Source of the DNA: Reyranella sp. CPCC 100927
Lineage (GTDB): Bacteria > Pseudomonadota > Alphaproteobacteria > Reyranellales > Reyranellaceae
DNA: 64,000 bases
Reading direction: 5' to 3'
Assembly (NCBI RefSeq): GCF_007859315.1
Contig: NZ_VOHA01000003.1
Location: 186,001 to 250,000, forward strand
Positions 1 to 64,000 of this stretch are shown piece after piece. The notes below the pieces were generated by a model. The model ran no database searches. It was not told the DNA's origin and worked only from the letters and a program-made list of their open reading frames with translations. Position 1 is the first letter of the stretch; each line of letters opens with the position of its first letter. A program made the position numbers and the translations under genes.

Positions 1-1
1 C

Positions 2-703
2 GCCGCTGCCTATCGGCTGATCCGCCATTTCGGCTGGGACGATCTGATCTACAACCACGTGACCGCTCGGATTCCCGATCAGGACGATCGCTACCTGATC
101 AATCCCTACGGGCACAACTACCACGAGATCACCGCGTCGAACCTGGTGCGCATCGACATCAAGGGCAACCTCTGCGAAGAGACGTCATCCGAGATCAACC
201 CGGCGGGCTACGTCATCCACTCGGCCGTGCACGAGGCGCGCGAGGATGTCGTGTGCGTCCTGCACGTTCACAGCCACTACGCCACTCTGGTCTCGACCTT
301 GGAGACGGGGTTCATGGCGCTCACCCAGGCCGGTTTCCAGTTCTACAATCGCGTCGCCTATCATGACTACGAGGGCTTCGCGCTCGATCTCGAGGAGCGC
401 CGTCGCCTGGTGACCGATCTCGGCGAGCGCAACGTCATGGTGCTGCGCAACCACGGCGTCCTGACGACGGGCCGCAGTGTCGCCGAAGCCTTCCGACGCC
501 TTTACTATTTCGAGCAGGCCTGCCGCACGCAGGTCGATGCCATGGCCGCCGGCAAGGTCAGCCAGCCGTCGGGCCAGGTCATGGAACACACGGCGCGCCA
601 GTGGGAAGGCGGCGCCGCCGGCATCGGCGGCGGCACGACGACCCGCGAGTGGCCGGCGTTGCTGCGGCTGCTCGACGAGAAGGATCCGAGCTGGCGGACA
701 TAA
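2..703 (+). CDS. Class II aldolase/adducin family protein (5' end outside window)
   Basis: The frame is open from base 2 and holds 233 residues, so the N-terminus lies outside the window. The visible start reads YNHVTAR, the N-H-[VIL]-[ST]-A-R signature of class II aldolases (AraD/FucA fold). HVHSHY near residue 90 and LRNHG near residue 150 supply the zinc-binding histidines. Relatives are fuculose- or ribulose-phosphate aldolases, decarboxylases, and many catabolic members of unknown substrate; the substrate cannot be read here. An SDR follows after 19 bases on the same strand, so the two are probably co-transcribed. The family call is firm, the reaction is not. Confidence 0.88.
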   Translation, partial: AAAYRLIRHFGWDDLIYNHVTARIPDQDDRYLINPYGHNYHEITASNLVRIDIKGNLCEETSSEINPAGYVIHSAVHEAREDVVCVLHVHSHYATLVSTLETGFMALTQAGFQFYNRVAYHDYEGFALDLEERRRLVTDLGERNVMVLRNHGVLTTGRSVAEAFRRLYYFEQACRTQVDAMAAGKVSQPSGQVMEHTARQWEGGAAGIGGGTTTREWPALLRLLDEKDPSWRT

Positions 704-722
704 GCCTTCCGAGGAGATCAAG

Positions 723-1403
723 ATGCCGACTCTGCTGATCACGGGCGCCAACCGTGGGCTGGGGCTTGAGTTCGTGAAGCACTACGCCGCGGCCGGCTGG
801 CGGGTGCACGCCTGCGCGCGCCAGCCCGACGCGCCGGCGTTGAAAGCCATCGCGGGCGACGTGCGCACCTACAAGCTCGATGCGACGGACTGGGCCGGTA
901 TCGCCACCCTGGCACAGGCGCTGCGCGGTGAGGCGATCGACCTGCTGCTGGCCAACGCCGGCATTTCAGGGCAGGCGGCCGGCGAACTCGGTACGATCGA
1001 GCCCAGTGTGTGGACACAGACGTTTCTCACCAACGCGCTGGCGCCGGTGAAGCTGGCCGAGGCGTTTGTGACCCATGTCGCCGAATCCAAGCTGCGGCTG
1101 ATGATCGCCATCAGCAGCCGCCTGGGCAGCATCTCGCTGAACGACGGCGGCGGACGCTATGCCTACAACGCCAGCAAGTCGGCATTGAACATGGGCTGGA
1201 AGAGCCTGTCGGTCGACCTCAAGGGACGCGGCATCACCTGCGTGGTCCTGCACCCGGGCTGGGTGTCGACCGACATGGGCGGCGCGCAAGCGCCGGTCAC
1301 GCCGCCGCAGTCGGTCGCCGGGATGACGCACGTCATCGCCGAACTGAAGCCGACCGACTCGGGCAAGTTTTTCAACTTCGACGGTGCGCCGCTGACGTAC
1401 TGA
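723..1403 (+). CDS. Short-chain dehydrogenase/reductase (SDR)
   Basis: A 226-residue classical-size SDR. TGANRGLG at residues 6-13 is the glycine-rich NAD(P) site, NAG near residue 80 fits the family, ISSRLGS carries the catalytic serine, and YNASK gives the Tyr-x-x-x-Lys pair. The start at 723 is chosen because GAGGAG lies eight bases upstream and because the protein begins directly with the first Rossmann strand; the same frame is open further upstream inside the preceding gene. HPGWVSTDMGG resembles C-factor-like SDRs that act on unknown carbonyls. It probably forms an operon with the class II aldolase in front. The substrate is unknown. Confidence 0.9.
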   Translation: MPTLLITGANRGLGLEFVKHYAAAGWRVHACARQPDAPALKAIAGDVRTYKLDATDWAGIATLAQALRGEAIDLLLANAGISGQAAGELGTIEPSVWTQTFLTNALAPVKLAEAFVTHVAESKLRLMIAISSRLGSISLNDGGGRYAYNASKSALNMGWKSLSVDLKGRGITCVVLHPGWVSTDMGGAQAPVTPPQSVAGMTHVIAELKPTDSGKFFNFDGAPLTY

Positions 1404-1406
1404 CCC

Positions 1407-1493
1407 CTGTCATTCCGGGCGGAGCGAGGAATCTTTCGGCAGCGATGGGTTGGTGCAGCGCGGAAAGATCCCTCGCTGCGCTCGGGATGACAG
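1407..1493. repeat. Imperfect inverted repeat between convergent genes
   Basis: Two 30-base arms, 1407-1436 and 1464-1493, are inverted complements with 26 of 30 positions matching, separated by a 27-base loop. The arm carries the GTCATTCCG...GCGAGGAATCTTT pattern, a dispersed intergenic palindrome type known from many proteobacterial genomes. It starts four bases after the SDR stop codon and ends four bases before the thiE stop on the other strand. It could form a strong hairpin in either transcript and act as a bidirectional end or RNA stabiliser. Only this copy is present in the window, so its repeat status rests on recognition. Confidence 0.7.
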
Positions 1494-1496
1494 CAA

Positions 1497-2144
1497 TTAC
1501 GCGCAGGAGTCGAAGACGGCGTTGAACCGGCGCACGGCTTCGGTGGGGCCATCAGCATGGCCCCATACGCCGTTGGCGACCGCGAGGAAATCGGTGCCGG
1601 CTTCGACCAGTGGGCGGCAGTTGTCGGCGGTGATGCCGCCGATGGCGACCGACGGCACGGTCATGATCTCGCTCCACCAGGCGAGGATCTCGACCGGCGC
1701 CGGCGTGGTGACATCCTTGGTCTGCGACGGGAAGAACGCACCGAAGGCGACATAGTCGGCGCCGGCTTCGGCGGCTTCCATGGCCAGATGGCGCGAAGCG
1801 TGGCAGGTCACGCCGACGATGCGGTCCGGGCCGAGCAGGCGGCGTGCCTCGGCGTAGGATGCGTCCTCCTGGCCGACATGCACGCCATCGCAGTCGAGCT
1901 TCAGTGCCAGGTCCGGCCGGTCGTTCATCACGAACGCGACGCCGCGTTGTTGGCAGACTGGCCGCAATACATCGGCGGTACGCGCGATCACGTCGTCCGC
2001 CACGTCCTTGAGGCGCAGCTGCAGCACGGCGACGTCACCGCCGTCGAGCGCCGCGCGCAGCTCGTTGGCGAACAGCGACGGATGCGCGATCGTCGGTGGC
2101 GTGATGAGGTAGAGGCGGCAGCGGGCCGGGCCTTCGGTTGACAT
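1497..2144 (-). CDS. thiE: Thiamine phosphate synthase
   Basis: Joins the pyrimidine (HMP-PP) and thiazole phosphate halves to give thiamine phosphate in the cytoplasm. The 215 residues show the TIM-barrel signatures [38 protein letters not shown] and AIGGITADN in the expected order. The ATG at 2144 is the only sensible start: 26 bases after the fba stop and just before the conserved RLYLITP strand. No clear ribosome binding site precedes it. The start codon lies in the loop of a perfect 14-base-pair inverted repeat (2122-2162), so translation may depend on fba read-through and RNA structure. thiD lies 32 kb away. Confidence 0.92.
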
Positions 2145-2162
2145 GATGGAAGGCCCGGCCCG
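2122..2162 (-). promoter_or_regulatory. Perfect 14-bp inverted repeat enclosing the thiE start codon
   Basis: The arms 2122-2135 (CGGGCCGGGCCTTC) and 2149-2162 are exact inverted complements with a 13-base loop, and the thiE ATG (2142-2144) sits inside the loop. On the minus-strand RNA the hairpin begins nine bases after the fba stop and extends into thiE codons 4-8. There is no uridine run, so it does not look like an ordinary intrinsic terminator. It may stabilise the fba 3' end, limit thiE translation, or both. No TPP riboswitch features were seen. Confidence 0.65.
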
Positions 2163-2170
2163 TTGGATCG

Positions 2171-3091
2171 TTACATCTTGCCCTGATAGATCGCGATGAT
2201 CTTGTCGAGCATGTCGAGCGCCTCGTCGCGTGGGCGCTGGAAGGTGTTGCGGCCGATGATCGAGCCGTTGGCGCCGCCGTCGCGCAGGCCGCGGATCTCG
2301 TTGTAGAGGCCGTCGAGATCCTTCGCCTCGCCGCCCGAGAACACCACGATGCGCCGGCCGTTGAAAGACGACTGCATGACGTGGGCGATGCGCTTGGCCA
2401 GCGTCGAGATGTCGATCTTCTGCTTCTCGTAGACAGCCTTGGCCTCGGGTTGCCACAGCACGTCCGTCGGCGGCTTCACCTTGATGATGTGGGCGCCGAG
2501 CAGTGCCGCCATGTGGGCGGCATAGGCGCACACGTCCATCGCCGTCTCGCCCGCCTTGTCGAGCTTGCCGCCGCGCGGATACGACCAGATGACGACGGCA
2601 AGTCCGTAGGACTTGGCCTCGCTCGCCATCTCGCGGATCTCCTCGAACATCGCGTACTGGTCTTCGGAGCCGGGGTAGATCGTGAAGCCGATGGCCGAGC
2701 AGCCGATGCGCAGCGCGTCTCTCACCGAGGCGGTGACGGCCTGGTCCTTGTTGGTCGACAGGCTGTTGGCGCTGTTGACCTTGAGGATGGTCGGAATGGC
2801 GCCGGCGAAGGTGCCGGCACCGGCCTCGAGCGGGCCCAGCGGCGCGGCATAGGCATTGAGGCCGGCGTCGATCGCGAGCTGGTAATGATAGTGCGGATCG
2901 TAGGCGTCGGGGTTGGGCGCGAACGAGCGCGCCGGGCCATGCTCGAAGCCCTGATCGACCGGCAAGATCACCATCTTGCCGCTGCCGCCCAGCTTGCCGT
3001 GCATGAGCATGCGGGCAAGGTTGCCCTTGGTGCCGGGGTTGTCGCTTTCGTAGTTGTCGAGGATCTTCTTGACCGTCCGGGTGATCTTCAC
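2171..3091 (-). CDS. fbaB: Class I fructose-bisphosphate aldolase (DhnA/FbaB type)
   Basis: Cleaves fructose 1,6-bisphosphate to DHAP and glyceraldehyde 3-phosphate, or runs in reverse. The 306 residues match the metal-independent DhnA-type aldolases: [12 protein letters not shown] near residue 42, TIYPGSEDQ, and HIIKVKPP, whose lysine is the likely Schiff-base residue; FSGG and [11 protein letters not shown] near the C-terminus bind phosphate. The start is GTG at 3091, with AGGAG in CCAAGGAGTGCCCCC just upstream. The gene lies downstream of gap and tkt on the same strand, separated by purine-breakdown genes, and leads into thiE after 26 bases. Confidence 0.93.
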
Positions 3092-3219
3092 GGGGGCACT
3101 CCTTGGATCGATATGCGAAAGCCCACCGGGGGCCGGGTGGACGTCACGGCACGCTTCAAAATGCGGCGTTTTCTTACCGACGGATGACCTTTTTGTCTAT
3201 CGGTCAGGCCCGCGGGGCC

Positions 3220-4146
3220 TCACTCATTGAGGCCTTTGCCCGGGTAGGGGTGTGTGACCATCCAGTGGCGCGCGATATCGACACGGCGCGTGACCCAGAC
3301 ATCCTTGTGGCGCATGACGTGGTCGAGCAGCCGCTGTAGTCCGGCCGCGCGTGCCGGATGGCCGATCAGGCGCATGTGCAGGCCGACCGACATCATCTTG
3401 GGATGCTGTGCGCCTTCGGCGTAGAGCATGTCGAAGGCATCGCGCACAAAGGAGAACCACTGATCCGACGTGCCCATCCAGCCGGCATATTTGCCGTCAT
3501 TGGTCGTGAGCGAATAGGGCACGACCAGGTGTGCCTTGCCGTCGACCGTCTGCCAGAAGGGCAGTTCGTCGGCGTACGAATCGGAATCGTAGAGGAAGCC
3601 GCCTTCCTCGACCACGAGACGGCGGGTGTTGATGCTGGGTCCATAGCGGCAGTACCAGCCCAAGGGTCGCTCGCCGACGGTGTTCTGGAGGGAGGCGACG
3701 GCCTTCTGGATATGCTCGCGTTCCTCGGCTTCGGTGAGCTCGAAATGCTGGATCCAGCGCCAACCGTGGCAGCATACGTCGGAGCCCGAGTCGCGGATCG
3801 CCTGGGCCGCCTGTGGATTGCGCTCCAGCGCCAGCGCACATCCGAACACGGTGAGCGGCAGGTTGCGCTCCTGGAACAGTCGCATCAGGCGCCAGAACCC
3901 GACCCGGCTGCCGTACTCGAACATGCCTTCGCCGGCAAGATCGCGGCCGATCTTCACGTCGGGCGGGCGGCCCCAGGCTTCGGTCAGGGCGGTTTCCGTG
4001 CGGCCTTCGCCGTCCTGCACCGAGGGCTCGGAACCTTCCTCGTAATTCATCACGAAGTTGATCGCGAGCCGCGCGCCGTTGGGCCATTTCGGATCGGGCG
4101 GATGGGCGCCATAACCAATGAAGTCGCGCTCGGGCTGCCAGACCAT
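3220..4146 (-). CDS. puuE: Allantoinase-type polysaccharide deacetylase family protein (PuuE)
   Basis: Likely hydrolyses allantoin to allantoate in purine catabolism. The 308 residues show the PuuE pattern: an N-terminal RDFIGYG and NFVMNYEEGSE, FEYGSRVGFWRLMRLF, then CHGWRWI in place of the usual metal-binding DHH region, and CRYGPS with YDSDSYADELP. The start at 4146 is preferred over an ATG at 4167 because GGAGG sits eight bases upstream. It lies 17 bases after allA, so ureidoglycolate handling and allantoin opening are co-transcribed. Other purine genes are not in this window. A general NodB-type deacetylase is the alternative, but the neighbour argues for PuuE. Confidence 0.85.
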   Translation of the reverse strand: MVWQPERDFIGYGAHPPDPKWPNGARLAINFVMNYEEGSEPSVQDGEGRTETALTEAWGRPPDVKIGRDLAGEGMFEYGSRVGFWRLMRLFQERNLPLTVFGCALALERNPQAAQAIRDSGSDVCCHGWRWIQHFELTEAEEREHIQKAVASLQNTVGERPLGWYCRYGPSINTRRLVVEEGGFLYDSDSYADELPFWQTVDGKAHLVVPYSLTTNDGKYAGWMGTSDQWFSFVRDAFDMLYAEGAQHPKMMSVGLHMRLIGHPARAAGLQRLLDHVMRHKDVWVTRRVDIARHWMVTHPYPGKGLNE

Positions 4147-4163
4147 GCGGGAACCTCCAACAA

Positions 4164-4640
4164 TCAACCAGGTGCGTCGACAGTGAACGGCGTGACAGGC
4201 ACGAATTCCTCGTCGCCGGCGCTGCCGTCACGCCACATGAAGACGGCGAAATGCGCCGGCCGATCGAGCACGGTCAGGCCGTGGTGCCATGTGTTGGGAC
4301 GGTAGGTGACGCCCTGCCATCCGGTCGCGACGAAGGCCTCGGCCTTGGCCGCATCGGGCCCGCCGGCAGCTGCGTGAGGACAGACGATGATGACCCACCG
4401 CGACGCATCGATCGGCACGAATGTCTGCGATGAGAATTCATGGCGCTCCAGCATGCTGACATCCAGCGGCAGGCCGTCGATCGGTGCGCGATGCGACACT
4501 GACATGCTCGGCCGGGCGCTGGGCCGTGCGTTGCCAAGCCCATTCTCGAAGTAGGTTCGCCCCGGTTCGGCCGGGGCCGTCAGCACGTCGCCGTAGGGCG
4601 CGAACGCCTCTGCCGTCAGTGCCTTGACGATCAATCGCAT
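4164..4640 (-). CDS. allA: Ureidoglycolate lyase
   Basis: Splits ureidoglycolate to glyoxylate and urea, the last step of allantoin use. The 158-residue length is normal for AllA. LTAEAFAPYGDVL at the N-terminus, SMLERHEFSSQTFVP in the middle and YRPNTWHHGLTVLD near residue 118 are family landmarks; the histidines of the cupin-like core lie in these stretches. It is followed after 17 bases by puuE and preceded after nine bases by an unknown gene, all on the minus strand, which makes an ureide-degradation operon likely. Confidence 0.9.
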   Translation of the reverse strand: MRLIVKALTAEAFAPYGDVLTAPAEPGRTYFENGLGNARPSARPSMSVSHRAPIDGLPLDVSMLERHEFSSQTFVPIDASRWVIIVCPHAAAGGPDAAKAEAFVATGWQGVTYRPNTWHHGLTVLDRPAHFAVFMWRDGSAGDEEFVPVTPFTVDAPG

Positions 4641-4649
4641 GCCATTCTC

Positions 4650-5117
4650 CTAGGCTTGCGCCGCCATGCGTTGACGGCAGGCGCGCAGCGGGTCCTTTTC
4701 GTGGATCAGGTCGAGTGCCGCCGCCGGTCGTTGCCGCAGGCTGGCGCCGTGCTTGGCGACGATGTCTGTCAGGCGGGTGCGCGCTGCATCGTTGCCATCG
4801 AAAATCAGGTGCTTCAGACCGACTCGCAAGGCGGCCATGACATGGCCGGGTGCACCGTCGCAGTCGACGATCAGCTCGGCGTCGACATCGGCAAACAGTT
4901 CCTGGCGGCGTCGCTCGATCGCAGCCCAGAAACCGACACCGCCCGTATAAGTGCTGCCCGGTGGCGCCAACAGGGTGACGGCTCGCGACGCTTCGCGGGC
5001 CGACGTCAGCGCCGCCGCGACGTGCTTCCAGCCATGCACGCGCACAACGAGCGCGTCGCGCCGCGTCGACTTCGCCGACGGGCGGTGGCGGGGCAGCGCA
5101 ATGACGTTGTCGCTCAA
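4650..5117 (-). CDS. Hypothetical protein next to allA
   Basis: I do not recognise this family. The protein is 155 residues from a TTG at 5117 (LSDNVIALPRHRP), or 170 from an ATG at 5162; the upstream extension MRHAGRGRHLYEPDP looks less like real coding sequence and neither start has a strong binding site. It has no signal peptide or membrane segment and reads as a soluble alpha/beta protein with WAAIERRRQELF, LIVDCDGAPGHVMAALR and GLKHLIFDG, the last two resembling strands and turns of a small TIM- or Rossmann-like fold. Nine bases separate it from allA, so it may belong to the ureide operon. Confidence 0.7.
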   Translation of the reverse strand: MSDNVIALPRHRPSAKSTRRDALVVRVHGWKHVAAALTSAREASRAVTLLAPPGSTYTGGVGFWAAIERRRQELFADVDAELIVDCDGAPGHVMAALRVGLKHLIFDGNDAARTRLTDIVAKHGASLRQRPAAALDLIHEKDPLRACRQRMAAQA

Positions 5118-5204
5118 CGGATCCGGCTCATACAGGTGTCTGCCGCGGCCAGCATGGCGCAAGCGCGCTCACCGGAGAAGCGAATTGGCACGCCGACAAC
5201 GACG

Positions 5205-5229
5205 AAGGCCCCGTCAGTGACGGGGCCTT
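5205..5229 (-). terminator. Terminator-like hairpin after gap
   Basis: AAGGCCCCGTCA at 5205-5216 and its exact complement at 5218-5229 form a 12-base-pair palindrome around one central base; the outer nine pairs would make the stem. On the minus strand it follows the gap stop by 29 bases and is trailed by TTCGTCGTTGT, a poor but T-rich tail. It also separates gap from the downstream gene on the same strand. Confidence 0.6.
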
Positions 5230-5258
5230 CAACATCACGCTGCAGAATTTGGAAAGGA

Positions 5259-6266
5259 TCAGCCCAGCTTGCCCATGGCGACGGCGGTGTCGCTCATGCG
5301 GTTGGAGAAGCCCCACTCATTGTCGTACCAGCTCATGACGCGCACCAGCGTGCCGTCCATCACCTTGGTCTGGTCCATGTGGAAGATGGACGAGTGCGGA
5401 TCGTGGTTGAAGTCCATCGACACGTTCGGGCTGTCCGTGAAACCCAGGATACCCTTGAGCTTGTTGCCGGCGGCACGACGGATGGCGTCGTTGATCTCTT
5501 CCTTGGTGGTCTTCTTCTTGGCCACGATCTTGAGATCGATCACCGAAACGTTGGGTGTCGGCACGCGGATCGAAACGCCGTCGAGCTTGCCGACGAGTTC
5601 CGGCAGCACCAGGCCGATGGCCTTGGCGGCACCGGTCGACGTCGGGATCATCGATAGCGCCGCGGCGCGGCCGCGATAGAGATCCTTGTGCAGCGTGTCG
5701 AGCGTCGGCTGGTCGCCGGTGTAGGCGTGCACCGTGGTCATGAAGCCCTTGTCGATGCCGACGACGTCGTTCAGCACCTGTGCCACCGGCGCCAGGCAGT
5801 TGGTCGTGCACGAGCCGTTGGACACCACGAGGTGATCCTTGGTGAGCTTGTCGTGATTGACGCCGTAGACGACCGTGAGGTCGGCGTTGTCGGCCGGCGC
5901 CGAAACCAGCACGCGCTTGGCGCCGGCGGTCAGATGCGCCGATGCCTTGTCCTTGCTGGTGAAGATGCCGGTGCACTCCAGTGCCACGTCGATGCCCATC
6001 GCCTTATGCGGCAGCTTCGACGGATCGCGCTCGGCGGTGACCTTGATCTTGCCGCGGCCGGCATCGATCGTGTCGCCGTCGACCTTCACCTCGTGCGGAA
6101 AGCGGCCGTGCACCGAATCGAAGCGCAGAAGATGCGCATTGGTCTCGACCGGGCCGAGATCGTTGATGGCCACGACCTCGATATCCTTGCGGCCGGACTC
6201 GATGATGGCGCGCAGCACGTTACGGCCGATGCGGCCAAATCCGTTGATGGCAACTCGAACAGCCAT
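5259..6266 (-). CDS. gap: Glyceraldehyde-3-phosphate dehydrogenase, type I
   Basis: Interconverts glyceraldehyde 3-phosphate and 1,3-bisphosphoglycerate with NAD(P). The 335-residue length is standard. INGFGRIGR at residues 7-15 binds the dinucleotide, SNGSCTTNC places the catalytic cysteine at residue 153, HAYTGDQ follows, and [13 protein letters not shown] is the C-terminal signature. It lies 53 bases downstream of tkt on the same strand and is closed by a hairpin at 5205-5229, so tkt and gap are probably one transcript. The same pair serves the Calvin cycle in some relatives, but no phosphoribulokinase or RuBisCO gene is in the window. Confidence 0.97.
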
Positions 6267-6319
6267 GGTTCATCACCCTCCAATTGTTTGAGATCGTAGC
6301 GTGCAGCCTTGCCGGGCGA

Positions 6320-8347
6320 CTACGCCATTCTTGTGACCATTGTTTTCGCCGCGGCGGCGATCGCGTCCGACGTGATGCCGAAGTGCTTGTAAAGCTCCTG
6401 GTATTTGCCCGACGCGCCGAAGCCGGTCATGCCGACGAACGTGCCGTCCGTGCCCAGCCAGCGTTCCCAGCCGAAGCCGCTGGCCGCCTCGCAGGCGACC
6501 CGCGCCGTGCCGGCGCCGCCGAGCACTTCAGCGCGGTAGGCATCGGATTGCCGTGCGAACAGTTCCCACGAGGGCATCGAGACCACTGCGGCGGCGATGC
6601 CGTCCTTGGCGAGGATCTCGCGGGCGGCCAGGGCCAGATGCACCTCCGAGCCGGTGGCGATCAGCCGCACTTTGTCCGATGCGGCGCCGGCCAGGATGTA
6701 AGCGCCCTTGGCCGAGCGGTTCTCGGCATCGGCGCCGCGGATCGTCGGCAGGTTCTGGCGCGTGAGCGCCAGTACGCTGGGATGGTCCTGCGTCCGCAGC
6801 GCCAGCTCCCAGCACTCGGCGGTCTCGATGGCATCGGCCGGGCGAAACACATGCAGGTTGGGAATCGCGCGCAGGGCCGCCAGTTGCTCGACTGGCTGAT
6901 GCGTCGGTCCGTCTTCGCCCAGGCCGATCGAATCATGCGTCATGACGTAGACGACGCGCTGGTGCATCAGCGCCGACAGGCGGATCGATGGCCGGCAATA
7001 GTCGGTGAACACCAGGAACGTGCCGCCGTAGGGGATGACGCCGCCATGCAGCGCCATGCCGTTCATCGCGGCCGCCATCGCGTGTTCGCGGATGCCGTAG
7101 TAGACGTAGCGCCCATCGTAGCTGCCGTGCTTGATCGGCCCCGTGGTCGCGGTCTTGGTGTTGTTGGAACCGGTCAGGTCGGCCGAGCCGCCGATGGTTT
7201 CCGGCACCACGGGGTTGATCGCCTCCAGCACTTCCTGGCTCGACTTGCGCGTGGCCCACGACGGCTTGTCCGCCGCGACCTTGGCCTTGAAGGCCGTGAG
7301 CGCCGTCGCCAATGCTTCGGGTAACGCGCCGGACTGCCGGCGGTTCCATTCCTGCCGGTCGGCTTCGGGCAGTGCCGCGACCTGGTTCTCCCACGCCGTG
7401 CGCTGCGCGGTGCCGCGGGCGCCGGCTGTGCGCCATGCCGACAGGATCGCTGACGGTACATCGAATGGCGCGTACGGCCAACCCAGCTTGGCGCGGGCGC
7501 CAGCCACCTCATCCTTGCCCAGCGGCGAGCCGTGCGTCGCCGCCGTGCCTGCCTTGGTCGGTGCGCCGTAGCCGATGGTCGTGCGGCAGGCGATCAGCGA
7601 GGGCCGATCGGTGACGGTGCGGGCGTGGCGGATGGCGGCCTCGATTTCCGCCGGGTCATGCCCGTTGACGCGCGAGACGTGCCAGTTCGCCGCCGCGAAG
7701 CGCATCAGGTGGTCTTCGGATGTCGATAGCGACGTGGGACCATCGATCGAGATGCCGTTGTCATCGAACAGCACGGTCAGCCGGCCGAGGCCAAGATGGC
7801 CGGCCAGCGTGATGGCCTCCTGGCCCACGCCCTCCATCAGGCAGCCGTCGCCGGCGATGGCGTAGGTGTAGTGATCGACCACGCCGTCACCGAAGCGGGC
7901 CGCCAGGATGCGCTCGGCGAGGGCCATCCCGACGGCGTTGCCCAGCCCCTGGCCCAACGGACCGGTGGTGGTTTCGATACCGCTGGCATGGCCGTATTCC
8001 GGGTGGCCGGCGGTCTTCGACCCGAGCTGGCGGAAATGCTTGATCTCGTCCAGCGTCATGTCCTGGTAGCCGGTGAGATACAACAGCCCATACAGCAGCA
8101 TCGAGCCGTGCCCGGCCGACAGCACGAAGCGATCGCGATCGGGCCAGCGCGGCGCCGACGCGTCGAACTTCAGGAACTTGGTGAACAGCACCGTGGCCAC
8201 GTCGGCCATGCCCATGGGCATACCGGGATGGCCCGAGTCGGCTTGCTGGACCGCGTCCATGGCGAGCGCCCGGATCGCGTTGGCCATGTCGTTGTGGGAA
8301 ACGGACTGCGCGTCCGCCGTGGGGGCGGGGGCGGTCATCTTGGGCAT
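6320..8347 (-). CDS. tkt: Transketolase
   Basis: Thiamine-diphosphate enzyme moving two-carbon units between sugar phosphates in the pentose phosphate pathway. The 675-residue protein shows [13 protein letters not shown] near residue 37, [15 protein letters not shown], the [12 protein letters not shown] cofactor motif, DDNGISIDG, and in the middle domain [10 protein letters not shown] and [13 protein letters not shown] with the catalytic glutamate. An ATG at 8347 with AGGGG just upstream is used; a second ATG three codons later is possible. The gene heads the minus-strand tkt-gap set, and its promoter must lie in the 229-base divergent gap shared with the DUF4164 gene. Confidence 0.97.
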
Positions 8348-8576
8348 CGGACCCCTGATCGGGTAAACATGCCGGCGCAGCTATACCGCCCGGGCCTTGG
8401 CAGGCGGCGGCAAAATGCCGGCCGTGCCGCGCGGCGTCAATCCGCCTTTGCCGTGACCGAGCTCTGCGCGCTGGTGTATGCCTGTGGACAACCCACGAGA
8501 TGTAGTGGAAGAAACCGGCAATTTACCGCGAGATGTTGACCTTTGCCGGTCTCGCCGTCATGCTTGTAGATGAGGT

Positions 8577-8840
8577 ATGGGACCGAGTGGGTTGGGAATG
8601 CAGCCAATGTCGAAACTCGACGAAGCCAAGGGCAAGGTGAACACTGCCCTGAGCCGTCTGGAGCGGATGGTCGAGGACCGATTGCGGGTCGAGACCGAAC
8701 GCGCCGACGAGCTTGCCGCCAAGCTGACGCGGCTGGAGCGCGATCATGAGCAGCTCAAGCGGGTAGCGACCGACGTCGAGGCCCGCCTTGAGCGCGCCAT
8801 GGAGCACATTCGGACACTGCTGGCGGAAGACCAGCGATAA
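8577..8840 (+). CDS. DUF4164-like coiled-coil protein upstream of zapA
   Basis: A small, almost wholly helical protein of 87 residues, or 80 or 77 if translation starts at 8598 or 8607. From SKLDEAKGKVNTALSRLERMVEDRL onward it has heptad spacing typical of a long coiled coil and is rich in Glu, Arg and Leu. In alphaproteobacteria a protein of this type (DUF4164) commonly lies between tkt and zapA, which is exactly its place here; a role with ZapA at the division ring is inferred from that neighbourhood only. The start codon is uncertain because none of the three ATG codons has a well-spaced binding site. Confidence 0.8.
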   Translation: MGPSGLGMQPMSKLDEAKGKVNTALSRLERMVEDRLRVETERADELAAKLTRLERDHEQLKRVATDVEARLERAMEHIRTLLAEDQR

Positions 8841-8929
8841 TTCGCGTACGAACGTTGACCGAAGCAACAGCTTCGGCAAAAGTCTTCGTGTCAGAAATCA
8901 AGAACGAAACCCCTCAAGAGACTAATATC

Positions 8930-9286
8930 ATGCCCCAAATCACGATTCGTATCGGTTCCCGCAGCTATGATCTGGCCTGCGGTGAGGGTCAGGAAGACCG
9001 CACGCACGCCTTGGCTGCCGAGGTCGACGCCTGCCTGACCGAGTTGCGCATCCAGATGCCGAACGCGCCCGAGGCCAAGCTGCTGGTGTTCGTCGGCCTG
9101 ATGATGGCCGACCGCGTCCAGGAGGCGCAGCGGGACGCCGAGGCAGCACGGGCGGAACTTGCCGAGGCCCGTGGTGAGCTCGATGCGGATGCGCCGCAGA
9201 AGGGAGACACCATCCCGGTGGAAGAACTGTTCTCCCGCCTGGAGAATCGTATCGAGACGTTTGCCCGCAAAGTCGCAGCCGCGTAA
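8930..9286 (+). CDS. zapA: Cell division protein ZapA
   Basis: Binds and bundles FtsZ at the division site. The 118-residue protein starts with the conserved PQITIRIGSRSYDLACGEGQE strand-turn, followed by HALAAEVDACLTELR and a long C-terminal helix (VGLMMADRVQEAQRDAEAARAEL) that forms the coiled coil. The ATG at 8930 is used because family members begin there; an in-frame ATG 25 codons upstream would add an unrelated tail. The 6S RNA follows 38 bases downstream, the usual proteobacterial arrangement. Confidence 0.93.
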   Translation: MPQITIRIGSRSYDLACGEGQEDRTHALAAEVDACLTELRIQMPNAPEAKLLVFVGLMMADRVQEAQRDAEAARAELAEARGELDADAPQKGDTIPVEELFSRLENRIETFARKVAAA

Positions 9287-9324
9287 GGCGCGGTTGCCGC
9301 GACGCCGCCTCGCCCCTACATTGA

Positions 9325-9500
9325 GGTGGGGCGGATGTCTGCGTGGTGCGTGAGCCGCACTGAACCCTGGGGCCAATGCTCTCCTCTAGGGAGCTGTTCC
9401 TGGCCTTGATCCTGGTCTCGGCCACACGGTGCCCACCTGCGTTTGCAGGCCACAGAGGTTAGACACGGCGCACGGCCAACGTGGTGCCGCCCCACTTTTT
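9325..9500 (+). ncRNA. ssrS: 6S RNA
   Basis: The regulator that mimics an open promoter and sequesters sigma-70 RNA polymerase. Three things support it. It sits directly after zapA, its standard location. The ends pair perfectly: GTGGGGCGG at 9326-9334 with CCGCCCCAC at 9487-9495, followed by TTTTT at 9496-9500, giving a closed rod of about 170 nucleotides with a built-in end. Internal blocks such as TGAACCCTGGGGCC, AATGCTCTCC and GCAGGCCACAGAGG match my memory of alphaproteobacterial 6S RNAs. The usual downstream partner, 5-formyl-THF cyclo-ligase, is displaced to 13202. Exact ends are estimates. Confidence 0.82.
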
Positions 9501-9564
9501 CCCTACCGCTCTCGTCCGTCTCCTATGGCAGGCTCGGCCCGACGCAAACGCTGGAGGCCGCCTG

Positions 9565-10605
9565 ATGACATCGCAAACGCCGACGCCCCCGCTGGGCAAT
9601 GTCTTTCCGCCCAACGCCGATTGGCTTGCGCAGCGGCACGAAGCGGCACTGGAGCCCGGCCTGCCGATCGTCGATCCGCATCATCATCTGTGGGAGCGGT
9701 CCGATCATCGCTATCTGATGCAGGACCTGCTCGATGACACCGGCGCCGGTCACAACGTGATCGCCACGGTGTTTGTCGAGTGCATGGCGATGTATCGCGC
9801 CGCCGGGCCCGAAGAAGCCAAGCCGGTGGGCGAGACGGAGTTCGTCAATGGCGTCGCCGCCATGAGCGCCAGCGGCGGCTACGGTACGACCAGGCTGTGC
9901 GCCGGCATTGTCGGTTTCGCCGACCTCATGCTGGGCGATCGCGTGACGCCGGTCCTCGAGGCGCACGTGCGCGCCGGCGGCGGGCGGTTCCGCGGCATCC
10001 GCCACGCCGCGGGCTGGGATGCCAGCCCCGACATCCGCAACAGCCACACCAATCCGCCGCAGGGTTTGCTTGGCGATGCCACGTTTCGCGCCGGCTTTGC
10101 CCGACTGGCGCCTCTGGACCTCACGTTCGACGCCTGGCTGTATCACCCGCAGCTTGAGGAACTCCTGGGGCTCGCGCGGGCGTTTCCCGGCACCACGATC
10201 ATCCTCGACCATGTCGGTGGTCCGCTCGGCTACGGCCCCTATGCCGGCAAATCCGATGACACGTTCCAACAGTGGTCGTCGTCGATCCGGGCGCTGGCGG
10301 CGTGCCCCAACGTCGTTGTGAAGCTGGGTGGCCTCGGCATGCGCATCGGCGTCTTCGATTTCCACAAGCGCGCCGCGCCTGTGCCGTCGCAGGATCTGGC
10401 TGCTGCCTGGAAACCGTGGATCGATACCTGCATCAATGCCTTCGGCGCCGAGCGGTGCATGTTCGAAAGCAACTTCCCGGTCGACAAGATCACCTGCAGC
10501 TACGCCGTGCTGTGGAATGCCTTCAAGCGCCTGGCTGCCGGTGCCTCGCCGTCGGACAAGGCGGCGTTGTTCAGCGGTACGGCAAGCCGCGTTTATCGGC
10601 TTTGA
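9565..10605 (+). CDS. Amidohydrolase family protein (TIM-barrel metal hydrolase)
   Basis: The 346-residue protein has IVDPHHHLWER near residue 37, the metal-binding opening of the amidohydrolase-2 family that includes 2-pyrone-4,6-dicarboxylate lactonase. FRGIRHAAGWD, LTFDAWLYHPQL, TIILDHVGGPLG and CMFESNFPVD mark later barrel strands, the last containing the aspartate-equivalent region. The ATG at 9565 has GGAGG eight bases upstream. It is followed after 10 bases by a methyltransferase gene. The substrate is unknown. It is the first of four genes lying between the 6S RNA and the cyclo-ligase gene. Confidence 0.88.
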   Translation: MTSQTPTPPLGNVFPPNADWLAQRHEAALEPGLPIVDPHHHLWERSDHRYLMQDLLDDTGAGHNVIATVFVECMAMYRAAGPEEAKPVGETEFVNGVAAMSASGGYGTTRLCAGIVGFADLMLGDRVTPVLEAHVRAGGGRFRGIRHAAGWDASPDIRNSHTNPPQGLLGDATFRAGFARLAPLDLTFDAWLYHPQLEELLGLARAFPGTTIILDHVGGPLGYGPYAGKSDDTFQQWSSSIRALAACPNVVVKLGGLGMRIGVFDFHKRAAPVPSQDLAAAWKPWIDTCINAFGAERCMFESNFPVDKITCSYAVLWNAFKRLAAGASPSDKAALFSGTASRVYRL

Positions 10606-10615
10606 TGCGACGACC

Positions 10616-11365
10616 ATGAGTGGCGCCAATCAGGTCTTCGAGGATGACGGCGCTGCGGCGATCTACGATGCCTTCAACCAATGGTCAGCGGGCGACGACT
10701 TCTATCGTGCGCTGGCGCGGCAGAGCGGTGGCCGGGTCCTCGACCTCGGCTGCGGCACGGGCATGCTGGCGTGTCGCATCGCGTCCGACGGCCGGGATGT
10801 GACCGGTGTCGATCCGGCGGAGGCCATGTTGCGCGTCGCACGGGCGCGGCCGGGCGCAGACGAGGTCACGTGGGTGAACAGCAATGGCCAGAGGCTGGAT
10901 CTGACACAGCGCTTCGATCTGATCTACATGACCGGTCACGCTTTTCAGGCCTTGCTGACGGACGAAGACGTGCTGGCGGTTCTCTCCAACGTCGTTCGTC
11001 ATCTGGCGGCTGATGGCCGGTTCGCTTTCGAGACCCGAAATCCGGCGGCACAGGCCTGGCGGCGCTGGACGCCGGCGCGGACACGCACTGTTGTTGAAAC
11101 GGCCGAGCATGGCCGGATCGAGCAGTGCTTCGACGCCGTCGCCGACGACAGGACAGGAGTCGTCGCGATTACGCAACACGATCACTATCTCGATACGGGC
11201 GTGCGGCGGGCCGGCCACAGCCGCATTCGTTTCATCAGCCAGGATCACGTTTCGGATCTGCTGACGCGTGCGGGTCTGGCGGCCGTGGCCTGGTACGGTG
11301 ATTGGGACCGCGGGCCTTTCACCGCCGCAAGCCGGGAGATTATCGCAGTGACCCGGGGAGCTTGA
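10616..11365 (+). CDS. Class I SAM-dependent methyltransferase
   Basis: A 249-residue soluble methyltransferase. VLDLGCGTGML near residue 42 is motif I for S-adenosylmethionine, VTGVDPAEAML carries the acidic residue that holds the ribose, and FDLIYMTGHAFQALLTDEDV follows as the motif IV region. FETRNPAAQAWRRW is typical of the small-molecule group. The ATG at 10616 begins 10 bases after the amidohydrolase stop. The methyl acceptor cannot be read from sequence. Confidence 0.9.
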   Translation: MSGANQVFEDDGAAAIYDAFNQWSAGDDFYRALARQSGGRVLDLGCGTGMLACRIASDGRDVTGVDPAEAMLRVARARPGADEVTWVNSNGQRLDLTQRFDLIYMTGHAFQALLTDEDVLAVLSNVVRHLAADGRFAFETRNPAAQAWRRWTPARTRTVVETAEHGRIEQCFDAVADDRTGVVAITQHDHYLDTGVRRAGHSRIRFISQDHVSDLLTRAGLAAVAWYGDWDRGPFTAASREIIAVTRGA

Positions 11366-11505
11366 CGGATCACTGCTGCTCAACGGTAAGGCGCAAATCA
11401 GCCACGCAATTGCTGCGCTTCCGGCAGTGCCGCACAACAGCCACCATCGACCCACCAGGGCCACGACACAAGGCGGCCGATGAAGGTTTGTGCGGGGAGG
11501 GCAGG

Positions 11506-12087
11506 ATGTGGGGGCGTTTCCTGCTGGCGTCGCTGTTGACGGGATGGATTTACCCGGCGCTGGCTGAGCCGCCCGCGATCGCGCTGCTGGGCGACAGCTT
11601 CGCCGTGGGCTTGGCGCCGTATGTCAAAGCCAAGGTACAGCGGGCCGTGGTCGGTGGATCCGTCCAGTATTTCTGGGAGGACACGCCGGGCATCGACAAC
11701 CATACGCACGTCATTGTCGTGCTGGGCACCAACGACAGCCTGGAATACGGACTGGAGAACAGCGCCGCCTATGTTCACCAGGTTGGGCGCATCGTGACCA
11801 ACCTGACCCAGCGCGGCCGTGAAGTGCTCTGGGTCGGTCCACCCTGCATCCTGCCCGGTCACACGACGCTGTCCGACGAGCGGGTACGCAAGGTGGATGC
11901 GCTGCAACAGGAAACCATGGCGCGCCTGGACCTGCCGCGCGCCCATCATATTTCGTTGAGGCCCATGACCGAACGCGGTGGCATCTGTTCGCCCGAGAAT
12001 CGCGAACCGGACCAGGTTCATTTCACCGCCCGCGGCTACGAGGCCGTCACCCGTTTCATTCTCTCGCGGCTGACACAGGTTCCCTGA
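11506..12087 (+). CDS. SGNH/GDSL-type hydrolase, exported
   Basis: A 193-residue protein with a signal peptide (MWGRFLLASLLTGWIYPALA, cleavage after ALA). The mature part starts with IALLGDSFAVGLAPYV, the block I GDS motif with the nucleophile serine; GTNDS is block III with the oxyanion asparagine, and DQVHFTARGYE is the block V D-x-x-H pair. All catalytic positions are present, so it should be an active periplasmic esterase or acetyl hydrolase. GGGGAGGGCAGG precedes the ATG. It lies 140 bases after the methyltransferase and converges on mscS. Confidence 0.85.
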   Translation: MWGRFLLASLLTGWIYPALAEPPAIALLGDSFAVGLAPYVKAKVQRAVVGGSVQYFWEDTPGIDNHTHVIVVLGTNDSLEYGLENSAAYVHQVGRIVTNLTQRGREVLWVGPPCILPGHTTLSDERVRKVDALQQETMARLDLPRAHHISLRPMTERGGICSPENREPDQVHFTARGYEAVTRFILSRLTQVP

Positions 12088-12118
12088 TGGGGTTCTTCGG
12101 CCATCGGCCGCGGCATGA

Positions 12119-12892
12119 TCAGGCGGCCCGGCGCAGCTCATCAACGACGTTGGCAACGCTCCACGCCAGTGACTCGGTGACCTGATCCGCCTGATGCGCC
12201 TCGGTCCATGCGCTCACACGGAACGTGACGCCGGCGGCATCGATGGTTGCTGCCGCGGCCGTGGCTGGCGGATCTGCGGCCACGCCTGAGACATTGGCTG
12301 CCGCCTGCGTCAGCGCCGCGCGGGCTCGCGGCAGGTCCTGGTTCCAGGGAACGAGACAGTTGACGGTAATCCGCAGGCGCGGGTTGACGCTCAGGTTTTG
12401 GATGATGTCACCCCAGACCTTACCGTTGGGCAGGATGACGCGGACATTGTCGATCGAATCGAGGTGGGTCGTGAACATGTCGAGGTCCCGCACCTGGCCG
12501 CGGTACGAACCAAGCTGCACCAGGTCGCCGACAGCGAAGGGCCGGAACAGCAACAGCATTACGCCGGCGGCGAGATTCGACAGCGTTCCCTGCAGCGCCA
12601 GTCCGATCGCCAGGCCCGTCGCGCCGAACACGGCAATGACACTGGCGGTCTGCACGCCGAACTGGCTCAGCACCGCAATGCCGACCAGCGCCAGCACGCC
12701 ATAGTGGACGATGCTGGCGAGAAAGCCGACCAGCATGCTGTCGATGCGGGGCACCCGGCGCAGCAGCCGCTCGGTCGTGCGACCCGCCCAGCCCGCCAGC
12801 AGCCAGCCGACAACGAGGATCGCGATGCCGCCCAGGACACTGAGCGCATAGGTCGCAATCAGCGCCCACAGTGATTTCAAGGCATCTTCCAT
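12119..12892 (-). CDS. Small-conductance mechanosensitive channel (MscS family)
   Basis: A 257-residue inner-membrane channel that opens under membrane tension and relieves osmotic shock. Three hydrophobic segments occupy roughly residues 10-35, 55-78 and 85-115; the third, AVFGATGLAIGLALQGTLSNLAAGVMLL, has the Gly/Ala packing pattern of the MscS pore helix. The beta domain follows (FRPFAVGDLVQLGSYRGQVRDLDMFTTHL, then LPNGKVWGDIIQNLS). The cytoplasmic part is short, so this is a minimal MscS. It is monocistronic and converges with the SGNH hydrolase gene. Confidence 0.93.
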   Translation of the reverse strand: MEDALKSLWALIATYALSVLGGIAILVVGWLLAGWAGRTTERLLRRVPRIDSMLVGFLASIVHYGVLALVGIAVLSQFGVQTASVIAVFGATGLAIGLALQGTLSNLAAGVMLLLFRPFAVGDLVQLGSYRGQVRDLDMFTTHLDSIDNVRVILPNGKVWGDIIQNLSVNPRLRITVNCLVPWNQDLPRARAALTQAAANVSGVAADPPATAAAATIDAAGVTFRVSAWTEAHQADQVTESLAWSVANVVDELRRAA

Positions 12893-13201
12893 CGCCAGTT
12901 AACGCCTCTTCGGAAGCTCGGTGGACAGGTGGAGAGCGCTGCATCTCGTCAGTGTAGGCCGACGATCTGCCCCGGGGCATGATCCCGCCGTCTAATACGG
13001 GCTGTGCAGGGTGTTGGAATGGGTCGGCCGCCGGGACCGCGATGGTGACCTTGCCCCCACGCAACACGCGGACTTGGGGGAGAACTTGCCGTCCGGCGTC
13101 ACGCGGGGACAAGGCCTATCGCCGGATCACTCCGGCTGTGAATTCAACGTCGGTGCCGGGGCAAGGTTCCTCGGAACTGGACGCCGACAAAGCGGTGCCG
13201 C
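12893..13201. other. 309-base gap with hairpins, no gene seen
   Basis: The space between mscS and the cyclo-ligase gene holds no convincing reading frame. Short inverted repeats are visible: CCCCCA (13054-13059) with TGGGGG (13075-13080), and GCCGGA (13121-13126) with TCCGGC (13131-13136). I looked for a second or displaced 6S RNA here because this is the usual upstream neighbour of the cyclo-ligase, but the terminal stem and internal blocks are absent. It probably carries promoters for both divergent genes. Confidence 0.5.
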
Positions 13202-13816
13202 ATGGTCGTTCGCATGACGATGGCATCGGTCGAGCACGAGAAACGGGCATTGCGCGCGGCCATGCGTGCCCGGCGCGCGGCGATAGACCCGGCGGACCGG
13301 GCGGCCGCCGGCCCGGCGCTGGCGTCCATCTGGCGGCGCGAAAAGCCGGTGCTCACGCCCCATGCGGATGGGAGATCGGCGTCGATCGCCGGCTTCTGGC
13401 CCAAGGGCGACGAGATCGATCTGCGGCCGCTGCTGCGGGCCCTGCATGACGATCAGTACGAAGTGGCCCTGCCGGTGACGCCTGCGGATGCATCGCCTCT
13501 GCGCTTTGCGCTGTGGACTCCGGATGCGGTGCTGGTGCCGGGTGTCTTCGGCACATCCGAACCGTCCGCCGAGGCGACAATCGTCGAGCCCGACGCGCTG
13601 CTGGTGCCGCTACTGGCTGTCGATGCCGACGGCTATCGGCTGGGCTATGGCGGTGGCTACTATGATCGTACGCTGGCGGCGCTGCGTTCACGTCGCCGCG
13701 TGATCGCCATCGGTATCGGCTTCGAGGCGCAGCGCGTGGACCAGGTGCCACGCGGCGCCCACGATCATCGGCTCGACTGGCTGCTGACCGATCGCCGATT
13801 GCTGGCGTTCGCCTGA
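13202..13816 (+). CDS. 5-formyltetrahydrofolate cyclo-ligase
   Basis: Converts 5-formyl-THF to 5,10-methenyl-THF with ATP, returning stored folate to the one-carbon pool. The 204-residue protein has EKRALRAAMRARR at the N-terminus, FWPKGDEIDLRPLL, VPLLAVDADGYRLGYGGGYYDRTL (the family signature with the ATP-binding glycines), and HDHRLDWLLTDRRL at the end. The start is uncertain among codons at 13202, 13214 and 13217. In most proteobacteria it directly follows zapA-6S RNA; here 3.7 kb separates them. Confidence 0.93.
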   Translation: MVVRMTMASVEHEKRALRAAMRARRAAIDPADRAAAGPALASIWRREKPVLTPHADGRSASIAGFWPKGDEIDLRPLLRALHDDQYEVALPVTPADASPLRFALWTPDAVLVPGVFGTSEPSAEATIVEPDALLVPLLAVDADGYRLGYGGGYYDRTLAALRSRRRVIAIGIGFEAQRVDQVPRGAHDHRLDWLLTDRRLLAFA

Positions 13817-13820
13817 GTCC

Positions 13821-14972
13821 TCAGGCCGCCGCCAGCGCTTCCTTCAGCGATCGGTGGAATTCGTGCAGACCCAGTTCGTTGCGGCCGAAGATCACGTGAT
13901 CCTGGGCGCCGCTGGAGAAGCCCTGTTGGATGGTACGGGCCATCGGGAAGTCCTCGGCATGCACCGTGCCGCGCACGATGTCCCAGTTCTTCTCCCAGCG
14001 CAGCCGATCCTCCTCGCCCACGACCTTGTCCGGGCTGAGCAGCCACAGGCGCACCATGCAGCGGTTGGGATCGTCGCCGTCCGGTACCGCGGTCCAGAAT
14101 TCGACGTGATCGCGCTGCCAGACGACCACGGCATTGGGGAAGACGCGGTGAATGATCACCGTGTGATCGGCAACGTTGCGCTGATCCGCCGGGATATCCT
14201 TCAGCGCCGGCAGGAAGCTCTTGCGCGGCGCGATGAACCGGCTGTGCGGGCCAAACTGCTCATTCAGCGCACCCTTGCCTTCGATGAAGCGGCCCACCGT
14301 CTTCGTGTGCAGGTACGGCAGGTGATAGAGCTCCAGGAAGGTGTCGACCACCAGCTTCCAGTTCAGCTTCTCGGGAAACCGCTCGAAGCGGAACACGGCA
14401 GCCCCTGGAATCTTCAGGTCGGCCAGAACCTGGTTCATGGGGCCGAGAAAGGTGTCGATGTCCATCGCCATGCCGGCGGTCGGGATCAACCAGACCAAGC
14501 CGTGCTTCTCGACGACGGGTAGCGACACCAGCCCGCGCTGGGCGCGGTCGATCCCGGCAAAACCCTCGGCCATGGGGACGTGCCGCAACGCGCCGTCGCC
14601 GCCGTAGACCCAGCTGTGGAATTTGCAGGTGAACGTGCGCGCGGTACCGCATTCGGCCTCGACCACCCGGCAGCCGCGGTGCCGGCAGACATTGTGGAAT
14701 GCCTTCAGCGAGCCGTCGTCCTGGCGCACGATCACCGCCGATATGCCATCGATGTCGACGGTGCGGAACTCGCCGGGTTTGGCGAGTTCATCAGCGGCAG
14801 CCACGATCAGGGGCGTACGGCGAAACAGCAGGTCGCGCTCGCGGCGGGCATGTGCCGGATCGATGTAGTCGGCGACCGGCTGCACATACTCGTCGTCGGC
14901 CATCTGGGTGGTGTTGGCAGCCAGCAGGGCGAACATCTGATCGCCCCAGCGGCGCTGGGTCGCGGCATCCAT
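13821..14972 (-). CDS. Rieske aromatic ring-hydroxylating oxygenase, alpha subunit type
   Basis: A 383-residue oxygenase. CRHRGCRV near residue 90 and CKFHSW 18 residues later form the C-x-H...C-x2-H site for the Rieske 2Fe-2S cluster. The catalytic domain shows NWKLVVDTFLELYHLPYLH, which gives the D/E-x2-H-x4-H iron-binding pattern. AGGAGG lies just upstream of the ATG at 14972. No reductase or ferredoxin gene is adjacent, so electrons must come from elsewhere. The substrate is unknown. It converges with the cyclo-ligase gene, whose stop is four bases away. Confidence 0.9.
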   Translation of the reverse strand: MDAATQRRWGDQMFALLAANTTQMADDEYVQPVADYIDPAHARRERDLLFRRTPLIVAAADELAKPGEFRTVDIDGISAVIVRQDDGSLKAFHNVCRHRGCRVVEAECGTARTFTCKFHSWVYGGDGALRHVPMAEGFAGIDRAQRGLVSLPVVEKHGLVWLIPTAGMAMDIDTFLGPMNQVLADLKIPGAAVFRFERFPEKLNWKLVVDTFLELYHLPYLHTKTVGRFIEGKGALNEQFGPHSRFIAPRKSFLPALKDIPADQRNVADHTVIIHRVFPNAVVVWQRDHVEFWTAVPDGDDPNRCMVRLWLLSPDKVVGEEDRLRWEKNWDIVRGTVHAEDFPMARTIQQGFSSGAQDHVIFGRNELGLHEFHRSLKEALAAA

Positions 14973-15150
14973 GGGCGTTCCTCCTGCCCCAGTATGATCA
15001 AGAGCGATCCGGTGCGCGAGTGGCCGCGCCACTGGACCGGATCGCATGGCAAAACGCAGCCGAGCGGTGGTGCCTGTCGCCGGCGTCGCGTTGCCGCCGC
15101 CGCGGCGAGGCGGTAAGGGGATGGCGGGGCGAGCGAGCACAGTCGAGGTC

Positions 15151-15960
15151 ATGAAAGTTCTATTCTGCGGTGACATCGTCGGGCGGTCCGGCCGCGACAT
15201 CGTGATTCGCGAAGTGCCGGCGCTGCGCTCCCGGCTGGGATTGGATTTCGTCGTCGTGAACGGCGAGAACGCTGCGGCTGGCTTCGGCATCACGGGACGG
15301 ATTTGCGAGGACCTGCACGCCGCCGGGGTCGACGTCATCACTGGCGGCAATCATTCCTGGGACCAGAAAGATATCCAGGGCTACATCGCCCAGGACAAAC
15401 GCCTGCTGCGTCCGATCAATTATCCGGCGGGGACACCCGGGTTCGGCAGCGGCATCTACGAGACGGCGTCTCGCAAGCGGGTCGTGGTGATCAACGTTAT
15501 GACGCGCCTGTTCATGGATCCGCTGGATGATCCGTTTCAGGCGTTGGAGGCGCAGCTCAAGCTCCATCGACTGGGGACCACGGCCGATTTCATCCTGATC
15601 GATGTCCATGGCGAGGCCACCAGCGAAAAGCAGGTCGTCGGCTACGCCTGTGACGGGCGGGCCTCGCTGGTGGTCGGCACGCACACCCATGTGCCGACCG
15701 CCGATGCGCGCATCCTGCCGGGCGGCACGGCATATCAGTCTGACGCCGGCATGTGCGGCGACTACGACTCGATCATCGGCATGAAGAAGGAAATCGCCAT
15801 GCCGCGCATGATCCGCAAGCTGCCGGGCGAACGCCTGGCGCCGGCGGAAGGGAACGCAACCCTCTGTGGTGTCTACATCGAGACCGATGACCGCACGGGC
15901 CTGGCAATGGCTGTGAAACCGGTACGCATCGGAGCAACGCTCGCCGAGACCGTCATCTAG
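15151..15960 (+). CDS. YmdB-family metallophosphoesterase
   Basis: A 269-residue member of the TIGR00282/YmdB group, whose Bacillus member is a 2',3'-cyclic-nucleotide phosphodiesterase. MKVLFCGDIVGRSGR at the N-terminus, VVNGENAAAGFGIT, DVITGGNHSWDQKDI, DVHGEATSEK and VGTHTHVPTADARILPGGTAYQSDAGMCG contain the paired metal ligands in standard order. The start at 15151 puts the first strand at residue 2, as in relatives; GGTC upstream is a weak binding site. In many bacteria the gene pairs with yebC or 5-FCL, both nearby here. Confidence 0.92.
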   Translation: MKVLFCGDIVGRSGRDIVIREVPALRSRLGLDFVVVNGENAAAGFGITGRICEDLHAAGVDVITGGNHSWDQKDIQGYIAQDKRLLRPINYPAGTPGFGSGIYETASRKRVVVINVMTRLFMDPLDDPFQALEAQLKLHRLGTTADFILIDVHGEATSEKQVVGYACDGRASLVVGTHTHVPTADARILPGGTAYQSDAGMCGDYDSIIGMKKEIAMPRMIRKLPGERLAPAEGNATLCGVYIETDDRTGLAMAVKPVRIGATLAETVI

Positions 15961-16366
15961 TCTAAAGATTTCAAGGATGTGTTCGATATTTTCGAACCAA
16001 GAATTTAACAGGATCGCCTGACTGGAAGGAGAGGGAGGCAGCCTGCTCGTGTGCGCCGTTGGAAGTGAAGTTTTGGGTGATAAAATAATAGGAATTTAAA
16101 TCAGTCGACTATCAGACTCTTCTAATGTGGAAGATCAGATTCGTGGCGAGATCTCACCAGATCCTGACCAACTTTGGCACCAGTCTCGATTGACCGCCTC
16201 AGTCCAGCCACGTTGACGCAGGATGTTGTATGCGGGGGCCCTGCGATAACCCCAGGGGCTGTGGGTTGCACTTCGCTGTTGACGTCATCGCAAAAAGAAT
16301 CAAAAGTCATTGTTATTGAACGGTTTTTAGCCCAATCGTTCGCCGGATTTTCTCGGTTAGAGGGGG

Positions 16367-16394
16367 CGTCGGAACCACGGTTCCGACGTTTTTT
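16367..16394 (+). terminator. Intrinsic terminator 1 of a tandem pair
   Basis: CGTCGGAACC and GGTTCCGACG form a perfect 10-base-pair stem with a two-base centre, followed at once by TTTTTT (16389-16394). It is a textbook rightward terminator. The nearest plus-strand gene, the YmdB-type phosphoesterase, ends over 400 bases upstream. Confidence 0.88.
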
Positions 16395-16395
16395 A

Positions 16396-16426
16396 GGCGG
16401 GGGTCTCGTACCCCCGCCCTTTTTTT
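16396..16426 (+). terminator. Intrinsic terminator 2 of a tandem pair
   Basis: GGCGGGGGT and ACCCCCGCC form a nine-pair stem around a five-base loop (CTCGT), followed by a run of seven T after one C. It begins one base after the T-run of the first terminator and ends 22 bases before the 3' end of the convergent quinone reductase gene. Two strong terminators in a row should block all rightward transcription into that gene. Confidence 0.88.
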
Positions 16427-16448
16427 GCGCTGTGGACCTCTGCCGCGA

Positions 16449-17456
16449 TCAGTCGATATCCACCACGACATGGCCAATCTTGGCGCCGGCTTCGACACAG
16501 GCATGGGCGTCGGCCGTCGCGGCCAGGGAAAAGCGCTGCGCGATGGCGAAGCGGGCGCCGTTGGGATTGTCGGTGCTGGCAAGACCGCGATCGGCGAGCC
16601 AGCGTGCGATGTCGCGGATCGCCTGGGCGCGTTGCTGCGCAGTGATCGTGTACATCAGCACCGGCCGGATCACGACGTTCTTCAGGATGCTGGCGTAGAA
16701 GGGGAGTTGCGCGACCGGCGTCTTGGAGCCGTAGTACACGAGCACGCCCTGATCGCGCAGCAACGTGAGATCCATGTCGAGGTTTTCGCCGAGTTCGACC
16801 TCGATGATGCGATGCACGCCAGCGCCGGCCGTCAGCTGCATCACCCGCGCGATGACATCTTCGGTCCGGTAGTTGATCACGGCATGCGCGCCGGCCGCCT
16901 CGGCGTGAGCCGCCTTCTCCGGACCGCTGACCGTTGCGATCACGTAGGCACCGGCCCAGCGCGCCAGCTGCACGGCATAGTGGCCGACAACGCCGGCGGC
17001 GCCGCAGACCAGGATCGTCTCGCCGGTCGGTGGTCCGTCGGCGAACAGGCAGCGATGGGCTGTCAGCAAGGGGATCGCAACGCACGCGCCCTGGGCGTAG
17101 TCCAGCGTCGATGGCAGGCGCACGGCCATGTCGGACGGCAGGGCGCAGAGCTGGGCCGCCGTGCCGTTCCAGCGGCCATAGGCGGCATTCCATGTCCAGA
17201 CCCGCTCACCGATGCGCGCCGCCGGTACGCCGGCACCGACGGCGACGATCTCGCCGGCAGCGTCGCTGTGCGGGATCTGGCGCGGCACAGCCATCTTGGC
17301 GCGCAGGCCGGCGCGCGACTTGACGTCTGACGGGTTCACCGCCGATGCGCGGATGCGCACCAACACCTCGCCGGGGCCCGGCTCGGGATCCGGCAGGTCA
17401 CCGACCTGGATCACGGCATGCGCAGGGCCGTTGCGCTCGTACCACGCTGCTCTCAT
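16449..17456 (-). CDS. NADPH:quinone reductase-like MDR oxidoreductase
   Basis: A 335-residue zinc-independent medium-chain reductase. The GroES-like N-terminal half has EVLVRIRASAVNPSDVKSRAG and the cofactor half has ILVCGAAGVVGHYAVQLARWAGAYVIATVS, an A-x-x-G-V-G type NADPH site. The structural and catalytic zinc cysteines of alcohol dehydrogenases are absent, which fits quinone oxidoreductases. Its ATG overlaps the stop of the DJ-1/PfpI gene by four bases (ATGA at 17453-17456), so the two are translationally coupled. A role in carbonyl or quinone detoxification is inferred from the pair. Confidence 0.9.
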   Translation of the reverse strand: MRAAWYERNGPAHAVIQVGDLPDPEPGPGEVLVRIRASAVNPSDVKSRAGLRAKMAVPRQIPHSDAAGEIVAVGAGVPAARIGERVWTWNAAYGRWNGTAAQLCALPSDMAVRLPSTLDYAQGACVAIPLLTAHRCLFADGPPTGETILVCGAAGVVGHYAVQLARWAGAYVIATVSGPEKAAHAEAAGAHAVINYRTEDVIARVMQLTAGAGVHRIIEVELGENLDMDLTLLRDQGVLVYYGSKTPVAQLPFYASILKNVVIRPVLMYTITAQQRAQAIRDIARWLADRGLASTDNPNGARFAIAQRFSLAATADAHACVEAGAKIGHVVVDID

Positions 17457-18097
17457 GACGGAACTCCGGTCGGGGGTGCCGATAGCAGTGCACGGGCGCG
17501 CACCAGCGTCGGCATGGTCGATTTCGCGGGGTGGCCGCAGTCGAATGGTGGCTGCGGATCGTACTCGATGACCAGCTGCACGGCCTCTGCGGTGGCGGCG
17601 TCGGTGAGCCGTGCCGCCAGGGCAAGGGCCATGTCGATACCGGCCGACACGCCGGCCGCCGTGATCGTCTTGCCGTCTTCGACGATGCGGGCCGTGACCG
17701 GCGTGGCGCCGTGCTTGCGCAGGCTGTCCAGGACGGCCCAATGCGTGGTCGCGCGCTTGTCGCGCAACAGTCGGGCGGCGCCCAGGACCAGCGCGCCGGT
17801 GCAGACCGACGTGGTCCACTGCGTCGTGGCGTCGATGGCCCGTACCCAGTCCAGGACGCGCGCATCGCGCAAGAGCGGGCGCACGTCCGAGGCGCCGGGC
17901 ACCAGCAGCACGTCGGCTCGGGCAATATCGGCGATCGCCGCGCATTGCTCGAACACCAAGCCTGTGTCGGTGGTGACGCGCCCACCGGCAGGGCTGGCCA
18001 CGCGGCCGAGAACCCCCGGCACGCGCGACAACACTTCCCACGGGCCGATCGCGTCGAGCGTGGTCATGCCGTCGTAGAAGAGGAAGACGATCTCCAA
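17453..18097 (-). CDS. DJ-1/PfpI family protein (isonitrile hydratase-like)
   Basis: A 214-residue class I glutamine-amidotransferase-like protein. EIVFLFYDGMTTLDAIGPWEVLSR opens the fold, DVLLVPGA precedes the nucleophile elbow, and TSVCTGALVLGAAGLL-like sequence carries the cysteine; THWAVLD with the following histidine region completes the site. The start is taken as TTG at 18097 because GGAGG lies six bases before it; an upstream ATG at 18133 would add MVSCRHSPRRFS, unlike any family N-terminus. It is translationally coupled to the quinone reductase downstream. Family members include isonitrile hydratase and AraC-like partners; the substrate is open. Confidence 0.87.
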   Translation of the reverse strand: MEIVFLFYDGMTTLDAIGPWEVLSRVPGVLGRVASPAGGRVTTDTGLVFEQCAAIADIARADVLLVPGASDVRPLLRDARVLDWVRAIDATTQWTTSVCTGALVLGAARLLRDKRATTHWAVLDSLRKHGATPVTARIVEDGKTITAAGVSAGIDMALALAARLTDAATAEAVQLVIEYDPQPPFDCGHPAKSTMPTLVRARALLSAPPTGVPS

Positions 18098-18282
18098 GGA
18101 AAACCTCCGCGGCGAATGGCGACAGGACACCACAGGTTCCGTGCCGGATGCCAGCGCTCGCCTCTTGCGGTCGGGTTCGCTCCCGCGCTACCAGACACGG
18201 CCGGGGCAGGCGCGTCGATAGGCGAGGCCAGCCTCATATGGTATAGCCCAGTCACACCCAATACAGGATTTCGGGACCGCGC

Positions 18283-19041
18283 ATGGCCGGCCATTCCCAG
18301 TTCAAGAACATCATGCACCGCAAAGGCGCTCAGGACGCGCGGCGGGCCAAGGTGTTCACCAAGATCATCCGCGAGCTGACGACGGCGGCGCGCAGCGGCC
18401 TGCCCGATCCGGCGGCCAACCCGCGCTTGCGTGCGGCGGTCATCGCGGCCCGCGATGCCAACATGCCCAAGGACACCGTCGACCGCGCCATCAAGCGCGG
18501 TGCCGGTGCCGATGCGGCGGATAACTATGTCGAAGTCCGCTACGAGGGGTACGGCCCCGGCGGTATCGCCATTGTCGTCGAGGCGCTGACCGACAACCGC
18601 AACCGCACGGCCTCCGATGTGCGGTCCACGTTCACCAAGTACGGCGGCAATCTCGGGGAAACCAACAGCGTCTCGTTCATGTTCGATCATGTCGGCGAGT
18701 TCCGCTATCCGCTGAAAGCGGGCAGCGCTGACGACATGATGGAGAAGGCGATCGAGGCGGGCGCCGACGACGTGCAGACGGTCGATGGCGATGAGGGTTA
18801 CCACGAGATCATCTGCGCCCAGGACAATTTCAGCACCGTGCGCGACGCGCTGGAGAAAGCCCTCGGCGGGCCCAGCAGCGCCAAGCTGGTGTGGCGGCCC
18901 AAGAGCCTGACGGCAGTCGATGGCGATGCGGCCCAGACGCTGTTCAAGCTGATCGAAATGCTCGAGGACAGTGACGACGTACAGTCCGTCTATGCCAACT
19001 TCGAGGTCTCCGACGACACGCTCGCCCGCCTCGCAGGATGA
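18283..19041 (+). CDS. yebC: YebC/PmpR family protein
   Basis: A 252-residue protein of normal family length, starting [21 protein letters not shown], the universal YebC opening. [26 protein letters not shown] and [18 protein letters not shown] follow in standard positions. Older work calls the family transcriptional regulators; recent work links YebC proteins to ribosomes and to translation of proline-rich stretches, which is of interest because tolA downstream encodes long Pro/Lys runs. The gene heads yebC-ruvC-ruvA, with 11 bases before ruvC. Confidence 0.96.
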
Positions 19042-19052
19042 GGTGACGCAAC

Positions 19053-19691
19053 ATGCGCCTGATCGGTCTCGACCCCGGACTGCGCAACACGGGCTGGGGC
19101 ATCATTGAGGCCGAGGGCAACCGCCTGGCGCATGTGGCGAGCGGCATTGTGCAGTCCGACCAGGATAAACCGCTGGCCGAGCGGCTGTGCCAGCTTTTCG
19201 ATGGCATTACCGCGGTCATCGTGGAGTGGCAGCCGCGTGAGGCGGCCATTGAAGAAACGTTCGTCAACAAGAACCCGACGTCGACGTTGAAGCTGGGCCA
19301 GGCCCGCGGTGCCGTCCTGATGGCGCCGGCCAAGCTTGGCTTGCCGGTGCGGGAGTATGGCGCCAACCACGTCAAGAAATCGGTCGTCGGCGTCGGTCAT
19401 GCCGAGAAGCGCCAGGTCGAAATGATGGTGCGTCGTCTGCTGCCGGGCAGCACGGCGACGGCCGACGCGGCGGACGCTTTGGCCATCGCCATCTGCCATG
19501 CCCACCATCGCGGCACGTCGGGACGATGGGCCGGCGGCGCGGTGATGGCCGGCGTCGAAGGCGGTGATCTCGGCGCGGTACGCGGTGGCCGTGTCGGTGC
19601 CGGGCGCGGCAAGAGCGGTGTGCGTGGCTCGAAGGCCGCGTGGGAACAGGCGTTGCTGGCGCGTGCCGCCGATGGGAAGGGCGGGCGATGA
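19053..19691 (+). CDS. ruvC: Holliday junction endonuclease RuvC
   Basis: Cuts Holliday junctions in recombination repair, directed by RuvAB. The catalytic acids are visible: [10 protein letters not shown] (Asp7), [10 protein letters not shown] (Glu near 67) and [14 protein letters not shown] (the two C-terminal aspartates near 140). The protein has 212 residues, about 40 more than usual: after AHHRG it continues with a Gly-, Arg- and Ala-rich tail ([22 protein letters not shown]). The ATG at 19053 is 11 bases after yebC, and the stop overlaps the ruvA ATG by four bases. Confidence 0.96.
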
Positions 19692-20305
19692 TCGGCAAGC
19701 TGCGCGGCATCATCGATGCGGTTGCCGACGATTCCTGTCTCGTCGATGTCGGCGGGGTGGGTTACGTCGCGTTCGCGTCCAGCCGCACGTTGCGCGACCT
19801 GGCGCCGGGCCGCGAAGCAACCCTGCTGATCGAGACCATCGTGCGCGAGGACGCGATCGCGCTCTATGGGTTCCTGACCCTGGCCGAGCGCGACTGGTTC
19901 CGGATCCTCACCACGGTGCAGGGCGTGGGCGCCCGTGTCGCACTGTCACTGCTCTCCACGCTGGCGCCCGAACAGCTGGCCAACGCCATCGTGGCACAGG
20001 ATCGAGCGTCGCTGAGCCGTGCATCGGGAGTAGGTCCCAAGCTCGCGGCACGCCTGCTGACCGAGTTGAAGGACAAGGCTGCCGCATGGGGTGCGGTGCC
20101 GGGGGCTGCGCGCGTACCCGCGACTGCCGCCGGCCCGGCCGAGTCCGCGGCGTCAGTCAACGAGGATGCCGTCTCGGCGCTGGTCAATCTCGGCTACAAG
20201 CGGCCCGAAGCATTCGGTGCCATCGCCCGCGTTGCCACGCGCCTGGGCGGCGATGCGCGCATCGATACCTTGATCCGCGAAGGGCTGCGGGAACTGGGGA
20301 AATAG
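19688..20305 (+). CDS. ruvA: Holliday junction DNA helicase subunit RuvA
   Basis: Binds four-way junctions and loads RuvB. The 205-residue protein starts [27 protein letters not shown] belongs to the OB domain, and [17 protein letters not shown] and [19 protein letters not shown] are the two helix-hairpin-helix motifs; a Pro/Ala linker then leads to the C-terminal RuvB-binding domain ([21 protein letters not shown]). The start at 19688 overlaps the ruvC stop as ATGA, which implies coupled translation. Confidence 0.96.
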
Positions 20306-20415
20306 CCGCCCGTGGAATGACCGCGGCTTGCCTACCCGGCGGCCGGCGATCATGGTAAAGGTAATCGCAACCCCCTGCATGGGCCGGCATCCGGCCACAA
20401 AAACAACGATTGCTA

Positions 20416-21461
<1,046 letters not shown>

Positions 21462-21465
<4 letters not shown>

Positions 21466-21908
21466 CATCGCCGGCTGGCACGCACGTGCTGCCGGTGCGG
21501 GTGTATTACGAGGACACCGACGCCGGCGGCATCGTCTATCACGCCAACTACCTTCGGTTCATGGAGCGCGGGCGCACTGAAATGCTGCGCCAGATCGGAC
21601 ATGACCTCGCCGCCGTGCGGCAGGCCAGCGGCATCAACTGGACGGTCGCGCGGCTGGCGATCCGCTACCTCAAGCCGGCGCGCCTCGATGAGCCGCTGGA
21701 GGTCGTCACCCGGATGGCCGAACTGCGCGGCGCGTCGGTCGATCTCATACAGCAGGTGCGGCACGCCGACGGGCAGGGCACCGGTGGTTTGCTGACCGAC
21801 GCGACGCTGACGTTGGCCTGCATGGGGGCCGATGGACGGCCCGTGCGTCTGCCGGTCGACGCCCGTGTCGCCCTGGCCCAGGCAGCCCAAAATCACGGTG
21901 CATCGTGA
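21462..21908 (+). CDS. ybgC: Tol-Pal system acyl-CoA thioesterase
   Basis: A 148-residue hotdog-fold thioesterase that is a fixed neighbour of tol[32 protein letters not shown] near residues 12-42 is the 4-hydroxybenzoyl-CoA thioesterase signature with the catalytic aspartate and the Y-H-A-N-Y block. The start is GTG at 21462, overlapping the ruvB stop (GTGA), so the repair and envelope genes are translationally linked. Its envelope role is not settled in the family; phospholipid or acyl-ACP metabolism is suggested. Confidence 0.94.
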
Positions 21909-22011
21909 GTAGGGAGGGCCAAGGCCTTGTATATGTTGCGGAAATGCAACGACAGGTGCCGCCGTGACGCCACATTCGACAGCTACCGGAAGATAACCAA
22001 GCGGAGTCCCA

Positions 22012-22812
22012 ATGGATCCCTTCACCCAGCTTGCGCAGGCTAGCCCCCCGCCCGCGCCGGTACCATCCACACCCGTACTGCCACCGCCAGGGGCGGGCTC
22101 GACCGTTGCCGGCACTGTGGGCACGGGCGCTATCGACGTCAGCTTCGTCGGCATGTTCCTGCACGCCCACCTGGTGGTGCAGATCGTCATGGTGCTGCTG
22201 TTGCTGGCCTCGGTATGGTCGTGGGCCATCATTATCGAAAAGACGTTGAAGCTGCGCGCGCTGCGCCGCAAGGCCGAGGCGTTCGAGGATACGTTCTGGT
22301 CGGGCGTGTCGCTTGACGATCTCTATGACCGCGTCGGCGACAAGCCGGAGGAACCGCTGTCGAGCGTGTTCTCTGGCGCCATGCGTGAATGGCGGCGCTC
22401 GCTGAGCAAGGGCCTCGCCAATACGGCGGCCGCGCGCCACAACCTGCAGGCGCGCATCGAGCAGGTGATGGCGGTGACGGTCCAGCGCGAGATGGAGTCG
22501 ATCGAGAAGCGCATGACCTTCCTGGCCTCGACCGGCGCGGCGGCACCGTTCGTCGGTCTGTTCGGCACGGTCTGGGGCATCATGACGTCGTTCCAGGGCA
22601 TCGCCGCGTCGAAGAACACGTCGCTGGCCGTCGTGGCCCCCGGCATCGCCGAGGCGCTGTTTGCGACGGCGCTGGGCCTGGTTGCCGCCATTCCGGCGGT
22701 GCTGGCCTACAACAAGATCAGCAGTGACATCGGCCGCTACGGGCAACGCCTGGAGAATTTCGCGCAGGAGTTCGTCACCATCCTGTCGCGTCAGCTCGAG
22801 GAGCAGAACTGA
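22012..22812 (+). CDS. tolQ: Tol-Pal system protein TolQ
   Basis: Inner-membrane stator of the proton-driven Tol motor that constricts the outer membrane at division. The 266-residue protein has a Pro-rich N-terminus, a first membrane helix near residues 45-72 (FLHAHLVVQIVMVLLLLASVWSW), a cytoplasmic loop, and two more helices near 170-195 (APFVGLFGTVWGIMTSFQGIA) and 205-230 (GIAEALFATALGLVAAIPAVLAY), the ExbB/TolQ/MotA signature. GGAG lies just before the ATG. Its stop overlaps the tolR start. Confidence 0.96.
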   Translation: MDPFTQLAQASPPPAPVPSTPVLPPPGAGSTVAGTVGTGAIDVSFVGMFLHAHLVVQIVMVLLLLASVWSWAIIIEKTLKLRALRRKAEAFEDTFWSGVSLDDLYDRVGDKPEEPLSSVFSGAMREWRRSLSKGLANTAAARHNLQARIEQVMAVTVQREMESIEKRMTFLASTGAAAPFVGLFGTVWGIMTSFQGIAASKNTSLAVVAPGIAEALFATALGLVAAIPAVLAYNKISSDIGRYGQRLENFAQEFVTILSRQLEEQN

Positions 22813-23327
22813 TGGCCGTGCAGATGGGCGGTGCCATGCAGACGCGCGGCGGCAGCCGGTTCCGCCGCCGCATCTACACGCCCATGGCCGACATCAACGT
22901 CACGCCGTTCGTCGACGTGATGCTGGTGCTGCTGATCATCTTCATGGTGGCTGCGCCGCTGATGAATGTCGGCGTGCCGGTTGACCTGCCCAAGACCACG
23001 GCTGATCCGATCCAGGGCCAGGACGAGCCCATCGTGGTGAGCGTCAAGGCCAAGGGCGAGGTTTTTCTCGGCGACACCGAGTACTCGGTCGATGATCTGG
23101 TCAGCAAGCTCAAGGCCGTGCAGACCGAGAAGCCCGACCAGCGCATCTTCGTGCGCGGCGACAAGGCCGTCGACTACGGTCGGGTGATGGAAGTGCTGGG
23201 TGCGTTGCGGGCCGCCGGGTTCACCAAGGCCGGGCTGGTCGGCGACCTGGCGCCAGGCGACGGCAAACCCGCGCCGACACCGGGTGCGAAGCCGCCAGCC
23301 GGCGCGCAGCCCGGCCGCAAGAACTGA
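22812..23327 (+). CDS. tolR: Tol-Pal system protein TolR
   Basis: Partner of TolQ in the proton channel. A single membrane helix (TPFVDVMLVLLIIFMVAAPLM, near residues 34-54) carries the conserved aspartate that conducts protons, followed by a periplasmic ExbD-like domain (VPVDLPKTTAD, VSVKAKGEVFLGD, VFVRGDK-like IFVRGDKAVDYG). At 171 residues it is slightly long because of a Pro/Gly tail after residue 150. ATG overlaps the tolQ stop by one base. Confidence 0.95.
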   Translation: MAVQMGGAMQTRGGSRFRRRIYTPMADINVTPFVDVMLVLLIIFMVAAPLMNVGVPVDLPKTTADPIQGQDEPIVVSVKAKGEVFLGDTEYSVDDLVSKLKAVQTEKPDQRIFVRGDKAVDYGRVMEVLGALRAAGFTKAGLVGDLAPGDGKPAPTPGAKPPAGAQPGRKN

Positions 23328-23344
23328 TCGAAGGAGCAAGGGCC

Positions 23345-24352
23345 ATGCGCTGGCGTGGCGACTCCAGTGGCGATATGACGACCCCGGCCGTGCTGTCGGC
23401 CGGGGCGCATGTCGTGTTGCTGGCGGTCGCCCTGTTCGGGCTGCCGAACCTGACGCGGGCGCCGGATGATTCGCTGGCGGACGTGCCGATCTACGATGCC
23501 GCAGAGATCGGTCCGCAATCCAAGGCGCCTGTTGTCTCTCAGGATCGGCCGCAGGATCGCAAGCTGCCGGAAGCCGAAAAGAACACGCCGGCACCACCTG
23601 CGCCGCAGGTCGAGGCGGCGCCCAAGCCGCAACCCGACCCGAAGCCCGATCCCAAGCCCGAGCCTCAGGTCGCCGCTGTTCAGCCCAAGCCGGAGGACAA
23701 ACCGGCGCCCAAGCCTGAACCGAAAGTCGAGAAGCCCAAGGACCCCGACGCCGAGGCGCTGAAGCCCAAGCCGCCGGAGCCAGCCGTCGAGCGTAAGCCC
23801 GATCCGAAGCCCGAGCCGCCCAAGCCGGAGGTCAAGAAACCGGAGCCGCCGAAGCCCGAGGCGCCCAAGCCCGAGGTCAAGAAACCGGAGCCGCCCAAGG
23901 CGCCGCCGAAGACCCTCGACCAGATCCTGTCGGAGCAGACCAACCGCACGCCGCGGCCACCGCAACCGGTCGCGGGCGACGGTCGGCCGAATGTGCCCGG
24001 CACGCGTACGCCGCAAACGGCGCTCGCGGCCGGCCGGTTGACCGCCAGCGAGAACGCGGCGATGGCCGACAAGGTTCGGCCGTGCTGGTCCGTCAACGAT
24101 GGTGGGCGCGATGCCTCGCAGTTGATCGTCTACATTATCGTGGACATGGCGCCCGACGGGCGCGTGACCGAGGCGCGTATTTCCGACGAGACGCGGTCGG
24201 CGATGGCGGGCAACCCGCTCCTGCGGGCGTTCGCCGAAGCGGGGCAGCGCGCCGTGCTCAACCCGCGCTGCCAGCCGCTTCCGTACCCACAGAACAAGTA
24301 TGAATCGCTCAAGCGATTCGTATTCAAGTTCGATCCGCGCGACCTGCGCTGA
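23345..24352 (+). CDS. tolA: Tol-Pal system protein TolA
   Basis: Spans the periplasm from the TolQR motor to Pal. One N-terminal membrane helix (VLSAGAHVVLLAVALFGLPNL, residues 15-36) is followed by a long Pro/Lys/Glu-rich rod from about residue 60 to 195 with runs such as PKPEPPKPEVKKPEPPKPEA, replacing the Ala/Lys helix of enterobacterial TolA. The C-terminal domain (IVYIIVDMAPDGRVTEARISDE) is TonB-like. Length 335. AAGGAG precedes the ATG. The proline-rich rod may depend on EF-P or YebC for smooth translation. Confidence 0.9.
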   Translation: MRWRGDSSGDMTTPAVLSAGAHVVLLAVALFGLPNLTRAPDDSLADVPIYDAAEIGPQSKAPVVSQDRPQDRKLPEAEKNTPAPPAPQVEAAPKPQPDPKPDPKPEPQVAAVQPKPEDKPAPKPEPKVEKPKDPDAEALKPKPPEPAVERKPDPKPEPPKPEVKKPEPPKPEAPKPEVKKPEPPKAPPKTLDQILSEQTNRTPRPPQPVAGDGRPNVPGTRTPQTALAAGRLTASENAAMADKVRPCWSVNDGGRDASQLIVYIIVDMAPDGRVTEARISDETRSAMAGNPLLRAFAEAGQRAVLNPRCQPLPYPQNKYESLKRFVFKFDPRDLR

Positions 24353-24393
24353 CGAGATGTAAAGAGCCAGAGAAGACTGGGGAGTAACGATAG

Positions 24394-25731
24394 ATGACAC
24401 CAGCAACGACGGGGCACCGTCTCATGGCCGTGGGCCTCGCCCTGATCGCGATCCTGATCGCGCCGGCCGTGTGGGCCCAGACACGCGGATTGCAGCAGGT
24501 CACGGTCGAGGGTGCCAGCGCCAATCCGATTCCGATCGCCGTGACCGATTTCGTCGGTGACGGCGTTGGAGGGCAGATCTCGCAGGTGATTGCCGCCGAC
24601 CTGGAGCGCTCCGGCCTGTTCCGCCCGATCGACAAGGGCGCCTTCATCGAGCGCATCGCCGATGCCGGCCGCACGCCGCGGTTCCAGGACTGGCGCGCCA
24701 TCAACGCCGATGCATTGGTGGTCGGGTCGGCGACGCAGCAGGCCGACGGCAGGCTGCGCGTCGAGTTCCGCCTATGGGACGTCGCCGCCGGCGCTCAAAT
24801 GACGGGCCGCGCCTATTTCACCCAGAACGCCAACTGGCGGCGCATCGCGCACATCATCGCCGACGAGATCTTCAAGCGCATCACCGGCGAGGACGGCTTC
24901 TTCGATACACGCGTCGTCTACGTCGCCGAAACGGGGCCCGGCAACGCGCGTGTCAAGCGGCTGGCGATCATGGACCAGGATGGCGCCAACCACCGTTACC
25001 TCACCGACGGCCGGTCGCTGGCGCTGACACCGCGCTTCTCGCCGACGTTGCAGGAGGTCGTCTACATGTCGTACGCCCAGGGCACGCCGCGCGTGTACCT
25101 GATGAACGTCGACAGCCAGCGCCAGGAGCTGCTGGGCAACTTCCCCAACATGACGTTCGCGCCGCGGTTCTCGCCCGACGGCAATCGGGTCGTCATGAGT
25201 CTCGCAGCGGACGGCAGCTCCGACATCTACTCGATGGACATGCGGTCGCGCTCGATGACCCGGCTGACCAACAACCCGGCCATCGATACCTCGCCCAGCT
25301 ATTCACCGGATGGCGGTCGGGTCGTGTTCACGTCCGATCGCGGCGGCAGCATGCAGATCTACGTCATGAGCGCCGGCGGCGGCGAGCCGCAGCGCATCAG
25401 CTTCGGCAACGGCCGCTACAGCACGCCGGTGTGGTCGCCGCGCGGCGACTACATCGCATTCACCAAGCAGGACGGCGGCAGTTTCTCGATCGGCATCATG
25501 CGCGCCGACGGCTCGGGCGAACGCATTCTGGCCTCGAGCTATCTCGACGAAGGGCCGACCTGGGCCCCCAACGGCCGTTATCTGATGTTCTTCCGACAGG
25601 CCCCCAACGCCGGCGGCCGGGCGGGCTCGGTACGCCTGTATATGGTCGACACCACCGGGCGCATCCTGCGGCCGGTGCCGACGCCGACGGATGCATCCGA
25701 TCCGGCGTGGTCGTCGCTGATCCCCCAGTGA
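24394..25731 (+). CDS. tolB: Tol-Pal system beta-propeller protein TolB
   Basis: Periplasmic partner of Pal and TolA. The 445-residue precursor has a signal peptide ([13 protein letters not shown], cleavage near residue 29), the TolB N-terminal domain ([32 protein letters not shown]) and six PD40-type repeats such as [25 protein letters not shown] and [23 protein letters not shown]. The ATG at 24394 is 41 bases after tolA. A 258-base gap with paired palindromes separates it from pal, so pal may have its own control. Confidence 0.96.
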
Positions 25732-25829
25732 GGCGCGGGTTGACGACACTAAATTCGCTCAGCGGCGCGCACTTAGCGTCGCCACGGCGGCTTGAATGGA
25801 GTGGGGTGAATGTTATGATGCGCTGCGAA

Positions 25830-25875
25830 ATGACCCGGGTATTCGAGCGCGTCAGCGGTTGATGACCCGGGTCAT
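25830..25875. promoter_or_regulatory. Paired ATGACCCGGGT palindromes between tolB and pal
   Basis: ATGACCCGGGTCAT at 25862-25875 is a perfect 14-base palindrome. A near copy, ATGACCCGGGTAT, starts at 25830, so the centres are 32 bases apart, about three turns of DNA. A further CCCCGGGTC lies 17 bases on. Such spacing is typical of sites for a dimeric regulator on one face of the helix. The second palindrome is followed by CCTTTT and could also be a weak terminator after tolB. Confidence 0.4.
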
Positions 25876-25989
25876 CCTTTTCCAGGGCCCCGGGTCGAAC
25901 GAGGGATGGCGGTTCCCCTCAATGAATGGCCGCCGACGCAAGAGCCGGATGACGCAGCCGGCACGTACCGGTTGTGCAGGAGAGCGACA

Positions 25990-26460
25990 ATGAAAATGAG
26001 CATCAAGATTCTTGGCGCGGTGGCTGTGTTGATGCTGGCTGCGGCGTGCAGCAGCAGCACAACGCCCGGGCCGGAAGGCGCAACCGCGTCCGTCGCCCCG
26101 GGGACCCCCGGACACTTCCAGCAGGTCGCGGGCGATCGCATTTACTTCGAGACGGACATGTCGACGCTGACGCCCGATGCGCGCGCCACACTCGACAAGC
26201 AGGCGGCTTGGCTGAAGCAGTACGGCGATCGCTACCAGACATTCATGATCGAGGGGCATGCCGACGAGCGCGGCACGCGCGAGTACAACCTGGCGCTGGG
26301 CGAGCGGCGCGCCAACATGGCACGGACGTACCTGTCGTCACAGGGCATACCGGCCGCGAAGCTGCGGACGATCAGCTACGGCAAGGAGCGTCCGGAAGTC
26401 GTCGGCAGCGACGAAGGCGCCTGGTCACGCAACCGCCGCGCGGTGACGGTGCTGCAGTAA
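25990..26460 (+). CDS. pal: Peptidoglycan-associated lipoprotein Pal
   Basis: Outer-membrane lipoprotein that ties the envelope to peptidoglycan and is pulled by TolA/TolB. The signal peptide ends in LMLAAAC, a lipobox with the acylated cysteine near residue 20. The OmpA-like domain shows IYFETDMSTLTPDARATLDKQAAWL, IEGHADERGTREYNLALGERRA (the diaminopimelate-binding D...R set) and ISYGKERPEVVGSDEGAWSRNRRA. AGGAG in GCAGGAGAGCGACA supports the ATG at 25990. 156 residues. A strong terminator follows 24 bases after the stop. Confidence 0.96.
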   Translation: MKMSIKILGAVAVLMLAAACSSSTTPGPEGATASVAPGTPGHFQQVAGDRIYFETDMSTLTPDARATLDKQAAWLKQYGDRYQTFMIEGHADERGTREYNLALGERRANMARTYLSSQGIPAAKLRTISYGKERPEVVGSDEGAWSRNRRAVTVLQ

Positions 26461-26484
26461 GCAGCGCGTGCCACGATAGAACCG

Positions 26485-26514
26485 GCCGGTCGGACATGTC
26501 CGACCGGCTTTTTT
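26485..26514 (+). terminator. Intrinsic terminator after pal
   Basis: GCCGGTCGGACATGTCCGACCGGC is a perfect self-complementary stem (12 pairs, effectively ten with a small loop) followed by TTTTTT at 26509-26514. It closes the ybgC-tol-pal transcript, so cpoB downstream needs its own promoter in the 207-base gap that follows. Confidence 0.9.
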
Positions 26515-26721
26515 GTTCCATGAACGGAATGAAAGTGGACCCGCGAAGACACATGAAGGTTGAATGAGAACGCCCCGAATTCGCCGCCCTTTGGTCCCAT
26601 CATGAGCCGAGTGCGAGCGTGAGGGTGCATTGCGTGGTGCTTGAACCTGACAGAGCCGTTGTCGATAGTTCCCGTGGTTGCTCCGCCCCTGGGTAACCTT
26701 GAATTGCCGTGGAGGCCCACA

Positions 26722-27525
26722 ATGAACCGGATCGCGAATGCGACCATTGCCCTGGTGTTCGCTGCTGCCGGCGCGTCATTCGTCGTGCCCCTGCCGGCGG
26801 CCGCGCAAGGCAATTACGCCGTCGAGCAGCGCTTCCAGGACATGGAGCGGCTGATCATGCAGCTCACGGGACAGGTGGAGCGGCTGCAGAATCAGGTGCA
26901 GCAGCTTCAGCAACAGCTCGAGCGCCAGCAGGCGGACTATGATTTTCGCATTCAGCAGTTGGAAACCGGCCGCGGTGGTCGGCCGGCTGCACCACCGCCG
27001 CGGCCCAACCCGGCGCCGCGAGGGGAAGCGCCGTCGCCCGTGGCGCCCTCATCGACGGCAGGCGACGTGCGGCCCTTGGGCACCACGCCCTCCAGCGGCG
27101 CGCCGCCGTCCACGGCCGCTGTACCCCCGGCCGGCGGCGGAACGCCCGAGCACATGTACGGTGAGGCGCAGATGGCCATGCGCAGCGGGGACTATGCAAC
27201 GGCGGAGCGCGAGTTCCGCAGCTTCATGGCCAAGTACCCGCGCCATCAGCTTGCCGGCAATGCCCAGTACTGGCTCGGCGAGACCTATTACGTGCGCAAA
27301 GATTATTCCAGTGCTGCAACAGCTTATGCCAATGGCTTCAAGAACTACCGGAACAGTTCGGTAGGGCCTGACAACCTGCTGAAGCTCGGCATGTCGCTGC
27401 AGGCCACCGGCAAGTCGGCCGACGCCTGCATCGTGTACGGGCAATTTGGGCAGGTCTATCCCCAGGCCCCGGATGCCATGAAGCGGCGCATTGCCGCCGA
27501 ACGCCAGCGCAGCCGCTGCGGCTGA
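26722..27525 (+). CDS. cpoB: Cell division coordinator CpoB (YbgF)
   Basis: Periplasmic protein that links peptidoglycan synthesis to Tol-driven constriction. The 267-residue precursor has a signal peptide (ALVFAAAGASFVVPLPAAAQ), a coiled coil rich in Gln from about 35 to 85 (QRFQDMERLIMQLTGQVERLQNQVQQL), a Pro/Ala linker to about 145, and TPR repeats (EHMYGEAQMAMRSGDYATAEREFRSFMAKYP, GNAQYWLGETYYVRKDYSSAATAY). GGAGG precedes the ATG at 26722. It sits after pal as usual, but beyond a terminator. Confidence 0.94.
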   Translation: MNRIANATIALVFAAAGASFVVPLPAAAQGNYAVEQRFQDMERLIMQLTGQVERLQNQVQQLQQQLERQQADYDFRIQQLETGRGGRPAAPPPRPNPAPRGEAPSPVAPSSTAGDVRPLGTTPSSGAPPSTAAVPPAGGGTPEHMYGEAQMAMRSGDYATAEREFRSFMAKYPRHQLAGNAQYWLGETYYVRKDYSSAATAYANGFKNYRNSSVGPDNLLKLGMSLQATGKSADACIVYGQFGQVYPQAPDAMKRRIAAERQRSRCG

Positions 27526-27552
27526 GCCACCGGTTCGGACCGTGTCCCGGAC

Positions 27553-28884
27553 ATGCCGGAGTCACCTGTCTCGGAGTCTGAATTCGCCACTCTGATGCGG
27601 CCCTTCGCACCGTTCGAAGCGCGACCGACACTGGCCGTCGCGGTTTCCGGCGGCCGCGATTCACGCGCACTGGCGTTGCTGGCGCGGCAATGGACGTCGC
27701 GCCGCGGCGGCAGGGTCGTCGCGTTGGTGGTTGATCATGGTTTGCGGCCTGAGTCCGCGGCGGAAGCGCGACAGACACGCCTATGGCTGACCGCGCGCGG
27801 CATCGAGGCTCACGTGCTGCGCTGGCGATCGATGTCGCGGCCGCGCGCCGGTTTGCAAGAGGTAGCCCGCGCCGCGCGTTATCGTCTGTTGCTCGATTGG
27901 TGCGGTCGGCAGGGGGTGCTGCATCTGCTGACGGCGCATCAGGCCGATGACCAGGCCGAGACCTACGCTCTGCGCGCCGAGCGCGACAGCGGCCCGATGG
28001 GCTTGGCCGCGATGTCGGCTGTGGTCGAGTTTCCCGAGGCGAGACTGCTGCGGCCGTTGTTGCCGGTGGCGCGTGCGCGCCTCACGGCGAGTCTGCGCGC
28101 ACGCGCGCAGACCTGGATCGACGATCCCAGCAACAGTGACCCGCGTTTTGCCCGCGGCCAGCTGCGTCGCGATGGTCTGCCGATGCCATCGGCGGCGGCG
28201 CTGCGGCATGCCGCGGCGTTCGCGGTGCGCCGGGTCGCCGATGAGGGCGCCATTGCCGACGCATTGGCGTGCTGCGCCACGCCCCATCCGCTGGGGGCCG
28301 TGCTGATCGACCACGCCATCTGGCTCGGCGTGCCGGCCGAGCGCTCGCCATCGGTGCTGGCAGCCGTGATCGCCATGGTGGCGGGGACGGCCTATCCGCC
28401 GCGCCGGGATCGCACGCAGCGGGCCGTGGCGCACATGCGCGCCGTGGCGTGGCCTCCGGGCCGGCCGCCTGCCGGCGTGACACTGGGCGGCTGCCGCATC
28501 CTGTGGCGCGGCAACGGCTGGCTCGTCGTGCGCGAGCCGGCATCGATCGTCGGGCCGGGCGGTGGCGATGCCGAAGCGGGCCTGTGGGATGGACGATTTG
28601 ATCTTGGCCGAGCCCAGGGCGCGGGGCCGGGCAAGCTGCCGGTCTCCGCCGCCAGCCGGGAACATTGGGCAAAGGCGTGGCCGTCGACACCGGGGCTGCC
28701 GGTCCTGCTGGCGGCGCTGCCGTGCGGGAAGCGGACCGGGCGCCTCTACCTGCTGCCGGTCGAGGGAGGATGTCCGCAGACCGGTCGGCGCAGCATCAAG
28801 GCGTGCTTCCGGCCTCTCCGTCCTCTCGCCGCAGGACCATTTTTCCCTTGTTTTGACACTGCCAAGGGCCAAATAGTGAACTGA
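27553..28884 (+). CDS. tilS: tRNA(Ile)-lysidine synthase
   Basis: Changes the wobble cytidine of the AUA-reading tRNA-Ile to lysidine; essential in most bacteria. In 443 residues: [19 protein letters not shown] (PP-loop, SGG at 32-34), [43 protein letters not shown] and [14 protein letters not shown], all in the family order. The C-terminal half is Arg/Ala/Gly-rich and less conserved. It follows cpoB by 27 bases and precedes ftsH by 25, the classic alphaproteobacterial tol-pal-ybgF-tilS-ftsH order. Confidence 0.95.
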
Positions 28885-28909
28885 TGAATGCTGCCGGGAG
28901 GATGGTCTC

Positions 28910-30868
28910 TTGGGTGGCGCCGACCGGACGAATGCCGTGAACCTGTTCAATCGCAACGCCGCCCTATGGGTGGTGATCCTGCTTCTTCTGGCCTTGCTTT
29001 ACACCGTCTTCCAAGGGGGTGTGGGCGGCAACCGTTCGTCCGCAATGGCCTACTCGGAATTCCTGCGACTGACCGAGACCGAGCAGGTCTCCGAGGTCCG
29101 CATCCAGGGCAATAATATTACGGGCACGACCAAGGATGGGCGCCAGTTCAGCACCTATGCGCCGTTCGATCCCGATCTTGTGAACAGGCTGAAGGGCAAA
29201 GTCGACCGCATCGTGGCCGGACCGCCGGACGAGGGCGTCAATCTGGGCAGCGTGCTGATCAACTGGCTGCCGCTGTTGATCCTGGTCGGTGTCTACATAT
29301 TCTTCATGCGCCAGATGCAGGGCAACGGGCGCGGCGGCGCCATGGGCTTCGGCAAGAGCCGCGCGCGACTGCTGACCGAGAAGCACGGGCGCGTTACGTT
29401 CGACGACGTTGCCGGCATCGAGGAAGCCAAGGGCGAGCTCGAGGAGATCGTCGACTTCCTGAAGGATCCGCAGAAGTTCCAGCGCCTGGGCGGCAAGATT
29501 CCCAAGGGTTGTCTGCTGGTGGGCCCGCCGGGTACCGGCAAGACCTTGCTGGCGCGCGCCATCGCCGGCGAAGCCAACGTGCCGTTCTTCACCATCTCGG
29601 GTTCCGATTTCGTCGAGATGTTCGTGGGCGTCGGTGCCAGCCGCGTACGCGACATGTTCGAGCAAGCCAAGAAGAACGCGCCCTGCATCATCTTCATCGA
29701 CGAGATCGACGCGGTCGGCCGCCATCGCGGCGCCGGCCTGGGCGGCGGCAACGACGAGCGCGAGCAGACGCTGAACCAGCTGCTGGTCGAAATGGACGGC
29801 TTCGAGGCCAACGAGGGCGTAATCCTGATCGCGGCTACCAACCGGCCTGACGTGCTCGATCCGGCGCTGCTGCGTCCGGGCCGCTTCGATCGCCAGGTCG
29901 TCGTGCCGAACCCCGACATCGTGGGCCGCGAAAAGATTCTGAAGGTGCATCTGCGCAAGGTGCCGATCGCGCCCGACGTCGATCCGAAGACGATTTCGCG
30001 TGGTACGCCCGGCTTCTCCGGTGCCGACCTGGCCAATCTGGTGAACGAGGCTGCGTTGCGCGCTGCACGGCAAGGCAAGCGGCTTGTCACCATGTCCGAC
30101 ATGGAGCATGCCAAGGACAAGGTGCTGATGGGCGCCGAGCGGCGGTCGATGGCCATGACCGAGGACGAGAAGCGGCTGACGGCCTATCACGAAGCGGGCC
30201 ATGCGCTTGTGAACATCCACATGCCCAAGAGCGATCCGCTGCACAAAGTGACGATCATCCCGCGCGGCCGCGCGCTGGGCCTCACCATGATGCTGCCGGA
30301 GCGTGACAAGTACGGCCACTCCAAGATCGAGCTGGAGAGCAAGCTTGCGATGAGCTTCGGCGGTCGTATCGCCGAGGAACTGATCTTCGGACCTGAGAAC
30401 GTCACGACCGGTGCCGGCGGCGACATCCAGCAGGCGACTGCCATGGCGCGGCGCATGGTCACCGAGTTCGGCATGTCCGACAAGCTGGGTCGGGTGCGCT
30501 ACAACGCCAACGAGCAGGAGGTCTTTCTCGGCCACTCCGTGACCCAGACGCAGAACGTGTCGGAGGCCACCTCGCAGATGATCGACGCCGAGGTGCGCCG
30601 GTTGATCGAGGAAGCCGAAGCCAAGGCACGCCAGGTGCTGACCGAGCGCATGGACGATCTGCACGCCATCGCCAAGGGGCTGCTGGAGTACGAAACCCTG
30701 TCGGGTGACGAGGTCCAGACCTTGCTGCGCGGCGAGAAGATCGTGCGCGACGAGACCGGCGGTGCTGGTCCGCCGTCCGGCGCCAAGCCGCGGCGCGCGT
30801 CGGTACCGACCAGCCGGCCGACGCCGACACCGGAGGGGGGCGATCCCGCACCTCAGCCTGGCGCCTGA
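28910..30868 (+). CDS. ftsH: ATP-dependent zinc metalloprotease FtsH
   Basis: Inner-membrane AAA+ protease that removes damaged membrane proteins and tunes LPS or stress regulators. In 652 residues: a membrane helix ([22 protein letters not shown]), a periplasmic domain, a second helix ([18 protein letters not shown]), Walker A GPPGTGKT at 205, SRH region, and HEAGH at about 427 with the zinc ligands. TTG at 28910 is used because GGGAGG lies eight bases upstream; a GTG at 28937 (VNLFNRN) matches relatives better but has no binding site. The C-terminal tail is Pro/Thr-rich. Confidence 0.96.
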
Positions 30869-30887
30869 TGCGGCAATAATCACGAAG

Positions 30888-30919
30888 ACGGCCGGAAGAC
30901 CTCCGGCCGTTTTCTTTTT
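30888..30919 (+). terminator. Intrinsic terminator after ftsH
   Basis: ACGGCCGGA at 30888-30896 pairs perfectly with TCCGGCCGT at 30902-30910 around a five-base loop, followed by TTTCTTTTT. It lies 20 bases after the ftsH stop and ten bases before the 3' end of the convergent oxidoreductase gene. Confidence 0.9.
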
Positions 30920-30928
30920 GAGGGTCGG

Positions 30929-31795
30929 TCAAGGGCGCAGGATCTTGATGAGCGCGGCGTGCTCCTCGGCGCCGTGGCCGGCATCGATGGCACGTCGGAA
31001 GAGGGCGGCCGCAAACGCCGGTACCTCGGTGCTGATCCCGGCTTCCTTAGCCTGCTGCACCAGGCGTTCGACGTCCTCGCCTGCGGTCTTCAGAGTGCTT
31101 TCGGGATGGCCATAGTTCCCGGACTCGATGACCTCGCCGAGGTGCTTGGATTCGGCACCCAGGATCGGCGCCAGGCTTGCGAGCGTGGCGCCGAAAGAGG
31201 CCACGCTGGCGCCCTCCGCCTGGCAGATCAGCGCGCCGTGGCACAGGCCGATCCATCGCCCCGCCATGTACGACAATACGGCGCTGAACAACGTCGACGA
31301 CTGGCCGACGGCCTCGCCCATGTAGGTCAGGTTGCCGGCGAGGTCGCGCAGCAGCGCGCTGTTCAGACGGAACACAGCCTCCGCACCCGACACCAGGATG
31401 GTCGTCTCCGCGCCGCCGATCTGACTTGGCCAGGCGAGGATCGCGCCATCGAGGTACGCTGCCCTCTGTACCTGCGCCCAGGCCTGGGTGTCGCGCGCTT
31501 CCTGCGGCGTGCCGGTGCTCAGCTGAACCAGGGTGCGGCCACGCAGTGCGGCCGCCGTATTGCCAGCCAGGAGAATGTCGCGCGTGGCGCCATAGTTCGA
31601 CACGCAGACGATAACGACGGCGCTTGCGCCGATGGCGGCCTCGGCGCTGGGCGCCAGCACGGCACCCTGTTGTACCAGCGGCTGGGCTTTCGCCGCCGTA
31701 CGATTCCACACCGTGACGCGATGGCCGGCGCGCAGCAGCGCTGCGGCCAGCGCCGAGCCCATTTCACCCAGTCCAATGACTGTTGCTTCCGTCAT
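30929..31795 (-). CDS. 6PGDH-fold NAD(P)-dependent oxidoreductase, imine-reductase-like
   Basis: A 288-residue dehydrogenase. VIGLGEMGSALAAALLRAGHRVTVWNRT at the N-terminus is the Rossmann site with an Arg that favours NADPH. The helix where beta-hydroxyacid dehydrogenases have G-x-G-x-x-x-K reads GEAVGQSSTLFSAVL and lacks the catalytic lysine, as in bacterial imine reductases. It is divergent from the HxlR regulator, and the 149-base gap contains palindromes, so it is probably the regulator's target. The natural substrate of such enzymes is generally unknown. Confidence 0.87.
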   Translation of the reverse strand: MTEATVIGLGEMGSALAAALLRAGHRVTVWNRTAAKAQPLVQQGAVLAPSAEAAIGASAVVIVCVSNYGATRDILLAGNTAAALRGRTLVQLSTGTPQEARDTQAWAQVQRAAYLDGAILAWPSQIGGAETTILVSGAEAVFRLNSALLRDLAGNLTYMGEAVGQSSTLFSAVLSYMAGRWIGLCHGALICQAEGASVASFGATLASLAPILGAESKHLGEVIESGNYGHPESTLKTAGEDVERLVQQAKEAGISTEVPAFAAALFRRAIDAGHGAEEHAALIKILRP

Positions 31796-31881
31796 GTCGT
31801 GCTCGCTAGGTTGCCTCCCCCGGGAGGAGCCGGCGCGTGTTTGCGTACGTCTCGCCCGGGTTCCTCGTAGATGAGAAATAG

Positions 31882-31914
31882 GCTTGCCTTATCAAGCACT
31901 TACAGAAATGTAAG
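31882..31914. promoter_or_regulatory. Likely HxlR operator
   Basis: CTTACAGAAATGTAAG at 31899-31914 is a perfect 6-4-6 palindrome, and GCTTG...CAAGC (31882-31897) forms another next to it. Both lie between the divergent oxidoreductase and HxlR genes, 31 bases before the regulator's ATG, in a locally AT-rich stretch. Self-regulated divergent arrangement is common for HxlR proteins. Assignment is by position and symmetry only. Confidence 0.5.
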
Positions 31915-31944
31915 GGATCTCGAAAATGGCGACGAGACGGGCGC

Positions 31945-32289
31945 ATGAAGGTTGATCTGCCTTACAATTGCGGTCTGGGCCCCGCGCTCAACATCATCGG
32001 CGGCAAGTGGAAAGCGACGATCCTGTGGGAACTGCACGCCAAGCCCGTACGCTTCGGTGCGTTGCGGCGGCGTGTGCCGGGGATCAGCGAGAAAATCCTG
32101 TTTGAACAACTGCGGGAAATGGAAGCCGACGGCATCGTGCGGCGTGCCGTCTTTGACGAAGTACCGCCACGTGTCGAATACTCGGTGACCGAAGCCGGCG
32201 CCGCGCTCAACGATGCCGTGCACGCGCTGGCCGAGTGGGGCACCAAGCATGTCCCTGACTTCAAGGCCGGGTATGATGGCGCGCAATAG
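31945..32289 (+). CDS. HxlR family transcriptional regulator
   Basis: A 114-residue winged-helix regulator. CGLGPALNIIGGKWKATILWELHAKPVRFGALRRRVPGISEKILFEQLREMEADGIV is the complete HxlR DNA-binding domain; the N-terminal cysteine (residue 8) is conserved in redox- or aldehyde-sensing members. RVEYSVTEAGAAL forms the wing. It probably controls the divergent oxidoreductase through the palindromes at 31882-31914 and perhaps the protease gene 23 bases downstream. Confidence 0.93.
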   Translation: MKVDLPYNCGLGPALNIIGGKWKATILWELHAKPVRFGALRRRVPGISEKILFEQLREMEADGIVRRAVFDEVPPRVEYSVTEAGAALNDAVHALAEWGTKHVPDFKAGYDGAQ

Positions 32290-32312
32290 CAAGGGCGGAT
32301 AGGCGCCAGCCG

Positions 32313-33062
32313 ATGGTTGTCCATACTGTCATCGTGAAACCGCTTGCCGTGCGCGTTGCCCTGTTTCTGAGCGCTGCCCTTGCGGGCATCGTCGCCGCCT
32401 GTACGCCCGATATGGGTCCAGGAGCGGATCGAGGTTCGCTGGCGGCTGCGCCACGTACGTCCAGACCAGGCCTCGTGCTGTCCGGCACAGGATTTTTCGT
32501 CAACGACGATGGTTATCTGCTGACGGCGGCACACGCCGCGACGGGATGCAGCAACCTGCACATCACCAAGGATGGTCGGACACTGCGATCGCAGCTTATC
32601 GCCCGGTCGCGATCGGGTGATCTTGCGATCCTCAAGATCGACGAAACGATGGGACTGCCGGCGGTGTTCGTCCGATCGGAGACCGTCGTCGCCAATGATC
32701 TGGTGTTCGCTGCGAGCTACGCCATGCTGCAGGAAGATGCCAGCCGGTCGCGTGGCATGCTCTCCAATGCCGTGGTCGCCAGTGCCGATCCCGCCATGGG
32801 GCTTTCGCTTGTCTCCAGCGCGCCCGAGGGGACCAGCGGTGCGCCGGTGATCAATTCGCGCGGGCTCGTCGTCGGCATCGTCACGCAGCGCATTGACAGG
32901 ACGCATGTGCAGGCGACCAGCGCCCAGAGCGCCAAGGCCTTTCTGTCAGCCAACGGCGTGGCTTTCGCGCAGGACGATCAGCCCCAGGTCGGAGCGCTGC
33001 AGGACCGTGCCGCCCGGGCGGCGACTCTTTCGGTAGGCGTGGTCTGCTTCAAGCCAGCGTAA
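32313..33062 (+). CDS. Trypsin-like serine protease, predicted lipoprotein
   Basis: A 249-residue exported protein. The hydrophobic N-terminus ends in GIVAAC, a lipobox with Cys30. The protease fold follows: GTGFFVNDDGYLLTAAHAA (His74), SGDLAILKID (Asp103) and PEGTSGAPVINSRGLVVGIV (Ser175), the full triad of the DegP/S1C type. No PDZ domain follows, so it is a minimal protease. Cys30 lies well inside the hydrophobic stretch, so an uncleaved anchor is possible. It begins 23 bases after hxlR; the substrate and role are unknown. Confidence 0.8.
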   Translation: MVVHTVIVKPLAVRVALFLSAALAGIVAACTPDMGPGADRGSLAAAPRTSRPGLVLSGTGFFVNDDGYLLTAAHAATGCSNLHITKDGRTLRSQLIARSRSGDLAILKIDETMGLPAVFVRSETVVANDLVFAASYAMLQEDASRSRGMLSNAVVASADPAMGLSLVSSAPEGTSGAPVINSRGLVVGIVTQRIDRTHVQATSAQSAKAFLSANGVAFAQDDQPQVGALQDRAARAATLSVGVVCFKPA

Positions 33063-33083
33063 TGGCTGGGTCCCTGCGGACCG

Positions 33084-33539
33084 TTACTTCCACTTCAGCG
33101 CGATCTTGAGGTGCATCGGCTGCAGCATGTCCGAAGGCGGCGCTTCACCCACGACGCCGCGCTCGAGAATGGTCCGCAAATCAGTGTTTGCCTGAGCGTC
33201 CGCGAGGGGGTGGAACTCGGCGCGTGACACCTTACCGGTCTGGCTGACCCAGATCTTGACGATCAGTGTTTGCGGCGGACCTGGTTCATTGATGATCCGG
33301 TTTTCGAGATAGACATGAAAGCGATGGGTGATGTCATCGTCCGCCCGCATCCAGTCGCCGATCCGATATTGCACGAGTTGGGCGTAGCGCTGCCATGACA
33401 CCGGGACCGCGGTCGGAGAGCGGTAGTTGAGATCCTGGGCGAGAGCAGGGGCGCCTATCAGGCTCGCGCCAAGCACGATGCTGTAGCACCACAGGCGCAC
33501 CTGGCGGGCATCGCGTTTCAATCCAGGCATGGTCGGCAA
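33084..33539 (-). CDS. Exported hypothetical protein with a TonB-C-like domain
   Basis: A 151-residue precursor with a signal peptide (LWCYSIVLGASLIGAPALAQ). The mature part, VQYRIGDWMRADDDITHRFHVYLENRI and LIVKIWVSQTGKVSRAEFHPLADAQANTDLRTIL, has the strand pattern of a TonB/TolA C-terminal domain, with V-x-V-x-x-x-G-x-V-x-x-A in the right place, but no membrane anchor or Pro-rich rod. It may bind an outer-membrane partner in the periplasm. The start may instead be an internal ATG three codons in. It is convergent with the protease gene. Confidence 0.72.
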   Translation of the reverse strand: MPTMPGLKRDARQVRLWCYSIVLGASLIGAPALAQDLNYRSPTAVPVSWQRYAQLVQYRIGDWMRADDDITHRFHVYLENRIINEPGPPQTLIVKIWVSQTGKVSRAEFHPLADAQANTDLRTILERGVVGEAPPSDMLQPMHLKIALKWK

Positions 33540-33595
33540 GCCGCGCTCGCAGCAGGAACTCGTCGCCGGCCTTCATAGGCGGCTTTTGTGACAGT

Positions 33596-34417
33596 TCAGC
33601 GATCCGCGCGATCGCGCCAGGCCGGATCGAAAGTGACCGCGTGATTCAGCGGCCCGTGCCCTGAACCGAAGCCCGGTGCCGTTTCGATCGCGCGGCGCAC
33701 GTAGTCGCGGGCGCGGCCGACGGCGTCGATCAATGTCAGGTGCTGCGCCAGGCCGCAGGCGATCGCCGAGGCCAGGGTGCAGCCGGTCCCATGCGTGGAT
33801 CGTGTCGCGATCCGCGGATGCGAAAACCGCGTCACGCCGTCGGCGCTGACCAGCAGGTCGACGACCTCGGGGCTGCCATCGAGGTGGCCGCCTTTCACGA
33901 GGACAGCTTTCGGTCCCAGTGCCAGCACGGCGCGGCCGGCGCGCACCATGTCGGTCTCGTTGGCGATGGTGAAGCCGGCCAAGGCCTCGGCCTCGGGCAG
34001 GTTCGGTGTCACCACCGTGGCGCGCGGCAGCAGCCGTTCGATCAGCGTGCGCTCGGCTGCTTCCTGCAGCAGTCGATGGCCGCCCTTGGCCACCATTACC
34101 GGATCGACCACCACGGGCACGGTCGGTGCCTGCGCGGCCAGGACCGTGGCCACAGTGCCGATCACGGCGGCACTGTGCAGCATGCCGGTCTTGATGGCAT
34201 CGGCGCCCAGATCGGCCAGCACCAGAGCCATTTGTTGCGCGATGAACGCTGGATCGACGCCGACGACGCCGTGCACGCCGCGTGTATCCTGGGCCGTCAG
34301 CGCAGTGATGGCCGTCATGCCAAAACCATCGAGCGCGGTGACGGCCTTGATGTCGGCTTGGATACCGGCACCGCCCCCGGAATCGGAACCGGCGACGATG
34401 AGTACGCGCCCCTTCAT
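33596..34417 (-). CDS. thiD: Hydroxymethylpyrimidine/phosphomethylpyrimidine kinase
   Basis: Phosphorylates HMP twice to supply the pyrimidine half of thiamine, feeding ThiE. In 273 residues: VLIVAGSDSGGGAGIQADIKAVTALDGFGMTAITALTAQ is the family N-terminus, VVVDPVMVAKGGHRL binds substrate and magnesium, LVKGGHLDG follows, and STHGTGCTLASAIACGLA has the anion hole and catalytic base. The ATG at 34417 overlaps the stop of a small membrane protein gene (ATGA). 32 kb from thiE. Confidence 0.95.
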   Translation of the reverse strand: MKGRVLIVAGSDSGGGAGIQADIKAVTALDGFGMTAITALTAQDTRGVHGVVGVDPAFIAQQMALVLADLGADAIKTGMLHSAAVIGTVATVLAAQAPTVPVVVDPVMVAKGGHRLLQEAAERTLIERLLPRATVVTPNLPEAEALAGFTIANETDMVRAGRAVLALGPKAVLVKGGHLDGSPEVVDLLVSADGVTRFSHPRIATRSTHGTGCTLASAIACGLAQHLTLIDAVGRARDYVRRAIETAPGFGSGHGPLNHAVTFDPAWRDRADR

Positions 34418-34680
34418 GATGGCCGAGCTCCGAGCACTGCGATGATGGCAATAGCCAGAATGCAGATGAAGAAGCCGGCAAACGCCAGCAGGAACGTGCG
34501 GTGGAGGCCGGCGGCCTCGGGCTTGAAATTGCGATGATCGAACCAGGCCATGCCGCGCACCATCATGGCGCCCGTCGACAGGCGTCCGCTGCGCTGCTGT
34601 ATCAGGCGGATCCCGGTGACGACCGCAAGAAGCCAAGCGATCGCCGCAGCCGCGGCGGCGATGCCGATCAGTACGTTCAT
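34414..34680 (-). CDS. Small two-helix membrane protein
   Basis: An 88-residue protein I do not recognise. Two hydrophobic segments (VLIGIAAAAAAIAWLLAVVTGI, residues 3-24, and TFLLAFAGFFICILAIAIIAVLG, residues 62-84) flank a polar loop MMVRGMAWFDHRNFKPEAAGLHR. Its stop overlaps the thiD ATG by four bases, so the two are translationally coupled, but nothing in the sequence links it to thiamine. A weak guess is a membrane partner or uptake component. Confidence 0.8.
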   Translation of the reverse strand: MNVLIGIAAAAAAIAWLLAVVTGIRLIQQRSGRLSTGAMMVRGMAWFDHRNFKPEAAGLHRTFLLAFAGFFICILAIAIIAVLGARPS

Positions 34681-34701
34681 CGCTGTGTCATACCAGATCG
34701 C

Positions 34702-35691
34702 CTATGGCCCGAACCAGTCGATCGATTGTCCGTGCGGGCCGGTCCAGGCAACGGGCTGCGCATCGACCGCGAGCAGGAAGCGGCCGCGCGCTGGCGGCGC
34801 GGGCGCATGCTGGGCAATCGACGGCAGGATTCCCGGCGCTTCGTTACTGATCCAGGTTGCGCCGGAGCGATGCATGATGCCGGCAAACCGGCTGCGATCG
34901 GCCGGCGTCACGTAGGCCAGCACCGCCGTGTGGAACACGACCAGGGTCGCGTCGGCGGGCGCCTGCGCCATGATCTCTTCGATATCCGCCAGCAGATCAC
35001 CACGAACAACGACCGGCGGCGCGCGCCGTGCGATCGCGAGCGCCGCCTGGAGGCGGCCTGCACGGTCCTCCTGATCAGGCCAGATGAGCGCCTGCAGCCA
35101 TGCCGTATCCTCTGCCGAACGGACATCGATCGGATTCAAATCCAGCCCGCGGCGCCATGCGATCGTCGGCAGCTCGGTCGGGACGGGTACGGCGCCTGTG
35201 ATCGCGCAGGGAAACGCCGGCAGCGGCAGGTCTCCCGGAGGGCGAGGCCCCAGGCGAGTGCCGCCGCCATAATCGTAGGCATAGCGGTCGGGCAGCAGAC
35301 ACAGGCCGGCCGATGCGCCGACCTCCAGCAGCGCCAGCGGCTGCGGCAGGCGAGCCAGCACCGGTAACAGCACGGCGCAGCGGGCCGGCTCGTTGGTCTG
35401 CGTCGTGCGTGCGAGCATCAACGCTCGAATGGGCGCAGGGTTGGCCCGGATGATGTCGATCAGGTGATCCGCGTCGCGGGCGACGCCATACAGATGGCGG
35501 ACCGCGGCCAGAAGCAGGTTCGGCTGTTGCCGCGCTGCCGGCAGGGTCGCAACGAATGACAACACGGCCTCCGAACCCGCGATGGCGCGTGCGAAGGCCT
35601 CGTAAAGGGCGGAGGAATCCTTGGCCTCGTTGTCGGCAAACGCCCGATAGCGTGCCGCCAGACGCTGCACTGTGTCCTGGGCGCCCGGCAT
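34702..35691 (-). CDS. DUF2332 family protein
   Basis: A 329-residue soluble protein of the DUF2332 family, for which no function is established. Landmarks are RYRAFADNEAKDSSALYEAFARAIAGSEAVLSFVATLP, LLLAAVRHLYG, LLEVGASAGLCLLPDRYAYDYG, and VVRGDLLADIEEI with VVFHTAVLAYV. LLEVGASAGL resembles motif I of methyltransferases, so a methyltransferase-like fold is possible. The start is the ATG at 35691, 14 bases after the glmM stop, without a clear binding site; it is probably translated from the glmM message. Confidence 0.82.
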   Translation of the reverse strand: MPGAQDTVQRLAARYRAFADNEAKDSSALYEAFARAIAGSEAVLSFVATLPAARQQPNLLLAAVRHLYGVARDADHLIDIIRANPAPIRALMLARTTQTNEPARCAVLLPVLARLPQPLALLEVGASAGLCLLPDRYAYDYGGGTRLGPRPPGDLPLPAFPCAITGAVPVPTELPTIAWRRGLDLNPIDVRSAEDTAWLQALIWPDQEDRAGRLQAALAIARRAPPVVVRGDLLADIEEIMAQAPADATLVVFHTAVLAYVTPADRSRFAGIMHRSGATWISNEAPGILPSIAQHAPAPPARGRFLLAVDAQPVAWTGPHGQSIDWFGP

Positions 35692-35704
35692 GGACGGGAT
35701 GCCG

Positions 35705-37072
35705 TCACTCTGCGGCTTGCGGCGCGGCCTGGCCGATGGCGGTGCACAGCTCGGTGACGACGTTCTCGACCAGGCGCGCGTCATCGCCTTCGGCCATGAC
35801 GCGAATCAGCGGCTCGGTTCCCGATTTGCGCACCACGATGCGTCCGCCGGCCAGCCGTGCCTCGGCGAGGCCGAGCGCGTTCTTGATTGACGCTGTGTCG
35901 AGAACCAGCCCGGCATTGACGCCAGGCGCGAGCCGCACGTTGCGCAGAAGCTGGGGCACCGGCCGGAAACGCTGGCACACCTCGGATACCGGCCGCCTAT
36001 CCTGCTTGACCGCCGCCAGAACCTGCAGCGCTGCCAGCAGACCATCACCGGTGGTTGCGACGTCGGTCATGATGAGGTGACCCGACTGCTCGCCGCCCAG
36101 ATTGAAGCCGGCCTCGCGCATGCGCTCCAGCACATAGCGGTCGCCCACGGCGGTCCGTTCCAGGGTCAGGCCGCGCGACTGCAGATGCCGCTCCAATCCC
36201 AGGTTCGACATCAGCGTTGCCACGACGCCGCCGCCCTTGAGCCGCCCATCATGGGACCAGACATCGGCGATGGTGGCCATGATCTGATCGCCGTCGATGA
36301 TCTCGCCGCGTTCGCTCACCAGCACCAGGCGATCGGCGTCACCATCAAGCGCGATGCCGACATCGGCGCCCCGTTCGCGGACGGTCTCGGCAAGCACGCC
36401 GGGATGCGTCGAGCCGCAGTCGTGATTGATGTTGAAGCCGTCCGGGTCGATGCCCAACGGGATCACTTTGGCGCCGAGCTCCATCAGCACGCGCGGCGCC
36501 ACCTTGTAGGCGGCCCCATTGGCGCAATCGATCGCCACAGTCAGGTCTTCGAGGGTGAGACCGCGCGACAGACTGGCCTTGACGGCCTCGATATAGCGGC
36601 CGCCGGCATCCTCGATACGCCGGGCCCGGCCAAGGGCGCGGCTTTCAGCTCGCCTGTTGCCGAGGTCGTCCGCCATCAGCGCCTCGATCTCGGCCTCGAT
36701 GCGGTCGGAGAGCTTGAAGCCGTCCGGGCCAAAGAATTTGACGCCGTTGTCCTGGAACGGATTGTGGGACGCCGAGATCATGACACCGATGTCGGCACGC
36801 ATCGAGCGAGTCAGGTAGCCGACGGCTGGCGTTGGTACGGGGCCTAGCAACAGGACGTCCATGCCAATCGACAGGAAGCCCGCGGTCAGCGCCTGTTCGA
36901 GCATGTAGCCGGAGAGTCGCGTGTCCTTGCCGATAACGACTCGATGGCGATGATCGCCGCGTACGAAGCGTGCGCCGGCGGCCATGCCCAGGCGCAACGC
37001 CGTGTCGGCGGTCATCGGCTCGACGTTCGCGCGTCCACGCACACCGTCAGTCCCAAACAATTGTCTTTTCAT
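35705..37072 (-). CDS. glmM: Phosphoglucosamine mutase
   Basis: Converts glucosamine 6-phosphate to glucosamine 1-phosphate for peptidoglycan and LPS. In 455 residues: [24 protein letters not shown] at the start, [22 protein letters not shown] with the serine that carries phosphate (near residue 106), [10 protein letters not shown] for magnesium, GGEQSGHLI for sugar binding, and [14 protein letters not shown] for the C-terminal phosphate site. In many alphaproteobacteria ftsH and glmM are close, as they are here within 5 kb. Confidence 0.97.
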
Positions 37073-37190
37073 GTCAATATCTTAGCATGCGGTCTCATGT
37101 TTTGCCACAGACCGTGGACTGGTCCATTGCGGATCCGGACGGGGCTTCCCATCATAGCAATGGCTTGCGGCAAAGACTGTGTGCGCGTAG

Positions 37191-38465
37191 ATGATGCACC
37201 TAAAAGCAACCATCTTTGGCTGCCAACAATCGGTGCGGAACCGTCGCCGCATCTGGACACAGGGGGTGGCGAGACGGCGCCGAGCGGCAGGAAGCAGCGT
37301 GCGCTTACTATCCACCAGACTCGTTGGTTCGTTTGCCATGGCGATGGCGCTGTTGATTGCAGCCGTGCCGGGTGACGTATTCGCTCAGCAAGACCCCAGC
37401 CTGCCGTCCGCCGGGCCGTCACCGACATCGGACACGGTAAAGGAGGGCGACGCGCCGGCGCCATCGGCCGGGCCGTCCCAAGGCAGTGACGCTGATCACG
37501 GGCGTCTGCGGCTGCGGATGCAGACGGCGTTCAACCCCGGCATATCGGTGCTGGGCGAGGCGGCCCGCCAGTTCGTCACCGCCGTGAAGGCGATGTCCGC
37601 CGGCACGGTGTCGGTGAAACTGCTGGAAGCGGGCGCCAAGGCACCCACGTCCGAATTGCTGGAAGCCGTGCTGCGCGGCGACGTCGATGCCGCCTTCACC
37701 TCGCCGTCCTATGCCGCCACGAAAGTGCCGGCGCTGCAGGTCTTCGCCTCGCTGCCGTTCGGCCCGACACCGGAAGAGTATGTCGCCTGGATGATCGGCG
37801 GTGAGGGCGGCCGCTTTCATCGCGAGCTGTACGAGAAGCTGGGCGTGCATGCGGTCATGTGCGGTGTGGCCGGTTCTGAAGCCGGAGGCTGGTTTCGAAA
37901 CGAGATGCGGTCGGTCGCCGATCTCAAGGGCCTGCGGGTGCGTTATGCCGGGCTGGCCGGCGAGGTCCTGGCGCGGTTCGGGGCAGAGATCGTGACGCTG
38001 TCGCCGGGCGAGGTGTTCTACAAGTTGCAGCAGGGCAAGATCGACGCGGCGGAATTCTCCATGCCGTCGGTCGACCGGGCGCTGGGGTTCGACAAGCTGT
38101 CGTTGATCTACTACTTCCCCGGCTGGCATCAGCCGGCGTCGCTGGTCGACTTCTACATGCGCAAGGACAAATGGGACGAGCTGCCGCCTGAGCGTCGGGC
38201 GCTGATCGAGACGGCATGCAGGGCCAATGTCACATGGATGCTGGCGCGTGCGCCAGTCGAACAGGCCCGCGCCATGGAGTATTTCCGCAAGCAGGGTGTC
38301 ACGATCCGGGTGTGGCCGGCTTCGGTGATGGAGGCTTTTCGAGAGACGTCGTCGGACGTGCTGCGCGAGCAGGCCGAAAAAGACCCGGAGTTCCGCCTGG
38401 TGCTGGACGATTTGCGCCAGTTCCTGGATGGCCCGCGCGCCTGGAAGCGGTTGGTCCGGCCGTAG
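37191..38465 (+). CDS. TRAP transporter substrate-binding protein, DctP type
   Basis: A periplasmic binding protein for small acids. The frame of 424 codons starts with MMHLKATIFG; the real start is uncertain because the signal peptide (VGSFAMAMALLIAAVPGDVFAQ) begins only near residue 45. After a Pro/Ser-rich spacer the DctP fold follows: RMQTAFNPGISVLGEAARQFVTAVKAMSAGTVSVKLLEAG, DLKGLRVRYAGLAGEVLARFGAEIVTLSPGEVFYKLQQGKIDAAEF (the family signature). No DctQ or DctM membrane gene is in the window, so it is an orphan receptor here. Confidence 0.88.
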   Translation: MMHLKATIFGCQQSVRNRRRIWTQGVARRRRAAGSSVRLLSTRLVGSFAMAMALLIAAVPGDVFAQQDPSLPSAGPSPTSDTVKEGDAPAPSAGPSQGSDADHGRLRLRMQTAFNPGISVLGEAARQFVTAVKAMSAGTVSVKLLEAGAKAPTSELLEAVLRGDVDAAFTSPSYAATKVPALQVFASLPFGPTPEEYVAWMIGGEGGRFHRELYEKLGVHAVMCGVAGSEAGGWFRNEMRSVADLKGLRVRYAGLAGEVLARFGAEIVTLSPGEVFYKLQQGKIDAAEFSMPSVDRALGFDKLSLIYYFPGWHQPASLVDFYMRKDKWDELPPERRALIETACRANVTWMLARAPVEQARAMEYFRKQGVTIRVWPASVMEAFRETSSDVLREQAEKDPEFRLVLDDLRQFLDGPRAWKRLVRP

Positions 38466-38729
38466 CACCAGGTGCAGCGGCCGCCTGGGAAAAACGGTTG
38501 GGCATCAACCGATTGCCGTCGGCAGATGGCAAGTTAGATGCACATAAGTGATAGTTGACGGCATTGCCATCTTCAGGCCGCTGGGAGATGATCGACAGCT
38601 TGGTTTGCCATGGCTTGACCGTATCAGGCGCCACGGCGGGCCACGTACGCAAGGATTGCGGAGTCCAACGTCCGCGACAGGCAAGCGGTGCCTGGGCTCT
38701 GCTTCCCACTTCATGGGAGGAGAAGGCCC

Positions 38730-39158
38730 ATGTTCGTGTCTGATATCCTGGGGCATAAAGGCAGTCGTGTGATCGCGGTCACGCCGGACGAGACGCTGGC
38801 ATCCGCCATTGCGACATTGTCAGCGCGGCGTATTGGTGCGGTGCTGGTTCTCGATGCGGACAAGAAACTTGTCGGCATCCTCTCTGAACGCGACATTCTG
38901 CATGCGGTGGCACGACGGGCCGCCGAGGCCCTGACATTGCGTGTCGGCGAGGCGATGACGACGCCCGTAGTGACCTGCGATCCTGACGACACGGTCGAAC
39001 ACGTCATGGAACTGATGACCAACGGCCGGTTCCGTCACTTGCCGGTCGTCCGGCGTGGCGATCTGCTCGGCGTCGTGTCCATCGGTGACGTCGTCAAGTG
39101 GCGACTGGACGAAACGCGGCAAGAGGCCGAAGTCCTGCGCCAATATATTGCGACATAA
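38730..39158 (+). CDS. CBS domain protein
   Basis: A 142-residue protein made of one CBS pair: VTPDETLASAIATLSARRIGAVLVLDADKKLVGILSERDILHAV (CBS1) and MTTPVVTCDPDDTVEHVMELMTNGRFRHLPVVRRGDLLGVVSIGDVVKWRL (CBS2). Such stand-alone pairs bind adenosine nucleotides and sense energy state. The ATG at 38730 has GGGAGGAGAAGG upstream. It stands alone between the TRAP receptor and the SARP-like regulator. Confidence 0.93.
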   Translation: MFVSDILGHKGSRVIAVTPDETLASAIATLSARRIGAVLVLDADKKLVGILSERDILHAVARRAAEALTLRVGEAMTTPVVTCDPDDTVEHVMELMTNGRFRHLPVVRRGDLLGVVSIGDVVKWRLDETRQEAEVLRQYIAT

Positions 39159-39459
39159 GATTAACTCGGGCGATCGGCGGCGAACACCGCCGCGCACGCC
39201 TCGGCGCGTTCAGAATATGAGTGAGCGCGCCCTATGTTCGTGCGCTATGCAATTAGTGTTTCGCCGGATTCACTTTCTGCCTTTATAATCAGGCGGTTGA
39301 CGTTGATGATCGGGCCTGGGAAAAGGCGCGATATGCTGCAGTCTGGCGTGAACTGTGTGTCAATTGACTGATATAAAACAGTATCTTATAAGGCTTTGTG
39401 AATGTATGACTTTAGCTTTGTGGCGTAGGGGTTTGTAACCTTATCTCGTGGGAAGGGTG
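39159..39459. other. AT-rich upstream region of the SARP-like regulator
   Basis: About 300 bases without a gene. The first half has the local GC content, but from 39270 it turns AT-rich (CTTTATAATCAGG, TATAAAACAGTATC). It contains the sigma-70 promoter at 39364-39392. Nothing else is recognised. The composition contrast with the genes on both sides is visible by eye and suggests that the regulator and the peptide genes after it arrived as a unit. Confidence 0.55.
39364..39392 (+). promoter_or_regulatory. Sigma-70 promoter of the SARP-like regulator
   Basis: TTGACT (39364-39369), a 17-base AT-rich spacer and TATAAG (39387-39392) match the housekeeping consensus at five of six positions in each box. 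Transcription would begin near 39399, leaving a leader of about 60 bases before the coding sequence. It is the clearest promoter in the window. Confidence 0.7.
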
Positions 39460-41496
39460 ATGTTACGGATATACCTTCTGGGCGGCTGTCGGGTGACCCT
39501 GTCAGATGGGTCCGACGGAACGCCGCGGGCGAAGAAGACCCGGGCCGTACTCGCTTTTCTGGCGTTGACCCCGGATGCGTCGGCAACGCGCGAGCGGGTT
39601 GCCGGCCTGGTGTGGAGCGATCGCCTGGAGGAGCAGGCACGCGGTTCGCTGCGCCAGGCCATTACTGAATTGCGCGCCCTGTTTCGCGATGCCGATGCCG
39701 GCGCGCTGCACATTGACCGCGACGTGATGCGGGTGAATCTCGACCAGGTGTGGATCGATGCCCGCGAGGTCGAGCGCATGGCCGACGGGCCGCTGGAGGA
39801 AAAGCGCAAGATTCCCGAGCTGTACCGAGGCGACCTGTTGGCGGATTTGTCGGCCATCGGTGGTGCGTTTCAGGATTGGTTGTATGGCGAGCGCGCCTGG
39901 CGGCGCGAGCAGGCCTTCGGCGGCATGGCCGCGGCGATGCGCGAGCTGATCGCGCTGCGCGACCTGACCGCAGCCGAATCGATTGCACGTCACATGCTGG
40001 CGCTGGAGCCCTCGCATGAGGAGGCTCATCGCGGGTTGATGGAGGCCTTTGCCCGTAGCGGCGACAAGGCGGCGGCTTTGCGCCAGTTTCAGGTCTGTGT
40101 CGACGCGCTCAAGCGCACCCTGGACGCCAAGCCCGGGCAGCCGACGATCCAGCTGTACGAGCGCATCCGCGCCGACCGGCTCGACGCACCGATGCCCGAG
40201 CTGGCTGCGGCGGCCGCGCTCCCGACAGCTGCGCCATCCCCGGCGACAGCCGTGACCGCCGCCAGGGCGGCGCCGGCTTCGGCCCAGGAAGGGCAGATCG
40301 AAACCCTGCCGGTGGCGGTCCTGCCGTTTCGCAACGTCGGCGGCGACCCCGAGCAGGAATACCTCGGTGAAGGCTTCGCCGAGGACATCGTCGATGGCCT
40401 CTCTCGCTTCAAGTGGCTGTCCGTCATCACCGGCGGGTCGACAAGCGTTTTCCGCGGACAGGAGGCCGACCCTCGCGAAGTCGGGCGCCGGTTGGGTGTG
40501 CGATATGCCATCGAGGGCACGGTACGCCGTCAGGGCAGCGTCATTCGAATCGGCGTGCGACTGGTCGATTGCGAGGATGCCCGGGCGCTGTGGACCGATC
40601 AGCGCACGGTGGAGTTCGCGCGTCTGTTCGACGTGCAGGAAGAGGTCGTCCGCGGGGTCGTCGGGCAGCTCAATCCCAAAATCCTTCAGGCGGAAATCGA
40701 TCGGGTTCGGCGCCGACCGCCGGACAACGCCAACGCCTACGACTGCCTCCTGCGGGCAGTGCCGCTCATCTACCAAGCCTCTCCCACGGCTTTCCGGACG
40801 GCAGGCGAGTTCCTCGAGCGGGCCCTGCGCCTGGATCCCGAGTACGGCCACGCCCATGCATGGATGTCGTTCTGGCATCTGATGGGGGTGGGGCAGGGAT
40901 GGCTGGCCGACCGCGACAAGAGCGGCGAGGCCGCCGAGCGACACGCCCAGGCGGCGATCGAACAAAACCCGGACGACCCCATGGGGCTCTCGTTCGCCGG
41001 CCACGTGGAAGCCTTCCTGCGCCACAACTATGATCTGGCCGAGCACTTCCACCAGCGCTCGTTATCGGTGAATCCGAACTTCGGCTGGGGGTGGGCGCTG
41101 AGCGCGCTGGTCGCGTGCTACCGGGGCCGCCCGCAAGATGCGCTCGAGCGCATGGAACGATATCGGACGCTCTCGCCGTTCGACGGCTTCCGTTATTTCT
41201 GGGAAACGGTCACGGTCATTTCGTTGACGCTGTCGGGGCGATACCAGGACGCGGTGACCGCGGCGCAGCCGATCCTGCGTGAACATCCCAATTTTACAGC
41301 CGTTTACGTGCCCGTCATTGTCAGCATGGCTTATCTCGGCCGGCCGGACGATGCACGTAATCTCGTGAAACAGCTTCTGGCGCTACAGCCAGGTTTTTCC
41401 ATCAAAGTATACGTGTCGACATCGCCCCTGGAACGCTCCGAGGATCGTGATCGCTATGCGGTCGGCCTTCGCATGGCCGGTCTTCCGGAGCAGTGA
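39460..41496 (+). CDS. SARP-like regulator: winged helix, BTAD and TPR domains
   Basis: About 678 residues. MLRIYLLGGCRVTLSDGSDG opens a winged-helix DNA-binding domain (to about residue 95) with KKTRAVLAFLALTPDASATRERVAGLVWSD; the bacterial transcriptional activation domain follows to about 240 (LYRGDLLADLSAIGGAFQDWLYGER, RHMLALEPSHEEAHRGLMEAFARSGDKAAALRQF). A Pro/Ala linker leads to a TolB/FlgO-like block (VAVLPFRNVGGDPEQEYLGEGFAEDIVDGLSRF), then TPR helices to the end. No ATPase domain. The start is GTG 39448 or ATG 39460; GGAAGGG lies close before the latter. It is followed 200 bases later by the repeat peptide, a likely target. Confidence 0.88.
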   Translation: MLRIYLLGGCRVTLSDGSDGTPRAKKTRAVLAFLALTPDASATRERVAGLVWSDRLEEQARGSLRQAITELRALFRDADAGALHIDRDVMRVNLDQVWIDAREVERMADGPLEEKRKIPELYRGDLLADLSAIGGAFQDWLYGERAWRREQAFGGMAAAMRELIALRDLTAAESIARHMLALEPSHEEAHRGLMEAFARSGDKAAALRQFQVCVDALKRTLDAKPGQPTIQLYERIRADRLDAPMPELAAAAALPTAAPSPATAVTAARAAPASAQEGQIETLPVAVLPFRNVGGDPEQEYLGEGFAEDIVDGLSRFKWLSVITGGSTSVFRGQEADPREVGRRLGVRYAIEGTVRRQGSVIRIGVRLVDCEDARALWTDQRTVEFARLFDVQEEVVRGVVGQLNPKILQAEIDRVRRRPPDNANAYDCLLRAVPLIYQASPTAFRTAGEFLERALRLDPEYGHAHAWMSFWHLMGVGQGWLADRDKSGEAAERHAQAAIEQNPDDPMGLSFAGHVEAFLRHNYDLAEHFHQRSLSVNPNFGWGWALSALVACYRGRPQDALERMERYRTLSPFDGFRYFWETVTVISLTLSGRYQDAVTAAQPILREHPNFTAVYVPVIVSMAYLGRPDDARNLVKQLLALQPGFSIKVYVSTSPLERSEDRDRYAVGLRMAGLPEQ

Positions 41497-41592
41497 CAGA
41501 AGGGTTCTGTGCAAGCGTCTTTCTGTTTTTCGCATTCCGATCGCGTCTAATTCACGGTCCTTTCGTTATGGAGGACACATTCTACTCACGTA

Positions 41593-41612
41593 CCGCATCG
41601 GGGTTGATGCGG
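41593..41612 (+). promoter_or_regulatory. Hairpin in the leader of the repeat-peptide gene
   Basis: CCGCATC and GATGCGG form a perfect seven-pair stem with a six-base loop 84 bases before the peptide ATG. Further small inverted repeats follow (CCGGTT...AACCGG near 41636-41657). TCTTTT begins six bases after the hairpin, so it could be a weak terminator after the regulator or a structured leader. A TCTAAT at about 41547 might be a -10 box, without a good -35. Confidence 0.35.
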
Positions 41613-41696
41613 ATCGGTCTTTTGGGCGGGTCGCCCCGGTTTGCCAGTCGCAACCGGTCGCTCACTGACTGAACGGTTTCTGAGGAGGATGCAGTA

Positions 41697-41903
41697 ATGG
41701 TTAAGATCGGTATGATGTCGCCTGCGTTCGGTAAGGCGAAGAAGGTCAAGCTGGGCATGATGTCGCCGGCTTTCGGCAAGGCGAAGGTCAAGCTGGGCAT
41801 GATGTCGCCCGCGTTCGGCAAGGCGAAGGTCAAGCTGGGCATGATGGCGCCGGCTTTCGGCAAGTCCAAGGTCAAGCTTGGCATGATGGCGCCGACTTTC
41901 TAG
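41697..41903 (+). CDS. 68-residue peptide of five 14-residue repeats
   Basis: After Met1 the whole product consists of repeats of consensus VKLGMMSPAFGKAK: unit 1 (41700-41744, with one extra Lys and Ile for Leu), 2 (41745-41786), 3 (41787-41828), 4 (41829-41870, MMAPAFGKSK) and a shortened 5 (41871-41900, ending APTF). It has 11 Met, 14 Lys and 5 each of Phe and Pro, and no Cys, Trp, His, Arg or acidic residue. No signal peptide, leader or membrane span. GAGGAGG at 41682-41688, eight bases before the ATG, is among the strongest binding sites here, and a terminator follows. I do not recognise it. A modified multi-core peptide or a basic structural peptide are both possible. Confidence 0.8.
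   Translation: MVKIGMMSPAFGKAKKVKLGMMSPAFGKAKVKLGMMSPAFGKAKVKLGMMAPAFGKSKVKLGMMAPTF
41700..41900 (+). repeat. In-frame 42-base tandem repeat inside the peptide gene
   Basis: Five direct copies of a 42-base unit (first 45, last 30). Copies differ mostly at third codon positions: the Pro codon is CCT, CCG, CCC, CCG and CCG, the following Ala codon GCG, GCT, GCG and GCT. The encoded residues change only at Ser/Ala, Ala/Thr, Ala/Ser and Ile/Leu. The antisense strand is also open across it, which follows from the repeat and is not taken as a gene. Confidence 0.9.
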
Positions 41904-41934
41904 TCGGCAACTTCAATCATCCAGTCTATTGAAG

Positions 41935-41966
41935 GCGGGTGCGGCCGGGTTGTCGCACTCGCTTTT
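41935..41966 (+). terminator. Intrinsic terminator after the repeat peptide
   Basis: GCGGGTGCG (41935-41943) pairs with CGCACTCGC (41954-41962) with one G-T pair, around a ten-base loop, followed by TTTT. A smaller hairpin CTTCAAT/ATTGAAG (41911-41933) lies just before. The peptide therefore has its own short message, with partial read-through needed for the next gene to be co-transcribed. Confidence 0.75.
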
Positions 41967-42100
41967 CAGCGTTGCTGTTTCTGATCAAGATCTTCTTAGA
42001 TCCGATTTGCCTCGGTCGCGACTGAGCGATACGTGTCGGCGGACGCCGCGTCGTTCGTGGCTTGGCCGCCAAATCCGAATACGCCAGCGTCGGTAGAGTC

Positions 42101-42877
42101 ATGAGCAAGACGGCAAAATCGGAAATCCCCAAGCCTCTGATCACGTTCTACCGGATGCTGCCGGATGCCCGGCCGCCACTGCGTGCCGATCAGGCGGCCG
42201 GTGGAACCTATCCGACGCGCGCCTTCCGCTATTGCGAGCCGATGCGTACGGCATCAGCGTTCGGCTGGTACTTGTTTCCACCCATGGACTTCCAGGTCCT
42301 GTGGGACGGTCGGGAGACTTTCTGGAGTCACGAGGGCGCGGAAGGGCAGTGGCTGCCGCTGGGACAGAGCCACTATCCGGACTTCGATACGTACTTTGAT
42401 GAGCGTGCGCCCGAAGACTGCAAGGGCTTCGCGTTACCCTTCCTGGGCGCGCCGAATGAGCCGGGGCTGCTCCAGATCTGGAGCGGCTATGTCGCCCGCT
42501 CGGCGCCGGGATGGAGCGTGTTGGCGCGGCCGCTCGCCAATTTTCCGCGTCCCTCCGGATACGAGGCTTACGAAGGCATCATCGAGACCGATCGCTGGTT
42601 CGGCCCGATCTTCACGAACGTGCGGCTGACGCGCACTGGCGTACCGATCCACATCCGCAGCGAGGTGCCGCTGCTGCAAGTGCAGCCATTCCCTCGCTGG
42701 CTCTATGCCGACGGCGTGTCAGAGAATTTCGATCTCGTTGAAAGTCTCGAAGACTTCAAGAACGAAGACTGGGACCATTTCCGCGCCACCATCGTCAATC
42801 CGATGAACGACGAAAATCGCCCGCGCGGCGAGTACGCCGTGAAAGCCCGCAAGCGACGCAAGCAGGAAGACGAATAA
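42101..42877 (+). CDS. DUF6065-like protein of unknown function, downstream of the repeat peptide
   Basis: A 258-residue soluble protein with no signal peptide. From memory it resembles DUF6065, which has no known activity. Nine Trp are spread through it: FGWYLFPPMDFQVLWDG, TFWSHEGAEGQWLPLGQSHYPDFD, LLQIWSGYVARSAPGWSVLARPLANFPRP, GIIETDRWFGPIFTNVRLTRTGVPIHIRSEVPLLQVQPFPRWLY. The beta-rich pattern with scattered His, Glu and Asp could fit a cupin-like or oxygenase-like barrel, but no known metal motif is clear. The C-terminus is basic then acidic (KARKRRKQEDE). ATG 42101 is preferred to an upstream TTG at 42062. It follows the repeat peptide by 197 bases and may act on it. Confidence 0.7.
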   Translation: MSKTAKSEIPKPLITFYRMLPDARPPLRADQAAGGTYPTRAFRYCEPMRTASAFGWYLFPPMDFQVLWDGRETFWSHEGAEGQWLPLGQSHYPDFDTYFDERAPEDCKGFALPFLGAPNEPGLLQIWSGYVARSAPGWSVLARPLANFPRPSGYEAYEGIIETDRWFGPIFTNVRLTRTGVPIHIRSEVPLLQVQPFPRWLYADGVSENFDLVESLEDFKNEDWDHFRATIVNPMNDENRPRGEYAVKARKRRKQEDE

Positions 42878-43155
42878 TCGGACGGTGAAGAGAAGCGACG
42901 GGGCATCGCTATCTCGCTCGCGGTTTTTTCGTAAGTCATTGAATAAATTAATAAAAGAGGCATATCCGAAGTGCGGATTCGGGCAGCCAGGCGTTGCCGT
43001 CGGCTGCAAGGTTGAGGCGTCGCCTTTTCCGACATCGTTGCCGTTCGAATCCGATGCCGTAGTGATGGCGGGCGGCGAACATGCGCCGCTGGAGTGGCGC
43101 TGGCCCAGCGTTTATGGTGCGCCCCGCACACGGACCGACCGAAGAGAGGAAGACA

Positions 43156-44931
43156 ATGGCTGGCAACAAGAAGAAAAAGGGCACGGGAGCCAAGGCCCGG
43201 AAGCTGCATCCCAATCCGACGCTGGACAAATCGAAGCTGCCGAGCCGCTACACGACGGTCGGCCCGGAGCGCGCGCCGCATCGCTCGTACCTCTACGCGA
43301 TGGGGCTGAACGAACAGCAGATCAGCCAGCCGCTGGTCGGTGTCGCGACATGCTGGAACGAGGCGGCGCCCTGCAACATCGCGCTCAATCGCCAGGCCCA
43401 GGCCGTGAAGAAGGGTGTCGACGCTGCCGGCGGCACGCCGCGCGAGTTCACGACGATCACGGTGACCGATGGCATCGCCATGGGCCATCAAGGCATGAAG
43501 TCGTCGCTGGCCAGCCGCGACCTGATCGCCGATTCCGTCGAGCTGACCATGCGCGGCCATTGCTACGATGCGATGGTGACCCTGGCCGGTTGCGACAAGT
43601 CGCTGCCCGGCATGATGATGGCGATGCTGCGGCTCAACGTGCCGTCCGTATTCATGTACGGCGGCTCGATCCTGCCCGGCAAGTTCCGCGACCGCGACGT
43701 GACCGTGGTCGACGTTTTCGAAGGCGTCGGCATGCATGCGGCCGGCAAGTTCAGCGACGCCGATCTGCATGAGCTGGAATGCGCCGCCTGTCCGTCGGCG
43801 GGATCATGCGGTGGCCAGTTCACGGCCAACACCATGGCCTGCGTCTCCGAGGCCATCGGGTTGGCGCTGCCGGGTTCGGCCGGCGCGCCGGCGCCCTACG
43901 AGACGCGCGACGAATACGCCACGGCCTCGGGCGAGGCGGCGATGAACCTGCTGCGGCTGGGCATTCGGCCGCGCGACATCGCCACCCGCGAGGCATTCGA
44001 GAATGCCGCCGTCGTCGTTGCGGCGACCGGCGGTTCGACCAACGCGGCCTTGCACCTGCCGGCGATGGCGCACGAGTGCGGCATCAAGTTCGACCTGCAC
44101 GACGTGGCGCGCATCTTCAAGAAGACGCCGTACATCGCCGACCTGAAGCCTGGCGGCAAGTACGTGGCATTGGACATGTTCCGCATCGGCGGCATCCCGG
44201 TGGTGATCAAGGAGCTGCTCGACAATGGCCTGCTGCACGGCGACTGCCTCACCGTGACCGGCAAGACCCTGGCCGAGAACCACCAGGGCGTGACGTTCCC
44301 CGAGGACCAGGACGTCGTCTATCGCGTGAAGAACTGCATCACGCCGACCGGTGGTGTCGTCGGCCTGAAGGGCAACCTGGCGCCCGACGGCGCCATCGTG
44401 AAGGTCGCCGGCATGAAGAAGCTCGTCTTCCGCGGTCCGGCGCGCTGCTTCGACAGCGAGGAGGCGGCGTTCGATGCCGTGGTGAAGGGCAAGTTCAAGA
44501 AGGGCGAGGTGCTTGTCATTCGCTATGAGGGACCCAAGGGTGGCCCCGGCATGCGCGAGATGCTGTCGACCACGGCCGCGTTGTACGGCCAGGGCGTCGG
44601 CGAGGACGTGGCGCTGATCACCGACGGCCGCTTCTCCGGCGGCACGCGCGGGTTCTGCATCGGCCACATCGGGCCGGAAGCCGCGGTCGGCGGGCCGATC
44701 GGCCTGCTCAAGAGCGGCGATATCATCCGCATCGATGCCGTCAAGGGGCGTCTCGACGTGGAGCTCTCCGATAAGGAGCTGAAGGCGCGGGCCAAGAAGT
44801 GGAAGCCGCGCAAGAACGGCTACACGGCGGGCGCGCTGTGGAAGTACGCCCAGCTTGTCGGCCCCGCTGTCGATGGCGCCGTGACGCATCCTGGCGGCAA
44901 GAAGGAAAGCCACGTCTTCGCCGACATCTGA
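43156..44931 (+). CDS. ilvD: Dihydroxy-acid dehydratase
   Basis: Fe-S enzyme of valine, leucine and isoleucine synthesis, dehydrating 2,3-dihydroxy acids to 2-keto acids. The 591-residue protein shows the three cluster cysteines in [29 protein letters not shown] and [22 protein letters not shown], and the C-terminal [21 protein letters not shown] and [16 protein letters not shown] Lys-rich start ([15 protein letters not shown]) precedes the domain. ATG 43156 has GAGAGGAAGACA upstream. The family also includes sugar-acid dehydratases, but length and motifs favour IlvD. Confidence 0.93.
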
Positions 44932-44938
44932 GCGATGA

Positions 44939-44969
44939 CGGTCATCCCGTGCCCAGCACGGGATGACCG
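44939..44969. repeat. Perfect 13-bp inverted repeat after ilvD
   Basis: CGGTCATCCCGTG at 44939-44951 and its exact complement at 44957-44969 enclose a five-base loop. It starts eight bases after the ilvD stop. There is no T-run, so it is a stabiliser or a factor-dependent end rather than an intrinsic terminator. Its GTCATCCCG core resembles the arms of the element at 1407-1493, hinting at one dispersed family. Confidence 0.6.
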
Positions 44970-45063
44970 AGCGCCGCTTGGTTGACCATGCCGCTGGCAC
45001 CGGTCTACCGTTTCTGCATCGATACAACCCGCGCAGACGGGTGATCGGGGCAGGAAAGGTCTG

Positions 45064-46047
45064 ATGATGCGGCGGGTGATGGCATTCCTCGCGGCAGCCG
45101 GCATGGCTGTCACGCTTGCGGCGGGCCATGCGTGGGGCCAGCTGACGGTCTATCCCAACAAGCCGATCCGGCTCGTCTCGCCTTTCAATCCGGGCGGTGC
45201 GATCGATGTGCTGAACCGGCTGATCGCCGAACGTCTGTCGGCGCGGCTGGGCCAGCAGGTGATCGTCGACGCCCGGCCGGGCGCCAACACCATCATCGGT
45301 ACCGAGATCGTCGCGCGCGCGCCGGCCGATGGCTACACGTTCCTGATCACCACCAACTCGACGCACACCAACAATCCGGCGCTCTACAAGAGCCTGCCCT
45401 ACGACCCTGTGAAGGACTTCACGGCCGTCTCGCTGGTGTCGCTGGGCAGCGTGCTGTTCGTCGTGGCCAAGGATGCGCCCTACAACGACATCAACGGTTT
45501 TATCGCCTGGGCGAAGGCGCTGGGCCGTCCGGTGAGCTACGGCAGCTGGGGTATCGGGTCGTCCGGCCATCTCTACGGCACGCTGCTCGAGAAGACGGTG
45601 CCCGGTCGGCTGAGCCATGTGCCCTACAAGGGCGAGGTGCCGGCCATCGGCGACGTCCACGGCGGCAATCTGGACAGCACCTTCTGCAGCCCGGTCGGCG
45701 CCAAGGCACAGATTGCCGCCGGGCGCATCAAGCCGCTGGCCATGACCGGCGCGCAACGGTCGGCGGCGATGCCGGAATTGGCGACCTTCAAGGAGCAGGG
45801 GATCGACGGACTCGACCTGACCCTGTTTGTTGCCGCCTACGTGCCGGCGGGCACGCCGCCGGACATCGTGGCGCGACTGCAGCGTGAGATCAAAGCGGTG
45901 ATTGCCGAACCCGAGGTGCGCCAGAAGATGCTGGACCAGGGACAGACACCGGTCGGTTCGACTTCGGAGGAACTCCAGGCGGTGCTCGCGCGTGAGTCGC
46001 CCAAATGGGCCGAACTGATCCGGCTGTCGGGTGCGAAGGTGGAGTGA
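45064..46047 (+). CDS. Tripartite tricarboxylate transporter receptor (Bug family)
   Basis: A 327-residue periplasmic binding protein. The signal peptide ends AGHAWGQ. The Bug fold follows: YPNKPIRLVSPFNPGGAIDVLNRLIAERLSARLGQQVIVDARPGANTIIGTEIVARAPADGYTFLITT, then DYDPVKDFTAVSLV-type YDPVKDFTAVSLVSLGSVLFVV, and HVPYKGEVPAIGDVHGGNLD. No TctA or TctB membrane gene is adjacent. The next gene, 17 bases on, encodes a Rieske oxygenase, so uptake of the oxygenase substrate is the likely role. Confidence 0.93.
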   Translation: MMRRVMAFLAAAGMAVTLAAGHAWGQLTVYPNKPIRLVSPFNPGGAIDVLNRLIAERLSARLGQQVIVDARPGANTIIGTEIVARAPADGYTFLITTNSTHTNNPALYKSLPYDPVKDFTAVSLVSLGSVLFVVAKDAPYNDINGFIAWAKALGRPVSYGSWGIGSSGHLYGTLLEKTVPGRLSHVPYKGEVPAIGDVHGGNLDSTFCSPVGAKAQIAAGRIKPLAMTGAQRSAAMPELATFKEQGIDGLDLTLFVAAYVPAGTPPDIVARLQREIKAVIAEPEVRQKMLDQGQTPVGSTSEELQAVLARESPKWAELIRLSGAKVE

Positions 46048-46064
46048 CGGAGAGGGAGCGGACG

Positions 46065-47258
46065 ATGGACGGACGGCAGACTTCGGCGCGGCCCGCCGGC
46101 GACGGCAGCGCCTATCACCTGAAGGCGCCGACCTATAATGCGCGCCTGACGGAAGTGGGTCGCGGTACGCCAATGGGCGAGCTGCTGCGGCGGTACTGGC
46201 ATCCGATCGGTCTGGTGAAAGACGCGGCAGCGACGCCGCGGCCCGTCAAGGTGCTGGGTGAGGAGCTGATCCTGTTTCGCGACGGTGCCGGCCGGCCGGG
46301 CCTGGTCTATCCGCGCTGCTGCCATCGCGGCACCACGCTCTACTACGGCAAGATCGAGGACCGTGGCATCCGCTGCTGTTATCACGGCTGGCTGTTCGAC
46401 GTTGAAGGCCGTTGCCTGGAGCAGCCCTGCGAGCCTGATGGCGGCCGCCAGCGTGATCGTGTGCGCCAGCCCTGGTATCCGGTGCAGGAGCGCTACGGCC
46501 TGGTCTTCGCCTATATGGGCCCGCCGGAGCGGCGACCTGTGCTGCCGCGCTACGACTGCCTCGAGGTGCTGGAGGACGGCGAGTTCGTCGAAGCCGATGA
46601 TTCCAGCATCGGTACCGGTGGCGTCGTGATTGCGGCTTGCAACTGGCTGCAGCATTTCGAGAACGTGGTCGATCCCTACCATGTGCCGATCCTGCACGGC
46701 TCGTTCAGCGGCGCGCAGTTCGTCGAGCAGATGGCGGCGATGCCGAAGGTGAAGTTCGAATATGGCCCGCGCGGCGTGAAGAGTACCCAGCTGCGCGGCC
46801 TGCTGGAGGGCGGCACCTTTCGGCGCATCACCGAAGCCGTGCTGCCGACGTTACGCATCGTGCCCAACCCACAGGTTGGCCGCTACGGCATGGTCGAGTC
46901 GATCGGTTGGACCCTGCCGATCGACGACACGCACTACCGCATCTACGCCGCCGGCCGGGTGCGCGAGGCGGGCGCGCTCGGCAAGATGAAGTCGCGCTAC
47001 AACGGCAAGACCTGGGACGAGCTGACGCCGGAGGAGCACCAGCGCTTTCCGGGTGACGTCGAAGCGCAGACCGGGCAGGGGCCGATCACGTTCCATTCCG
47101 AGGAGCACCTCGTCTCCAGCGATCAGGGCGTCTCCATGCTGCGCATCCTGTTCCAGAAGCAGCTCGAGGTCATTGCCGCCGGCGGCGATCCCGTGGGTGT
47201 CGCCTTCGATGAAAAGGACGCCTACGTAAAGTTCGACGCCGGCCAGTATCTCGAGTGA
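46065..47258 (+). CDS. Rieske 2Fe-2S oxygenase
   Basis: A 397-residue oxygenase. CCHRGTTLYYGKIEDRGIRCCYHGW gives C-x-H-x15-17-C-x2-H for the Rieske cluster (near residues 85-110). The catalytic domain contains NWLQHFENVVDPYHVPILHGSFSG, with the D-x-x-H-x4-H iron triad. It resembles phthalate- or vanillate-type one-component terminal oxygenases that accept electrons from a separate reductase, which is not in the window. ATG 46065 has GAGAGGGAGCGGACG upstream. It is 17 bases after the Bug receptor gene, a common catabolic pairing. Confidence 0.92.
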   Translation: MDGRQTSARPAGDGSAYHLKAPTYNARLTEVGRGTPMGELLRRYWHPIGLVKDAAATPRPVKVLGEELILFRDGAGRPGLVYPRCCHRGTTLYYGKIEDRGIRCCYHGWLFDVEGRCLEQPCEPDGGRQRDRVRQPWYPVQERYGLVFAYMGPPERRPVLPRYDCLEVLEDGEFVEADDSSIGTGGVVIAACNWLQHFENVVDPYHVPILHGSFSGAQFVEQMAAMPKVKFEYGPRGVKSTQLRGLLEGGTFRRITEAVLPTLRIVPNPQVGRYGMVESIGWTLPIDDTHYRIYAAGRVREAGALGKMKSRYNGKTWDELTPEEHQRFPGDVEAQTGQGPITFHSEEHLVSSDQGVSMLRILFQKQLEVIAAGGDPVGVAFDEKDAYVKFDAGQYLE

Positions 47259-47274
47259 TCGGCGCCAGCAGGCT

Positions 47275-47994
47275 CTATCCTGCCAGCCCGATGCGGACAC
47301 GGCGGTTGTGGCGGCCCTTGTTGTCGATCTTGAGGATGCGGATCGGTGGTGACTCGCCGGTGGCATTGAGATGGGTGCCGCCGCAGGCCTGTCGATCCAG
47401 CCCGACGATCTCGACGATGCGGATCGTGCCGTCCGACGTCGGTGGCGGTGCGACGGAGCGGCTGCGGATCAGGCCGTGCTGGGCCTGCGCCTCTTCGAGC
47501 GGGACATGGCTGAAATTGAGTGCGAGGTTCTGTGCAATCAGGTCGTTGATCGGGCCTTCCAACGCGCGGATGCGATCATTGTCGGCGCCGGGAACGTCGA
47601 AATCCATGCGTGCCGTACCGTCGTCGTACATCTGCACGCCGGTCACCAGTGCGCCGTCGAACGCCTGATAGACCAGGGCATTGAGGATGTGCGTGTCGGT
47701 GTGCAACTGGCGCATCATGCGCCGGAACGCCGGATCGACCGATGCCTCGACGGCGCCGGCGATCTCAACGGCGCTGTCCAGCACATGCCAGACCTGGCCA
47801 TCGACGGACTCGAAGCCGCTGACGGCAACGGCGCCGCCATCCCAGCGCAGCGTGCCGCGATCCGCCGGCTGGCCGCCGCCGCCGGTGTAGAAGGGTGATT
47901 GCGCGAGCACCACGCGGCCGGGCCGGGCGTCGAGCACCGTGGTTTCGAGCGTCAGCGTCTCGGGGTGGTCGTGACAGAACAAATGGGCAGCCAT
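47275..47994 (-). CDS. Alanyl-tRNA editing protein (AlaX type)
   Basis: A free-standing relative of the AlaRS editing domain that hydrolyses mischarged Ser- or Gly-tRNA-Ala. In 239 residues: FYTGGGGQPADRGTLRWDG is the glycine-rich opening, QLHTDTHILNALVY has the H-x3-H zinc motif, and RQACGGTHLNATGESPPIRI carries the C-x3-H second pair. Length fits AlaX-M. It lies 41 bases downstream of an AraC gene on the same strand and is convergent with the Rieske gene. Confidence 0.93.
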   Translation of the reverse strand: MAAHLFCHDHPETLTLETTVLDARPGRVVLAQSPFYTGGGGQPADRGTLRWDGGAVAVSGFESVDGQVWHVLDSAVEIAGAVEASVDPAFRRMMRQLHTDTHILNALVYQAFDGALVTGVQMYDDGTARMDFDVPGADNDRIRALEGPINDLIAQNLALNFSHVPLEEAQAQHGLIRSRSVAPPPTSDGTIRIVEIVGLDRQACGGTHLNATGESPPIRILKIDNKGRHNRRVRIGLAG

Positions 47995-48035
47995 CGCTTC
48001 GCGAGCCCTCAAGAATCGCCAGGGATGGCCGAGGG

Positions 48036-48896
48036 TTACGCCGCGACGTCCGACGGGTATTGGCGAAAATTGAAGGCCGCGCGGGCGAACTGCAGGGGCG
48101 TGATGCCGTAGCAGCGCTTGAAGTGCTTGTTGAGCGCGCTCTGGTCGTAGAAGCCGCACAGGGCCGCGACTTCGGCTGGCGGCACCCCATGCCGTAGCTG
48201 CCGACAGGCGGCGCTCAGCCGGATCTGCGTCAGGTAGGCGTGCGGCGTCAGGCCGACGGTGCGCTTGAACAGGCCGATCAGCTGGAAAGCCGTCAGGCCG
48301 GCCACGTGCGCGAGGTCTTCGAGATGAATTGTCTCGGCATGCCGCGCCTGCATGAGGTCGATGGCGTTGCGCATCGCGACCTGGTCGCGCGGCGCCCGTT
48401 CGATGCGGCCGCCGCCGCTGCCGTGGCGCTGGAACAGGCAGCCGAAGGAGTCGATCAGCAGCTCCTGCTCGCGCAGGACATCGCGCCCGTCCTCGATCGC
48501 ACGGTGCATGGCCAGGAAACCCGCGATCAGGTCGGCGTCGCCGAACATGTTGCGGGTGAAGTAGGGCACCGCATCGATGCCCAGGCCATGGGCAACGGTG
48601 TCGATGGCGGACTGTGTCAGATAGAGCGACCGGTAGCGCCAGCGATGGCTCCAGCCCATCCAGCCGGCATGCGGTTCCTCGGGATTGAAGACGAACAGCG
48701 TCGAGGGGTGCGCTTCCTCGATCTGGCCGCGGCTCTTGATCACCGAGCCACCGGTCTCGGTCACGGCGACGACGAAGGCCTCGTGTGAATGGGGCGGATA
48801 TTCGTGTGTCGTGAAATCGGCGCGCAGCAGGCTGAGCCCGGGGACGTGTCGATCCCACCAGTAGCGCGTGATGTTCCTCGGGTCGGTACGGGCCAT
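48036..48896 (-). CDS. AraC family transcriptional regulator
   Basis: A 286-residue regulator with an AraC-type cupin sensor (TTHEYPPHSHEAFVVAVTETGGSVIKSRGQIEEAHPSTLFVFNPEEPHAG) and a C-terminal double helix-turn-helix (IHLEDLAHVAGLTAFQLIGLFKRTVGLTPHAYLTQIRLSAACRQLRHGVPPAEVAALCGFYDQSALNKHFKRCYGITPLQF). Its target is probably the AlaX gene downstream. The pair AraC-AlaX suggests control by an amino acid, though the ligand cannot be read. Confidence 0.92.
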   Translation of the reverse strand: MARTDPRNITRYWWDRHVPGLSLLRADFTTHEYPPHSHEAFVVAVTETGGSVIKSRGQIEEAHPSTLFVFNPEEPHAGWMGWSHRWRYRSLYLTQSAIDTVAHGLGIDAVPYFTRNMFGDADLIAGFLAMHRAIEDGRDVLREQELLIDSFGCLFQRHGSGGGRIERAPRDQVAMRNAIDLMQARHAETIHLEDLAHVAGLTAFQLIGLFKRTVGLTPHAYLTQIRLSAACRQLRHGVPPAEVAALCGFYDQSALNKHFKRCYGITPLQFARAAFNFRQYPSDVAA

Positions 48897-48960
48897 CCGG
48901 CGTCGATATGAGCAGCAGGCGCCGATATGTCAATCCGTGCCCCGGCCGGGTCTTGGGCGG

Positions 48961-51900
48961 TTACCAGACGGATGACGCACTGAGTTCGGCCAGTACGGCC
49001 CTTGCGTCAGCCATATCCGGCCCGTCGACGTTACCGGCGACACGGGCGCATAGCGCCGTCAGCAGCTGACGGGCCGTTGTCGGGTTGCCGCGGGCGTGCC
49101 AGACGCGAGCCAGACCCGTGCCGGCGCGAAGCGCATGCAGGGCCGCGTCGGCCTGTCGCGCAACGTCAAGCGCCGCCTCCATGTGCGCGTCGACCTGTGC
49201 CGGCGCGGCGTTTTCCAATGCGAGCAACTGAGCCCACAGGCGAGGCCGTTCGGCTGCGTAGTAGCGCTCGCCATGGACGTCGATGTGGTCCCGCATGGCC
49301 TCCAGATGCAGCCGTGCCTTGTCCGCCTGACCGACGGCGAGGTAGCTCTCCGCCAGGTTGGCCAGCATCCGGCTGGTGTGCGTGCGGGCGCCGGTGGCGC
49401 GCAACGTACGCAATCCCTCTTCCTGCAAGCCGATCCCGGCCGCCCGGTCGCCGTGTTGAAATGTTGCCCAGCCCTTGATCTCCAGTCCGAAGGCGAGCCA
49501 TTGCGGCAACTCATGCTCGTGCGCCAAGGCGAGAGCTTCGCTGGCGGATTCGTCGGCACGGCGTGTGTCGCGCTGGAAAAGGTAGGCAAGCCCGCTCGAC
49601 ACCAGGGCGAAGGCCAGGCTATGGGCATTGCGGCGCTCTCGGGCGTGTTCGATCGCCGCATCGGCCAGTCGTGTCGCCTCGTCGAGACGGCCCATGAGGG
49701 CCTGGACCCAGGCCGCGAATGCCCGACAGATCATTCCCGGATGCTCGCCGAAGTCAGCGAAGAGATCGTCAGGCACGCTATCTGCCATCGCAGCCCCCCG
49801 CGTCAACGTTTCGGCTGCTTCGCGCAAATGTCCTGCGAGCTTGAGCGAGGTGCCGAGCGCACGGTGGGCGAGGGCGAGCCGGACGGGATCGCCGGTGGCG
49901 ACGGCGATGTCCATCAGCGCGCGTGCATGTTCCAACGTCTGCGGTACCGGATGGCGCATCAGGCAGACGTTCCACACCATGCGGCTGGCGGCGAATTTGC
50001 TGGATCCATCCGCCAGGTGGTCCGACAACGCTTTCGCCGCCAGGGCGCAAGCCTCGACCTCGGCGGAGCCATAACCGTGCACGGCGCGAAGCGGGACGCA
50101 GAGCGCCAGATGCAAGCCTGCTTCAAGAGTGTCGCGTGATGGATCTTTCGGCAGGGTGGCGATCAGATCCAAGGCGTGCCTGAAGTGAGCCACGGCTTCA
50201 CGCGCAGCGCCGCGATTGCCGGCGAACCGGCCTGCCTTGCGCAGATGGGTAACGGCTCGGGAGGTGTCCCGCGCCCGTTCGAAATGCATGGCCAGTTCGC
50301 CGGCAATTTCGTCGGCCCGCCCGGCATAGGCCTGTTCGAGGCGATCGCCGATGCGTCCGTGCAGCGCGGCACACTGACCCGCCGGCAGGCGGCCGTAGAG
50401 CGTTTGCCGATAGAGCGCATGACGGAACGTGAAGCGGCTGGCAACGGTCCCATCCGGCCACGCTTCCGTTCCGGCGGCGTCGATGAGCTGATGACGCTGC
50501 GCGATATCCCGGCACAACGTTTCGGCATCTTCCGCAGCAATACAGGCGCCGGCAGCGGCCGCGGCCGCGGAGAACGTCCCGCCGACGACACAGGCGGCTT
50601 CCAGCAGGTGCGACGCGGCGGGATGCAGCCGGCCGATCTGGCGACCGATGAGACGCTGCAGGTTGTCGGGGATGCCCAGTGGTGCCGATCCGATGTCGGC
50701 CTCACGAACGATCCATGTGCCGTTGCCTTTCACGAGCAGGCCCTGACTGACAAGGTCGTCGACGATGCCGACCATGAACAGCGGCGTGCCTTCCGTGTGC
50801 TGATGAACGCGGCGTGCCAGACGCGACATCGGCCCGGCATCGTCCTCGGTCGGCGTGAATCGGACCTGGCAGTAGTCCGTGACGGCGGCCTCGGTGAGCG
50901 GTGGCAGGGCGATTTCCAGGCAGTTGTGGCGGCGGCGCAGTTCATCGTGCATGCCCTGCAGCGGGTGGCCGGTGATCAACGACTCGACCGGCCGATATGT
51001 CCCGATCAGCAGGACGCAGGCGTGTTCGGGTCGACGCGCAAACCAGGCCAGCCAATCGATCGTTGAGTGGTCGGCCCAGTGCAGGTCTTCCAGCCAGAGC
51101 ACTATCGTTGCGTGGTGCGAGACGGCTTCGAGAGCGTCGGTCAGCTCGCGCAGCATGCGCTCCTGGGTTACGCCCGCGGTGCGGTGGCGCAATGCCCGGT
51201 TCTGCTCGGGTCCAAGCAGTGACGGCATCTGGGCAAGCCAGCTGGGTGCATGTCGATCCAGAGCAGCGATGAACTGATCACCGGAGGGACCGCGGCAGGA
51301 TCGTGTGAGGGCATCCATCAACGGAAGATACGGTTCGGTTGCCCCATGGTGATCAGCCGACTGGCCCCAGGTCACGTGGATGTCGGCGGACAGCGCCGCA
51401 GGCGATACGAAGGCTCGCACCAGCGATGTCTTGCCGATCCCCGGCTCACCCGTCACGAACACGACTTGCCGCTCTCCCGTCGCGGCGCGGCCAAGGCACG
51501 CTTGCAACGCGCGGAGCTCATCGTCGCGACCGACGACGATGGCAGACGCGGCGGGCGACTTGGTCTGTTGGGCTCGCGCCTCGGTGACAGTCCCAGGCTT
51601 TTCGATGAACCGATAGCCGCGCCGATGCCGTGTTTCGATGTACCGGGGATGTCGGGCGTTATCCCCGAGTGCCTTGCGCAACTCCAGGATGCAAGTTACC
51701 AGCGCCGCATCGCCAACCGTCGTCTCGGGCCACACGCCGGCGAACAGCTCGTCCTTGGTCATCACCTGTCCGGCATGCTCGGCCAGGAAACACAGGAGCG
51801 AGAGTGCCTTGGGCGTCAGCCGGATCTCCCGGCTGCCGAGCCGTAGTCCACCACGTGGATCGAGCCGGTAGCGGCCGAATGTAACAGCCTGGCGCAACAT
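48961..51900 (-). CDS. Winged-helix/AAA/TPR regulator (979 residues)
   Basis: The largest gene. Residues 1-105 are an OmpR-type winged helix (FGRYRLDPRGGLRLGSREIRLTPKALSLLCFLAEHAGQVMTKDELFAGVWPET, YIETRHRRGYRFI). An AAA/STAND ATPase follows: VVGRDDELRALQ, VTGEPGIGKTSLVRAF (P-loop near 150) and IVLWLEDLHWADHSTIDWLAWF. From about 480 to the end come TPR-like helices, with LRALGTSLKLAGHLREAAETL and similar blocks. Such proteins are signal-responsive activators. It is divergent from the haloperoxidase-like gene, with 122 bases between the starts, so that gene is its likely target. Confidence 0.92.
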   Translation of the reverse strand: MLRQAVTFGRYRLDPRGGLRLGSREIRLTPKALSLLCFLAEHAGQVMTKDELFAGVWPETTVGDAALVTCILELRKALGDNARHPRYIETRHRRGYRFIEKPGTVTEARAQQTKSPAASAIVVGRDDELRALQACLGRAATGERQVVFVTGEPGIGKTSLVRAFVSPAALSADIHVTWGQSADHHGATEPYLPLMDALTRSCRGPSGDQFIAALDRHAPSWLAQMPSLLGPEQNRALRHRTAGVTQERMLRELTDALEAVSHHATIVLWLEDLHWADHSTIDWLAWFARRPEHACVLLIGTYRPVESLITGHPLQGMHDELRRRHNCLEIALPPLTEAAVTDYCQVRFTPTEDDAGPMSRLARRVHQHTEGTPLFMVGIVDDLVSQGLLVKGNGTWIVREADIGSAPLGIPDNLQRLIGRQIGRLHPAASHLLEAACVVGGTFSAAAAAAGACIAAEDAETLCRDIAQRHQLIDAAGTEAWPDGTVASRFTFRHALYRQTLYGRLPAGQCAALHGRIGDRLEQAYAGRADEIAGELAMHFERARDTSRAVTHLRKAGRFAGNRGAAREAVAHFRHALDLIATLPKDPSRDTLEAGLHLALCVPLRAVHGYGSAEVEACALAAKALSDHLADGSSKFAASRMVWNVCLMRHPVPQTLEHARALMDIAVATGDPVRLALAHRALGTSLKLAGHLREAAETLTRGAAMADSVPDDLFADFGEHPGMICRAFAAWVQALMGRLDEATRLADAAIEHARERRNAHSLAFALVSSGLAYLFQRDTRRADESASEALALAHEHELPQWLAFGLEIKGWATFQHGDRAAGIGLQEEGLRTLRATGARTHTSRMLANLAESYLAVGQADKARLHLEAMRDHIDVHGERYYAAERPRLWAQLLALENAAPAQVDAHMEAALDVARQADAALHALRAGTGLARVWHARGNPTTARQLLTALCARVAGNVDGPDMADARAVLAELSASSVW

Positions 51901-52022
51901 GAATTTCCCTGAGCCGAAGGTACCACAAGGCGCCTATGGAAATCCCGTGTTCCGCTTATGACTTGCCGCGGTGCTGCATGCTGTCATCGGCGCTTCGCGA
52001 TGAACCGAACCGGGAAGCCTAG

Positions 52023-53273
52023 ATGATCGTGCAGAAACATGTCCGCCGGATGGCCGTTGCCGCCGCCATCCTGACCGTTATCGCAACGCCGGCGCGATCC
52101 GACATGGTCTCGGTGTGGAATGCCAAGGCCGAAGCGATTGCCATCGAGAAGCGGCTGCTGCCGCCGCCGAATGCGCGCGGCATGGCGCTGCTGCACGTCG
52201 CCATGTTCGAGGCGGTCAATGCCGTCGACCAGCGCTACACACCCTACAAGGTCAAGCTTGCCGCTGACCGGGGCGTTTCAAAGGAAGCCGCCGCCGCGGC
52301 GGCGGCGCATGCCGTACTCACCGCTCTTCATCCCGAGCAATCGCCGGGCTTGGACGCGGTGCTGAAAGCCTCGCTGACAAGCGTTCCCGACGACGACGCG
52401 AAGTCTAAGGGAATCGAACTGGGCAAGCGGGCGGCCGCCGAGATTCTGTCGTTGCGCCAAAATGATGGAGCCGACGTTCCCGAGGCCTATCGGCCTGCCA
52501 CGACTGTCGGAGTCTATGTTCCGACAACCGTACCCGTGAGCTCGACTTACGGTGGGGTCAAGCCGTGGGTGATGGAAAAGGGATCGCAGTTCCGTCCGCC
52601 GCCGCCGCCGGCCCTGACGTCACGGACATGGGCGGACGATCTCAACGAGATCAGGGACCTGGGGCGCCGCGACAGTACGAAACGAACGCCGGAACAAACC
52701 GCCATCGCCCGCTTCTGGTTCGTCACCGGACCGCAGGCCTGGAACCCGATCGTCAGGCAGCTGGTCGCCGTCAAGAAGATGGACCTCGTCGACAGCGCGC
52801 GCCTGTTTGCGCTCGTCGCCATCGCCAGCGACGATGCGTTCATCGCCGTATTCGATGCCAAGTATCACTATAATTTCTGGCGCCCGATCACCGCGATCCG
52901 CAATGCCGATCTGACCGGCAACAAGGCCACGCCGCGCGACGCATCGTGGCTGCCACTGGGCGACACGCCGATGCACCCTGAATATCCCTGCGCGCATTGC
53001 ATTACGTCCGGCGCCGCGGCGGTCGTGTTGATGAGTGTGCTGGGCAACGACATTCCGGAAGTGTCGATGACCAGTCCGACGGCGCCGGGAGTCACGCGCA
53101 CGTGGACGCGGCTGCAGGACTATGCCGACGAGGTGGCGGCGGCGCGGATCTATGCCGGCTTCCACTACCGCTTCTCGAACAAGATTGCCCTGGGCATGGG
53201 GCGCAAGATCGGCGAACTCACGGTCTCCACGCGGATGCGTAGCGCGGCCATCCCGGCAGCATCGCAGCGATAG
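52023..53273 (+). CDS. Vanadium-dependent haloperoxidase/PAP2-like protein, exported
   Basis: A 416-residue precursor with a signal peptide (VAAAILTVIATPARS). The active-site pattern of the vanadate/PAP2 family is present: FDAKYHYNFWRPITAIR (Lys/Arg block), MHPEYPCAHCITSGAAAVVL near residue 320 (a P-C-A-H form of the usual P-S-[GA]-H) and AARIYAGFHYRFSNKIALGMG with the last His near 381. Family members are haloperoxidases or acid phosphatases; which applies here is unknown. It is the likely target of the divergent AAA regulator. Confidence 0.88.
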   Translation: MIVQKHVRRMAVAAAILTVIATPARSDMVSVWNAKAEAIAIEKRLLPPPNARGMALLHVAMFEAVNAVDQRYTPYKVKLAADRGVSKEAAAAAAAHAVLTALHPEQSPGLDAVLKASLTSVPDDDAKSKGIELGKRAAAEILSLRQNDGADVPEAYRPATTVGVYVPTTVPVSSTYGGVKPWVMEKGSQFRPPPPPALTSRTWADDLNEIRDLGRRDSTKRTPEQTAIARFWFVTGPQAWNPIVRQLVAVKKMDLVDSARLFALVAIASDDAFIAVFDAKYHYNFWRPITAIRNADLTGNKATPRDASWLPLGDTPMHPEYPCAHCITSGAAAVVLMSVLGNDIPEVSMTSPTAPGVTRTWTRLQDYADEVAAARIYAGFHYRFSNKIALGMGRKIGELTVSTRMRSAAIPAASQR

Positions 53274-53367
53274 CGGTGCCGGCGACGGCCTGGTGATGGT
53301 CAAATTTTGACCAATACCACCGACGCAGCCTGTCCCCATGATCGCCCGTCCTTGCGGGAGGGTGAAG

Positions 53368-54522
53368 GTGCTGACAGAGCGGCAGAGGATGATCCGGGAC
53401 ACCGCCCGGCAATTCGCGCAGCGTGAACTGGCGCCCGGCGCCGCCGGGCGCGATCGCGAGGGACAGTTTCCCGCCGATGCATTCGCCCGGATGGGCGGGC
53501 TTGGCCTGATGGGCATGATGGTGCCGGAGGAATTCGGCGGTGCCGGTACGGACAGCACGTCCTACTATCTGGCGTTGATGGAGATCGCCGCGGCGGACGG
53601 CGCTGCCTCGACGGCGTTCCAGGTCCACAACTCGCTCGCCTGCATGCCGATCCTCAGGTTCGGTACGGCCGAACAGAAGGAACGGTTCCTGCGGCCCATG
53701 GCGACGGGCCAGTACTTGGGCGCCTTCTGTCTGACCGAACCGGAAGCCGGCTCGGACGCGGCGGCGATCAAGACGCGGGCGCGGCGCGCCGGCAACAAGT
53801 TCGTGCTGAACGGCGTGAAGCAGTTCATCACGTCGGGTCGTAGCGCCGATGTCGCTGTCGTTTTTGCGGTCACCGACCCGACGGCCGGCAAGAAAGGTAT
53901 ATCGGCCTTCGTCGTGCCGACGAAGACTCCGGGCTACAGCGTGGCACGGGTCGAGCACACGATGGGTCAGCGCTCGACCGATCACTGCCAGATCGTCTTC
54001 GACGACTGTGAGGTGACGCCCGACCAGATGCTGGGCGAGGAGGGACAGGGGTTGTCGATCGCACTCGCCAATCTCGAAGGCGGTCGCGTCGGCGTGGCGG
54101 CGCAATCGGTCGGCATGGCGCGCGCCGCCTACGAAGCGGCGCTGGCCTATGCCAAGGATCGTCGCACCTTCGGCAAGCCGATCATCGAGCATCAAGCCGT
54201 TTCCTTCCGGCTGGCCGACATGGCGACGGCATTGCATGCCGCCGAGCTGATGGTGCTGCGCGCGGCGGCGCTGCGTGACGCCGGGCAGCCGTGCCTGAAG
54301 GAAGCCTCCATGGCCAAGCTGTTCGCTTCGGAAGCGGCCGAGAAGGTTTGCTCTGCCGCTATCCAGATCCACGGCGGCTACGGCTATCTCAGCGACTTTC
54401 CGGTCGAGCGCATCTACCGCGACGTGCGCGTGTGCTCGATCTATGAGGGCACGTCCGACATTCAACGCCTGGTCATCGGCCGGCAACTGGCAGCCGATGC
54501 GGGTTTCCACGGAGTGAACTGA
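53368..54522 (+). CDS. Acyl-CoA dehydrogenase
   Basis: FAD enzyme that oxidises acyl-CoA to enoyl-CoA. About 384 residues: LTERQRMIRDTARQFAQRELAP, YLGAFCLTEPEAGSDAAAIKTRARR (FAD/substrate block), VEHTMGQRSTDHCQIVFDDCEV, FGKPIIEHQAVSFRLADMAT and IQIHGGYGYLSDFPVERIYRDVRVCSIYEGTSDIQRLVIGR, with the catalytic glutamate in YEGTS. GTG 53368 is chosen because GGGAGG lies six bases before it; an ATG at 53338 would add MIARPCGRVK. It begins 94 bases after the haloperoxidase-like gene; the chain-length preference is unknown. Confidence 0.93.
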   Translation: MLTERQRMIRDTARQFAQRELAPGAAGRDREGQFPADAFARMGGLGLMGMMVPEEFGGAGTDSTSYYLALMEIAAADGAASTAFQVHNSLACMPILRFGTAEQKERFLRPMATGQYLGAFCLTEPEAGSDAAAIKTRARRAGNKFVLNGVKQFITSGRSADVAVVFAVTDPTAGKKGISAFVVPTKTPGYSVARVEHTMGQRSTDHCQIVFDDCEVTPDQMLGEEGQGLSIALANLEGGRVGVAAQSVGMARAAYEAALAYAKDRRTFGKPIIEHQAVSFRLADMATALHAAELMVLRAAALRDAGQPCLKEASMAKLFASEAAEKVCSAAIQIHGGYGYLSDFPVERIYRDVRVCSIYEGTSDIQRLVIGRQLAADAGFHGVN

Positions 54523-54523
54523 C

Positions 54524-54844
54524 ATGATCGCCCGGCTTTGGCGCGGAGAGGCGATGCCAGACAATGCCGCCGCATACCAGGAACACTTCAACCAGCAGGT
54601 TTACCCGGCGCTCAACGCACTGGCCGGCTATCGGGGCGCCTGGCTGTTGCGTCGTGATGTCGATGGGCGCGTTGAATTCCTCGCCATGACGATGTGGGAC
54701 TCGGTGGAGTCGATCAAGGCCTTCGCCGGCGATGATGTGCAGAGAGCGGTTGTCGAGCCGGAAGCGCGTGCTGTTTTGGCTTCGTTCGACAGCTTTGCCC
54801 GGCACTTCGAGGTTGTGTCACACCCCCAAGTGCAAGGCCTATGA
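54524..54844 (+). CDS. ABM-like small dimeric alpha/beta-barrel protein
   Basis: A 106-residue protein of ferredoxin-like fold, resembling the antibiotic biosynthesis monooxygenase (ABM) group: MIARLWRGEAMPDNAAAYQEHF at the start, GYRGAWLLRRDVDGRVEFLAMTMWDSVESIKAFAGDD as strands 2-3 and helix. The ATG starts one base after the acyl-CoA dehydrogenase stop, so the two are co-translated. Members bind small aromatic or heme-like ligands; the ligand here is unknown. It overlaps the 3' end of the convergent acyltransferase gene by six bases. Confidence 0.8.
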   Translation: MIARLWRGEAMPDNAAAYQEHFNQQVYPALNALAGYRGAWLLRRDVDGRVEFLAMTMWDSVESIKAFAGDDVQRAVVEPEARAVLASFDSFARHFEVVSHPQVQGL

Positions 54845-55942
54845 CGGCACCGCTCGCCACTGCATGCGCAGGAAGGCCTTGGCCGGTAGTTCCAGGCGAT
54901 GGTAGGTCACGTGTGCAATGGCGAGTGTAATTGCGGCCACGACGGGAATCAGCGCCCACTGCTTCCAGAGGGCACCGACGATCCATCCATGTTGGACTGC
55001 GGTCAAATAGAGGGCGCTGATCGCCAGCACGACCATGTAGTGCGTCAGGTACAAAGCGTAGGAGATCCGTCCCAGCCATTGCAGCGGTGGCAGCAGCAGG
55101 ATCGGACACAGCCCGGCGCGGTCATAGGCGAATCCCACGATCAGGAAGGCACATAGGATCGGGGTGGTGTAGATCGCATAAGGCGCCACGCGGATCGGCA
55201 GGGCCAGCAGGCCGAGGAGCAGGACCACAGCGCCGGCCTGCAGTACCGTCAGCGTCCGTGCCGTGGGTGTCGGCAGCGATGCGAACACGCCGCGCGCGAT
55301 GATGCCGACGGCAAATCCGAGCGTGTTGCGGATGAAGCCCAGATCTTCCATGACCTGAAACTGGGAGGCCTGGGTCACCAACAGGAAATAGCTGGCAACA
55401 ACGATGACGACGGGAACGACGAAGGGTTTGTCGGGCCTGATCAGGCCGGCCCAGAACAGGGCCCCGAACACGGCGTATGTGTAGAGTTCGGTGCTGATGC
55501 TCCAGCTCGGGATATTGAATGTCGGTCCGGCGAATGTATTGAGCCCTTGTATGGCCAATACATTGCCGATGAACGACCAGACGTCGTTGTGAGCGAGCAT
55601 GGGCTTGATGGTCGCTTCGAAGTCTCCGCCGATGGCCGTGACCACGGCTTGAAAGGCCGCGAAGGCGATCAATGTCGCGAAGTGCAGCGGATAGATGCGG
55701 GCGAACCGTAGCCAGAGAAACCGGGCATAGCCGGTCCTGTCGTTGATCCGCCCACCATAGACGTGGAAGATCACGAAGCCCGACAGGACGAAGAACAGAT
55801 CGACGCCGATAAAGAAGTTGTCGAAGTAGAACGGCAGGCCTAGCCGGTCGTCCAGATGATAGAGGACGATGGCGAGCGCCGTGAGGCCGCGAATCGCCTC
55901 CAGCGCCCGGAAGTAGCTCCCGACGTGAGTCTCACCGGACAT
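54839..55942 (-). CDS. Acyltransferase 3 family membrane protein
   Basis: A 367-residue multi-pass inner-membrane protein that adds acetyl or other acyl groups to a cell-surface sugar. FRALEAIRGLTALAIVLYHLDDRLGLPFYFDN is the family start with the essential histidine in the first helix; VDLFFVLSGFVIFHVYG and IPSWSISTELYTYAVFGALFW follow. About ten hydrophobic segments are visible. The acceptor is not known; no polysaccharide operon is adjacent. Confidence 0.92.
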   Translation of the reverse strand: MSGETHVGSYFRALEAIRGLTALAIVLYHLDDRLGLPFYFDNFFIGVDLFFVLSGFVIFHVYGGRINDRTGYARFLWLRFARIYPLHFATLIAFAAFQAVVTAIGGDFEATIKPMLAHNDVWSFIGNVLAIQGLNTFAGPTFNIPSWSISTELYTYAVFGALFWAGLIRPDKPFVVPVVIVVASYFLLVTQASQFQVMEDLGFIRNTLGFAVGIIARGVFASLPTPTARTLTVLQAGAVVLLLGLLALPIRVAPYAIYTTPILCAFLIVGFAYDRAGLCPILLLPPLQWLGRISYALYLTHYMVVLAISALYLTAVQHGWIVGALWKQWALIPVVAAITLAIAHVTYHRLELPAKAFLRMQWRAVPS

Positions 55943-55965
55943 GCGTCCGGTATATCATCCTGCCG

Positions 55966-57771
55966 TCAGTCGACAATACGCACTTTGACGTAACTGCCCG
56001 GTGCATCCTCGAGTGCTGGCAGGCCGCCCGTGGCAGGGTCGCGCGCCGGCACCTTGGGCCCGCTGAGCGGCGCCAGCCACTTGTCCCAGTCATGCCACCA
56101 GGAACCCTTGTGCTCGGTGGCGCCGGCCATCCACGCCTCGAACGTCGGCGGGTTCTTCGGCGTATCGTTCAGCCAGTGCTGATACTTGTTGGCTTTGGGC
56201 GGGTTGATCACCCCGGCGATGTGGCCGGAACCGGCGAGCATGAAGCGCACCGGCCCGTTGAAGACCTGGGTGAGCTTGTAGACCGACTTCAACGGCGCGA
56301 TGTGGTCTTCCTTGCCGGCCTGAATGTAGCAGGGGATCGCCACCTTGCGCAGATCGATCGGTATGTTGGAGAGCGTGATGCCGCCGGGCTGCACCAGCAG
56401 GTTCCGCTGGTACATGTTGCGCAGGTAGTAGCTGTGCATCGCCGCCGGCAGGCGCGTGGCGTCGGAGTTCCAGTACAGCAGGTCGAACGGGAAGGGGTCC
56501 TTGCCCATCAGGTAGTTGTTGACCACGAACGACCAGATCAGGTCGTTGGCGCGCAGCAGGTTGAACGTGGTTGCCATCTCGGCCCCGTCCATGTAGCCGC
56601 GCTGCTTGGCCATCGCCTCGATATTGCTGATCTGCTCCTCGTCGATGAACACCGTCAGCTCGCCCGCCTCGGTGAAATCGACCTGTGCCGTGAAGAAGGT
56701 GCAGGCAGCGATCCGGTTGTCGTTGCGCGCTGCCATCCAAGCCAGCGTGGCGGCCATCAGGGTGCCGCCAATGCAGTAGCCGATCGCCGTCACCTCGCGG
56801 GCGCCGACGGCTTTCTCGATGGCATCCAGCGCCGCCAGCGGGCCTTCGAGCATGTAGTCCTCGAAACTCTTGGCGGCGAGTTTCTCGTCCGGGTTGACCC
56901 AGGAGATCACGAACACCGTGTAGCCCTGGTCGACGGCCCAGCGGATGAACGAGTTCTCGGCCTTCAGGTCGAGGATGTAGAACTTGTTGATCCACGGCGG
57001 CACGATCAGCAGCGGCCGCTCGTAGACTTCGCTGGTCGTCGGGCTGTACTGCAGCAGCTGCATCATCGCGTTCTGGAACACGACCTTGCCGGGCGCCGTC
57101 GCCACGTTGCGACCGACTTCGAACGCCTTCATGTCGGTCTGGCGGATCGCCAGGCGTCCCTTGCCGCGCTCGAGGTCCTCCAGCACGTTGCGCAGGCCCT
57201 TCACCAGGTTCTCGCCACCGCTCTCGACCGTGGCGCGCAGCACCTGCGGATTGGTGGCAACGAAGTTGGTCGGCGCCATCGCGTCAACGAACTGTCGCAT
57301 ATGGAAGTCGACCTTCTTGCGCTCGTGCGGACTGAGGCCCTCGACGTCCTTGCTGAGCCCCGTCAGCCAGCGCGAGGTCAGCAGGTAGGATTGCTTGACG
57401 TGATCGAAGATCGCTTCGTCGCGCCAGGCGGGATCGGCAAACCGCTTGTCCTTGGGTGCGTCGATCACGGTTTCGGCGGGCTTGCCCATCATGCGGTCGG
57501 CCGTCGCCTGCCATAGCCGCATGTACTGCTGCATCAGCTCCATCTGGGCCGTCACGACCTTCTGCGGATCGGCCATCAGCTTGGCGGTGAAATCGAGGAA
57601 TGTGCCGGTCAGGTTGAGGACGTCACCCGAGGCGGCGACGGGGCCGTCCTTGGCCTGCTTTTCGGCGAACTCCTGCAGCAGGCGCTGGCTGCGCTCGGCG
57701 ATGTCTTTCCATGCCTCCTGCAAGGCGGCCGGGTCGGGCAGACGTGGTGTTGGGCCTGTGGTATCCGCCAT
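55966..57771 (-). CDS. phaC: Class I poly(3-hydroxyalkanoate) synthase
   Basis: Polymerises hydroxyacyl-CoA to storage polyester. In 601 residues: an N-terminal domain (EAWKDIAERSQRLLQEF, DFTAKLMADPQKVVTAQMELMQQYMRLWQATADRMMG), RPLLIVPPWINKFYILDLKAENSFIRWAVDQGYTVFVISW, the lipase-like box AIGYCIGGTLMAATLAW with the nucleophile cysteine near 333, and SGHIAGVINPP with the histidine near 517. Class I by length and by the absence of PhaE. GGGAGG lies before the ATG. No phaA or phaB is in the window. Confidence 0.96.
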   Translation of the reverse strand: MADTTGPTPRLPDPAALQEAWKDIAERSQRLLQEFAEKQAKDGPVAASGDVLNLTGTFLDFTAKLMADPQKVVTAQMELMQQYMRLWQATADRMMGKPAETVIDAPKDKRFADPAWRDEAIFDHVKQSYLLTSRWLTGLSKDVEGLSPHERKKVDFHMRQFVDAMAPTNFVATNPQVLRATVESGGENLVKGLRNVLEDLERGKGRLAIRQTDMKAFEVGRNVATAPGKVVFQNAMMQLLQYSPTTSEVYERPLLIVPPWINKFYILDLKAENSFIRWAVDQGYTVFVISWVNPDEKLAAKSFEDYMLEGPLAALDAIEKAVGAREVTAIGYCIGGTLMAATLAWMAARNDNRIAACTFFTAQVDFTEAGELTVFIDEEQISNIEAMAKQRGYMDGAEMATTFNLLRANDLIWSFVVNNYLMGKDPFPFDLLYWNSDATRLPAAMHSYYLRNMYQRNLLVQPGGITLSNIPIDLRKVAIPCYIQAGKEDHIAPLKSVYKLTQVFNGPVRFMLAGSGHIAGVINPPKANKYQHWLNDTPKNPPTFEAWMAGATEHKGSWWHDWDKWLAPLSGPKVPARDPATGGLPALEDAPGSYVKVRIVD

Positions 57772-57958
57772 TTTGCACTCCTCCCACTGACGCAGATTCT
57801 CTTGTCAAATCATTGCCTTTGTGTCGATTAGGGCGATAATCGCACAGGGGCTCCGATCGGCTGTTTGTGGCAGCTTAGGAAGCCTGCCGGCGGGCGTCAA
57901 ACGAATGGCAGGAGTGGGTGGTTTCATGGCTTCAGGAACGCATTGCAGGAGTTTGCGC

Positions 57959-58348
57959 ATGGGCCGCAGCCGCTTGTTCATCGCCCTGCCGTTGGCTTTG
58001 CTGGTGACCGGTCTGGCCGCCTGCAGCGACCCGACGCCCGAACCGCCGCAACGGGTGCAGCCGCCGCCCGCGGGCAGCGATCAGAACTACCCTAACCTCG
58101 GGACGGTGCCCGACCGGCCGCAAACTTCGACGACCGCCGATCGCGCCGCCGTCGCCGGCCAGCTGGCATCCGATCGCGCTCGCGCCCGCTACGGCAGCGA
58201 GGCCCAGCCGGTCGATGAAACGCGCGGATCGGCGATCGGATCCCTGGTGCGGGGCAAGCCGCCGCAGGCCGACGAACCGCCGTCACGATCCGAACCGCCG
58301 CCTGCCTCGGAGCCGCCCGCCCCGGCGCCGACCCCGACGCCACGCTGA
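57959..58348 (+). CDS. Small Pro-rich lipoprotein
   Basis: A 129-residue precursor. MGRSRLFIALPLALLVTGLAAC is a lipoprotein signal with a lipobox (GLAAC), so the cysteine at 22 is acylated. The mature part is low-complexity and Pro/Ala/Arg-rich (PTPEPPQRVQPPPAGSD, then RAAVAGQLASDRARARYGSEAQP and a tail EPPPASEPPAPAPTPTPR). AGGAG sits eight bases before the ATG. I do not recognise the family; a small envelope protein of unknown role. Confidence 0.75.
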   Translation: MGRSRLFIALPLALLVTGLAACSDPTPEPPQRVQPPPAGSDQNYPNLGTVPDRPQTSTTADRAAVAGQLASDRARARYGSEAQPVDETRGSAIGSLVRGKPPQADEPPSRSEPPPASEPPAPAPTPTPR

Positions 58349-58484
58349 TCGCCCTCGACTTCGGAGGCTCAAAGCGGCAAAAGGCGCCCAGCCAGCCTGG
58401 ATCCAGGTCTTTCCCGGGGCTGGCGTGTCAGCAAGAACCCCCGCCCGCCGCGTTCGCGCGGTCACAAAAACAAGGCTACCGGCC

Positions 58485-59741
58485 ATGGACGACACCGAGT
58501 TCCACCGCATCAAGCGCCTGCCGCCCTACGTGTTCGCCGAAGTGAACGCGATGAAGGCCAAGGCGCGCGCGGCCGGGCAGGACGTGATCGACCTTGGCAT
58601 GGGTAATCCGGATCTGCCGACCCCGCCGCATATCGTCGCCAAACTGGCCGAGGTGGCGGGCAATCCGGCAACCCACGGCTACTCGAATTCGCGGGGCATC
58701 CCCGGCCTGCGCAAGGCACAGGCGCGCTACTATGCCCGCCGTTTCGGCGTTGAGCTCGATTTCGAGAACGAGATCATCGTCACCATCGGGTCCAAGGAAG
58801 GGTTGGCCAACCTGGCGCAGGCCATCACGTCGCCAGGCGATATCATCCTGGTGCCCAACCCGAGCTACCCGATCCATCCCTACGGCTTCATCATCGCCGG
58901 CGGCTCGATCCGCCACATCCCGGTGCCGGGCCAGACCACCATCGACGAGTTCATGCCGGCGCTCGATCGCGCCGTGCGCCACAGCGTGCCCAAGCCGCTG
59001 GCGCTGGTGCTGAACTACCCATCCAATCCCACGGCGCAGGTCGTCGACCTCGATTTCTATCGGCCGGTGGTGGAGTACTGCCGCAAGGCCGGGATCTGGA
59101 TCTTGTCCGATCTCGCCTATGCCGAGATCTATTTCGACGACCAGCCGCCGCCGTCGATCCTCCAGGTGCCGGGCGCGCGCGACATCGCCATCGAGTTCAC
59201 CTCGATGAGCAAGACCTACTCGATGGCCGGCTGGCGCATCGGTTTTGCCGCCGGCAACCGTCGACTGATCCAGGCGCTGACCCGCATCAAGTCCTACCTC
59301 GACTACGGTGCTTTCACGCCGGTGCAGGTGGCGGCGGTGGCGGCCATTGATGGGCCGCAGGATTGCGTCGCCGAGGCGCGCGATACCTACAAGGAGCGCC
59401 GTGACGTGCTGATCGAGGGCATGAAGGCGGCGGGCTGGGATATTCCCGCGCCACCGGCCAGCATGTTCGCCTGGGCGCCGCTGCCGTCAGCTTTCGCCGA
59501 GCTGGGATCGCTGGCGTTCTCCAAGCTGCTGCTCACGCAGGCCAACGTCGCGGTGTCGCCGGGTATCGGCTTCGGCGAATACGGCGACCATCACGTGCGC
59601 ATCGCCATGGTCGAGAACAAGCACCGGATCCGCCAGGCCATTCGGAACATCCGGACGGTCATTGCCGATCCCGACAAGGCGATCGATCTGTACCAGCGCG
59701 GCCTGGGCGACAATATCACCCGCCTGAAGGCACGCGCCTGA
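58485..59741 (+). CDS. PLP-dependent aminotransferase (LL-DAP or AlaC-type)
   Basis: A 418-residue class I/II aminotransferase. KRLPPYVFAEVNAMKAKARAAGQDVIDLGMGNPDLPTPPHIV opens the family, YSNSRGIPGLRKAQARYYARRFG follows, VLNYPSNPTAQVV and LSDLAYAEIYFDD bind PLP, and SMSKTYSMAGWRIGFAAGN has the Schiff-base lysine. In alphaproteobacteria this gene with hom, glpX and recJ is common and is usually called LL-diaminopimelate or alanine aminotransferase; the amino donor is unsettled. The start at 58485 is 17 codons before the conserved domain, and hom follows after 18 bases. Confidence 0.9.
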   Translation: MDDTEFHRIKRLPPYVFAEVNAMKAKARAAGQDVIDLGMGNPDLPTPPHIVAKLAEVAGNPATHGYSNSRGIPGLRKAQARYYARRFGVELDFENEIIVTIGSKEGLANLAQAITSPGDIILVPNPSYPIHPYGFIIAGGSIRHIPVPGQTTIDEFMPALDRAVRHSVPKPLALVLNYPSNPTAQVVDLDFYRPVVEYCRKAGIWILSDLAYAEIYFDDQPPPSILQVPGARDIAIEFTSMSKTYSMAGWRIGFAAGNRRLIQALTRIKSYLDYGAFTPVQVAAVAAIDGPQDCVAEARDTYKERRDVLIEGMKAAGWDIPAPPASMFAWAPLPSAFAELGSLAFSKLLLTQANVAVSPGIGFGEYGDHHVRIAMVENKHRIRQAIRNIRTVIADPDKAIDLYQRGLGDNITRLKARA

Positions 59742-59759
59742 CCCTTGGATTTGTCCGTC

Positions 59760-61058
59760 ATGTCCCAACCGATTCGCATCGGCATCGCCGGCCTTGGCAC
59801 GGTCGGTGCCGGCACTGTCAAGTTGCTGCGCGAGCATGCCGACCTGCTGGCGCTGCGCTGCGGCCGTCCGCTGCAGGTCGTCGCAGCCAGTGCCCGTGAC
59901 ATCACGAAGGATCGCGGGATCGACCTGTCGGGCATTCGCCTTGAGAACGATCCGCTGGCCCTGGCCACGGCATCCGACATCGACGTCGTCGTCGAGGTCA
60001 TCGGCGGCAGCGATGGTATCGCGCGGCAGGTGATCGAAACGGCGATCGCGCGCTCCAAGCATGTCGTGACCGCCAACAAGGCGCTTCTGGCGCTGCACGG
60101 CAGTGCCATTGCCGCCCAGGCCGAGGCCAAGCAGGTCATTCTGGCTTTCGAGGCAGCCGTCGCCGGCGGTATCCCCATCATCAAGGCGCTGCGCGAGGGG
60201 TTGGTCGGCAACCGCGTGAAGCGGCTCTACGGCATCTTGAACGGCACCTGCAATTACATCCTCACGACCATGCGCGAGACCGGCCGCGACTTTGCCGACG
60301 TGCTGGCCGATGCGCAGAAGCTCGGTTACGCCGAGGCCGATCCGACGTTCGATGTCGATGGTATCGATGCGGCGCACAAGCTTGCGCTGTTGACGGCGGT
60401 CGCTTTCGGGCGCCCGGTCGATTTCGAGGGCGTCTACGTCGAGGGCATCCGCAAGGTCGGCGCACTCGATATCCGTTTCGCTGACGAGCTCGACTGTCGC
60501 ATCAAGCTGCTGGGACTGGCGCGCGAGACCGAGCACGGCATCGAGCAGCGGGTCCACCCTTGCCTGGTGCCGAAGAACGCGCCGATCGCGTCGGTCGATG
60601 GCGTGTTCAACGCCGTGGCCGTGGAAGGCGACTTCGTCGGCCAGACGATGTTCGAAGGTCGCGGCGCCGGCGCCGGCCCGACCGCAAGTGCTGTCGTTGC
60701 CGACCTTGTCGCCGTGGCGCGTGGTCATGGCCTGCCGGCGTTTGTGGTGCCGGCGGCACGGCTTGTACCGCGGCCGGGATCGCCGATCGAGCGGCACCGC
60801 GGCGCCTACTATTTGCGCCTGATGGTGCTCGATCGGCCGGGCGTGATCGCTGACGTGACAGCGTCGCTGCGTGATGAAAATGTCTCGCTGGAGTCGATGC
60901 TGCAGCATGGCCGCGCCCGCGGGCCGGATGATACAGTACCGGTGGTGCTGACGACGCACGTGACGGAAGAGGCGGCAATGCGCCGCGCGCTGCAGCGTAT
61001 CGCCGGCCTGGCGATGATGCGCGAAAAGCCGATCCTGATCCGGATCGAGGATCTCTAG
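59760..61058 (+). CDS. hom: Homoserine dehydrogenase
   Basis: Reduces aspartate semialdehyde to homoserine for threonine and methionine. In 432 residues: RIGIAGLGTVGAGTVKLLREHADLL is the NAD(P) site, VVTANKALLALHG, YGILNGTCNYILTTM and KLGYAEADPTFDVDGIDAAHKLALL (catalytic region), and a C-terminal ACT domain (YYLRLMVLDRPGVIADVTASLRDENVSLESMLQHGRA) that usually gives threonine feedback inhibition. ATG 59760 is 18 bases after the aminotransferase stop, and glpX follows at 62 bases. Confidence 0.96.
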   Translation: MSQPIRIGIAGLGTVGAGTVKLLREHADLLALRCGRPLQVVAASARDITKDRGIDLSGIRLENDPLALATASDIDVVVEVIGGSDGIARQVIETAIARSKHVVTANKALLALHGSAIAAQAEAKQVILAFEAAVAGGIPIIKALREGLVGNRVKRLYGILNGTCNYILTTMRETGRDFADVLADAQKLGYAEADPTFDVDGIDAAHKLALLTAVAFGRPVDFEGVYVEGIRKVGALDIRFADELDCRIKLLGLARETEHGIEQRVHPCLVPKNAPIASVDGVFNAVAVEGDFVGQTMFEGRGAGAGPTASAVVADLVAVARGHGLPAFVVPAARLVPRPGSPIERHRGAYYLRLMVLDRPGVIADVTASLRDENVSLESMLQHGRARGPDDTVPVVLTTHVTEEAAMRRALQRIAGLAMMREKPILIRIEDL

Positions 61059-61120
61059 CAGGCGCTTCTCGCGCCGCAACCGACGGCAGCCCGCGAGGGC
61101 GACGCATGGGAGGAAAGACG

Positions 61121-62110
61121 ATGGCTGACACCCAATCCGCGATGGACCGCAACCTGGCGCTCGAAGCCGTGCGGGTGACGGAAGCCGCGGCGCTGGCGGC
61201 GTCGAAGCTGATGGGACGCGGCAATGAGAAGGCGGCTGACCAGGCTGCCGTCGACTCCATGCGCCAGGCGCTCAATGCGCTCAGCATCGAAGGCACCGTC
61301 GTGATCGGCGAGGGCGAGCGCGATGAGGCGCCGATGCTCTATATCGGCGAGAAGGTCGGCACCGGCAACGGACCCAAGATCGACATCGCGCTCGATCCGC
61401 TGGAAGGCACGACGATCACCGCCAAGGGCGGCCCCAACGCGCTGGCCGTGATCGCCATGGCTGAACACGGCAACTTCCTGAACGCACCTGACGTCTACAT
61501 GGACAAGATCGCGGTCGGCGGCGGCCTGCCGGACGGGATCGTCGATATCGACGCCACGCCGGCGGAGAACCTGAAGAATCTCGCCAAGGCCAAGAAGGCC
61601 GACGTGTCGGACCTGGTCGCCTGCATCCTCGATCGCCCGCGGCATTCCGAGCTGATCGCCAAGGTCCGCGAGGCCGGTGCGCGCATCATGCTGATCGGCG
61701 ACGGCGACGTCTCGGGCGTGATCGCCACCTCGCAGCCCGACTCGGGCGTCGACATCTATATCGGTTCCGGCGGTGCGCCGGAGGGCGTGCTGGCGGCGGC
61801 AGCGCTGCGCTGCATCGGCGGCCAGATGCAGGGCCGTCTGCTGTTTCGCAACGATGACGAGAAGGGCCGCGCGGCGCGCTGGGGCATCAAGGACCTCAAC
61901 CGCAAATACAGCATGCTCGACCTGGCCAAGGGCGATGTGATGTTCGCCGCCACCGGCGTCACCAACGGCTCGATGCTCAAGGGTGTGCGCCGCTTCGCTG
62001 GTGGTGCTGAAACGCACTCGCTGGTGATGCGGTCGAAGACCGGCACCGTTCGCTACGTCGAGGCCAAGCACAACTTCAACGTCAAGAGCGGCCTGCCGAG
62101 CTGGGCATGA
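61121..62110 (+). CDS. glpX: Class II fructose-1,6-bisphosphatase
   Basis: Removes the 1-phosphate of fructose 1,6-bisphosphate in gluconeogenesis. In 329 residues: DRNLALEAVRVTEAAALAASKLMGRGNEKAADQAAVDSMR, VVIGEGERDEAPMLYIGEKVGTG (metal site), DIALDPLEGTTITAKGGPNALAVIA (the D-P-L-[ED]-G-T motif), GAPEGVLAAAALRCIGGQ. GGGAGGAAAGACG precedes the ATG at 61121. With fba and gap at the other end of the window it completes a gluconeogenic set. Operon with hom is likely. Confidence 0.96.
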   Translation: MADTQSAMDRNLALEAVRVTEAAALAASKLMGRGNEKAADQAAVDSMRQALNALSIEGTVVIGEGERDEAPMLYIGEKVGTGNGPKIDIALDPLEGTTITAKGGPNALAVIAMAEHGNFLNAPDVYMDKIAVGGGLPDGIVDIDATPAENLKNLAKAKKADVSDLVACILDRPRHSELIAKVREAGARIMLIGDGDVSGVIATSQPDSGVDIYIGSGGAPEGVLAAAALRCIGGQMQGRLLFRNDDEKGRAARWGIKDLNRKYSMLDLAKGDVMFAATGVTNGSMLKGVRRFAGGAETHSLVMRSKTGTVRYVEAKHNFNVKSGLPSWA

Positions 62111-62286
62111 TAGGCGTGTCTCTGCCTGGGAGCGCGGGTGTCCTGTCCGCATCAAGGCGAAAGCTCGCCGTCGCCTGACATGAGCGGGCGAGACGTCCGC
62201 TCTCCCACGGAGGCCAAAGTTATCTGCGACTCTCACAGCCCGGCGCCCTTGTCGGCGGTGATCCGCGGTGCTTGGGTGGCAGCTGC

Positions 62287-64000
62287 ATGACATTGGCTTT
62301 GGCACCTCTGCCGCCGGCAATCGAGTCCGCGTTCCTCGGCGTCGAGCAATCGCTGTCGGGGCGGCGCTGGCGCCTGCGGGCGGGCGAGGAGGCCAGCGCC
62401 ATGGCCATTGCCCAGCGTCATGGCCTGCCCGACGTCGTGGCGCGGCTGCTGTCGGCCCGTGGCGTGGCGCCTGACGCGGTCGATGACTTCTTGGCACCGA
62501 CCTTGCGGCGCTTCTTGCCGGATCCGTCGCATCTCAAGGACATGGATATCGCTGTCGATCGCCTCGTGCGGGCCGTACGTGCCGGCGAGAAGATCGCGGT
62601 GTTCGGCGACTACGATGTCGACGGCGCCACGTCGTCGGCGCTGCTGCTGCGCTTCTTCCGTGCGGTGGGTGGCAACGTCCAGGCGTACATCCCCGATCGC
62701 CTGAAAGAGGGCTATGGCCCCAACGCGGCGGCATTGCTGGGCCTGAAGGCGGCGGGTGTCGCCGTCGCCGTCACGGTCGATTGCGGCATCACCGCGTTCG
62801 AGCCCCTCGAGGCTGCCACGCAGGCCGGGCTCGACATGATCGTGATCGATCACCACAAGGCCGAGGCCCGACTGCCGCGGGCGGTGGCGGTGGTCGATCC
62901 CAACCGGCAGGACGAAGCCAGCCCGCACACCCAGATGGCGGCGGTGGGTGTCGCCTTTCTGCTCGTGGTGGGGGTGAACCGGGCGCTGCGGGCGGCCGGC
63001 TGGTACGGGACGGCGCGGCCAGAGCCCGATCTGCGGCTGTGGCTTGACCTCGTCGCCCTGGGGACGGTTTGCGATGTCGTGCCGTTGACCGGCGTCAACC
63101 GTATGCTGGTCCGCCAGGGCCTGAAGATCCTCGATAGCCGTGCCAATGCCGGAATCGCGGCGCTGGCCACGCTGACCCGCCTGGCCGAAACGCCCGGCAC
63201 GTTCCATCTCGGCTTTCTGCTGGGGCCGCGGGTCAATGCCGGCGGTCGCGTCGGCGCCGCCGATCTGGGCACCCGGTTGCTGTCGACCGACGATCCCCAG
63301 GAAGCGATGGGCCTGGCGATGCGCCTGGACGGCTACAATGCCGAGCGGCGGGCCATCGAGGCCGCCGTCCTTGATGCGGCTATTGTGCAAATAGAGGCCC
63401 TGGGCGCGGTGCCGCCGGCCATCGTGGCGGTGGGTGAGGGCTGGCACCCTGGCGTGATCGGCATTGTCGCCAGCCGGCTGGTCGAGCGCTTCCACCGGCC
63501 GGTTTTCGTGATCGGCATGGATGGCGACGTCGGCAAGGGGTCGGGCCGTTCGGTTCGTGACGTCGATTTGGGGGCGATCGTGATCGCCGCCCGACAGAAC
63601 GGCCTGCTGGTCAATGGCGGCGGCCATCCGGCGGCGGCCGGGCTGACGATCGAGCGCAGCCGGCTGGCCGACTGGACCCGCTTTTTCAACGATCACGTGG
63701 AAGCCCGGATCGGGGTGTCGCCGCCGGTGCGCGACCTGGCGGTCGACGGTGCGCTGGGCACCCAGGCCGCCACGACCGACCTTGTCCGGACCATCGAGCA
63801 GGTCGGACCGTTCGGTGTCGGCAACCCCGAACCCCGCTTCGTCCTCTCCCACGTACGGGCCACCTGGTCACGGCCGGTGGGGGAGGCGCATGTCCGCTGT
63901 ACGCTTGCCGGCAGCGATGGCGGGCGCCTCCAGGCGATCGCATTCCGCGCTGCGGGGGGACCTGTGGGCGCCGCGCTGCTCGACGCGACGTCGCCGACCC
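62287..64000 (+). CDS. recJ: Single-stranded-DNA-specific exonuclease RecJ (3' end outside window)
   Basis: The 571 visible residues run off the end. DHH-family motifs are present: VFGDYDVDGATSSALLLRFF near residue 108, VIDHHKAEARLP with the DHH triad near 188, and DLVALGTVCDVVPLTGVNR; GPRVNAGGRVGAADLGTRLL is the RecJ-specific motif. The DHHA1 region has NGGGHPAAAG near 443, followed by the start of the OB domain. Degrades single-stranded DNA 5' to 3' in the RecF and mismatch pathways. ATG 62287 is 176 bases after glpX; no strong binding site is seen. Confidence 0.95.
   Translation, partial: MTLALAPLPPAIESAFLGVEQSLSGRRWRLRAGEEASAMAIAQRHGLPDVVARLLSARGVAPDAVDDFLAPTLRRFLPDPSHLKDMDIAVDRLVRAVRAGEKIAVFGDYDVDGATSSALLLRFFRAVGGNVQAYIPDRLKEGYGPNAAALLGLKAAGVAVAVTVDCGITAFEPLEAATQAGLDMIVIDHHKAEARLPRAVAVVDPNRQDEASPHTQMAAVGVAFLLVVGVNRALRAAGWYGTARPEPDLRLWLDLVALGTVCDVVPLTGVNRMLVRQGLKILDSRANAGIAALATLTRLAETPGTFHLGFLLGPRVNAGGRVGAADLGTRLLSTDDPQEAMGLAMRLDGYNAERRAIEAAVLDAAIVQIEALGAVPPAIVAVGEGWHPGVIGIVASRLVERFHRPVFVIGMDGDVGKGSGRSVRDVDLGAIVIAARQNGLLVNGGGHPAAAGLTIERSRLADWTRFFNDHVEARIGVSPPVRDLAVDGALGTQAATTDLVRTIEQVGPFGVGNPEPRFVLSHVRATWSRPVGEAHVRCTLAGSDGGRLQAIAFRAAGGPVGAALLDATSPT

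Follow-up and report, generated by a model that had tools for sequence, protein, structure and literature searches.

A small gene encoding tandem copies of one short peptide unit, followed by a gene for a DUF6065 protein from a subfamily of its own, was found to form a recurrent two-gene cassette. What had been a hypothetical repeat ORF beside a domain of unknown function thereby becomes a defined, recurring pair with a predicted fold and a shared core motif. The pair was recognised in the window, a 64,000-nt stretch covering positions 186001-250000 of its host contig (G000:C23, from a 9.1-Mb genome). Since the same pair recurs in different bacteria, the two proteins probably work together, and probably in a way that has no description in the open-licence PMC literature.

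The repeat gene and its expression signals

The first gene of the pair (41697..41903, + strand, stop included) encodes 68 residues that consist of five copies of a 14-residue unit of the VKLGMMSPAFGKAK type and nothing else. Both the ORF list and TRF bear out an earlier note on this DNA, which had described such a repeat-only product; the irregularities are that unit 1 reads VKIG, one junction carries an extra Lys and the last copy stops at APTF. The repeat has the top TRF score among five rows in the window (274, the next being 171); another tandem repeat, of 45-base period, lies at 23804-23899 and scores 171. A GAGGAGG Shine-Dalgarno site at 41682..41688 (+ strand) stands eight bases 5′ of the peptide ATG, as the note had stated, and a complete AGGAGG also precedes the likely peptide starts in L035, L036 and L037. 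Differences between units, pooled for the window ORF together with 31 relatives of it, fell at codon positions 1, 2 and 3 in the numbers 183, 110 and 432, a sum in which comparisons inside one ORF are non-independent and the DNA is GC-rich, from which L059 (repeats masked as N) is omitted and to which L063 contributed 0; the window ORF alone gave nine differences (3, 0 and 6). Codon position 2 is thus the most protected across the repeat ORFs, a pattern like that of coding sequence. An antisense ORF at 41582-41884 was taken for a shadow.

A GC-rich, terminator-like hairpin with TTTT was predicted by folding between the two genes (41935..41966, + strand), in support of the dedicated terminator that had been claimed to follow the peptide gene. 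An 11-pair stem at 41935-41962 is followed directly by the TTTT; the hairpin alone folds with −18.9 kcal/mol, and the segment 41920-41985 has an MFE of −27.4 kcal/mol (z −3.2). A simple terminator scan did not report this hairpin, and its support comes from the folding. All eight loci of the window family (the window and L035-L041) have a strong intergenic hairpin of −18.9 to −32.9 kcal/mol, each lower than all eight of its own shuffles, with the T-run partly or wholly paired within the stem in L035, L036, L040 and L041. The intergenic gap of L052 has a strong hairpin too; in the other 17 peptide-DUF6065 gaps tested a hairpin was absent or weak, and seven further gaps were too short. The strong Shine-Dalgarno site and the terminator suggest that the peptide may be made in large amount.

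Recurrence of the pair and the shared core

When 61 relatives were searched with the 68-residue window peptide, matches appeared in 10 genomes, of which that in G053, with two stops inside, was dropped as chance. The earlier note had held that a peptide occurring alone in most genomes would argue against a two-gene system; instead, a DUF6065 gene adjoins the peptide in all nine retained genomes, and this recurrent adjacency supports the system it had proposed. The window genome carries a second, diverged pair (G000:C2:113545-115338), whose peptide has nine 29-residue units and whose DUF6065 protein is 48% identical to that of the window and scores 49.7 bits against PF19541. A divergent gene resembling, by eye, a BTAD-type regulator adjoins this second pair.

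A scan with the DUF6065 alignment over one genome per species (84,980 species), which was pattern-based and not necessarily exhaustive, returned at least 41 loci; seven of these (L035-L041) are the same contigs as in the search of 61 relatives, and the counts overlap. Upstream on the same strand, 32 of the 41 have a repeat ORF, including two cut by contig ends (L048, L072), one partly masked (L059), one loosely bounded (L063), one weak by profile (L070, E 0.0049) and one recognised by self-similarity only (L074). The nine loci where no repeat ORF was found (L046, L047, L055, L058, L060, L061, L067, L073 and L075) are placed by a rough tree in three inner lineages and two basal sequences. Four of them, the Elioraea thermophila-type L058, L060, L061 and L067, have relatives with a repeat ORF (L052, L054 and L059), and the ORF was apparently lost once in this clade (L059 lies outside the tree).

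In 700-base segments, with three of the 41 loci unscorable, the internal-repeat score exceeded 0.5 in 24 of 38 segments directly upstream of DUF6065 versus 3 of 273 others from the same loci. Upstream of canonical DUF6065 genes, one repeat ORF in 24 passed, a Phe-rich reading resembling low complexity. An Ala-rich repeat ORF about 700-1400 bases after the DUF6065 match of L074 also passes the score and may be low complexity. Within a class sample of 385 genomes, the DUF6065 profile finds matches in 24, of which five have full-length subfamily members (G000, G003, G116, G242 and G338). The peptide profile A4 matches four of these (G000, G116, G242 and G338) and misses G003, whose Lys-rich peptide was detected by the window-peptide search; A4 also matches G145, the sole peptide there without a DUF6065 gene, on a contig that breaks off some 100 bases past the peptide gene. 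Weak A4 matches in G217, G267 and G398 (E 0.002-0.008) were dropped as chance. Among plasmids, matches came from two Rhizobium records, and the L052 peptide was found on none. A Rhizobium plasmid carries the pair with a core reading VHIANKSPAF; its repeat gene is annotated as hypothetical, and its DUF6065 gene overlaps at the end with a gene for an MFS transporter. A link to phages was considered and set aside, with no matches in phage records, one viral contig and a weak PHROGs match of DUF6065 (phrog_7084, E 7e-4).

The peptides contain 2-11 tandem units. These usually span 14 to 29 residues, L041 also having shortened copies of about 10, and in most lineages they share the core V-x-x-G-x-x-x-P-x-[FL]. 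This reads VKLGMMSPAF in the window and VEMGGMSPLF in L039 and L041; other cores, standing after D-x-G or similar, are VRLGGMAPSL, VRLGNMSPAF, VRLGGQGPAF and VKIGARSPAF, and looser ones are VRYGGGSMP (L064), VRIGAGLKGLP (L057), IKIGGGNINL (L065) and VTLGDMGRQF (L070). A cross-family profile built from 18 two-unit segments, none of them taken from the window family, finds five loci of that family, L035 (E 1e-4), L036 (4e-17), L037 (3e-7), L039 (6e-7) and L041 (3e-7), while L038 (0.74) and L040 (0.15) were not significant. No constant N-terminal leader was seen among the listed peptides. Searches of Pfam and NCBIfam with the window peptide, and with 10 repeat proteins related to it, gave no credible family: the matches are short stretches summed over repeats, below the curated cut-off except for one Pfam (PF17356 on L036, 31.1 versus 29.7 bits), which has no single significant stretch and was judged chance. 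A PHROGs match on L062 (E 4e-7), summed over repeats alike, was also judged chance; PHROGs gave no credible peptide match on three repeat proteins, and PADLOC gave none for both proteins of the window pair and two additional repeat proteins.

Directly upstream of the peptide gene in the window lies a gene for a BTAD + TPR regulator (39448..41496, + strand), a possible, not universal, companion; other genes around the pair encode ILVD, TctC, Rieske, DctP and CBS proteins. Neighbours at the 41 loci (one gene upstream and two downstream where available) were surveyed with a simple script, and among the 114 genes BTAD was commonest (11), with five MFS, two EamA and no universal third gene. No recurring RiPP maturase, protease or exporter was seen among the 25 commonest of their 91 families. 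Histidine kinase genes lie upstream in L064 and L071 and a response regulator gene in L056; genes for transporters of the MFS, EamA or TauE families adjoin DUF6065 in L057, L056, L065, L070, L046 and L075. At L070 (3570-7976) a papain-like peptidase gene precedes the pair, and EamA and then FAD_binding_3 genes follow it. At L074 (1046-4369) genes for a LodA-like oxidase and a Trp_halogenase-type protein lie upstream on the other strand.

The DUF6065 protein, its predicted fold and its charge

The second gene (42101..42877, + strand, stop included) encodes a 258-residue protein from the ATG at 42101 that matches PF19541 with 48.7 bits (cut-off 26.6; E 8.7e-13), so that its earlier description as DUF6065-like was correct; its closest named relative found is from Vineibacter terrae (95% identity). 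The protein is predicted to have the trimeric-dUTPase fold, and the prediction was repeated on a homologue. Since comparison of the subfamily with 13 dUTPases by hhalign was not significant (E 0.43), the relationship to dUTPases is by predicted fold only; a profile search of PDB sequences, with E allowed up to 1, likewise brought up no dUTPase.

With the dUTPase motif names as we take them to apply, and equivalences set by sequence, Tyr57 would occupy the motif-1 Asp (metal) site and Glu162 the motif-3 Asp site at all 41 loci, with Arg143 at motif 2 (41/41) and Gln193 at motif 4 (37/41). Preselection accounts for part of the Tyr57 count: the FGWY pattern used to fetch the loci occurs in 35 of the 41; the six loci lacking the pattern still have Tyr at this site, as do seven relatives found by other means. 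Cys45, Tyr57, Arg143 and Glu162 are invariant in the subfamily. The glycine-rich motif 5 (RGxGGFGSTG type) is absent from the C-terminal part of the subfamily alignment and present in the 13 true dUTPases aligned from the same genomes. We infer from the Tyr at the motif-1 metal-Asp site and the missing motif 5 that the subfamily is no longer a dUTPase.

Canonical DUF6065 proteins belong to the same Pfam family (E 8.9e-17 by hhalign of the subfamily against three canonical sequences) and share with the subfamily Cys, Gly-Trp and G-[IVL]-[IV]-E-T-D type motifs. At the site of Tyr57, however, they have mostly Glu (19 of 25) and never Tyr (0 of 25), in a set from which two spurious short-ORF matches (one with GWY), three duplicate rows and the paralogue of the window genome had been dropped. 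In L021 (1480-3093) and L023 the canonical domain is fused to a C-terminal half that we take to resemble a 2OG-Fe(II) oxygenase, and other canonical ORFs are also long (591, 557 and 624 residues in L081, L099 and L105).

The net charge of the peptide is +14 in the window, −11 to −17 in L038-L041, −1 in L049 and +1 in L070, and in two sister groups it is opposite to that of the DUF6065 domain (taken over residues 14-200). In the Vineibacter group (the window and L035-L037) the peptide carries +0.17 to +0.21 per residue and the domain −2 to −4, whereas in L038-L041 the values are −0.17 to −0.22 and +6. True dUTPases of these genomes carry −2 to 0 (four members of the Vineibacter group) and −1 (two of L038-L041), and BTAD neighbours −7 to −9 and −12 to −14, respectively, in three of each. 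Over 31 loci the charges of peptide and domain were inversely related (Spearman −0.47, p 0.007), with −0.21 when the acidic clade was left out (p 0.30, n=27) and −0.34 with one value per clade (p 0.26, n=13); charge of the C-terminal tail had no relation to that of the peptide (−0.13, p 0.49). The opposite charge shift is one striking event and no proven trend.

Contact was also modelled by joining the natural in-frame neighbours of L050 as one chain, the stop being read as Gly. In this tethered monomer, in which a between-subunit site could be missed, the peptide was undocked (pLDDT 34-62), and paired two-residue strands were predicted to bracket each peptide core, an arrangement that would fit one small loop in each unit. 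Taken together, the pairing, its limit to one DUF6065 subfamily, the lost dUTPase hallmarks and the charge switch make a physical interaction economical, and it is quite probable that peptide and DUF6065 protein bind, with the peptide as ligand or as substrate.

Possible roles and comparison with known systems

The explanation that we tentatively prefer, while holding it at a little below an even chance, is that the DUF6065 protein is a non-catalytic, homotrimeric, multivalent receptor on which the peptide units dock. A former dUTPase fold would here have become a predicted homotrimeric receptor, with units probably docking within the three clefts of the ancestral dUTP site or close to them; as one peptide has several units and one trimer several sites, the complex could be tight and multivalent. 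In the window family the terminator after the first gene would let the peptide outnumber its partner, and in some lineages the BTAD-type regulator next door may control the cassette. Such a complex might act in regulation, or might store the peptide or hand it on for processing. Against a receptor stand the nine loci without a repeat ORF and the undocked peptide of the model, and the invariant Cys45, Arg143 and Glu162 would suit an enzyme too. If these residues and Tyr57 are catalytic, the peptide could be a multi-core precursor in a RiPP-like pathway, modified by DUF6065 (a role new to the dUTPase fold) and exported by general transporters. Variable numbers of core copies and, in some lineages, the intergenic terminator fit a precursor made in excess; the transporter genes at six loci and in Rhizobium, and the peptidase and FAD_binding_3 genes of L070, also speak for such a pathway. 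The peptides nevertheless show no constant leader, no protease or exporter recurs among the commonest neighbour families, two of the transporter loci (L046 and L075) have no repeat ORF, and a dUTPase-like protein and a biosynthetic gene cluster were not found together in open-licence PMC papers. We know of no dUTPase-fold peptide-modifying enzyme, and consider a pathway of this kind rather unlikely.

A peptide that inhibits or regulates an active DUF6065 nucleotide enzyme, or a toxin-antitoxin-like module, appears improbable. The Stl repressor offers a precedent on phage dUTPases (PMC5593958), the small gene comes first and close to the larger one, and Glu162, Arg143 and Gln193 would keep motifs 3, 2 and 4 occupied; yet the motif-1 Asp site is Tyr, motif 5 is absent and PADLOC gave no matches for the proteins scanned. 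More improbable by far is the alternative of the earlier note, a free-standing Lys-rich peptide that binds DNA or membranes with an incidental neighbour: it fits the charge of the window copy, but was rejected because peptides of sister lineages carry the opposite charge, and the near-neutral peptides of L049 and L070 and an adjacency far above control also stand against it. In what would be a new class of peptide system, each repeat unit might enter or complete the ancestral dUTP cleft, to be chemically modified there or held as the active ligand of a multivalent peptide-trimer assembly, the dUTPase-fold protein then acting on the peptide, although this more specific proposal is doubtful. That the units supply motif 5 in trans is speculation only, the profile comparison being unsupportive (probability 0.05). 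If true, a functional link between the two proteins would mean that bacteria have put the dUTPase fold to use in binding or modifying peptides, and that a peptide family has gone unnoticed in Vineibacter, relatives of Reyranella, Elioraea, Roseomonas, Sneathiella, Bradyrhizobium, Rhizobium and further proteobacteria.

Multi-core RiPP precursors with tandem cores are an established kind, and the cassette resembles them in its near-identical units of variable number, in the single protein gene that follows and, in some lineages, in the terminator. It is unlike them in that a constant leader is missing, the families listed include no known class of maturase, and neither a protease nor an exporter recurs within the 25 commonest of the 91 neighbour families. 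From canonical DUF6065, found without an upstream repeat ORF, the subfamily differs in mostly having one, and neither DUF6065 nor PF19541 is mentioned in the open-licence PMC literature. Relative to trimeric dUTPases, and by the motif equivalences used here, the subfamily has Tyr for the motif-1 Asp, Glu for the motif-3 Asp and no motif 5. The likeness is in particular to phage dUTPases, which bind the Stl repressor (PMC5593958): the fold is common by prediction, and binding of a protein partner by a dUTPase fold is a likeness that we infer for DUF6065. The partner of the phage enzymes is a repressor, whereas that of DUF6065 is a tandem-repeat peptide encoded next door.
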